Origin: an uncultured Pseudomonadales bacterium
GTDB taxonomy: Bacteria > Pseudomonadota > Gammaproteobacteria > Pseudomonadales > Porticoccaceae
Length of the DNA stretch: 34,412 nucleotides
Assembly: GCA_905478975.1 (NCBI GenBank)
Contig: CAJQKW010000081.1
Location: forward strand, 1-34,412
Direction of reading: 5' to 3'
The notes under the pieces: model-generated
Told to the model about the DNA's origin: nothing
The model's database searches: none
Seen by the model: only the letters and a program-made list of their open reading frames with translations
Position numbers and translations under genes: made by a program
Shown here: positions 1 through 34,412 of the stretch, one piece after another
Layout: the number at the start of each line of letters is the position of its first letter
How positions within the stretch are numbered: position 1 is the stretch's first letter

Positions 1-33
1 GCTACAAAGTGAGTTTCCAGTAAAGGTGTTGAT

Positions 34-507
34 GTGTCTTTAGATGAAAAATTTATGGGTCGTGCCATGGCGCTTGCGGAACAGGCAGCGGCAGTGGGCG
101 AGGTGCCGGTTGGTGCCCTAGTCGTCAAAGACGGGCTGGTGATTGGCGAGGGCTACAACCAGCCCATTACCAGCTGTGATCCCACTGGCCATGCGGAAAT
201 TATTGCCATGCGCAATGCCGCCACAGCACTGGGCAACTATCGCCTCAGTGGCTGCGATCTCTATGTCACCATCGAACCCTGCACCATGTGCGTGGGCGCT
301 ATGGTCCACGCCCGCATAGGCAGAATTATTTTTGGTGCCAAAGAGCCTCGCGCCGGTGCCCTGGAAAGTCAGCTGCGACTGATGGATGAGTCTCATTACA
401 ATCATTCTATCGATTGGCAGGGGGGTGTTTTGGCGGAGCAGTGTGGGGCGCTTATAAGCGGCTTTTTTCGCGCTAAGCGTGCTGCGGGGAAAGCCCCTAA
501 GCCTTAA
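34..507 (+). CDS. tadA: tRNA-specific adenosine deaminase TadA
   Basis: This enzyme converts adenosine to inosine at the wobble position of tRNA (A34 of tRNA-Arg ACG), so one tRNA can read several codons. The 157-aa protein carries the cytidine/deoxycytidylate deaminase fold. The zinc and catalytic motif HAE is at residues 53-55, with E55 as the expected proton shuttle, and PCTMC at 82-86 supplies C83 and C86. Spacing matches E. coli TadA (H57, C87, C90). The start is GTG, with an AAAGGTG ribosome site a few bases upstream. The overlapping ATG at 32 meets a stop after three codons. It faces mltF, and tadA-mltF-purL is the neighbour set known from E. coli. A tandem repeat begins directly after its stop codon. 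Confidence 0.95.
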   Translation: MSLDEKFMGRAMALAEQAAAVGEVPVGALVVKDGLVIGEGYNQPITSCDPTGHAEIIAMRNAATALGNYRLSGCDLYVTIEPCTMCVGAMVHARIGRIIFGAKEPRAGALESQLRLMDESHYNHSIDWQGGVLAEQCGALISGFFRAKRAAGKAPKP

Positions 508-582
508 GGCTCTAAAATCTTAAAGCTAAAGGCTCTTAAGTCTTAAAGCTAAAGGCTCTTAAATCTTAACGCTAAAGGCTCT
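508..582. repeat. 23-bp tandem repeat between tadA and mltF
   Basis: Three consecutive 23-bp units start at 508, 531 and 554, followed by a partial unit (GGCTCT) at 577-582. Units differ at only a few positions and have the form GGCTCT-TAAATCTTAAAG-CTAAA. The array fills the whole gap between the convergent stop codons of tadA and mltF and runs into the mltF stop codon (581-583). It contains several stop triplets, and CTTTAAG-like self-complementary words might form weak hairpins. There is no GC-rich stem typical of a terminator. Confidence 0.9.
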
Positions 583-2056
583 AGAGAGATGAGGGTGCGG
601 AGTCTTCCCATTCACTGTTGGGCTGCTGATCCTCTACATTTTGCAGTTCCAATTGCTGGGATAGTTCGTGCAATTCTAAGTATCTTGTGTAGTAGCGAAT
701 ATTGTCCACATAGATAACCGGCTCATTGCCTCGGGCATAGCCGTACTTTAGCTCTTGGTAATACTGCTTGTTGCTCAGTTTGGGCAAATGCTCTCGCACA
801 TGTTCCCAGAGGTCTGGATTCTGTCCATTGCGCTGGGTAAGAATACGCGCATCTTCCATATGCCCAAAGCCCACATTGTAGGCCGCCAGTGCCAGCAGTG
901 TGCGGTTGGGTTCGTTGATACGATCTGGCAGGCGCGAGCGCAACTTCGACAGATAGGCGGCACCGCCGGTTAAGCTTTGCTGCGGGTCGAGACGATTTTT
1001 TATTTTCATTTCGCGGGCGGTATTCAGGGTCAGCATCATCAAGCCGCGCACACCTGTGGGCGATCGCGCTTTTGGATTCCAATGTGATTCCTGATAGGCG
1101 ACGGCAGCCAATAGGTGCCAATCGAAACCGAACTGCTCGGCAGCCAACTTAAACAACGGCTCATAATTCGGCAGTCTGCTGTCCACCAACTCACCAAAGC
1201 GCTGGGAACCCGCCACAGAGAAATTGTCGGCCTGTTCCAGCAGATCATTTTTTAAGTTGTCCAACTTGCCACTGGCGCTGTAGTCACTGAGAAAGCGATT
1301 GGCTGCCGCCAGTAAGGTGCCGTCGCCATGGCGCGGGAAGGCCCAGGCTACAGATTGGGGGTCGGAAATATCGATAGCGCGACGCACCTGGGGATAGATA
1401 TGTCGGCTCACCAGATAGGCCAGTGAGTCGACCACGGTGTAGTCAATCTCGCGGTCGTGAACCATGCGCATCAGTTCGCTCATTTCACTGCTGCTATCCT
1501 CGCGCCATTTTAGCCCTGGGTACTGGGCGGCCCAGAGGCTGAGTTGTTCACTGTGGGACGAGCTTTTCAGTACCAGCAGGTCGCCGTCGATATCACTGAG
1601 GGAGCGCGGTCGTGCAGAGCCGCGGCGATAGACCAGGTGTTGGGTGACCTGCATATAGGGATCGGTGAATTGCAGTAACTTGCTGCGGCTGGCGTTGACA
1701 GTAATATTGGCGGCGGCGAAATTGCCTTCGGGACCGCCTACAGAGAGTAATAGAGCGTGGAGCGTTGGTTTTGATTGCACCACCAGCTCGACATCGAGGC
1801 TATCGGCAAAGGCCTTGGCAAGCAGGTACTCAAGGCCACTTTTGCCTCTGCCGTCTTCATAGTAGGTGGTGGGGCCAGCGACGGTGAGCATGTGCAATGT
1901 GCCGCTTAGCTGCACCTGTTGCAGGTCGCTGATGCGCGCGCTGCTGCTAAAATACAGGGCAAGTAAGAGCCCGATAAAAGCCAAAATGATGCGCTTGCCA
2001 GTGCGTCTTGCGCTGACAGGAAATCGGGTTAAAAGCTTTTTCAAAAGTCCGAGCAA
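581..2056 (-). CDS. mltF: Membrane-bound lytic murein transglycosylase F
   Basis: It cleaves the MurNAc-GlcNAc glycosidic bond of peptidoglycan, forming 1,6-anhydro ends. The 491-aa protein has a basic N-terminus and one hydrophobic segment at about 21-39. A periplasmic solute-binding (SBP_bac_3-like) domain follows at about 50-270, then an SLT transglycosylase domain at about 290-430. The catalytic glutamate is E323 in YQESHW, and the SLT signature G-V-R-G-L-M is at 335-340. E. coli MltF has the same two-domain plan. No in-frame ATG exists before residue 56, so the likely start is TTG at 2056, preceded by GGAGAG five bases upstream. The acidic, proline-containing tail is variable. Transcribed divergently from purL. 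The N-terminus may serve as an uncleaved anchor or a signal peptide. Confidence 0.93.
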   Translation of the reverse strand: MLGLLKKLLTRFPVSARRTGKRIILAFIGLLLALYFSSSARISDLQQVQLSGTLHMLTVAGPTTYYEDGRGKSGLEYLLAKAFADSLDVELVVQSKPTLHALLLSVGGPEGNFAAANITVNASRSKLLQFTDPYMQVTQHLVYRRGSARPRSLSDIDGDLLVLKSSSHSEQLSLWAAQYPGLKWREDSSSEMSELMRMVHDREIDYTVVDSLAYLVSRHIYPQVRRAIDISDPQSVAWAFPRHGDGTLLAAANRFLSDYSASGKLDNLKNDLLEQADNFSVAGSQRFGELVDSRLPNYEPLFKLAAEQFGFDWHLLAAVAYQESHWNPKARSPTGVRGLMMLTLNTAREMKIKNRLDPQQSLTGGAAYLSKLRSRLPDRINEPNRTLLALAAYNVGFGHMEDARILTQRNGQNPDLWEHVREHLPKLSNKQYYQELKYGYARGNEPVIYVDNIRYYTRYLELHELSQQLELQNVEDQQPNSEWEDSAPSSL

Positions 2057-2080
2057 ATGTGCTCTCCAAAAGATCCCTAG

Positions 2081-2119
2081 ACTGCTGCTCTAAACTACTG
2101 CTCAAAAAGGCTGCTCAAC
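2081..2119. repeat. Degenerate 13-bp tandem repeat upstream of mltF
   Basis: Three consecutive 13-bp units can be read at 2081, 2094 and 2107: ACTGCTGCTCTAA, ACTACTGCTCAAA and AAGGCTGCTCAAC. They share a CTGCTC core. The array lies just upstream of the mltF start, within the 216-bp divergent mltF/purL region. It is more degenerate than the other arrays in this window. Confidence 0.55.
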
Positions 2120-2176
2120 ATGGCTGTTAGAGCATTACAGATGATAATCACTGCAAAATGACTGTCGCTGAAAGAA

Positions 2177-2204
2177 TTGTACAGGCTTTACTCAATTCTA
2201 TCTG
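2177..2204 (+). promoter_or_regulatory. Possible purL promoter
   Basis: TTGTAC at 2177-2182 and TATCTG at 2199-2204 are separated by 16 bases, a modest sigma70-like pair about 70 bp before the purL start. A second -10-like hexamer, TAGAAT, lies at 2226-2231 without a clear -35. This is inference from weak matches. Confidence 0.3.
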
Positions 2205-2272
2205 CCTACCAACAGATTTTTCAGCTAGAATGACGCGCTTTCTCATTCGAAAGTTTTGCGAGCACTGCCTCT

Positions 2273-5200
2273 ATGATGATCCTCACCGGCGCACCTTCTC
2301 TGTCTGCGTTTAGACGTAAAAAACTTCTTTCAACACTACAGCAAAAAGTGCCCTCTACGGTTTCAGTTTACGCCGAATATGTGCATTTCGCCGAACTGAC
2401 TCAGCCGCTCTCTACGAGTGGGGTGGAAACACTGCAGGCACTGCTGACCTATGGTCCGCGAGAAGAGAAAACTGCCACCAAAGGACAGTTGATTTTAGCG
2501 GTACCTAGACCTGGGACTATTTCTCCCTGGTCGAGCAAGGCGACGGATATAGCCCATAACTGCGGCCTCGATCAGGTTGTCAGAGTCGAACGTGGCACGG
2601 CGTATTATGTTCAGGGGCAAGAGCATTTCACTGAGCAGCAACTGGCCGATCTGGGTGCCGAGCTGCATGACCGTATGGTTGAGTCAGTGCTACATGAGCT
2701 ACAGCAGGCCGAAGTGTTATTTAGTCATCACAAACCAGCGCCGGTCGCGACTGTCGATACTCTGGGCGGTGGAGTTGATGCACTGCGAAAAGCCAATGTC
2801 GAGCTGGGTCTGGCACTGGCCGAGGACGAGATAGAGTATCTGGTGGAGAGCTTTGAGGGGCTTAAACGCAACCCCACTGACGTCGAGCTAATGATGTTTG
2901 CTCAAGCCAACTCCGAGCACTGCCGTCATAAAATTTTTAATGCCAGCTGGACCCTCGACGGTGAAGACCAAGAACATTCCCTGTTTGGCATGATTCGCAA
3001 TACCTACAAGGTCAATGGCGAAAATGTTCTCTCGGCTTACTCAGATAACGCCGCGGTAGTGGTGGGCACCGAGGGTGGTCGTTTCTACCCAGATCCGGCG
3101 ACCAAGCTCTATGGCTACAGCCAAGAGCCCGTGCATCTACTGATGAAAGTGGAAACCCATAATCACCCAACCGCTATCTCTCCCTATGCTGGTGCGGGTA
3201 CTGGTTCCGGCGGCGAGATTCGCGATGAAGGGGCCGTGGGTCGCGGCTCGAAACCGAAAGTGGGACTGGTGGGCTTTAGCGTCTCCAATCTCAATATTCC
3301 CAACTACAAGCAGTCTTGGGAGGAAGAGTATGGCAAGCCGGAGCGCATTGTCTCGGCACTGCACATTATGCTCGAGGGACCAATTGGTGGCGCTGCCTTT
3401 AACAATGAATTTGGCCGCCCCAATATCTGCGGCTATATGCGCAGCTTTGAAGTGGATTTTGACAACCAGCGTCGCGGCTATCACAAGCCGATTATGATCG
3501 CCGGGGGTTACGGCAATATCCGCGCCGACCATGTCGACAAACCTGAATTTAAACCCGGCGCACAGTTGATCGTGCTCGGTGGCCCGGCTATGTTGATTGG
3601 TCTCGGGGGTGGTGCGGCATCGTCCATGGCCACCGGCTCCAGCTCGGCGGATCTGGACTTTGCCTCAGTGCAACGCATGAACCCAGAAGTGGAACGCCGC
3701 TGCCAGGAAGTCATCGATCAGTGCTGGCAGCAGGGTGATAACAACCCCATAGCCTTTATTCACGATGTCGGCGCAGGCGGTCTCTCCAATGCTCTGCCCG
3801 AACTGGTCAAAGATGGCGGCACTGGCGGTCATTTTCAGCTGCGAAAAGTGCCCAATGATGAGCCCGGTATGGCACCAGTGGCAATCTGGTGCAATGAAGC
3901 ACAGGAACGCTATGTGCTGGCCATTGAACCTCGTGACCTGACGCGCTTTTTGGAAATCTGTCACCGAGAGCGCTGCCCAGTAGCTGTAGTCGGTGAAGCG
4001 GTTGAAGATAAAACCATTACTGTCAGCGACAGCTACTTCAAAAATGATCCCGTAGATCTGCCCATGTCGGTACTCTTTGGCAAGGCGCCAAAGATGCATC
4101 GCATTGCCGAACGTGACCAGGCTGAAGGCAAGCCTTTCGCTACCGATAATTTAAATATTGAAGACGCCGTATTCCAAGTGCTGCGTCACCCCACAGTGGC
4201 GAGCAAAAATTATTTGATCACCATTGGCGACCGCACCGTTGGCGGCATGGTTGCTCGCGATCAGATGGTCGGCCCCTGGCAGATTCCGGTGGCTGACTGT
4301 GCTGTGACCACAGTGACTTATGACAGCACTGCCGGTGAAGCCATGGCCATGGGCGAACGCACACCTCTGGCACTGATTAATGCACCGGCTTCAGGACGTA
4401 TGGCGATTGGTGAAGCGATTACCAATATCGCCGCCGCACGCATTGCTCAGATGCAAGATATCAAGCTCTCAGCCAACTGGATGAGCGCCGCCGGTCACCC
4501 CGGCGAAGATGAAAAACTCTATCGCGCAGTGCAAGCAGTGGGTATGGAACTCTGCCCGGCTCTGGGAATTACTATTCCGGTGGGCAAGGACTCTATGTCC
4601 ATGCGCACCACCTGGACTGATGGCGATAAAGACAAGGCGGTAACTTCGCCTATGTCACTGATCATTACCGCCTTCTCGCCAGTTCTCGATGTGCGTAAAA
4701 CGGTAACCCCACAGCTGCGTACCGACGCCGGCGAAACCCAGCTACTGTTGCTCGATCTGGGTGCCGGCGCCATGCGTATGGGCGGCTCGATTCTCGCTCA
4801 AGTGAATCAGCAGATGGGTGATACAGCGCCGGATTTAGACAATCCGGCACTGTTGAAAAACTTTTTTGATGCTATGCAGCTCTCCCTTGAGCAGGGCGAT
4901 ATTCTCGCCTATCACGATCGCTCTGATGGCGGTCTGCTGGCCACTCTGGTTGAAATGTCCTTTGCCGGACACGTAGGTATCTCTGTAGATGTCTTTGGTC
5001 TCGGCGACGACCCCATTGCCGCGCTGTTTAATGAAGAGCTGGGCGCCGTGATTCAGGTCTCCGCCGAGCGCACCAATGCAGTGGCAGAGCGCTTTAGTGA
5101 TGCCGGTGTCGATGTGCATCTGCTGGGTGGTTTAAACAGTCATCAAACTGTCGAGATTATCAATAAAAAGCTGCCATTGTTTAAGCGCCTGCGGGTTGAT

Positions 5201-6145
5201 TTGCTGCGCACCTGGACCGAGACCTCCTACCGTATGGCGGCACTGCGTGACAATGCCGACTGCGCCCTGGAAGAGTTCAATAATATTGCCAGCGACGACC
5301 CTGGTCTGTCGGTGAATCTCAGTTACGATCCCAGTGACGATATAGCCGCACCCTATATTAATTCCGGTGTTCGGCCTGCCGTGGCGATTCTGCGGGAGCA
5401 GGGGGTTAACAGTCATCTGGAAATGGCCGCGGCATTTGATCGCGCTGGGTTCGATGCAGTGGATGTGCATATGAGTGATCTGCTGGCTGGTCGTCGGGTG
5501 CTCAGTGACTTTGGCGGCGTGATTGCCTGTGGTGGTTTCTCCTACGGTGATGTCTTGGGTGCTGGCGAAGGCTGGGCCAAGACCGTGCTGTTTAATGAAC
5601 AGATTCGCGATCAGTTCCAGAGCTTCTTTCAGCGTTCCGACAGCTTTAGTCTCGGCGTCTGTAATGGCTGTCAGATGCTCAGTAATCTCAAGACATTGAT
5701 TCCCGGTGCTGAACTCTGGCCGCGCTTTGTACGTAACCATTCCGAGCAATTTGAAGCGCGCTTCTCGCTGGTACGGGTTGAAGAGTCGCCCTCTATATTC
5801 TTGCAGGGTATGGCCGGATCGCATATGCCGATTGCCATTTCCCACGGCGAGGGTCGCGCTGAGTTCTCGTCGCAAAAAGCTATGGATCGATTGCTTTCAA
5901 GCAATCAAGTGGCGATGCGTTTCCTCAATAATCATGGCGAGGTTGCATCCAGTTACCCGGCCAATCCCAATGGTTCGCCAGAGGGTATTACTGGTGTTTC
6001 GAGTAGCGACGGTCGCGCCACATTGATGATGCCGCATCCAGAGCGGGTCTATCGCACGGTGCAGAATTCCTGGCATCCGGATGATTGGGGTGAAGATGGT
6101 GCCTGGATGAGGATTTTCAGGAACGCACGAAAGTTTGTCGATTAA
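2273..6145 (+). CDS. purL: Phosphoribosylformylglycinamidine synthase (FGAM synthase, large single-chain type)
   Basis: It performs the fourth step of purine synthesis: FGAR + glutamine + ATP give FGAM. The 1290-aa length is that of the fused enterobacterial/eukaryotic type (E. coli 1295 aa). Domains in order are a PurS-like N-terminal part, a linker, two AIRS-type ATP-binding halves (conserved [12 protein letters not shown] stretch near residue 290) and a C-terminal class I glutamine amidotransferase domain. Its catalytic triad is C1130 (GVCNGCQ), H1255 and E1257 (PHPER). The first codon could equally be the adjacent ATG at 2276; there is no strong ribosome site for either. It diverges from mltF and is followed by the DUF5062-like gene in the same direction. 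The frame is intact. Confidence 0.97.
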
Positions 6146-6223
6146 AGACGCGAGCGAACTAAACTATTAGGCCTAATTAGATCAAGCCGATTAGACCAAA
6201 TCAAATAGCCCGGAGGCTGTGCC

Positions 6224-6487
6224 ATGTCAAAGCTACCCAATGAAGCAGAGTTATTTAAGAAGGCACTCCAGGTTGGCGCTGTGTATGCCAAAAAGCGCGC
6301 CTATGGCGAGATTGAAGAGACTGATTCGGTAAAGCTGAAGGTTGAGTTTATCTACAAGGTGTTGGTGGAAGATAAGCTGATTCAGCCGTTGGCGAAAGAG
6401 AATATTAGTGATCCGAATATGCGCCATAAGCTGGCGCTGTGGTTGTCGCGGCAGTTGCCGGAGGGGCATGCACTGTTGAAAGAATGA
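6224..6487 (+). CDS. Small DUF5062-like protein of unknown function
   Basis: This 87-aa, lysine-rich soluble protein has no signal peptide or membrane segment. The pattern K-x-K-V-E-F-I-Y, then L-V-x-D-K-L-I-Q-P-L, then H-K-L-A-L-W-L-S-x-Q-L-P resembles the DUF5062 family of gammaproteobacteria, as I recall it. The function is not known and I assign none. A good ribosome site (GGAGG at 6212-6216, seven bases before the ATG) supports translation. It lies 78 bp after purL on the same strand and could be co-transcribed. It is followed by the long inverted repeat at 6547-6697, which may end the transcript. Confidence 0.8.
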   Translation: MSKLPNEAELFKKALQVGAVYAKKRAYGEIEETDSVKLKVEFIYKVLVEDKLIQPLAKENISDPNMRHKLALWLSRQLPEGHALLKE

Positions 6488-6546
6488 CTGCATGGGGCTG
6501 TTCTTTGGTCATCCCGGCCAAGGGATCTCTTGGTTGGGCGCGGGCA

Positions 6547-6697
6547 AAGCCATGCAGACCCTTTGCGATCGGCCCCATAAGTTTGTTATTTTCAGCGTTC
6601 GCGCAACTCGCTATCGCTCAAACAGGGCGCTCTCTTAATCTGAAAAGAACAAACTTATAAGCGGGCCCTGATTGATCGCAAAGGGTCTGCATGGCTT
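6547..6697. repeat. Long interrupted inverted repeat (MITE-like or large hairpin)
   Basis: The outer arms 6547-6570 and 6674-6697 are perfect 24-bp inverted copies. The inner arms 6577-6595 and 6640-6658 match over 19 bp with one mismatch. Short unpaired stretches (6571-6576 and 6659-6673) separate inner from outer arms, and 6596-6639 forms the central loop. As RNA this would be a hairpin of about 43 base pairs. No open reading frame inside is credible, and no target duplication is evident at the ends. It could be a non-autonomous mobile element, a repeat family member, or a terminator/processing structure between the DUF5062-like gene and rnpB. Confidence 0.85.
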
Positions 6698-6842
6698 CGC
6701 TGGGAGATAGAGGGTGCTGATGGTGGATGTCTCCGCTAGGCTCTAGATAACCGGGCGCAGTGCCTTCGCGACTACAGTGCTCTATGGCCATTCGAAATGG
6801 CTGTCCAACAACCAACAAACCCCCATAACAGACCAATAGCTG

Positions 6843-6851
6843 TGCTATTAT
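6843..6851 (+). promoter_or_regulatory. Extended -10 promoter of rnpB
   Basis: TGC followed by TATTAT (6846-6851) is a good extended -10 element. The distance to the expected RNase P RNA 5' end (about 6858) is seven bases, right for a start site. The -35 position (6823-6828) does not match consensus, as is common for extended -10 promoters. Confidence 0.65.
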
Positions 6852-6857
6852 CCCGCC

Positions 6858-7240
<383 letters not shown>

Positions 7241-7261
7241 AATTTTACATAGACGATCCAC

Positions 7262-7299
7262 TCGGATTATCTATTCGATTTAGATATATAAAAATCCGA
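7262..7299. repeat. Nested AT-rich hairpin after rnpB
   Basis: TCGGATT (7262-7268) pairs with AATCCGA (7293-7299), and inside it ATCTA (7269-7273) pairs with TAGAT (7281-7285). A seven-base bulge lies on the 3' side. It is the first of three hairpins in the 374-bp gap between rnpB and mraZ and might act in rnpB 3' end formation. Confidence 0.5.
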
Positions 7300-7329
7300 A
7301 ATCAGTCACAATTATTCTTAAAACCTCGC

Positions 7330-7360
7330 AAAGCTAGAAGTTACATTAACTTCTAGCTTT
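7330..7360. terminator. Perfect 14-bp stem hairpin between rnpB and mraZ
   Basis: AAAGCTAGAAGTTA (7330-7343) and its exact complement (7347-7360) are separated by only three bases (CAT). The stem is AT-rich and is followed by AGATATATGTTTTATATT, not a clean T-run. It is therefore either a weak terminator of rnpB or another structural/binding element. The structure is certain from sequence; the terminator role is inference. Confidence 0.5.
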
Positions 7361-7400
7361 AGATATATGTTTTATATTGTGAAATATATTAGCCCCTCTG

Positions 7401-7436
7401 AGTTCCTTATCACAAACCGGTGATATTGCCGGAACT
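7401..7436. repeat. Two-level hairpin upstream of the dcw promoter
   Basis: AGTTCC (7401-7406) pairs with GGAACT (7431-7436), and within it TATCAC (7408-7413) pairs with GTGATA (7420-7425). It lies about 40 bp before the candidate -35 of mraZ. This could be a protein-binding palindrome or part of a terminator zone. Confidence 0.5.
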
Positions 7437-7473
7437 TACTGATTTTATTCACTTTTTCACCCCTCACTGAGCC

Positions 7474-7502
7474 TTGACTTTAACCCTAGCTGTGAATAGT
7501 GT
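7474..7502 (+). promoter_or_regulatory. Candidate promoter of the dcw operon
   Basis: TTGACT at 7474-7479 is a close match to the -35 consensus. The matching -10 is unclear: TAGTGT (7497-7502) at 17-bp spacing or AATAGT (7495-7500) at 15 bp. Its position just before the MraZ-type repeats fits a repressed mraZ promoter. Confidence 0.45.
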
Positions 7503-7509
7503 ACACATA

Positions 7510-7539
7510 TGGGTAAAAGTGGCAAAAAGTGGCGAATAT
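7510..7539 (+). promoter_or_regulatory. MraZ operator: three 10-bp direct repeats
   Basis: Three tandem 10-bp units start at 7510, 7520 and 7530: TGGGTAAAAG, TGGCAAAAAG and TGGCGAATAT. They keep TGG at 10-bp spacing with A-rich spacers. MraZ is known to bind a series of TGGG-type direct repeats spaced one helical turn apart, just upstream of its own gene. The array lies 75 bp before mraZ and downstream of the candidate promoter, as expected for autorepression. Confidence 0.8.
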
Positions 7540-7614
7540 AGGTTCCTATATCAATAAAAAACGATAAAGGGCCAGGCCAGTTAAGAAATTCAGAAGGCTT
7601 TAAAGGGGTGGTAA

Positions 7615-8082
7615 GTGTTTAAGGGTAGCGATCCAATCAATATGGATACTAAGGGCCGGATGGCAATTCCGACTCGCTACCGTCCCCTGCTCGACGAACT
7701 CTGCGCTGGTGATCTGGTTATCACCATCGACATGAAGTCTACCTGCTTAATGCTATCACCACTGCCTGAATGGAAAAAATTCGAAGAAAAAGTCGCCGCC
7801 TTGCCTGCTCTCGATGAGCTCGCCGAGATGTTGAGTCGTTTTGTTGTCGGCCAAGCCAAAGACCTTCAGGTCGATGGCAGTGGCCGTATTCTGATTCCGC
7901 CCGAGTTGCGCGGCTATGCACAGTTGGAGAAAAAATTGGTATTGGTTGGCCGCAGTCAGCGTCTTGAAATCTGGTCTGAAGAGAACTGGAACACTGAGCG
8001 TGAAAAGTCTCAGGCAACTTACCGCAGCATGCTTCTCGACCGAGACAATATGTCGGATGCATTGAAGAATCTCTCTTGGTAG
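7615..8082 (+). CDS. mraZ: Transcriptional regulator MraZ
   Basis: MraZ is a DNA-binding protein of the AbrB/SpoVT fold, encoded first in the dcw cluster, and represses that operon. The 155-aa protein has two repeats of the fold. Their hallmark D-x-x-x-R segments are DTKGRMAIP near residue 12 and DGSGRILIP near residue 87. The first codon is GTG, with AAAGGGG seven bases upstream and no better start nearby. The gene ends eight bases before rsmH. The three 10-bp direct repeats at 7510-7539 are its probable target. RsmH has been reported to antagonise MraZ in E. coli, and the two genes are adjacent here. Confidence 0.96.
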   Translation: MFKGSDPINMDTKGRMAIPTRYRPLLDELCAGDLVITIDMKSTCLMLSPLPEWKKFEEKVAALPALDELAEMLSRFVVGQAKDLQVDGSGRILIPPELRGYAQLEKKLVLVGRSQRLEIWSEENWNTEREKSQATYRSMLLDRDNMSDALKNLSW

Positions 8083-8090
8083 AGGTTCCT

Positions 8091-9020
8091 GTGAATGACA
8101 TTGAAAAGCCCGAGCACACTAGCGTCCTGCTGTATGAGGCAATAGATGCAGTGGTGACGGATCCGGATGGCTTTTATATCGACGGCACCTTTGGCCGCGG
8201 CGGACACACCGCGGAGTTGCTCTCAAGATTATCTGAGCACGGCAGGGTACTAGCTATTGATAAAGACCCTCAGGCGATTGCTGCGGGTCGAGAACGTTTT
8301 GCTGACGACAGTCGCTTAACCATTGTCCACGGTTCTTTTGCCGATATGGGTGAATGGCTTGAAGGTCGTGAGGTTACAGGAGTATTGCTCGATCTGGGCG
8401 TCTCCTCACCGCAGTTGGATCAGGCGGAGCGCGGGTTTAGTTTTATGCGTGATGGGCCATTAGATATGCGCATGGATACCAGCTCTGGATTGTCAGCGGC
8501 GGAGTGGATTGCCACTGCAGCTGAAAAGGATATTGCTCAGGTGATCAAAGAGTTTGGCGAAGAGCGATTTGCCAAGCGTATGGCCGCTGCTGTAGTTCGC
8601 GAGCGCGAGGTGGCACCGATCACGCGAACTGTGCCGTTGGCGAAAATATTGGCTGATGCACATCCAGCCTGGGAGCGGGGCAGACATCCGGCAACCAAGG
8701 CGTTTCAGGCGATCAGAATTTTTATCAACCGCGAGCTGGATGATTTGGTGGCGCTGTTGGAGCAGGTAATAGATTTATTGAAGATCGATGGTCGTTTGGT
8801 GGTTATTAGCTTCCATTCACTGGAAGACCGCAAGGTTAAGCGCTTTATTCGCGATCAGGAGCGCGGCATCAAACTGCCGAAAAACCTCCCGGTTCGAGAT
8901 GTAGAGCGCGGTGTTCGATTAAAGAAAATGGGCAAGGCGATTAAGCCTGAGGCCATCGAAGTAGGCGGCAATGTACGCTCGCGCAGCGCGGTAATGCGTG
9001 TTGCCGCGCGTGTTGCATGA
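8091..9020 (+). CDS. rsmH: 16S rRNA m4C1402 methyltransferase RsmH
   Basis: It methylates N4 of C1402 in the 16S rRNA decoding centre using S-adenosylmethionine. With a GTG start at 8091 the protein is 309 aa (E. coli 313). The AdoMet-binding segment DGTFGRGGHT is at residues 31-40, and LLDLGVSSPQLD, typical of MraW/RsmH, is near 102-113. A longer frame beginning at TTG 8076 would overlap mraZ. The GTG at 8091 is preferred because AGAGG lies six bases before it and the protein then begins like its homologues. Its stop overlaps the ftsL start by four bases (ATGA), so translation is probably coupled. Confidence 0.95.
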   Translation: MNDIEKPEHTSVLLYEAIDAVVTDPDGFYIDGTFGRGGHTAELLSRLSEHGRVLAIDKDPQAIAAGRERFADDSRLTIVHGSFADMGEWLEGREVTGVLLDLGVSSPQLDQAERGFSFMRDGPLDMRMDTSSGLSAAEWIATAAEKDIAQVIKEFGEERFAKRMAAAVVREREVAPITRTVPLAKILADAHPAWERGRHPATKAFQAIRIFINRELDDLVALLEQVIDLLKIDGRLVVISFHSLEDRKVKRFIRDQERGIKLPKNLPVRDVERGVRLKKMGKAIKPEAIEVGGNVRSRSAVMRVAARVA

Positions 9021-9298
9021 GTGCTGTGACAGGCCGCAATTCAGCGCAGACTGCGCTGCTGTGGATAGTGGTCTTAATCAGTGCGTTGGCGGTGGCTTAT
9101 GTGAGCCATATATGTCGCCAAAAGTATGACCAGTTGACGGCTCTCGAGCGTGAGAAAAATCAACTGCAGGTGGCTTACGGTAAATATTTACTGGAGCAGA
9201 GCGCCTGGGGATCGCTGCAGCGGATCGAGACAATGGCTAAGGAAGGTCTGGATATGCACAGTCCGCAGCCTCAAGAAATAATAATGGTGAAGCGATAA
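9017..9298 (+). CDS. ftsL: Cell division protein FtsL
   Basis: FtsL is a small bitopic membrane protein that, with FtsB and FtsQ, links and activates the septal synthase FtsWI. The 93-aa sequence has a short cytoplasmic N-terminus, one transmembrane helix at about 12-31 and a periplasmic coiled-coil region (about 33-65, with L-x-x-E-x-x-x-L patterns). Length and position between rsmH and ftsI are diagnostic; sequence conservation in this family is low. It overlaps rsmH by four bases and ends one base before ftsI. Confidence 0.92.
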   Translation: MSAVTGRNSAQTALLWIVVLISALAVAYVSHICRQKYDQLTALEREKNQLQVAYGKYLLEQSAWGSLQRIETMAKEGLDMHSPQPQEIIMVKR

Positions 9299-9299
9299 A

Positions 9300-11057
9300 G
9301 TGGCTAAAAAGTCGATAAAAAATACCCTATCGCGCGGGCGTTACTATTTTGTAATGCTGATCCTAGGTTCACTGCCCCTGATCGTTGCAGCTAAAATTGC
9401 TCAGTTACAAATTATGCCCAGCGAGGAGCATGGCTCCGAGTTTCTTCAGACTCAGGGCGACGCCCGCGCCATTCGCACTGAAACCATTCCAGGCCATCGC
9501 GGTTTAATAACCGACAGAAATGGCGAACCACTGGCGGTTAGCACCCCTGTTGTTACCCTGGTCGCTGATCCTCAGTTAGTTAACAAGCATGCTGAGCTAG
9601 ATGACCTCAGAATGCTGGCGAAAGCGCTGAATATCTCTTTGGTGCAGCTGCAGAGCCGCCTAAAGCGTTATCGCAATAAATCCTTTATGTATCTGGCTCG
9701 ACAGCTGCCCAGTGTTGAAGCTGATCGGATTCTCGATCTACAGATAACCGGTGTCTCTGGCCGTCAAGAGTACAAGCGCTTTTACCCCGCTGGAGAAGTC
9801 ACCGCACAGCTAGTCGGTTTTACCGATATCAATGATGCTGGCCAAGAGGGCATGGAGCTAGCTTACAATGCTGTTCTGACTGGCGAGCCCGGTGCCAAAA
9901 AAGTGGTCAAAGATCTCGCCGGTCGAGTGATTAAAGATATTTCTCTGGTCAAGCCCGCCAGTCACGGCAGCACCCTGCGTCTGAGTATTGATCTGCGAGT
10001 GCAGTACGCCGCCTATCGGGCCCTAAAAGCCTCCGTGCAAAAGCATGGCGCTAAATCCGGCTCAGTGATCGTGCTGGATGTGCATACTGGCGAAGTCTTG
10101 GCCATGGCCAATCAGCCCTCGTTCAACCCCAATGATCGCTCTAATCTGCGCGTCGACTCAGTACGCAATCGCTCTGTGATCGATATGATGGAGCCCGGCT
10201 CAACGGCTAAGCCCTTTACCATTTTGGCGGCCCTTGAAAGCGGCAAATTCAATCCTGACACAGTCATTGATACTAGTCCGGGTTTTATAAAAGTTTCCTA
10301 CAAAACTTTTAATGATCGGCGTGATCTCGGTCGTCTTAGCCTGACCGATATTCTCAACAAATCCAGTCAAGTGGGCACTACCAAGTTGGCCCTGGCACTC
10401 AACCCAAATAATACCCGTGAGCTCTTTGAACGGATGGGCTTTGGTGAGGGTATAGGCAGCGGATTCCCCGGTGAGACCGCTGGCAATTTGCCCGCCTATC
10501 GCAAATGGGACCCTGTTACTCAGGCAACCTATGCCTTTGGTTATGGTTTCAGTGCCTCGCCACTCCAGCTGGCTAGAGCCTATTCAATTTTAGCCAACGA
10601 CGGACTCCGTCGTGAAGTGCGTTTGACCGCCATCGATGACTACCAAGATGAAAGCGTTCGAGTGATTAACGCTGATATCGTAAAGACTGTACGTCAGATG
10701 TTAGAAACCGCCGCCAGTGATCAGGGAACCGGTCGCCGCGCGCTGATTGATGGCTACTCGGTGGGTGGAAAAACCGGTACTGCAAGAAAGATTAAGGCGA
10801 CCGGTGGCTATGATGAAAATCGTCATATGTCACTCTTTGCCGGTCTCTCGCCAATCAATAATCCACGCCTGGTCACAGTGGTAGTTATTGATGAACCCAC
10901 AGAGGACAAATATTACGGCGGTCTAGTCGCCGCACCGGTTTTTTCCGAAGTAACCGGCAGTGCCCTGCGTCTCTTGCAGGTCACACCAGATACCATGAGT
11001 GCTGAACGCAATATTGTCAGCCTGCCAGCCATGCTCGCTAAAAGGGGAGGCCTGTGA
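9300..11057 (+). CDS. ftsI: Septal peptidoglycan transpeptidase FtsI (PBP3)
   Basis: This class B penicillin-binding protein cross-links septal peptidoglycan as partner of FtsW. The 585-aa protein has an N-terminal membrane anchor (about 16-34), a PBP dimerisation domain (about 60-215) and a transpeptidase domain (about 245-555). The active-site serine is S301 in STAK, and the KTGT motif is at 491-494. The second motif, normally SSN, reads SSQ (355-357). Spacing agrees with E. coli (S307, 359-361, 494-496). The start is GTG, one base after the ftsL stop. Residues after KTGT look normal, so the enzyme should be active. Its stop overlaps the murE ATG. Confidence 0.96.
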   Translation: MAKKSIKNTLSRGRYYFVMLILGSLPLIVAAKIAQLQIMPSEEHGSEFLQTQGDARAIRTETIPGHRGLITDRNGEPLAVSTPVVTLVADPQLVNKHAELDDLRMLAKALNISLVQLQSRLKRYRNKSFMYLARQLPSVEADRILDLQITGVSGRQEYKRFYPAGEVTAQLVGFTDINDAGQEGMELAYNAVLTGEPGAKKVVKDLAGRVIKDISLVKPASHGSTLRLSIDLRVQYAAYRALKASVQKHGAKSGSVIVLDVHTGEVLAMANQPSFNPNDRSNLRVDSVRNRSVIDMMEPGSTAKPFTILAALESGKFNPDTVIDTSPGFIKVSYKTFNDRRDLGRLSLTDILNKSSQVGTTKLALALNPNNTRELFERMGFGEGIGSGFPGETAGNLPAYRKWDPVTQATYAFGYGFSASPLQLARAYSILANDGLRREVRLTAIDDYQDESVRVINADIVKTVRQMLETAASDQGTGRRALIDGYSVGGKTGTARKIKATGGYDENRHMSLFAGLSPINNPRLVTVVVIDEPTEDKYYGGLVAAPVFSEVTGSALRLLQVTPDTMSAERNIVSLPAMLAKRGGL

Positions 11058-12589
11058 TGACTGCACCTCAGGTTCCCAGCCTCAGCTTATCGGATTTGCT
11101 TAGCGAATTTGTCGACCTAAGCTACTGCCCTGAGACAGTCATTAATGGCCTTACTCTGGACAGTCGCGACGTCAAGCCGGGGGATCTGTTTATCGCTGTA
11201 AAAGGCACTCAGACCGATGGCGCAGAATATATTGCTCAGGCTATAGAGCAGGGTGCGGTCGCGGTATTGGTTGAAGCGGCAGAACAAACCAGTGCCCAAG
11301 CAGCACTGTCGGTACCGGTGATTGCGGTGCCTAAATTAAATGAATTTGTCTCGGATATTGCCGGCGCGTTTTACGCCCATCCCTCTCGCCAAATGGCGGT
11401 CACGGCGATCACTGGCACCAATGGCAAGACCACCTGTGCCCAGTTGCTTGCCAGTCTCTTTGAGTTGCTCGGCGAGCCTGCTGGCTGTGTCGGCACCATT
11501 GGGTACGGCAGTGCTGGCAATGCGGTAGCGGAGCTGGAGTCGGATGGCGAGACCTCAGCCAGCGATATTCTTACCACGCCAGATGCCGTGGCTATGCAGC
11601 GAATTCTTGGGGAAATGCGCGATGGTGGCGCCCGTCGAGTGGCGATTGAAGCCTCTTCCCACGGTCTAGTGCAGCGCCGCATTGCTGGACTACAGATCGA
11701 TACCGCGATTTTTACCAACCTATCCCGTGACCATCTTGATTACCACGGTGACCTCAATAGCTATGCCGCGGCCAAAGCCCGCCTTTTTGGCATGTCAGGA
11801 CTAAAGCATGCAGTGATCAATCTGGACGACAATATCGGCCGATTGATTCTGACCAACCTTGATCCCGCAGTGGATGGCATTACTTACAGTTTCGAAAATC
11901 ACACCGCCGATATTCACTGTGACCGCATCGAACTGGGTGTCGCTAAGATTACTGCCGAGCTGGTAACCCCCTGGGGTCGAGGACGACTGACCTCGCCGCT
12001 GCTGGGCAAATTTAACCTTGCCAATCTGCTTGCTGTTATTGGTGCAGCGGCTATGCAGGGCTTTAAGTTAGATGACATTTTAAGCGCGGCGGCCAAGTTA
12101 AAAGCCGTGCCCGGTCGCATGGAAGTCGTTGACCCAAACGCCAGCCAGCTGGTTGTGGTGGATTATGCCCACACTCCGGATGCACTAGACAAAGCCCTGC
12201 GCGCACTGCGCCTGCAATGCAAGGGCAAACTGTGGGTTGTATTTGGCTGCGGCGGCGACCGTGACAAGGGCAAGCGCGCAGAAATGGGCCGCGTCGCCGA
12301 CCAGCTCGCCGATCGCGTCGTTGTCACCAGTGACAATCCCCGCAGCGAGTCGCCACAACAAATTATTAACCAGGTTCTTCTGGGCGTCACCCGCAAAGTA
12401 CTTGCGGTAACGGATCGCAGGGACGCAATCCGTGCCGCAATTAATGCAGCCGCTGCCGACGATATTGTTTTAATCGCCGGTAAGGGCCACGAGGCCTACC
12501 AGATAGTCGCTGCCAACAGATTGCCCTTTAGCGATTTGGCAGAGGCACGTTTAGCACTGCGTCAGAAGCAGGAGGCTGAGACTGAATGA
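11057..12589 (+). CDS. murE: UDP-MurNAc-tripeptide synthetase MurE
   Basis: It adds the third residue of the stem peptide to UDP-MurNAc-L-Ala-D-Glu. The 510-aa Mur ligase has an N-terminal UDP-binding domain, a central ATPase domain with GTNGKTT at 120-126 and a C-terminal domain. The motif DNPR (426-429) is the known signature for meso-diaminopimelate as substrate, indicating Gram-negative-type A1-gamma peptidoglycan. An upstream in-frame GTG (11054) exists, but ATG at 11057 sits six bases after AAAGGGGAGG and forms a TGATG junction with ftsI. It overlaps murF by four bases. Confidence 0.96.
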   Translation: MTAPQVPSLSLSDLLSEFVDLSYCPETVINGLTLDSRDVKPGDLFIAVKGTQTDGAEYIAQAIEQGAVAVLVEAAEQTSAQAALSVPVIAVPKLNEFVSDIAGAFYAHPSRQMAVTAITGTNGKTTCAQLLASLFELLGEPAGCVGTIGYGSAGNAVAELESDGETSASDILTTPDAVAMQRILGEMRDGGARRVAIEASSHGLVQRRIAGLQIDTAIFTNLSRDHLDYHGDLNSYAAAKARLFGMSGLKHAVINLDDNIGRLILTNLDPAVDGITYSFENHTADIHCDRIELGVAKITAELVTPWGRGRLTSPLLGKFNLANLLAVIGAAAMQGFKLDDILSAAAKLKAVPGRMEVVDPNASQLVVVDYAHTPDALDKALRALRLQCKGKLWVVFGCGGDRDKGKRAEMGRVADQLADRVVVTSDNPRSESPQQIINQVLLGVTRKVLAVTDRRDAIRAAINAAAADDIVLIAGKGHEAYQIVAANRLPFSDLAEARLALRQKQEAETE

Positions 12590-13953
12590 TTAACTCTCTG
12601 CGCCTCACTGATGCCGCGATCCGCTTTGGCGGAACGCTACTCAACCCCGACTGTGAATTTGATGCAGTCTCTATCGACAGTCGCCATATTGCCGACGGTG
12701 ATCTATTTGTCGCGCTGGTCGGCGAGCGCCTCGATGGCCATCAGTTTCTCGCCGATGTAGCGGACAGGGCCAGTGGCCTAGTGGTTTCGAAAGCCGATAC
12801 CGATTTGCCCCTGCCGCAGTGGGTGGTAGAAGACACTACAGTGGCTCTGGGCCAGTTGGCACAATTACAGCGGGACGCCTTCAGCGGAACGGTTATTGCG
12901 GTAACCGGCAGCACCGGCAAGACCTCGGTGAAAGAGCTGGTTAAATCGATTCTCGGTGGCCTTGGCTCTGTCCATGCCACTAAGGGCAACTTTAATAATC
13001 ATATCGGCGTGCCATTAACATTGCTCGATATGCCCCAGGACAGCGACTTTGCGGTTGTTGAAATGGGCGCCAGCGCCGCCAGTGAGATCAGCTATTTATG
13101 CTCTATTGCCAAGCCGCAGATTAGCTTGATCAACAATGTCCAGACTGCCCATCTCGAAGGCTTTGGCAGCGTTGCTGGAATTGCCGCGGCTAAGGGCGAG
13201 ATCTACAGCGGCCTCGATGCTGCTGGCATCGCCATTTTAAATCTCGACCAAAGTTGGGAAGCAGAGTGGATGGAGCTGATCGGCGACCGCGAATGCATAA
13301 CCTTTTCTGTGGATGACGATTGCGCCGATATAAGCGCCAGCGATATTGAACTGCTGGAGAACGGCTGTTGCCGATTCACGCTGCATATCTTCACCGACAC
13401 ATCAGTAGAGAGTCAGGTGGTTAACCTGGCTATTCCCGGCCGTCACTCGGTGAGCAATGCTCTCGCCGCTGCCGCCTGTGCCGTGGCTGCCGGTGCCAGT
13501 ATTGAACAAATCGCTACTGGTATAGAGGCCACAGAGTCTCCGGCGCGGCGCTTACAGATTAAAGCCTTGGCCCAGGGTGGCCAAATTATTGATGACAGTT
13601 ACAACGCCAGCCCAGAATCGGTACGCGCGGCCATCGATGTGCTGGCTAGCAGCTCCGGTCGCCGGGTTTTAGTGCTCGGGGATATGGGCGAGCTGGGCAC
13701 CGGCGCAGAGCAGTTGCACACTGAGCTGGGTGACTATGCCCTGAGTGCCGGTATCGATCAGCTGTATACCCTTGGCAATCTCAGCGCCAAGGCCAGCGAG
13801 GCGTTTAAGGGTCAGCACTTTACTGATCTGGAAAGCTTAAAAGCACCATTGTTTAACGAGATTGAACGCCGTGACCTGACCCTGCTGGTCAAGGGCTCGC
13901 GCAGTTCAAAAATGGATTTAGTAGTTGATATGTTAGTGGCGGGGAACTCCTAA
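12586..13953 (+). CDS. murF: UDP-MurNAc-tripeptide:D-Ala-D-Ala ligase MurF
   Basis: It joins D-Ala-D-Ala to the UDP-MurNAc-tripeptide, completing the pentapeptide precursor in the cytoplasm. The 455-aa protein has the three Mur ligase domains, with the ATP-binding loop TGSTGKTS at 107-114 and NNHIGVP just after it, a MurF feature. The [10 protein letters not shown] segment in the C-terminal half is also typical. The start ATGA overlaps the murE stop and the stop TAATG overlaps the mraY start. DdlB, encoded downstream in this cluster, would supply its dipeptide. Confidence 0.96.
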
Positions 13954-15035
13954 TGTTGGTATGGCTAGCTGAATATTTAAGTCAGTTTTACAGCCCGTTT
14001 ACAGCGGTGAAGTATCTCACCCTGCGCGGAATTTTTTCGGTGATCACGGCGTTGACCATCTGTTGGATGCTCGGTCCCCGTGTTATTGCGCTGCTCAATA
14101 GCTTGCAGATGGGTCAGGCAATTCGCACTGATGGGCCCCAGAGCCATCTCAGCAAAGCGGGTACGCCGACCATGGGCGGTGCGCTGATTCTGATGGCGAT
14201 GTTTATCAGTACTCTGCTGTGGGCAGATCTTGAAAACGTCTATGTCTGGGTTGTTCTGATCGTGACTTTTAGTTTTGGTGTGATTGGCTGGGTCGATGAT
14301 TACCGCAAAGTGGTGCATAAAAATCCCCGCGGTTTACCGGCGCGCTGGAAGTATTTTTGGCAGTCTCTCTGTGGTCTGGCGGCGGCAATGTTTTTGTACT
14401 CCCATGCCCAGTCTGCTGCTGAGCTGCACCTAATTGTGCCGTTCTTTAAAAATGTGGCAATCAATCTTGGCCCCTTTTATATCCTCTTTACCTACTTCGT
14501 GATTGTCGGTACCAGTAATGCCGTCAACCTCACCGACGGCCTCGACGGTCTGGCGATCTTGCCCACGGTTCTAGTTGCCGGTGCCCTCGGCATCATGGCC
14601 TATCTGACTGGCAACTATCAGTTTGCCACCTACCTGCATATTCCCTATATCAGCGGTGCTGGCGAGCTACTTATTTTTACCGGCGCACTCTGTGGTGCTG
14701 GCCTCGGGTTTCTTTGGTTTAACACCTATCCCGCCATGGTCTTTATGGGCGACGTAGGTTCCCTGGCTCTGGGCGCAGCACTGGGGATTATCGCGGTGAT
14801 TATTCGTCAGGAAGTGGTGTTGGCGATTATGGGCGGTGTATTTGTAATCGAAACCCTGTCGGTGATTCTGCAAGTGGCTTCGTTCAAGCTCACCGGCAAA
14901 CGCATATTCCGTATGGCGCCACTGCACCACCACTACGAATTAAAAGGCTGGCCAGAGCCGCGAGTAATTGTGCGTTTTTGGATTATTACCGTGGTGCTAG
15001 TGCTGATTGGCTTGGCCACCTTAAAGCTTAGATAA
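13953..15035 (+). CDS. mraY: Phospho-MurNAc-pentapeptide transferase MraY
   Basis: This inner-membrane enzyme transfers phospho-MurNAc-pentapeptide to undecaprenyl phosphate, giving lipid I. The 360-aa length equals that of the E. coli enzyme, with about ten transmembrane segments. D115 and D116 (GWVDDYRK) and D267 (MGDVGS) fall at the same residue numbers as the essential E. coli aspartates. [10 protein letters not shown] and the HHHYELKGW loop are present. The ATG overlaps the murF stop by one base. Unlike other junctions in the operon, the gap to murD is 59 bp and holds a 13-bp tandem repeat that begins in the mraY 3' end. Confidence 0.97.
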
Positions 15036-15066
15036 AGAACTCAGATAAAGAGCCTAGATAAAACAC
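15028..15066. repeat. 13-bp tandem repeat at the mraY 3' end
   Basis: Three 13-bp units start at 15028, 15041 and 15054: TTAGATAAAGAAC, TCAGATAAAGAGC and CTAGATAAAACAC. The first unit contains the last coding bases and TAA stop codon of mraY. The 12-base word AGATAAAGAGCC (15043-15054) recurs exactly in the array after lpxC. This is the only large spacer between murE and ftsQ. Confidence 0.8.
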
Positions 15067-15094
15067 TTATAACAGAGAGAGTAGAGCTACAAAG

Positions 15095-16447
15095 ATGACA
15101 GACTTGATTGCCACTAATCGCAACACCGCTATCCTTGGCCTGGGCGCCACGGGACTGTCGGTCGCCCGATTTTTGTCGTCGATCGGTAAGTCCTTTGTCT
15201 TTGCCGACAGCCGCACTGCGCCACCGCGTCTTGCGGAAGTCCGCGAATCCTATCCCGATGTGCCAGTTGTCTTGGGTCCCTTTGAGTCCGACTTGTTACT
15301 CAGTTTTGACAGCGTTGTGGTCAGTCCGGGTATCGCGCTTCAAGAGCCCGCACTGGTTGCTGCCAGCGCGCAAAAGATCAAGTTGCTCGGCGATGTCGAA
15401 CTGTTTTTAGACCATGCTAAGGCGCCGGTGATTTTGATAACCGGTTCCAATGGCAAGAGCACCGTAACCAAGCTGGTCGGTGAGATGGCTGTGGCCAGCG
15501 GTTTAAAGGTCGGTGTCGGCGGTAATCTCGGCACCCCGATGCTGGACCTGCTTGATGACGAGAACCAACTCTATGTGATCGAGCTGTCGAGCTTTCAGCT
15601 GGAGCTGGTGACCGATACCCGCGGTGCCATCTCCACAATCCTCAATATCAGTGCCGACCATATGGATCGCTACGCTGGCCTACAGCAGTACCATGCCGCC
15701 AAGCACCGTATCTTCCTCGGCGCCAGTCAGGTGATCTACAATCGCCAGGACGCCCTGACTAATCCGCTGCTGTCCGTGGCGGTGAAACTCTGCAACTTTG
15801 GTCTAAACCATCCGGATCTGGCGGGCTTCGGCCTGCTCGACGAAGACGGCGAAGACTGGCTCGCCTTTGGCTTAAAGCCGTTGATGCCGAGCGCCGAGCT
15901 GGCGATTAAAGGTCGTCACAATATTGCCAATGCCCTGGCGGCACTGGCATTGGGTCAGGCCGCTGGTCTCCCTATGGACGCCATGGTGCAAACCCTGAAA
16001 AGCTTTAAGGGTCTGTCTCATCGCTGTGAATATGTGGCTACCCAGGACGGCGTCACCTACATAGATGATTCCAAAGGTACCAATATTGGCGCCACGGTTG
16101 CGGCTCTCGATGGCTTTGGTAACAGCGACAAAGCCAATCTGATTTTGATTGCCGGCGGTCAGGGCAAGGGACAAAACTTTAGCGAACTAAAAGCCCCTCT
16201 GGGCAAGTTTGTTAAGTTGCTGGCGCTGTTCGGCGAAGATGCTCAATCTATCGCTGAGACCCTTGCTGGCGCCACTGAAATTGAAACCCTTAAGTCACTC
16301 GAGGCGGCGGTGGACGCTGCCCGCGCCGCTGCAGAGCCAGGCGATATTGTGCTGCTTTCTCCCGCCTGTGCCAGCTTTGATATGTTCTCCGGTTTTGAAC
16401 AGCGCGGTCGCCGCTTCCAACAGGCAGTCACGGCGGTGGCAGCATGA
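15095..16447 (+). CDS. murD: UDP-MurNAc-L-alanine:D-glutamate ligase MurD
   Basis: It adds D-glutamate to UDP-MurNAc-L-Ala in the cytoplasm, ahead of MurE. The 450-aa protein begins with a Rossmann-like UDP-binding domain (LGLGATGLSVARFL near 14-27). The ATP loop GSNGKST is at 117-123, and LSPACASFDMF is a typical C-terminal MurD segment. The ATG is preceded by a weak purine-rich site (GAGAGAGTAGAG). It follows the repeat-containing 59-bp gap after mraY and overlaps ftsW by four bases. Confidence 0.96.
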   Translation: MTDLIATNRNTAILGLGATGLSVARFLSSIGKSFVFADSRTAPPRLAEVRESYPDVPVVLGPFESDLLLSFDSVVVSPGIALQEPALVAASAQKIKLLGDVELFLDHAKAPVILITGSNGKSTVTKLVGEMAVASGLKVGVGGNLGTPMLDLLDDENQLYVIELSSFQLELVTDTRGAISTILNISADHMDRYAGLQQYHAAKHRIFLGASQVIYNRQDALTNPLLSVAVKLCNFGLNHPDLAGFGLLDEDGEDWLAFGLKPLMPSAELAIKGRHNIANALAALALGQAAGLPMDAMVQTLKSFKGLSHRCEYVATQDGVTYIDDSKGTNIGATVAALDGFGNSDKANLILIAGGQGKGQNFSELKAPLGKFVKLLALFGEDAQSIAETLAGATEIETLKSLEAAVDAARAAAEPGDIVLLSPACASFDMFSGFEQRGRRFQQAVTAVAA

Positions 16448-17628
16448 ATATGACTATTAGATGGCCACTTAACTTCTCGGGCTCAGAGCGCGGCTCTTGG
16501 CGCATCGACAGTTTGCTGTTACTGGCGGTACTGGCACTGATGTCAGTGGGCCTAACCATGGTCGCCTCGGCCTCATTTAGTTATGCCGAGCACAACTTTA
16601 ATAATGAATTTTATTTTGTGAAGCGCCACGCCATCTATATCTTTATTGCATTGGCGGCCATGGGTGTGACCTTCTTTACCCCGCCCAGTGTCTGGTCCCA
16701 ATACAGCCGATTGTGGATGTTGCTGGCGATCTTGCTGCTAATTATCGTCTTGATCCCGGGCATTGGTCGTGAAGTCAATGGCAGTCGCCGCTGGTTGAGC
16801 ATTGCCGGTCTAACACTACAGGTTTCTGAGTTGGCCAAAGTCGCCACCGTGGTGTTTATGGCGAGCTATTTTGCCAATAGCCGCGAGGGCTTTGGCGACA
16901 ACTGGCGAGACTGGGCCAAGCCCCTGGGCGTGCTGATGCTGCCACTGTTTTTACTGCTGATGGAACCGGATTTTGGCTCCTTGGTAGTGCTCTCCTGCAC
17001 CTTTATGGCAATGCTGTTTTTAACCGGCATTCGATTGTGGCACTACCTGGCTCTGGTCTTTGCCGGCTCTTCAGTGTTGGTTTTGTTTGCCGAAGCCGCG
17101 CCGTATCGCATGGCCCGTTTAAGCAGCTTTCTCGATCCCTGGTCAGATCAGTTTAACTCTGGCTACCAGCTCACTCAGTCATTAATAGCTTTTGGTCGCG
17201 GCGAATGGTTTGGTGTTGGCCTCGGTCAGTCGGTGCAAAAAATGCTCTATCTGCCAGAAGCCCACACCGACTTTGTATTCGCTATTTTTGCTGAAGAATT
17301 TGGTTTTATCGGCGTGCTCTGCCTGCTCGGTCTCTATGTGTTGCTGGTGTGGCGAATCTTTAGTTTGAGCAAAAAGGCGGTCAGCCAAGAGTACTGGTAT
17401 GGCGTCTTTGTGCTAATTGGCTTTGGTTGCCTGATCAGTGGCCAGACACTCATTAACCTGGGTGTTAATGCTGGATTTTTGCCCACCAAAGGCCTGACCT
17501 TGCCCTTTGTCAGTTACGGCGGCAGCAGTCTGATGGTGACCTGCGCCATGGTTGGCATGATGCTGCGTATTGGCCATGAGCTTCATCCGGATACACAGGT
17601 TGTCAGGAGGGTAGGTCGTGGTCGCTAA
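16444..17628 (+). CDS. ftsW: Septal peptidoglycan glycosyltransferase FtsW
   Basis: FtsW is a SEDS-family polymerase that makes glycan strands from lipid II at the septum, together with FtsI. The 394-aa protein is polytopic (about ten membrane segments after a short cytoplasmic N-terminus). The region LPEAHTDFVFAIFAEEFG (from about 271) corresponds to the large extracytoplasmic loop with conserved acidic residues. PTKGLTLPFVSYGGSS (from 347) is the FtsW/RodA signature. It overlaps murD by four bases and murG by eleven. Confidence 0.96.
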   Translation: MNMTIRWPLNFSGSERGSWRIDSLLLLAVLALMSVGLTMVASASFSYAEHNFNNEFYFVKRHAIYIFIALAAMGVTFFTPPSVWSQYSRLWMLLAILLLIIVLIPGIGREVNGSRRWLSIAGLTLQVSELAKVATVVFMASYFANSREGFGDNWRDWAKPLGVLMLPLFLLLMEPDFGSLVVLSCTFMAMLFLTGIRLWHYLALVFAGSSVLVLFAEAAPYRMARLSSFLDPWSDQFNSGYQLTQSLIAFGRGEWFGVGLGQSVQKMLYLPEAHTDFVFAIFAEEFGFIGVLCLLGLYVLLVWRIFSLSKKAVSQEYWYGVFVLIGFGCLISGQTLINLGVNAGFLPTKGLTLPFVSYGGSSLMVTCAMVGMMLRIGHELHPDTQVVRRVGRGR

Positions 17629-18730
17629 TACAAGCACTTTATCTGCCAACACTCTAGGCAAGGGCTGTCGCGTCATGATTATGGCTGGCGGCACTGGCGG
17701 GCATGTGTTTCCAGCTCTGGCCGTTGCAGATCAGCTCCGTGCAGCCAATGCATCAGTGGCCTGGCTCGGCACCCAGCGCGGTATCGAATCGGATCTGGTT
17801 CCCGCGGCAGGTATTGTATTGAACTGCATCGATATTGAAGGTATTCGCGGTCGAGGACTCAGCGCCCTATTAAAAGCACCGTTATTGCTGTGGCGCTCAA
17901 TTCGCCAGGCATTCACCGTACTCAGTGATTTTCAGCCGCAAGTGGTTCTGGGTATGGGTGGCTTTGCCTCCGGCCCCGGTGCTGTGGCAGCCCGTTTAAA
18001 AGGTATTCCCATCGTTATACATGAACAAAACTCGGTTGCTGGCACCACCAATAAGCTGGTGGCGCGAATCGCCCAGCGGGTAATGCAGGGCTTCCCCAAT
18101 GTTTTTGCCAAGGGCGAGTGGTGCGGTAATCCGGTGCGTCCGTCGATTGCCAATCTGGCTCCACCAAAACAGCGCCTGGCTGGCCGTGAAGGTCCGGCTC
18201 GCCTATTAGTGCTGGGTGGCAGTCGCGGTGCTCTGGCGATCAATAAATTATTGCCTGCGGCACTGGCCCTGATTGAGCCAAGTCAGCGCCCCCAGGTTCG
18301 CCATCAGACCGGCACGCTGCACTGTGACGAGACTCAGGCGCTCTATGCTGCCGCCGGTGTCAGCGCTGAGGTGGTGCCGTTTATTGCCGAGATGGACCAA
18401 GCCTACGGCTGGGCGGATTTTGCTATCTGCCGTGCTGGCGCACTGACCGTGGCTGAGTTAACCAGCGCCGGTCTAGGATCCTTATTAATTCCCTTTCCTT
18501 TCGCCATTGATGATCATCAGACGGTGAATGGTCAGCTATTGGTTGATCAGGGAGCTGCTCTAATGCAGGCCCAAGACGATCTCACAGCGGCCTCGCTGGC
18601 CGAGCAGATCAGCGCAGTCTGCGGCGATAGTGAACGCCGTCTACAGATGGCTATCAATGCTCGCAAGCTGGCCAAAGCCGGTGCCGCAGAGCGGGTTGCC
18701 GATGTCTGCCTGGAGCTGGCCCATGATTGA
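17618..18730 (+). CDS. murG: Lipid II-forming GlcNAc transferase MurG
   Basis: It transfers GlcNAc from UDP-GlcNAc to lipid I on the cytoplasmic face of the membrane, producing lipid II. The 370-aa GT28-type protein has the glycine-rich loop [13 protein letters not shown] starting at residue 23, and a second domain with [15 protein letters not shown] and the donor-binding [12 protein letters not shown] stretch. GTG at 17618 is chosen because AGGAGGG lies about six bases upstream. It gives an N-terminal extension of about 15 residues before the first strand. It overlaps ftsW by 11 bp and murC by 8 bp. Confidence 0.96.
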
Positions 18731-20180
18731 TCAGACTAACTTCCAGCCACCCGAGATGCGCCGTATCAAGCGGATTCACTTTGTCGGTATTGGCGGCAGT
18801 GGCATGTGCGGTATTGCCGAAGTGCTGCTTAACCAGGGCTATGAGATTTCCGGTTCTGATATCAGTCAGGGACCCAGTATTCAGCGCCTACAAGCTGCTG
18901 GCGCCACAGTATTTATCGGCCACAGTGAAGCCAATATAGTCGGTGCCAATGTGGTGGTGAAATCCTCCGCAGTGACCGTTGAAAATACCGAGATTGCCGC
19001 GGCGCGTGCCCAGGGCATTCCGGTTGTACGCCGCGCCGAGATGCTCGCCGAACTGATGCGCTACCGTCACGGTATTGCCATCGCTGGCACCCATGGCAAG
19101 ACTACCACTACCAGTTTAATTACTGCGATTCTGGCGGAAGATGGCCGCGATCCGACCTTTGTGGTGGGTGGTCGCGTTAACAGCGCTGGCACCAATGCAA
19201 AATTGGGTGGCAGCCGCTATCTGGTGGCTGAAGCGGATGAAAGCGATGCCTCCTTCTTGCACCTACAGCCCATGGTTGCGGTGGTGACCAATATTGAAGC
19301 GGATCATATGGAGACCTATGATTTCGACTTTAGTCGCCTGACCAAAACCTATATCGAATTTTTGCACAACCTACCTTTCTATGGCTTGGCAGTGATGTGT
19401 ATCGACGACCCAGTGATTCGCGAACTGTTAGTCGATGTAGCACGACCCATGCTCACCTATGGCTTCAGTGAAGATGCGGCCTACCGTATTCGCGATTTAA
19501 GCGTTGATCAGCGCCATTCCAAGTTTGTTATTGAGCGCCCGGATGGACTGGCGGCACTCGAGATCAGCCTCAATATTCCCGGCCGTCACAATGCCCTGAA
19601 TGCCGCTGCCGCTATAGCAGTGGCCAGTGATGAAGGCATCTCTGATCGCGCCATTATCAAAGCCCTAAGCAGCTTTGGCGGCGTCGGCCGACGCTTTGAA
19701 ATTTACGGTGACTACCAGCTCGCCAGTGGCGGCAGTGCCATGTTGGTGGATGACTACGGCCATCACCCCACAGAATTAAAAGCCACCATTGATGCAGTGC
19801 GCGGCGGCTGGCCCGATAAGCGTCTGGTAATGATATTCCAGCCCCATCGCTACACCCGCACCCGCGATCTCTATGAAGACTTTGTCAAAGTCCTGGCTGA
19901 GGTGGATGTGTTGATTCTGCTGGCAGTCTATCCCGCCGGTGAAACCATGATCGCCGGTGCAGGCAGTAAAAACCTATCTGGCAGTATCCGCCAGCGTGGC
20001 ACTGTAGACCCACTTTATGTGGAGACCATTGAAGAGGTGCCAGCACTGCTAAACGAACTGGTGCGGGATAATGATTTGGTTATAACTCAAGGTGCAGGCA
20101 GTGTTAATAAGCTAGTCGCAATGCTCGCCGATGGCGGTCTTGGTCTGGGTCTAGTAACCGAGAGCGAGGTGACCTTATGA
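18723..20180 (+). CDS. murC: UDP-MurNAc:L-alanine ligase MurC
   Basis: It attaches L-alanine to UDP-MurNAc, the first stem-peptide residue. From ATG 18723 the protein is 485 aa (E. coli 491). [15 protein letters not shown] (from residue 19) forms the UDP-binding loop and GTHGKTTTT (122-130) the ATP loop. DDYGHHPTE in the C-terminal half is a MurC hallmark. The open frame extends upstream to a GTG at 18630, but that part lies wholly inside murG and lacks family similarity, so the ATG overlapping the murG stop by eight bases is preferred. The stop overlaps ddlB (ATGA). Confidence 0.96.
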
Positions 20181-21085
20181 GCAATCAATACGGTCGCGTC
20201 GGTCTACTCTATGGTGGCAGCTCCTCAGAGCGGGAAGTGTCACTGATGAGCGGCGAAGCCATACATCAGGCAATGCTCAATCTTGGCGTCGATGTAGTGG
20301 CTATAGATGCCGACGATAATCTGCTGCAATCACTGCCCGGCTATAACTTGGACTTGGTGTTTATCGCCCTCCATGGCCCCGGCGGTGAAGACGGGACCCT
20401 TCAGGGCGCACTGGAATATCTCAAACTTCCCTACACCGGCAGCGGTGTCTTGGCCTCAGCACTGGCCATGGACAAATTGCGCTGCAAGCAGATGTGGCAG
20501 GGCATGGGTTTACCCACCACCGATTTTGCACTGTTACACGCGAATTCAGATTGGGCTGCAGAGCTTCAGCGCCTTGGCGGCCAAGTGATGGTCAAGCCCG
20601 CCGCTGAGGGTTCCAGCATCGGCATGAGTCGCGCGGCAACCCCAGAACAGTTACAGGCTGCCTGGACCGATGCCTGCCAATACAACACCTCAGTGATTGC
20701 TGAGCCGCTGTTGCCTGGCCCGGAGTACACCGTGGCCATATTGGATGGCCAGTTACTGCCGTCGATCCGCATTGAGTCCAATGCCGAGTTTTATGACTAT
20801 GAGGCGAAATACTTCTCTGACCAAACTCAGTATCTCTGCCCCAGCGAACTCTCTGAAAGCCGCGAGCAAGAACTTCAGACTCTCTCTATGCAGGCCTTTG
20901 ATTCCCTTGGCTGTCGCGGTTGGGGAAGAGTCGATGTGATGGTCGACGATCAGGGCCAGTTCCAATTGCTCGAGGTCAATACCGTGCCGGGTATGACCAG
21001 CCACAGCCTAGTGCCCATGGCCGCCAAAGCGGCGGGTCTGAGCTTTGATCAGCTGGTGGCAAGCATTATCGAGGGGGCGCTGTAA
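20177..21085 (+). CDS. ddlB: D-alanine:D-alanine ligase
   Basis: It makes the D-Ala-D-Ala dipeptide used by MurF, with ATP. The 302-aa ATP-grasp protein begins with [16 protein letters not shown], the substrate-binding N-terminal segment. [14 protein letters not shown] contains the ATP-contacting lysine and serine loop, and EVNTVPGMT (266-274) has the metal-binding glutamate and asparagine. It is the Ddl copy usually embedded in the dcw cluster between murC and ftsQ; whether another copy exists elsewhere cannot be seen. Four-base overlap with murC and one-base overlap with ftsQ. Confidence 0.95.
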
Positions 21086-21888
21086 TGGCTAGAGCAAATC
21101 GCCGCGACGAACAGCCTTCAGAGTCAATGCTGGCAAAAGCTGGCAACCATCTGGCGCGAATTATGCTGGTGACGGTATTAGCCCTGGTGGGCTACGGCGG
21201 CAGCCTGCTCTATCAACAGATTGATAAGCCCCTGACCAATGTGATGATCGGCGGCGACTTTACCTATTTGCAGCCCACTGAGCTGACCAAAATGGTTGCC
21301 GGTGAAGTGGATGGTGGCTTTTTAAGTGTCGACTTGGCCCGTCTCAGACAGGTGTTGCGCGCCCATCCCTGGGTCAGAGAAGCCACGGTGAGCCGTGAGT
21401 GGCCCTCAATGCTAAAAGTCGAAGTGACTGAAGAAGTGCCCATCGCCCGCTGGGGCAAAAAGGGTTTTCTCAATCGCCTCGGTGAAGAATTGATTATTGA
21501 AAATAACAGTCATCTGGGTGCCTTGCCAGTGCTGCGCGCCGAGACCGGTAGCTCCCGAGAGATGATGGAGAACTACCAGCTGATGGCCGAGTTGCTGGTG
21601 CCCACAGGACTTAAAATCGCCGAATTACAGCGGGATAATTTAGGGGTTTGGTATCTGGATACAGCTCCTGGATTGCGCATGGTTATAGGCCGCGATCAGA
21701 TTAGCGAAAAGATTCGCCGTTTTAATTTGGTTTGGGCTGCTGGCCTAAACAAGTATGTAAAAAATATTGCAGCAGTGGATCTGCGCTACCCCAATGGGTT
21801 GGCTGTTGCCTGGCGCGAGACGGCGCTGGCAGTGCAGACAGATTCGAAACAAAAAAATGCAAATAACAATAATTCAGCCGCTGTTTAG
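21085..21888 (+). CDS. ftsQ: Cell division protein FtsQ
   Basis: FtsQ is a bitopic inner-membrane protein that recruits FtsL/FtsB and later divisome proteins. The 267-aa sequence has a basic cytoplasmic N-terminus, one transmembrane helix at about 27-46, a POTRA domain at about 50-120 (pattern ending in HPWVREATVSREWPSMLKVEVTEE) and the FtsQ beta domain to about 250. The C-terminal tail is polar and rich in Asn and Lys, and looks disordered. It starts inside the ddlB stop codon (TAATG) and is followed by a 29-bp gap with a ribosome site for ftsA. Confidence 0.94.
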   Translation: MARANRRDEQPSESMLAKAGNHLARIMLVTVLALVGYGGSLLYQQIDKPLTNVMIGGDFTYLQPTELTKMVAGEVDGGFLSVDLARLRQVLRAHPWVREATVSREWPSMLKVEVTEEVPIARWGKKGFLNRLGEELIIENNSHLGALPVLRAETGSSREMMENYQLMAELLVPTGLKIAELQRDNLGVWYLDTAPGLRMVIGRDQISEKIRRFNLVWAAGLNKYVKNIAAVDLRYPNGLAVAWRETALAVQTDSKQKNANNNNSAAV

Positions 21889-21917
21889 AGATAACAGAGC
21901 GTTGGTGAGGTAAGAGT

Positions 21918-23153
21918 ATGGCCAGTGAAAATGAAGAAAATATGATCGTCGGATTGGATATCGGCACCTCGAAAATCGTCGCCATTGTCGGTTCTATCGG
22001 CGAGCGCGATGAACTTGAGATTATTGGTACCGGGAGCTATCCCTCGTCCGGCCTGAAGAAGGGTGTAGTGGTTAATATTGAAGCCACGGTGAACTCGATT
22101 CAGCGCGCCATTGAAGAAGCTGAACTGATGGCTGGTTGCTCAATCCACTCGGTCTATGCGGGTATTGCCGGCAGCCATATTCGCAGCCTTAACTCCCATG
22201 GAATTGTCGCCATTCGCGACCGTGAAGTGCAGGAGCTGGATGTGGATCGCGTGCTGGATGCCGCCAGAGCGGTTGCCATTCCTGCGGATCAGGAAATCCT
22301 TCATGTGCTGTCGCAAGAATTTATTATCGACAACCAAGAGGGTGTTCATGAGCCCATCGGTATGTCCGGTGTGCGTCTCGAAGCCAAAGTTCACCTGGTG
22401 ACCTGTGCCGCTAACGCCGCTCAGAACATCAAGAAATGTATCCGCCGCTGCGGTCTCGAAGTGGAAGATATTGTGCTTGAGCAGTTGGCTTCCAGCGACG
22501 CGGTACTCACCGAAGATGAAAAGCAATTGGGTGTGGCACTGGTGGATATCGGCGGCGGCACTTCCGATATCGCTATCTATACCGAGGGCGCAATTCGCTA
22601 TACCGGGGTTATCCCAATTGCCGGTGATCAGGTGACCAATGATATTGCCATGGCGCTGCGTACGCCGACGCCTCATGCCGAAGAGCTAAAAATTAAATAT
22701 GCCTGTGCACTGGCTAAGCTGGCCCGTCCAGAAGAGACCGTAAAAGTGCCCAGTGTCGGCGATCGAGAGGCCCGGGATCTGTCCCGCCAATCTCTCGCCG
22801 AAGTGGTTGAGCCACGCTATGACGAGTTGTTTACGCTGATTCAGGCGGAAATTCGCCGCAGCGGTTTTGAAGAATTGATTGCTGCTGGTGTAGTGCTTAC
22901 TGGCGGCACGTCAAAGATGGAAGGTGTGGTCGAGCTGGCGGAGGAGATTTTCCATATGCCAGTGCGAATCGGCACACCGGCCAACATTAAGGGTCTGTCG
23001 GATGTGGTCAACAATCCGATCTACTCGACCGGTGTTGGCCTGTTGCATTTTGGAGCCCAAGCTCAGCGCAAGCAGAGCCGGGGAAGTTCGACGAAGGGTC
23101 CAACACAGAGCTTGTTTAGCAAGTTCAAAGCCTGGACCCAGGGTGGTTTATAA
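21918..23153 (+). CDS. ftsA: Cell division protein FtsA
   Basis: FtsA is an actin-like ATPase that tethers FtsZ filaments to the membrane and recruits the divisome. In the 411-aa protein the phosphate-1 loop GLDIGTSKI is near residue 13, a phosphate-2 loop VDIGGGTSDIAIY near 209, and the adenosine loop TGGTSKMEG near 327. The C-terminal LFSKFKAWTQG forms the amphipathic membrane-targeting helix. The start has GAGGTAAGAG just upstream. A short hairpin lies between it and ftsZ. Confidence 0.96.
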   Translation: MASENEENMIVGLDIGTSKIVAIVGSIGERDELEIIGTGSYPSSGLKKGVVVNIEATVNSIQRAIEEAELMAGCSIHSVYAGIAGSHIRSLNSHGIVAIRDREVQELDVDRVLDAARAVAIPADQEILHVLSQEFIIDNQEGVHEPIGMSGVRLEAKVHLVTCAANAAQNIKKCIRRCGLEVEDIVLEQLASSDAVLTEDEKQLGVALVDIGGGTSDIAIYTEGAIRYTGVIPIAGDQVTNDIAMALRTPTPHAEELKIKYACALAKLARPEETVKVPSVGDREARDLSRQSLAEVVEPRYDELFTLIQAEIRRSGFEELIAAGVVLTGGTSKMEGVVELAEEIFHMPVRIGTPANIKGLSDVVNNPIYSTGVGLLHFGAQAQRKQSRGSSTKGPTQSLFSKFKAWTQGGL

Positions 23154-23155
23154 AG

Positions 23156-23173
23156 GTCATCAAGGTTGATGAC
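23156..23173 (+). terminator. Small hairpin in the ftsA-ftsZ gap
   Basis: GTCATCA (23156-23162) and TGATGAC (23167-23173) form a 7-bp stem with a four-base loop, followed after four bases by five Ts (TACTGTTTTTAATT). It could be a leaky attenuator reducing read-through, or an mRNA processing/stability element before ftsZ. The stem is short and AT-rich, so full termination is unlikely. Confidence 0.35.
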
Positions 23174-23209
23174 TACTGTTTTTAATTGAGAGGCGCAAAG
23201 GGGAAACAT

Positions 23210-24376
23210 ATGTTTGAACTAGTAGAGAGCATTCCAAAGAATGCAGATATCAAAGTAATCGGAGTCGGCGGCGGTGGCGGCAACGCAGTCCGTCATATGA
23301 TGGAAGGCAATATCGATGGCGTGCAGTTTATCTGTGCTAACACCGATGCCCAATCCCTCAACGACCTGAGCAATGCAACCGTATTACAACTCGGTGGCAC
23401 ATTGACCAAAGGTCTCGGCGCTGGCGCCAACCCTGAAGTCGGTCGTCAGGCAGCGCTAGAAGACAAGGAGCGTATTGCCCAGGCCATCGAAGGGGCTGAT
23501 ATGGTCTTTATTACCGCAGGTATGGGCGGCGGTACAGGCACTGGTGCCGCACCGGTAATTGCCGAAGTGGCTAAGCAGATGGGTATTCTGACCGTCGGCG
23601 TCGTCACGCGTCCCTTCGCTTTCGAAGGTCGCAAGCGCATGGATATTGCCAATCAGGGCATAGCTCAGCTTAAAGAGCGCGTTGACTCCCTGATTATCGT
23701 CCCCAACGAGAAGCTGCTTCAGGTTCTGGGTAAGGACATGACTGTACTGAACGCCTTTAAACAGGCCAATAACGTACTCTTTGGTGCGGTTCAGGGTATT
23801 GCTGATCTGATCTTGCTCGAAGGCCTGATCAACGTCGATTTCGCCGATGTGCGCACGGTTATGTCCGAAATGGGCATGGCAATGATGGGTACTGGCGAAG
23901 CCAGTGGAGAAGATCGCGCAATTGTCGCCGCCGAGAGCGCTATCAAGTGCCCACTGTTGGAAGATATCAACCTTCAGGGTGCCAAAGGTATTCTTGTGAA
24001 CATCACCAGTGGTTATGACCTGACTCTGGGTGAATTTGAAGATGTGGGTAATATTATCCGCGACTTCTCTGACGAAGATGCCACCGTGATTGTCGGTAGT
24101 GTATTTGACCCAGAACTCACTGATAGCCTGCGTGTAACTGTAGTTGCCACCGGTCTTCAAGAGCCTGGCGAGAAGCGTACACCGATGAGTGTGGTGGTGG
24201 ATAATCCACCGCGCACCTCACGTGGCGAAGTGGACTATGACAGCCTGGTTAAACCCACTGTCACCCGTCGTGGTCAGGGCGCTGGACAATCTACCGCCCG
24301 CAAGATGGATCTGCACGCCGATCCAGAGCTCGACTATCTCGACGTTCCAGCCTTTTTGCGCAAGCAAGCGGACTGA
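23210..24376 (+). CDS. ftsZ: Cell division GTPase FtsZ
   Basis: FtsZ is the tubulin-like GTPase that forms the division ring. From ATG 23210 the protein is 388 aa. The nucleotide-binding signature GGGTGTG is at residues 106-112, the same position as in E. coli. The T7 synergy loop NVDFAD lies near 207-212. The C-terminal peptide [15 protein letters not shown] binds FtsA and ZipA. The open frame begins upstream at TTG 23186, but ATG 23210 has AAAGGGG six bases before it and matches the family start. It is the last dcw gene before a separate lpxC promoter. Confidence 0.97.
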
Positions 24377-24428
24377 TAAATGGTCTAGAAACCCTGCCCT
24401 CTGTCACCTTCGCCTCAGATTTAAAATC

Positions 24429-24457
24429 TTGGTGATGGGGGGTATCTCTGGTAATAT
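24429..24457 (+). promoter_or_regulatory. Promoter of lpxC
   Basis: TTGGTG (24429-24434), a 17-bp spacer and TAATAT (24452-24457) with TGG just before it form a strong sigma70-type extended -10 promoter. It lies about 30 bases before the lpxC ATG, giving a short leader. LpxC can therefore be expressed apart from the dcw operon. Confidence 0.65.
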
Positions 24458-24485
24458 CCCGAGCTTCAATTAAGAGAGTTACGGG

Positions 24486-25391
24486 ATGATAAAGCAGCGC
24501 ACGTTAAAAAACGTGATACGTGCAACTGGCGTGGGCCTCCACACCGGCGATAAGGTCTACCTGACCCTGCACCCCGCTGAACCGGATACTGGCATTGTTT
24601 TTCGCCGTACCGACCTAGATCCCGTGGTAGAAATCCAAGCCAAAGCCGAAAATGTCGGCGACACCAAACTCTCCACCACCCTAATGAATGGCGATGTGCG
24701 CGTCAGCACCGTCGAACACCTGCTGTCGGCTTTTGCCGGTCTCGGCATCGACAACCTGATTGTCGACGTCTCCGGCCCTGAAGTGCCGATTATGGATGGC
24801 AGCGCCAGCCCCTTTGTATTTCTGCTGCAATCTGCGGGTATCCGCGAACAGGATGCGGCGAAGAAATTTATTCGCGTTATCCGCGATGTCACCGTCCGTC
24901 AGGATGACAAAGTGGTTACCTTTAAGCCCTTTGATGGCTTTAAAGTGAACTTTGAGATTGAGTTTGACCATCCGGTGTTTAAAACTCAGGCCCTCACCGC
25001 CACCGTCGACTTTTCCAGTACCTCATTTGTAAAAGAAGTCAGCCGCGCACGGACCTTTGGTTTTATGCACGAGTTTGAATATCTGCGCTCCGTGGGTCTG
25101 GCCCGCGGTGGCAGCTTTGAAAATGCGATTGTGGTGGATGACCGCCAGATACTCAATGAAGACGGTCTGCGCTACGAAGATGAATTTGTAAAACATAAGA
25201 TTCTCGATGCCATCGGTGATCTCTACCTGCTCGGCAACAGCCTGATCGGTGAATTTAGCGCCCATAAGTCTGGCCATGCACTGAATAACGCCGCTCTGCG
25301 AGCACTGATTGCCGATACCGATGCCTGGGAAGTTGTGACCTATGTCGACAATCCAGAAGATGTACCGATCCAATATATGAAAGCTAGCTAG
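24486..25391 (+). CDS. lpxC: UDP-3-O-acyl-GlcNAc deacetylase LpxC
   Basis: This zinc enzyme deacetylates UDP-3-O-acyl-N-acetylglucosamine, the committed step of lipid A synthesis, which confirms a lipopolysaccharide-bearing outer membrane. In the 301-aa protein the zinc ligands are H78, H237 and D241, with E77 as general base (VEHLL) and H264 as second catalytic residue. All sit one residue before their E. coli counterparts. The C-terminal tail (IQYMKAS) is short. A purine-rich site (AAGAGAG) precedes the ATG. It follows ftsZ in the usual gammaproteobacterial order. A 16-bp tandem repeat starts at its stop codon. Confidence 0.97.
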
Positions 25392-25436
25392 ATTAAGAGC
25401 CAGTTAGATAAAGAGCCAATTAGATTACTAGCAGGC
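25387..25436. repeat. 16-bp tandem repeat after lpxC
   Basis: Three approximate 16-bp units (edges uncertain by one or two bases) follow the lpxC stop: GCTAGATTAAGAGCCA, GTTAGATAAAGAGCCA and ATTAGATTACTAGCAG. The first includes the stop codon. The word AGATAAAGAGCC is identical to one in the array after mraY. Confidence 0.75.
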
Positions 25437-25474
25437 ACTAGAACTCAATAAACAGAACGGGTTACTAACAGACA

Positions 25475-26416
25475 GTGAAAATCATTCTGATCAGCAACCG
25501 GGCCGAAAAAGTCCGCACCCTGAGCCTCAATAGTTGGGCCAAGGGACTGCTGTCTGTGTTATTGCTGGGTATTCCCGTCGCCACCGGCACTCTGTTGGGC
25601 GTAAAAATCGCCGACGGACGCTGGGAACTGCTGGTCGAGAACAATATTAGTGAGATGCAGCACGAACTGGTCTTGCAGCAGCAAGAAGTGGACAGTGGCC
25701 GCATTGAAGCCAGCCGCACCCTCACCGCCATGACCATCAAGCTGGCCGAGATGCGCTCGCGCCTGATTCGTCTCGACGCGCTCGGTGAGAGACTGACCCA
25801 GATCGCCCGCCTCGAAGATGGCGAATTCAATTTTGCCGACACCCCAGGTGTGGGTGGCCCCGAGGGCTCGCCGCTACAACGCAGCATAAGCTCATTAAAT
25901 GTGCAGCCTGAGTTAACCGCCATCTTTGACAAGCTGGACCGCAAGCTCGACAACCGCGAATCGCAGCTGCAAATACTCACCTCAATGATGTCCGACAACC
26001 GTCTCAAGAAAGAGCAGACCGTTGCTGGCACGCCGATCACTAAAGGCTGGATGTCCTCCTCTTACGGCATGCGCACCGACCCATTCCATGGCAAAGAGCG
26101 CTGGCATGCTGGCGTGGATTTCGCCGGCAAGAAAGGCTCAGAAGTGATTGCCGTCGCCTCAGGCGTAGTGACCTGGTCGGCCAAGCGCAGCGGTTATGGC
26201 GATATGGTAGAGATCAATCACGGCGATGGCTATGTCACTCGCTATGGCCACAACGATGAAAACCTTGTGACCCTTGGTAGCATCGTCAAGAAAGGTCAGC
26301 AGATTGCCCGCATGGGCAGTTCAGGTCGTTCCACTGGCCCCCATGTTCACTTTGAAGTGTACAAAAATGGTCGCACCGTCGATCCTGCCAGCTATATCCA
26401 CAAGACCCACCGCTAA
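25475..26416 (+). CDS. M23 family metallopeptidase (LytM-type) with membrane anchor
   Basis: A probable peptidoglycan endopeptidase or LytM-type activator in the periplasm. The 313-aa protein has one transmembrane helix at about 22-42, an alpha-helical stretch rich in E, Q, L and R (about 48-112, likely coiled coil), a linker with GVGGPEGSP and an M23 domain at about 190-305. The zinc ligands H211 and D215 (RWHAGVDF) and H292 (GPHVHFE), plus H259, are all present, so the site looks catalytically competent. The start is GTG at 25475; the upstream site is weak. Genes of this type commonly sit between lpxC and secA in gammaproteobacteria. The exact cleavage target is not known from sequence. Confidence 0.88.
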   Translation: MKIILISNRAEKVRTLSLNSWAKGLLSVLLLGIPVATGTLLGVKIADGRWELLVENNISEMQHELVLQQQEVDSGRIEASRTLTAMTIKLAEMRSRLIRLDALGERLTQIARLEDGEFNFADTPGVGGPEGSPLQRSISSLNVQPELTAIFDKLDRKLDNRESQLQILTSMMSDNRLKKEQTVAGTPITKGWMSSSYGMRTDPFHGKERWHAGVDFAGKKGSEVIAVASGVVTWSAKRSGYGDMVEINHGDGYVTRYGHNDENLVTLGSIVKKGQQIARMGSSGRSTGPHVHFEVYKNGRTVDPASYIHKTHR

Positions 26417-26557
26417 CACTCCCAGACAAATCCCTGAGGCCCGTGCAGATGGCGTAAAGCTCTCTCTACAAAGGGTCTACACTATGGTTAATTCTCTTAG
26501 TAGCAACCCATAGCCAGTATCTCTAAAACACGCCTTATCTATTGATGGAAAAATGTA

Positions 26558-29335
26558 ATGTTCGCGAATCTCTTTAAGAAAATTTTCGGTTCTAAAAATG
26601 ACCGAGAAATACGCAAGTTAGGCAAAACTGTTGTGCAAATCAATCAGCTAGAAGCCGGTTTAGCCGAGCTTAAGGACGCTGACCTCAAGGCTGAAACCTT
26701 GCGTTTGAGGGGCAAGCTGGAAGCGGGCAGTAATTTGGACGATCTATTGCCTGAAGCCTTTGCTCTGGTCCGCGAGACCTCCAGCCGCGTTATGGGCATG
26801 CGCCACTTTGATGTGCAGATGATCGGTGGCATGACATTGCACCAGGGCCGCATTGCTGAAATGCGCACCGGTGAAGGTAAAACATTGGTTGCCACATTGG
26901 CCGCCTACCTCAATGCACTGCCCGGTGAAGGGGTGCATGTGATCACCGTAAATGATTACCTGGCCCGTCGCGACGCCCAGTGGATGGCTCCGCTGTATCA
27001 GGCACTGGGACTCTCGGTGGGTGTAATCCAGTCCTATCAAGGCCCAGACAGCGCCAACTCATTTATTATGGATCAGGGTGACGAAACCCTGCGCCCCAGC
27101 AGTCGCCGTGAAGCCTACGCCGCCGATATTACCTATGGCACCAACAATGAATTTGGTTTCGACTATCTGCGCGATAATATGGCCCTGCGTGAGGATGATA
27201 AATCCCAGCGTGGCCTCAGTTTTGCCATAGTCGACGAAGTGGATTCGATTTTGATCGATGAAGCGCGCACGCCGCTGGTAATCTCCGGTGCTGCCCAAGA
27301 CAGTTCCTCTCTCTATCGCAGCGTTAATGCCCTGACTCTCAAGCTTAATGGCGGCACTCTTGGTGACGGTACTCTCGATGACGGAACTGAAGAACAGCCG
27401 GGGGATTTTGTTGTCGACGAAAAGACCCGCTCGGTAGAGCTCTCGGAAGCCGGTTTCCAAAAGGTTGAAGATATACTGATAAGTGAGGGTTTACTTGCCG
27501 CCGATGAGAGCCTCTATCAGGCTGCTAACCTAGGTCTATTGCACCATGTTCACTCAGCGTTGCGCGCTCAAAACTTATTTCAGCGGGACGTTGAATATAT
27601 CGTTCAGGACAACCAAGCGGTATTAATTGACGAGCACACCGGCCGTACCATGCCCGGCCGCCGTCTCTCTGAGGGCTTGCATCAGGCGATTGAAGCCAAA
27701 GAAGGGCTAGATATTCAGCAAGAGAGCCAGACTCTGGCCTCGACTACCTTCCAGAATTATTTCCGTCTCTATACAAAGCTCTCCGGTATGACCGGCACCG
27801 CCGATACCGAAGCGTTCGAATTCCAGCAGATCTACGGTCTGCAAGTGATGGTGATTCCCACCAATGTGGAGGTTAAGCGTCAGGATTTAAATGATCTGGT
27901 GTTTTTAACCCAGGAAGAAAAGTTCGAAGCAGTGATCGAAGATATCACCGATATCACCGCCAAAGGCGCGCCCGTGCTGGTGGGTACTGCCTCGGTTGAA
28001 ACTTCTGAGCTACTCTCTCAAATGCTGAAAAAAGCCGGTGTTAAGCACAATGTCTTGAACGCCAAGCAGCACGAGCGTGAAGCCAATATTATTGTTGAAG
28101 CCGGACTGCCTGGTGCGGTCACCATCGCCACCAATATGGCCGGTCGCGGCACCGATATCGTACTGGGCGGCAATGTTGAAGCCCAGATTAAAGAGCTGGA
28201 TAATCCCAGTGATACCCGACTGGAAACGCTTCGAGCCGAATGGCAAGAGCGCCATGCCACTGTTATCGAGGCTGGCGGCCTGCATATAGTCGCCACCGAG
28301 CGCCATGAATCACGGCGCATCGACAATCAGCTCCGTGGCCGCTCCGGTCGTCAGGGAGATCCCGGTGTCTCGCGTTTCTATCTGTCTCTGGAAGATCCAT
28401 TGATGCGCCTCTTTGCCTCCGATCGGATCAAAAATATGATGCGTTCAATGGGTATGGAGCACGGCGAATCTATAGAACACAGCATGGTCACCAATGCCAT
28501 CGTCAAAGCCCAGCGCAAAGTCGAAGGGCGCAACTTTGATATCCGTAAGCACCTGCTGGAATACGACGATGTGGCCAACGACCAGCGTCAGGTGATCTAT
28601 CAGCAGCGCAACGACCTGCTTGAAGATGGTGATATCTCCGACGTGATTACCGCGGTGCGCGAAGACGTGGTCACTCAGTCCATGGATATGTTTATTCCGC
28701 CCCAGAGTCTCGAAGAGCAGTGGGATATCGAGGGGCTGGAAAAATCCCTGCACACCGATTTCACCTTGCAGTTGCCTATAAGCCAGTGGTTGGAAGAAGA
28801 CAGTCGCCTCGACGAAGAGACTCTGCGCGCGAAGGTTATTGAACTGGTGCAAGAGGATTATCAGACACGCTACGCCGATGTCGGTCCACAGATGCGCGAA
28901 GTGGAGCGCCAGATTATGCTCCAGGTACTCGACACCCAGTGGAAAGATCACCTGGCCAATATGGATCAGCTGCGTCAGGGCATTGGTCTGCGCGCTTACG
29001 CCCAGAAAAACCCGAAGCAGGAATATAAGCGTGAATCCTTCGCCATGTTCGAAGAGCTGCTGGCGAATATTAAATACGAGACCATTCGTTTCCTCAGCCA
29101 TATCCAAGTGGCCAGCGATGAGGATATGCAGAAGCTTGAAGCCCAGCGCCGCAAAGAGCAGGAAGGTCGCGAATACCAGCATGCCGCGTCAGCCGATCTC
29201 GCTCAGGAGCAGGGTGGAGAGCGCGCCCCGACAGCACAGCCAATACAGCGTGCCGGACCCAAGGTAGGGCGCAATGATCCCTGCCCCTGTGGTTCCGAGA
29301 AAAAGTTCAAGCAGTGCCACGGTAAAATTAATTAG
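26558..29335 (+). CDS. secA: Preprotein translocase ATPase SecA
   Basis: SecA drives post-translational protein export through SecYEG. The 925-aa protein has Walker A GEGKT at 105-109, as in E. coli. The DEVD box is at 226-229, shifted by about 17 residues because of an insertion at about 161-185. The helical scaffold and wing domains follow, and the tail C909-x-C911 ... C920-H921 is the zinc-binding SecB/ribosome-contact motif. A variable loop at residues 266-280 consists of tandem [15 protein letters not shown] units. No secM-like leader peptide is visible in the 141-bp gap upstream, and I see no clear promoter there. A 9-bp repeat follows the stop codon. Confidence 0.97.
27353..27397. repeat. 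15-bp in-frame repeat inside secA
   Basis: Units start at 27353 (GGCACTCTTGGTGAC), 27368 (GGTACTCTCGATGAC) and, more diverged, 27383 (GGAACTGAAGAACAG). They encode [10 protein letters not shown] and GTEEQ in a surface loop of variable length within the family. The copy number can change without shifting the frame. Confidence 0.65.
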
Positions 29336-29361
29336 ATTAGGTCGATTAGGTCGATTAGATA
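29335..29361. repeat. 9-bp tandem repeat after secA
   Basis: GATTAGGTC at 29335 and 29344, then GATTAGATA at 29353, form a three-unit 9-bp array. It begins on the last base of the secA TAG stop and lies in the 42-bp gap before argJ. Confidence 0.75.
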
Positions 29362-29377
29362 GAGAGTAGGAATAGAG

Positions 29378-30607
29378 ATGGCCACAGGTAATAAGCCTTT
29401 TCCACAGATGCACCCGGTCAAAGGGTTCAAACTGGGTACCACCAGCGCCGGGATTAAAACCCCGGGGCGCAAAGATTTGGTTGTCATGGAACTGCAGCCC
29501 GGTGGTGCCGTGGCCGGAGTCTTTACCCAAAATGCTTTCTGTGCCGCACCTGTGGTGGTTGCCAAGCAGCACCTCAGTGCCGCCACACCGCGCTATCTGG
29601 TGACCAATACCGGCAATGCCAATGCCGGAACCGGCGAGCAGGGCATGGCTGATGCCCAAGTTAGCTGTGCGGCTCTGGCTGAACTGCAGGGAGTTTCCGC
29701 AGATCAGGTGTTACCGTTCTCCACCGGTGTGATTGGCGAGACCCTACCCATAGACAAGCTTTTGGCAGCACTGCCCGCCGCCGTCGCCGCCCTAGATGAA
29801 AATGCTTGGGCCGATGCCGCCGAAGGAATATTGACCACCGACACTCGCCCCAAAGGCGCAAGCCTGCAATACCAGCCAAACAGCGCCTCTGCCGAGTTGA
29901 TTACTATTACCGGCATTACCAAAGGCTCGGGCATGATCAAGCCCAATATGGCCACCATGCTCGGCTATGTGGCCACCGATGCCCAGGTCGATGGCGAATT
30001 GCTCCAGCGCGCCCTGAGACTGGTCGCCAATAAATCCTTTAACCGCATCACCGTGGACAGCGACACCTCCACCAATGACGCGGTGATCTTAGTGGCCACC
30101 GGTGCCAGTGGGATTCATATTGATGAAAGTAACTTTGAGGCATTTGTCGCTGAACTTGAGACCGTCTTTATCGAGCTGGCTCAATCAATTATTCGCGACG
30201 GTGAAGGGGCGAGTAAATTTGTCGCGGTGATTGTCGATGGCGCACTGGATTCCCCAGAAGCCCTAAAAGTTGCCTACACAGTGGCCGAGTCACCCTTAGT
30301 CAAAACCGCACTGGCCGCATCCGATGCCAACTGGGGGCGTATACTCGCCGCCGTCGGTCGCGCCGGTGTGGACAACCTCGATGTTAACCGCGTCTCGGTG
30401 CATCTCAATGATGTGCTAATTGTCGAAGCCGGTTGTCGAGCCGCCAGTTACACCGAAGCCGCAGGCGAAGCGGCCATGGCGCCGGAAGATATCAGCATTC
30501 GAATTTCCCTGGATCGCGGGGCGCCTGAAAAAACCGTGACAGAAACCATCTGGACCACCGACCTCACCTATGAGTATGTGCGTATCAATGCTGAATACCG
30601 TACTTAG
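29378..30607 (+). CDS. argJ: Glutamate N-acetyltransferase / ornithine acetyltransferase ArgJ
   Basis: ArgJ moves the acetyl group from N-acetylornithine to glutamate in the cyclic arginine pathway; some members also use acetyl-CoA. The 409-aa precursor is expected to cleave itself between A192 and T193 in the conserved GSGMIKPNMATMLG segment, with T193 becoming the N-terminal nucleophile of the beta chain. The C-terminal region contains NWGRILAAVGRAG, typical of the family. The ATG is preceded by TAGGAATAGAG. It sits 42 bp after secA and 22 bp before mutT. Whether it is mono- or bifunctional cannot be judged here. Confidence 0.95.
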   Translation: MATGNKPFPQMHPVKGFKLGTTSAGIKTPGRKDLVVMELQPGGAVAGVFTQNAFCAAPVVVAKQHLSAATPRYLVTNTGNANAGTGEQGMADAQVSCAALAELQGVSADQVLPFSTGVIGETLPIDKLLAALPAAVAALDENAWADAAEGILTTDTRPKGASLQYQPNSASAELITITGITKGSGMIKPNMATMLGYVATDAQVDGELLQRALRLVANKSFNRITVDSDTSTNDAVILVATGASGIHIDESNFEAFVAELETVFIELAQSIIRDGEGASKFVAVIVDGALDSPEALKVAYTVAESPLVKTALAASDANWGRILAAVGRAGVDNLDVNRVSVHLNDVLIVEAGCRAASYTEAAGEAAMAPEDISIRISLDRGAPEKTVTETIWTTDLTYEYVRINAEYRT

Positions 30608-30629
30608 GCTGTCAACTTAGGGTTCTATA

Positions 30630-31067
30630 GTGAAACGCATCCATGTAGTGGCGGCGATTATCGTCGGCCCAGATAAGCAGATTTTTATTTCACGACGTGG
30701 CGACCATCTCCATCAGGGTGGACTCTGGGAATTTCCCGGTGGCAAAATTGAAGTCGGCGAAAGCCCTGAAACCGCGCTTGCTCGTGAGTTGTTTGAAGAG
30801 ATCGATATCCATATCATCGCCTCGCAACCTTATATGCAGGTCGAGCATGATTATGTGGATAAGAAGGTATTACTGGATATCTGGCAGGTAGATAATTTTT
30901 CTGGTGTAGCCCAGAGTAAAGAAGGGCAGCAGTGTCGCTGGGTGAGTCTGGAACAGTTGCTACTCTCAGTTACAACATCAGCAGAGACTGACCTCTGTTT
31001 CCCCGCCGGCAATCAGCCGATTCTTCAGCGCCTTGCTGAGCAGGGTCTCAAGCAGCCAGCAGGTTAA
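30630..31067 (+). CDS. mutT: 8-oxo-dGTP diphosphatase MutT (Nudix hydrolase)
   Basis: It hydrolyses 8-oxo-dGTP and so prevents A:T to C:G mutations. The 145-aa protein has the Nudix box at residues 38-60: G38, E44, R52-E53-L54, E56-E57. The glycine normally following at position 59 is aspartate (EEIDI instead of EEVGI). The N-terminus (KRIHVVAAII) and WEFPGGK segment are MutT-like. The start is GTG. It follows argJ closely and ends only 13 bases before the oppositely directed yacG stop, leaving no room for an intergenic terminator. Confidence 0.92.
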   Translation: MKRIHVVAAIIVGPDKQIFISRRGDHLHQGGLWEFPGGKIEVGESPETALARELFEEIDIHIIASQPYMQVEHDYVDKKVLLDIWQVDNFSGVAQSKEGQQCRWVSLEQLLLSVTTSAETDLCFPAGNQPILQRLAEQGLKQPAG

Positions 31068-31080
31068 AAACAAGCTGTCT

Positions 31081-31323
31081 TTAGGAATCCAATAAATCCG
31101 GATCAATCATCCCCGCATTGCGCAACTCTTGAGCCAACTGGTCGGAATCCATCACCTCTGGATCCAACAGCGCCGCACCCTTAATGGCAAAACTCTCCTG
31201 AGCCCAGCCACCAAAATCGATCTGCTGACAACGCTGACAGCAAAAGGGACGAAAAGGGAACTTATCCGTCCACTCAATTTGAGTTTTACAGGTTGGGCAA
31301 TTTAATTTGGTTACAGAGCTCAT
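31081..31323 (-). CDS. yacG: DNA gyrase inhibitor YacG (zinc-ribbon protein)
   Basis: YacG is a small zinc protein that binds GyrB and inhibits gyrase. From ATG 31323 it is 80 aa. Zinc ligands C9, C12, C28 and C32 fall on exactly the residue numbers of E. coli YacG, and FPFRPFC and the FGGWAQES stretch are conserved. A longer frame starts at TTG 31359, but AGGA before the ATG and the match in numbering favour 31323. The acidic C-terminal tail (about 48-80) is longer than in E. coli (65 aa in total). It is downstream of coaE on the minus strand, probably in the same transcript. Confidence 0.93.
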   Translation of the reverse strand: MSSVTKLNCPTCKTQIEWTDKFPFRPFCCQRCQQIDFGGWAQESFAIKGAALLDPEVMDSDQLAQELRNAGMIDPDLLDS

Positions 31324-31361
31324 GGTTGTTTTTCCTGACTGGCCAGTGTCTTTTTTCAAGC

Positions 31362-32048
31362 TTACATGGGTAAGCTGAGAAGTGTCTGATGAACGGCTGC
31401 CACGCGGGCTGCCAGTGTCTCCAAAGGTTGCGCATTATCCAATACTATATCGGCCCGGGAAAGTTTTTCCTCACGAGACATTTGGGCATCGATAATCCGC
31501 TGAATTTGATCAGCCTGATTCGCGTCCCGAGTACAGGCTCGCTCTATTTGCAGTTCAACTGGCAAATCTACCAACACTGTTTTAGCCACTAGCTGATGCT
31601 GATCGGTTTCAAATAATAGGGGCGATTCAAGAATCACATAGGGGCTGGTGGCGGCTCCTAACTGCTGAACAATCCAATCCCGAATTAAGGGATGCAGCAG
31701 TGACTCGAGCCAGTGCTTTTTATCCGGGTCAGCAAAGATAATTTGCCGCAGCGCCGCACGATCTAGATGGCCGTCCCCTTGAATAATCTGTGGGCCAAAC
31801 TGCTCGGCGATAGCAGCCAGTGCAGGCATGCCCGGTTCAACCACGGCGCGGGAAGCCCGATCCGCATCAACCGTCTCAATGCCGAGCTGTTGAAAGGCCT
31901 TGGCTACGGTGCTTTTGCCACTGCCGATACCGCCGGTCAAGCCGACAATTAGAGCACTAGATGGAGAACTAGATGGAGAACTAGATGGAGAACTAGATGG
32001 AGAACTAGATGGAGAGCTAGAATTAGAGTTGGATACTGTTGATTTCAC
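31362..32048 (-). CDS. coaE: Dephospho-CoA kinase with a Ser/Pro-repeat N-terminal extension
   Basis: CoaE phosphorylates dephospho-CoA, the last step of coenzyme A synthesis. The 228-aa protein contains the P-loop GGIGSGKST at 39-47, DADRASR just after and the kinase lid further on. Family members normally start about seven residues before the P-loop. Here about 31 extra residues precede it, mostly SSPS units encoded by a 12-bp tandem repeat. The start is GTG at 32048 and has no clear ribosome site. No ATG, GTG or well-placed TTG lies between the repeat and the kinase core, so the extension is probably translated. It lies between pilD and yacG, an order known from Pseudomonas. Confidence 0.93.
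   Translation of the reverse strand: MKSTVSNSNSSSPSSSPSSSPSSSPSSSPSSALIVGLTGGIGSGKSTVAKAFQQLGIETVDADRASRAVVEPGMPALAAIAEQFGPQIIQGDGHLDRAALRQIIFADPDKKHWLESLLHPLIRDWIVQQLGAATSPYVILESPLLFETDQHQLVAKTVLVDLPVELQIERACTRDANQADQIQRIIDAQMSREEKLSRADIVLDNAQPLETLAARVAAVHQTLLSLPM
31957..32028. repeat. 12-bp tandem repeat encoding (SSPS)n in coaE
   Basis: Five near-identical units of CTAGATGGAGAA (plus strand) start at 31957 and repeat every 12 bp to 32016, with a degenerate sixth (CTAGAATTAGAG, 32017-32028). Read on the minus strand they give Ser-Pro-Ser-Ser. The period is a multiple of three, so changes in copy number keep the frame. Confidence 0.92.
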
Positions 32049-32089
32049 TGTAGAGTGCCATGGCTGTGGATCGTAAAAGCGCTTAATCG

Positions 32090-32145
32090 AAGCTTTTTCT
32101 TCTAAGCTTTTTCTTCCAAGCTTTTAATCATAAGCTTTTAACCTA
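32090..32145. repeat. 14-bp tandem repeat between pilD and coaE
   Basis: Four 14-bp units start at 32090, 32104, 32118 and 32132. The first two are AAGCTTTTTCTTCT and AAGCTTTTTCTTCC; the last two are AAGCTTTTAATCAT and AAGCTTTTAACCTA. They fill about half of the gap between the pilD stop and coaE start. Each unit has an AAGCTT palindrome. Confidence 0.85.
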
Positions 32146-32155
32146 AGTGCCGACT

Positions 32156-33061
32156 CTAAAGGCCAAATACACTTAAATAGGAGCCGAGGATCTTATCACC
32201 CCAGATTAAAGCAATCCAACCTGCCATCGCTAAGAATGGCCCAAAGGCCATGGGAACCTGTTTTTCTCGGGTTTTCATTAGCAGCCCAACAATTCCCACC
32301 AGAGCACCGACAAAGGTCGACAGAATAATAATCAGCGGCAGCATCTGCCAGCCCATCCAAGCTCCCAGGGCGGCGAGCAATTTAAAGTCCCCGTAACCCA
32401 TGCCCTCCTTACCGGTAATCAGCTTAAACAGCCAAAACACCGACCACAGAGAGAGATAGCCCGCCAGCGCGCCGATCACCGCCTCATTCAGGGGCACAAA
32501 GGTACCGCTAAGGTTGGCGAACAGTCCCAGCCACAGTAGCGGCAGGGTAATCTGGTCCGGGAGCAGCTGTTCGCGAAAATCGATTCCCGTGAGAGCGATT
32601 AATACCCAGGTAAATATCAGGCAGTAGCCGGCTGTCAGGGACAGACCAAACTGATAAACAATAAACGCCGTGGCCACACCGCTGAGCAATTCCACCAGGG
32701 GATATTGAATTGAAATAGGCGTCGAGCAAGCGGTGCATTTACCGCGCAGCAATATATAGCTGATCACCGGAATATTGTGCCAGGGCTTGATTGGTACACC
32801 GCAGCCGGGACAGCGTGATGCCGGTTTCGATAGGGATAGGGTCTCCTGCGCGTCATCTGACTCTGGAGCCAAGCCGAGAAAATCCTCAGACTCACGGCGC
32901 CAGCTATTTTTAAGCTGTTCAGGAAAACGCAGAATCACCACATTGAGAAAGCTGCCGATAATTAAACCGAAGGGAAAGGCGGCGATAGCAAGCGCTGCGG
33001 CGGATAAAGAGGCTGCGGCGGATAAAGAGGCGGCGCCGGATAGGCTGGTTTCTAAAAACAT
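32156..33061 (-). CDS. pilD: Type IV prepilin peptidase / N-methyltransferase PilD
   Basis: PilD cleaves the leader of type IV prepilins and pseudopilins and methylates the new N-terminus, in the inner membrane. The 301-aa protein has GSFLNVVILRFP (from residue 36), a cytoplasmic loop with the four-cysteine motif C84-x2-C87 and C109-x2-C112, and catalytic aspartates D161 (GIDFREQLLPD) and D225 (GMGYGD). The 64-residue distance between them equals that in P. aeruginosa PilD (149 and 213). About seven to eight membrane segments follow. The first 25 residues are Ala/Ser/Leu-rich and encoded by an 18-bp tandem repeat. It lies downstream of pilC on the minus strand. Confidence 0.95.
   Translation of the reverse strand: MFLETSLSGAASLSAAASLSAAALAIAAFPFGLIIGSFLNVVILRFPEQLKNSWRRESEDFLGLAPESDDAQETLSLSKPASRCPGCGVPIKPWHNIPVISYILLRGKCTACSTPISIQYPLVELLSGVATAFIVYQFGLSLTAGYCLIFTWVLIALTGIDFREQLLPDQITLPLLWLGLFANLSGTFVPLNEAVIGALAGYLSLWSVFWLFKLITGKEGMGYGDFKLLAALGAWMGWQMLPLIIILSTFVGALVGIVGLLMKTREKQVPMAFGPFLAMAGWIALIWGDKILGSYLSVFGL
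32994..33047. repeat. 18-bp in-frame tandem repeat at the pilD 5' end
   Basis: GCTGCGGCGGATAAAGAG occurs exactly twice (32994-33011 and 33012-33029), followed by a diverged third unit (33030-33047). On the minus strand it encodes a repeated SLSAAA peptide just before the first membrane segment of PilD. The plus-strand word GATAAAGAG also appears in the mraY and lpxC arrays. Confidence 0.9.
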
Positions 33062-33137
33062 AGATTATTCACAGTTGTGGCCCAGCGTTCTAGTGAGCGC
33101 AGCGCGGTTGTAAGAATTAGCATTTGATTAAGCGCCC

Positions 33138-33171
33138 GTGGCCGATAAAAGTCTGTGGCCGATAAAAGCCT
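33138..33171. repeat. 17-bp tandem duplication between pilC and pilD
   Basis: GTGGCCGATAAAAGTCT (33138-33154) is followed directly by GTGGCCGATAAAAGCCT (33155-33171), one base different, and then a partial copy (GCGGCTTATTAAA). The array touches the 3' end of pilC. Confidence 0.85.
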
Positions 33172-33179
33172 GCGGCTTA

Positions 33180-34394
33180 TTAAACCACATTACCCAGCTG
33201 GAATATTGGCAGGTACATGGCGATCATCAAACCACCGACCAAAACACCCAGCACTGACATAATCAGCGGTTCCAGCAAACTGGTGAGATTATCCACCGAA
33301 TTATCCACCAGCTCCTCATAGTGAGTCGCCGCCTTCTCCAGCATCTCGTCCAAGGCGCCAGACTCTTCACCAATGGCGGTCATCTGCTGTAGCAGTATGG
33401 GAAACATCTGCGTCGCCTTGATCGCCATCTGTAACTGCACACCGGTGGTGACATCATCGCGGACCTTTAAAATGGCATCGTGGTAGGGGGCATTGCCCGC
33501 CGCACCGGCTACGGATTCCAGTGCGTCGACAATCGGCACACCGGCGGCAAAGGTAGTCGCCAGGGTGCGGGCAAAACGCGCCACCACAGAATTATAGATA
33601 ATCCCGCCGATAATCGGCAGTTTTAAGGAATAGCGATCGACCTGATAGGAAAATTTCTTTGAGCGAAAGCGCGCTTCTTTAAAGGCATAGAGGCCTAGAC
33701 CAATAGCCACCAACATGATCAGCCAATATTCCTGCATCATCTCCGACAGACCCAGTACAAACAGGGTAAAAGCGGGCAGATCAGCGCCAAAACTACTAAA
33801 GGTCTCGGCAAATACCGGCACCACTTTAATCAGCAAGATTGCCGTCACCACCATAGCCACCACCAACACCGCAATCGGGTAGGTGAGGGCTTTTTTAATC
33901 TTAGCTTTTAACTGTTCAGTCTTTTCTTTGTAGGTGGCGACCCGATCGAGCATGGTCTCCAGGGCACCGGCGGTCTCACCAGAATCTACCAGGCTGCAAA
34001 ACAGATCGTCAAAATAGCGCGGGCTGCGGCGCAGGGCATTGGCAAAGCTACCACCCGCCGCCACATCATCGCGAATTTGACGGATCAGGTTCTGCATAGT
34101 GGGGTTGGCAAAGCCATCGGCGACAATATCAAAGGACTGCACCAGTGGCACACCGGCTTTCATCATGGTGGCCAGCTGCCGAGTAAATAGCGCGATATCC
34201 CCGGGAACAATTTTTTTGGCATTGCTAAATAGCGGTTTGGGTTTTTTCTTGATCGAGGTAGAAATAATCCCCTGCTTGCGCAGCTGACCCTTCACGGCAA
34301 TCAATGTGTCAGCCTTGATCTCCCCCTGAACTTTCTCGCCCTTGCGATTTTTACCGCGGTAGATAAACAGCTGGCTCTCGGCAGTCGTGGCCAT
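33180..34394 (-). CDS. pilC: Type IV pilus inner-membrane platform protein PilC
   Basis: PilC is the inner-membrane platform of the type IV pilus machine, interacting with the ATPases PilB and PilT. The 404-aa protein is full length, with two T2SSF domains (about 68-195 and 272-397). Membrane segments lie at about 173-193, 222-238 and 375-397. The start ATG at 34394 is preceded by AGGAAGG on the minus strand. It precedes pilD on the same strand. By analogy with Pseudomonas, pilB and a pilin gene are expected just beyond the right edge of the window, which cannot be seen. Confidence 0.95.
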   Translation of the reverse strand: MATTAESQLFIYRGKNRKGEKVQGEIKADTLIAVKGQLRKQGIISTSIKKKPKPLFSNAKKIVPGDIALFTRQLATMMKAGVPLVQSFDIVADGFANPTMQNLIRQIRDDVAAGGSFANALRRSPRYFDDLFCSLVDSGETAGALETMLDRVATYKEKTEQLKAKIKKALTYPIAVLVVAMVVTAILLIKVVPVFAETFSSFGADLPAFTLFVLGLSEMMQEYWLIMLVAIGLGLYAFKEARFRSKKFSYQVDRYSLKLPIIGGIIYNSVVARFARTLATTFAAGVPIVDALESVAGAAGNAPYHDAILKVRDDVTTGVQLQMAIKATQMFPILLQQMTAIGEESGALDEMLEKAATHYEELVDNSVDNLTSLLEPLIMSVLGVLVGGLMIAMYLPIFQLGNVV

Positions 34395-34412
34395 AAGCTT
34401 TTTCCTTCCTTG

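Follow-up and report, generated by a model that had tools for sequence, protein, structure and literature searches.

attC sites have a stem of free sequence, bases that remain unpaired on one side only, a variable tip and the core boxes RYYYAAC/GTTRRRY. Their folded bottom strand lies preferentially on the leading-strand template (PMC11023631; this and all further sources are cited from excerpts of their text). REP/REPIN elements, with their RAYT transposases of the GTAG and CGTC families, are non-autonomous intergenic palindromes downstream of genes that occur in many copies, fold as single strands and in some genomes form inverted doublets (PMC3733652, PMC3116915). MITEs such as ERIC, NEMIS and YPAL are non-coding, 70-300 bp in size and situated next to genes (PMC3733652). 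Replication template switching has been described for RNA hairpins (PMC8794818).

The window, i.e., the whole stretch of 34,412 nucleotides analyzed here, contains a palindrome of about 150 bp between a small ORF (6224-6487), labeled DUF5062-like in an earlier sequence-only reading, and rnpB; an ORF nearby (2273-6145) is presumably purL-like. The perfect 24-bp outer arm and the 19-bp inner arm with one mismatch described in that reading were confirmed: the outer arms are 27 nt long with one mismatch and a perfect run of 24, and the inner arms are 19 nt long with one mismatch. Five inverted repeats were found in the window (at least 16 nt, spacing of at most 250), the outer arms being the longest. 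The predicted RNA fold of the + strand at 6530-6710 had an energy of -87.3 kcal/mol, compared to -54.9 ± 4.0 kcal/mol for 200 shuffled sequences (z = -8.15), none of which equaled it. No promoter-like site was detected in 6300-7000, and the sole terminator-like match of the area was at 6500-6526 on the + strand, just left of the hairpin (shuffled sequences: 0.6 on average). Rfam gave no match to the element at the gathering threshold in the window and none up to E = 5 in 6450-6860, nor did it match in 17 loci of other taxa or in two Y1 loci.

Table 1 Features of the palindrome and its surroundings in the window
Feature	Position	Strand	Basis or remark
Remnant of flanking REP-like repeat (GTCATCCCGACAGAGCGNAGCGACGAGGGATCTC in other copies)	6509..6531		by eye; holds the terminator-like match
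Outer arm, left	6544..6570	- (folded strand taken as minus)	inverted-repeat search, covariation, strand counts
Short helix of GGTCCC type, left half (GGCCCC in the window)	6571..6576	-	pairs with 6663-6668, one mismatch common to most copies
Inner arm, left	6577..6595	-	inverted-repeat search, covariation
Apical helix, left	6601..6604		GCGC in the window; GCAC, AGAC and others elsewhere
Conserved apical loop AACTCGCTATCGCTCAAACA	6605..6624	-	minus strand reads TGTTTGAGCGATAGCGAGTT
Apical helix, right	6627..6630		covariation
Inner arm, right	6640..6658	-	inverted-repeat search, covariation
One-sided conserved bulge AAGC	6659..6662		76-copy alignment
Short helix, right half GGGCCC	6663..6668	-	covariation
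One-sided conserved bulge TGATT	6669..6673		76-copy alignment
Outer arm, right	6674..6700	-	sequence differs among copies, complementarity largely kept
ORF, 73 aa	6439-6660	+	mechanical ORF list; overlaps palindrome
ORF, 97 aa	6618-6911	-	mechanical ORF list; its end overlaps palindrome
rnpB	6858-7241	+	RF00010, 330 bits; neighbor of palindrome

The palindrome proved to belong to a repeat family with further copies in its own genome and in relatives, which the sequence-only reading had offered as one of its possibilities. BLASTN with 6500-6760 as a query found 12 further dispersed places in the genome of the window (11 at E 5e-11 or better, and a short one at 4e-5) and matches in 17 of 56 genomes including the window's own, all of one genus. 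A covariance model built from 44 copies had 14 matches in the window's genome; within the genus, 22 of the 50 genomes were positive, each with up to 20 copies. At the order level, it matched 25 of 293 genomes at E ≤ 1e-4, distributed over 8 of 118 genera, with no match in the six genomes listed from another genus of the same family. The loop pattern was present in 22 of 398 sampled genomes of the phylum, all 22 in the class of the window, and the reversed pattern in none.

Scanning named genomes for the loop extended the range further: the matches listed include Marinobacter, Variovorax, Ralstonia, Luteimonas, Methylophaga, Clostridium, Blautia, Pontibacter, Flammeovirga and others, and single matches among them may include chance ones. 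The exact loop occurred 1-75 times in each of 34 named genomes, which were picked as loop-positive; the reversed control was found 0 times in 33 of them and twice in one. The highest counts were obtained for Clostridium sp. KNHs205 (75), Sedimenticola (63) and Flammeovirga OC4 (55). At 89 of 98 sites, at least 20 left-right pairs were possible between the 45-base flanks of the loop (nine fell short), versus 20 of 98 with swapped flanks. The same loop caps unrelated, self-complementary arms in Proteobacteria, Clostridia and Bacteroidetes. In phages, 80 records matched part of a 30-base loop query (listed E 0.6-2), none covering 80% of it, and one microvirus record was exact over 18 bases; among plasmids, 9 of 72,556 records matched one 43-base query of the Variovorax type. 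We name the family conserved-loop hairpins. Its copies are dispersed, with a near-fixed loop and bulges and with arms that drift but stay paired, and one strand is preferred over the other. Among the papers listed when open full texts, which leave out most subscription journals, were searched for the motif, nothing was recognizable as such a hairpin. Interspersed palindromic repeats are a known kind of element; a family defined by its loop, with free stems and a bias toward one single strand, seems to represent a new form of it.

For alignment, we used 76 copies, i.e., the window and 75 of 80 loci with one copy per locus; L038, L051, L056, L060 and L084 were excluded as weak, truncated or interrupted, and second copies at L064, L077, L079 and L086 were left unused. 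The loop AACTCGCTN(1-3)CGCTCARACA, both bulges and the adjoining GATC were near-invariant across these copies. Outside the genus of the window, AARCG-like and CTGATT-like bulges were present in seven of nine model matches (eight loci) and absent from both matches in L142. On the minus strand, the loop could form a GC-GATA-GC mini-hairpin, and GCGNAGC, a very stable DNA mini-hairpin, is found there in most listed matches of other taxa. In the genus, the loop cap is often GNNA with free Ns (GATA, GACA, GTCA). RNA tetraloops obey the GNRA rule, which these caps do not follow. A conserved G.U pair in GGTCCC/GGGCCC was considered and rejected, as most copies have a T.C mismatch there.

Several other repeats accompany the hairpins. 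REP-like GTCATCCCGACAGAGCGNAGCGACGAGGGATCTC repeats sharing a GAGCGNAGCGA tip flank many copies in inverted orientation (flanks of L039-L047; 6509-6531 in the window). A second palindrome family of the same genus (L111, L121, L103, L054, L055), with a related inner sequence of the CGTGAATACATCC...GGCCAGCAT type or CATGGATGTATTCACGGCGTG, has a similar design and different self-complementary arms, and shares its spot with the conserved-loop hairpin upstream of rnpB and after leuB. Inserted inside the hairpin at L056, L060 and L284, between GATCGG (GATTGG in L284) and CCCATG, is a third REP-like repeat (GGTCGCTCCCGG...CACATCCATGTGCATCG). Copies of subfamily B/C (L033-L036, L074, right end of L079-L083) often carry, immediately before the hairpin base when read on the minus strand, an extended -10-like TGCGATAAT or a variant of it, possibly a built-in promoter. 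In several Proteobacteria and Bacteroidetes (L153, L186, L212, L172, L194), an A-rich leader like AAAGTAAGCAAAGAAA precedes the hairpin and seems to be another domain that these copies have in common.

Pairing is strongly conserved while the paired sequence changes. RNAalifold predicted 50 pairs from the 76 copies, 39 of them with changes on both sides. In a subset of 44 copies picked for diversity, with the structure written by us on that same alignment, 93.4% of the cells were paired, compared to 83.6% after shuffling and 28-49% for slid structures. Changes on both sides were found for 26 of the 41 pairs, including all four of the apical helix, and amounted to 180 cells versus 51 in shuffled alignments, with none of 500 shuffles as high. 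We also compared 19 pairs of related copies, some of which share a member. Their unpaired sites differed at 43 of 999 positions, and 53 column pairs showed 67 one-sided versus 28 two-sided changes, of which 13 were of the transition type and 13 of the transversion type.

The rewriting of the stem can be illustrated with one genome of the genus, G004, where the left arm GAAGTGTTCGGGTAGATCC is identical to the reverse complement of the right flank of the host. The sequence of this flank occurs once in G019, there without the element and with one change. This is one clear case, and it is compatible with replication template switching (PMC8794818), which would explain the multi-base paired changes of the hairpin; template switching differs from the hairpin family in being a mutation mechanism and not an element, and one-sided changes in the related hairpin copies outnumber the double ones. 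The comparison of G004 with G019 gave the idea that arms are made from the target at each insertion. We dropped it as a general rule, given that the subfamilies also have sequence in common outside the variable arm segment. At L070, the arms reach about 65 nt at a contig end, which is either an assembly artefact or true growth of the palindrome.

When a transition removes one partner of a pair, one strand shows A.C and the other G.U, and cells of this kind therefore reveal the strand that folds. On the + strand of the window, the 76 copies contained 138 A.C and 27 G.T cells, i.e., the wobbles are on the minus strand; with each column and type counted once, the ratio was 44 to 20. The other mismatches were 39 C.T, 29 C.C, 28 A.G and 23 others, one column in which T.C is usual being excluded. 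An initial notion that wobble is rare and therefore neither strand matters was discarded, as it rested on top-strand wobbles alone. The minus strand also folded better in 67 (RNA parameters) and 74 (DNA parameters) of the 76 copies, which share descent and are thus not independent counts, and in 73 and 77 of 97 hairpins of other genomes, respectively. With the loop masked, and with L226, sites cut by contig ends and flanks containing N excluded, the minus strand was better by 65:10 with one tie in the genus and by 56:24 among 80 hairpins of named genomes (p = 0.0005). For 16 further hairpins of Gammaproteobacteria the ratio was 10:6 (not significant), and for mutated symmetric palindromes used as a control 78:75 with three ties.

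The position of the hairpins relative to genes was classified with mechanical ORFs, among which rnpB does not figure, so some labels are rough; the counts given are raw ones. Placement is mostly downstream of genes. In the genus, 32 of 75 copies were between convergent ORFs, 23 in tandem and 2 in divergent contexts, with 18 undecided; for 88 copies of named genomes the numbers were 19, 24 and 8, another 4 copies being inside long ORFs and the other 33 undecided. Where the neighbors are in tandem, the + type strand was the sense strand at 18 of 23 sites for the genus and at 18 of 24 for named genomes (36:11 together, p = 0.0003), and the folded minus strand is thus antisense to its tandem neighbors at these sites. 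In Clostridium sp. KNHs205, the + type strand was the leading strand by GC skew for 52 of 75 copies (52:23, p = 0.001), which may only mirror gene orientation. As in attC, the fold of one strand matters, and the folded strand is found preferentially on the leading-strand template (PMC11023631). The two types of site differ in that attC cassettes form arrays next to an integrase, whereas the hairpin copies are mostly scattered, with few clusters (three in G057 and eight within about 2.4 kb in a Blautia genome). The one-sided unpaired bases and the free stem sequence are common to both, and the variable tip of attC contrasts with the conserved apical loop of our family.

The rarity of divergent sites in the genus and the terminator-like match beside the window copy would suit a bidirectional transcription terminator or a stabilizer of mRNA 3' ends kept between genes. 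However, of 67 copies, 5 had a T-run after the foot of the hairpin when the top strand was read and none when the bottom strand was read, the wobble bias favors the untranscribed strand in tandem contexts, and a terminator has no need of a fixed loop common to several phyla. We consider such a role highly improbable.

The occupancy of individual sites was compared between relatives. By eye, the element was present upstream of rnpB in the genome of the window, G001, G023, G018 and G004. At this place G009 has two elements, in the other orientation, G032 probably has one, and G017 has a fragment; in G057, three elements follow the same DUF-like ORF in tandem. The element was absent, also by eye, from G002, G003, G005, G007, G015, G019 and G020, where the spacer after this ORF measures 50-102 bases, from the spacers of about 520 bases in G008 and G014, filled with other sequence, and from the 420 bases inspected in G010, G011, G016 and G022. 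Two further element sites are empty in G002: at the first, G023 and G056 carry other repeats, and at the second, G001 and G057 carry the element in the orientation opposite to that in the window's genome. In six genomes, the element is found in the spacer between two genes that we take to be leuB and asd from their protein sequences; there its core hardly varies, its arms are rewritten and most of the surrounding sequence cannot be aligned. Such retention by descent at some loci suggests that the element is of use to the host, as opposed to mobility alone.

These observations bear on the proposal of the sequence-only reading that the palindrome is MITE-like. It was borne out in part: the copies are dispersed, non-coding, within the size range of MITEs and next to genes, and a given site can be occupied in one relative and empty in another. 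Neither sharp ends nor a target duplication could be demonstrated (flanks are too diverged or inserts composite), nor a matching transposase. MITEs are alike in size, position and lack of coding capacity (PMC3733652), but the hairpin copies share a loop and not terminal repeats, and no transposase ends or target duplication were identified. A single copy conserved at one place in all relatives had been named as an argument against mobility; the outcome is mixed, as some loci are common to several species and others are not.

An alternative is a host-maintained structured RNA: transcription of the minus strand would yield a capped hairpin that is bound by an RNA-binding protein or works as a small RNA, and duplication would have spread the copies. 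The two-sided changes in pairs, the wobble bias toward one strand, the leuB-asd core kept while its spacer decays, and the -10-like TGCGATAAT of subfamily B/C seen by eye would agree with it. On the other hand, the folded strand is mostly antisense in tandem contexts, the region around the window copy has neither a promoter-like site nor an Rfam match, the genus caps break the GNRA rule, and site occupancy varies between relatives. The suggestion of the sequence-only reading that the palindrome may be the source of a structured RNA has very strong pair conservation on its side, but the favored strand is mostly antisense to tandem neighbors and no promoter-like site was found in 6300-7000. We regard this explanation as rather doubtful. 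An RNA acting from the transcribed strand was considered separately and is disfavored by the excess of A.C over G.T. Two points make DNA more likely than RNA as the folded strand: its position, mostly antisense to genes in tandem, and the lack of any promoter or terminator feature seen across the family.

An all-against-all BLAST of 92 loci found no family of neighbors in more than four loci, except for one cluster of seven; of the eight ORFs shown for that cluster, five overlap the repeat itself. Apparent inverted doublets about 150-480 bp apart, read off the match lists of several genomes, would suit REP/REPIN-class elements moved by RAYT (Y1) transposases, and in G142 a Y1 gene with GTAG REPs is situated between two inverted hairpins. 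This arrangement made Y1/RAYT transposases attractive as the mover, a candidate that did not hold up in general: Y1 transposases were present in 15 of 21 loop-positive versus 20 of 40 loop-negative genomes, and among 21 Y1 loci scanned with one mismatch allowed, only that of G142 had the (two inverted) loops, 18 had none, and L298 and L308 had a one-mismatch match each, which we take for chance. The Y1 genes of the window's genome and of G018 are flanked by unrelated inverted repeats. PF01797 was absent from seven copy-bearing genomes of the genus (G001, G002, G004, G011, G012, G013 and G017; not all complete) and present in five.

The hairpins resemble REPs/REPINs in being intergenic, multicopy, single-strand-folding and non-autonomous palindromes downstream of genes, with apparent inverted doublets in some genomes, but REPs have stems of 5-13 bp versus about 50 predicted pairs in the genus, a conserved stem instead of a conserved loop, and a link to RAYT for which the hairpin family has no clear counterpart (PMC3733652, PMC3116915). 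When the 28-nt stretch at each foot was searched on either strand, GTAG and CGTC tags were found in 0-3 of 67 copies each, except for GTAG on the right (14 of 67); such a tag is thus not the rule. The hairpin family lacks defining traits of REPs and of terminators, and movement as a RAYT-dependent REP/REPIN-class element seems quite improbable to us.

The G142 arrangement itself (L295, 767-2177) has arms of 104 nt that are 81% complementary and is a possible composite element. Inverted hairpin pairs 1.27 kb apart were also noted in two genomes (L292 1065-2337 in G021; G058:C174 357-1629). An autonomous element between those of G021 was considered and rejected, as the longer enclosed ORF looks by its motif like a metallo-hydrolase and not like a transposase.

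We propose, with a probability of about one half, that the palindrome is a non-autonomous interspersed element of the widespread conserved-loop hairpins, whose folded single strand is read by a putative trans-acting partner. A near-constant tip of 19-20 letters on a freely changing stem in very distant bacteria suggests that a partner molecule reads the folded strand. The strand 5'-TGTYTGAGCGNAGCGAGTT (minus in the window) would fold while single-stranded, and a protein acting in trans, most probably a recombinase or transposase of single strands, would read its capped tip and one-sided bulges, so that copies would spread at a low rate. The models for this preference are REPINs (PMC3116915) and attC sites, whose folded bottom strand is kept preferentially on the leading-strand template (PMC11023631); by analogy, the partner would be a recombinase or transposase that works in trans on single-stranded DNA. 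As it would be chiefly the shape of the stem that counts, its sequence would be free, and template switching during replication may repair or lengthen the stem. More tentatively, with the odds somewhat against it, the hairpins could constitute an unrecognized pan-bacterial class of single-strand elements unrelated to REPs, attC and known MITEs, with a loop-reading partner of their own and stems selected mainly for shape and repeatedly rewritten by template switching.

A loop of 19-20 nt kept in Proteobacteria, Clostridia and Bacteroidetes on unrelated stems, with up to 75 exact copies per genome, implies a conserved reader. Its identification would give a new system of single-strand DNA transposition or RNA binding, and the hairpin copies are a rich natural data set on the evolution of long hairpins.
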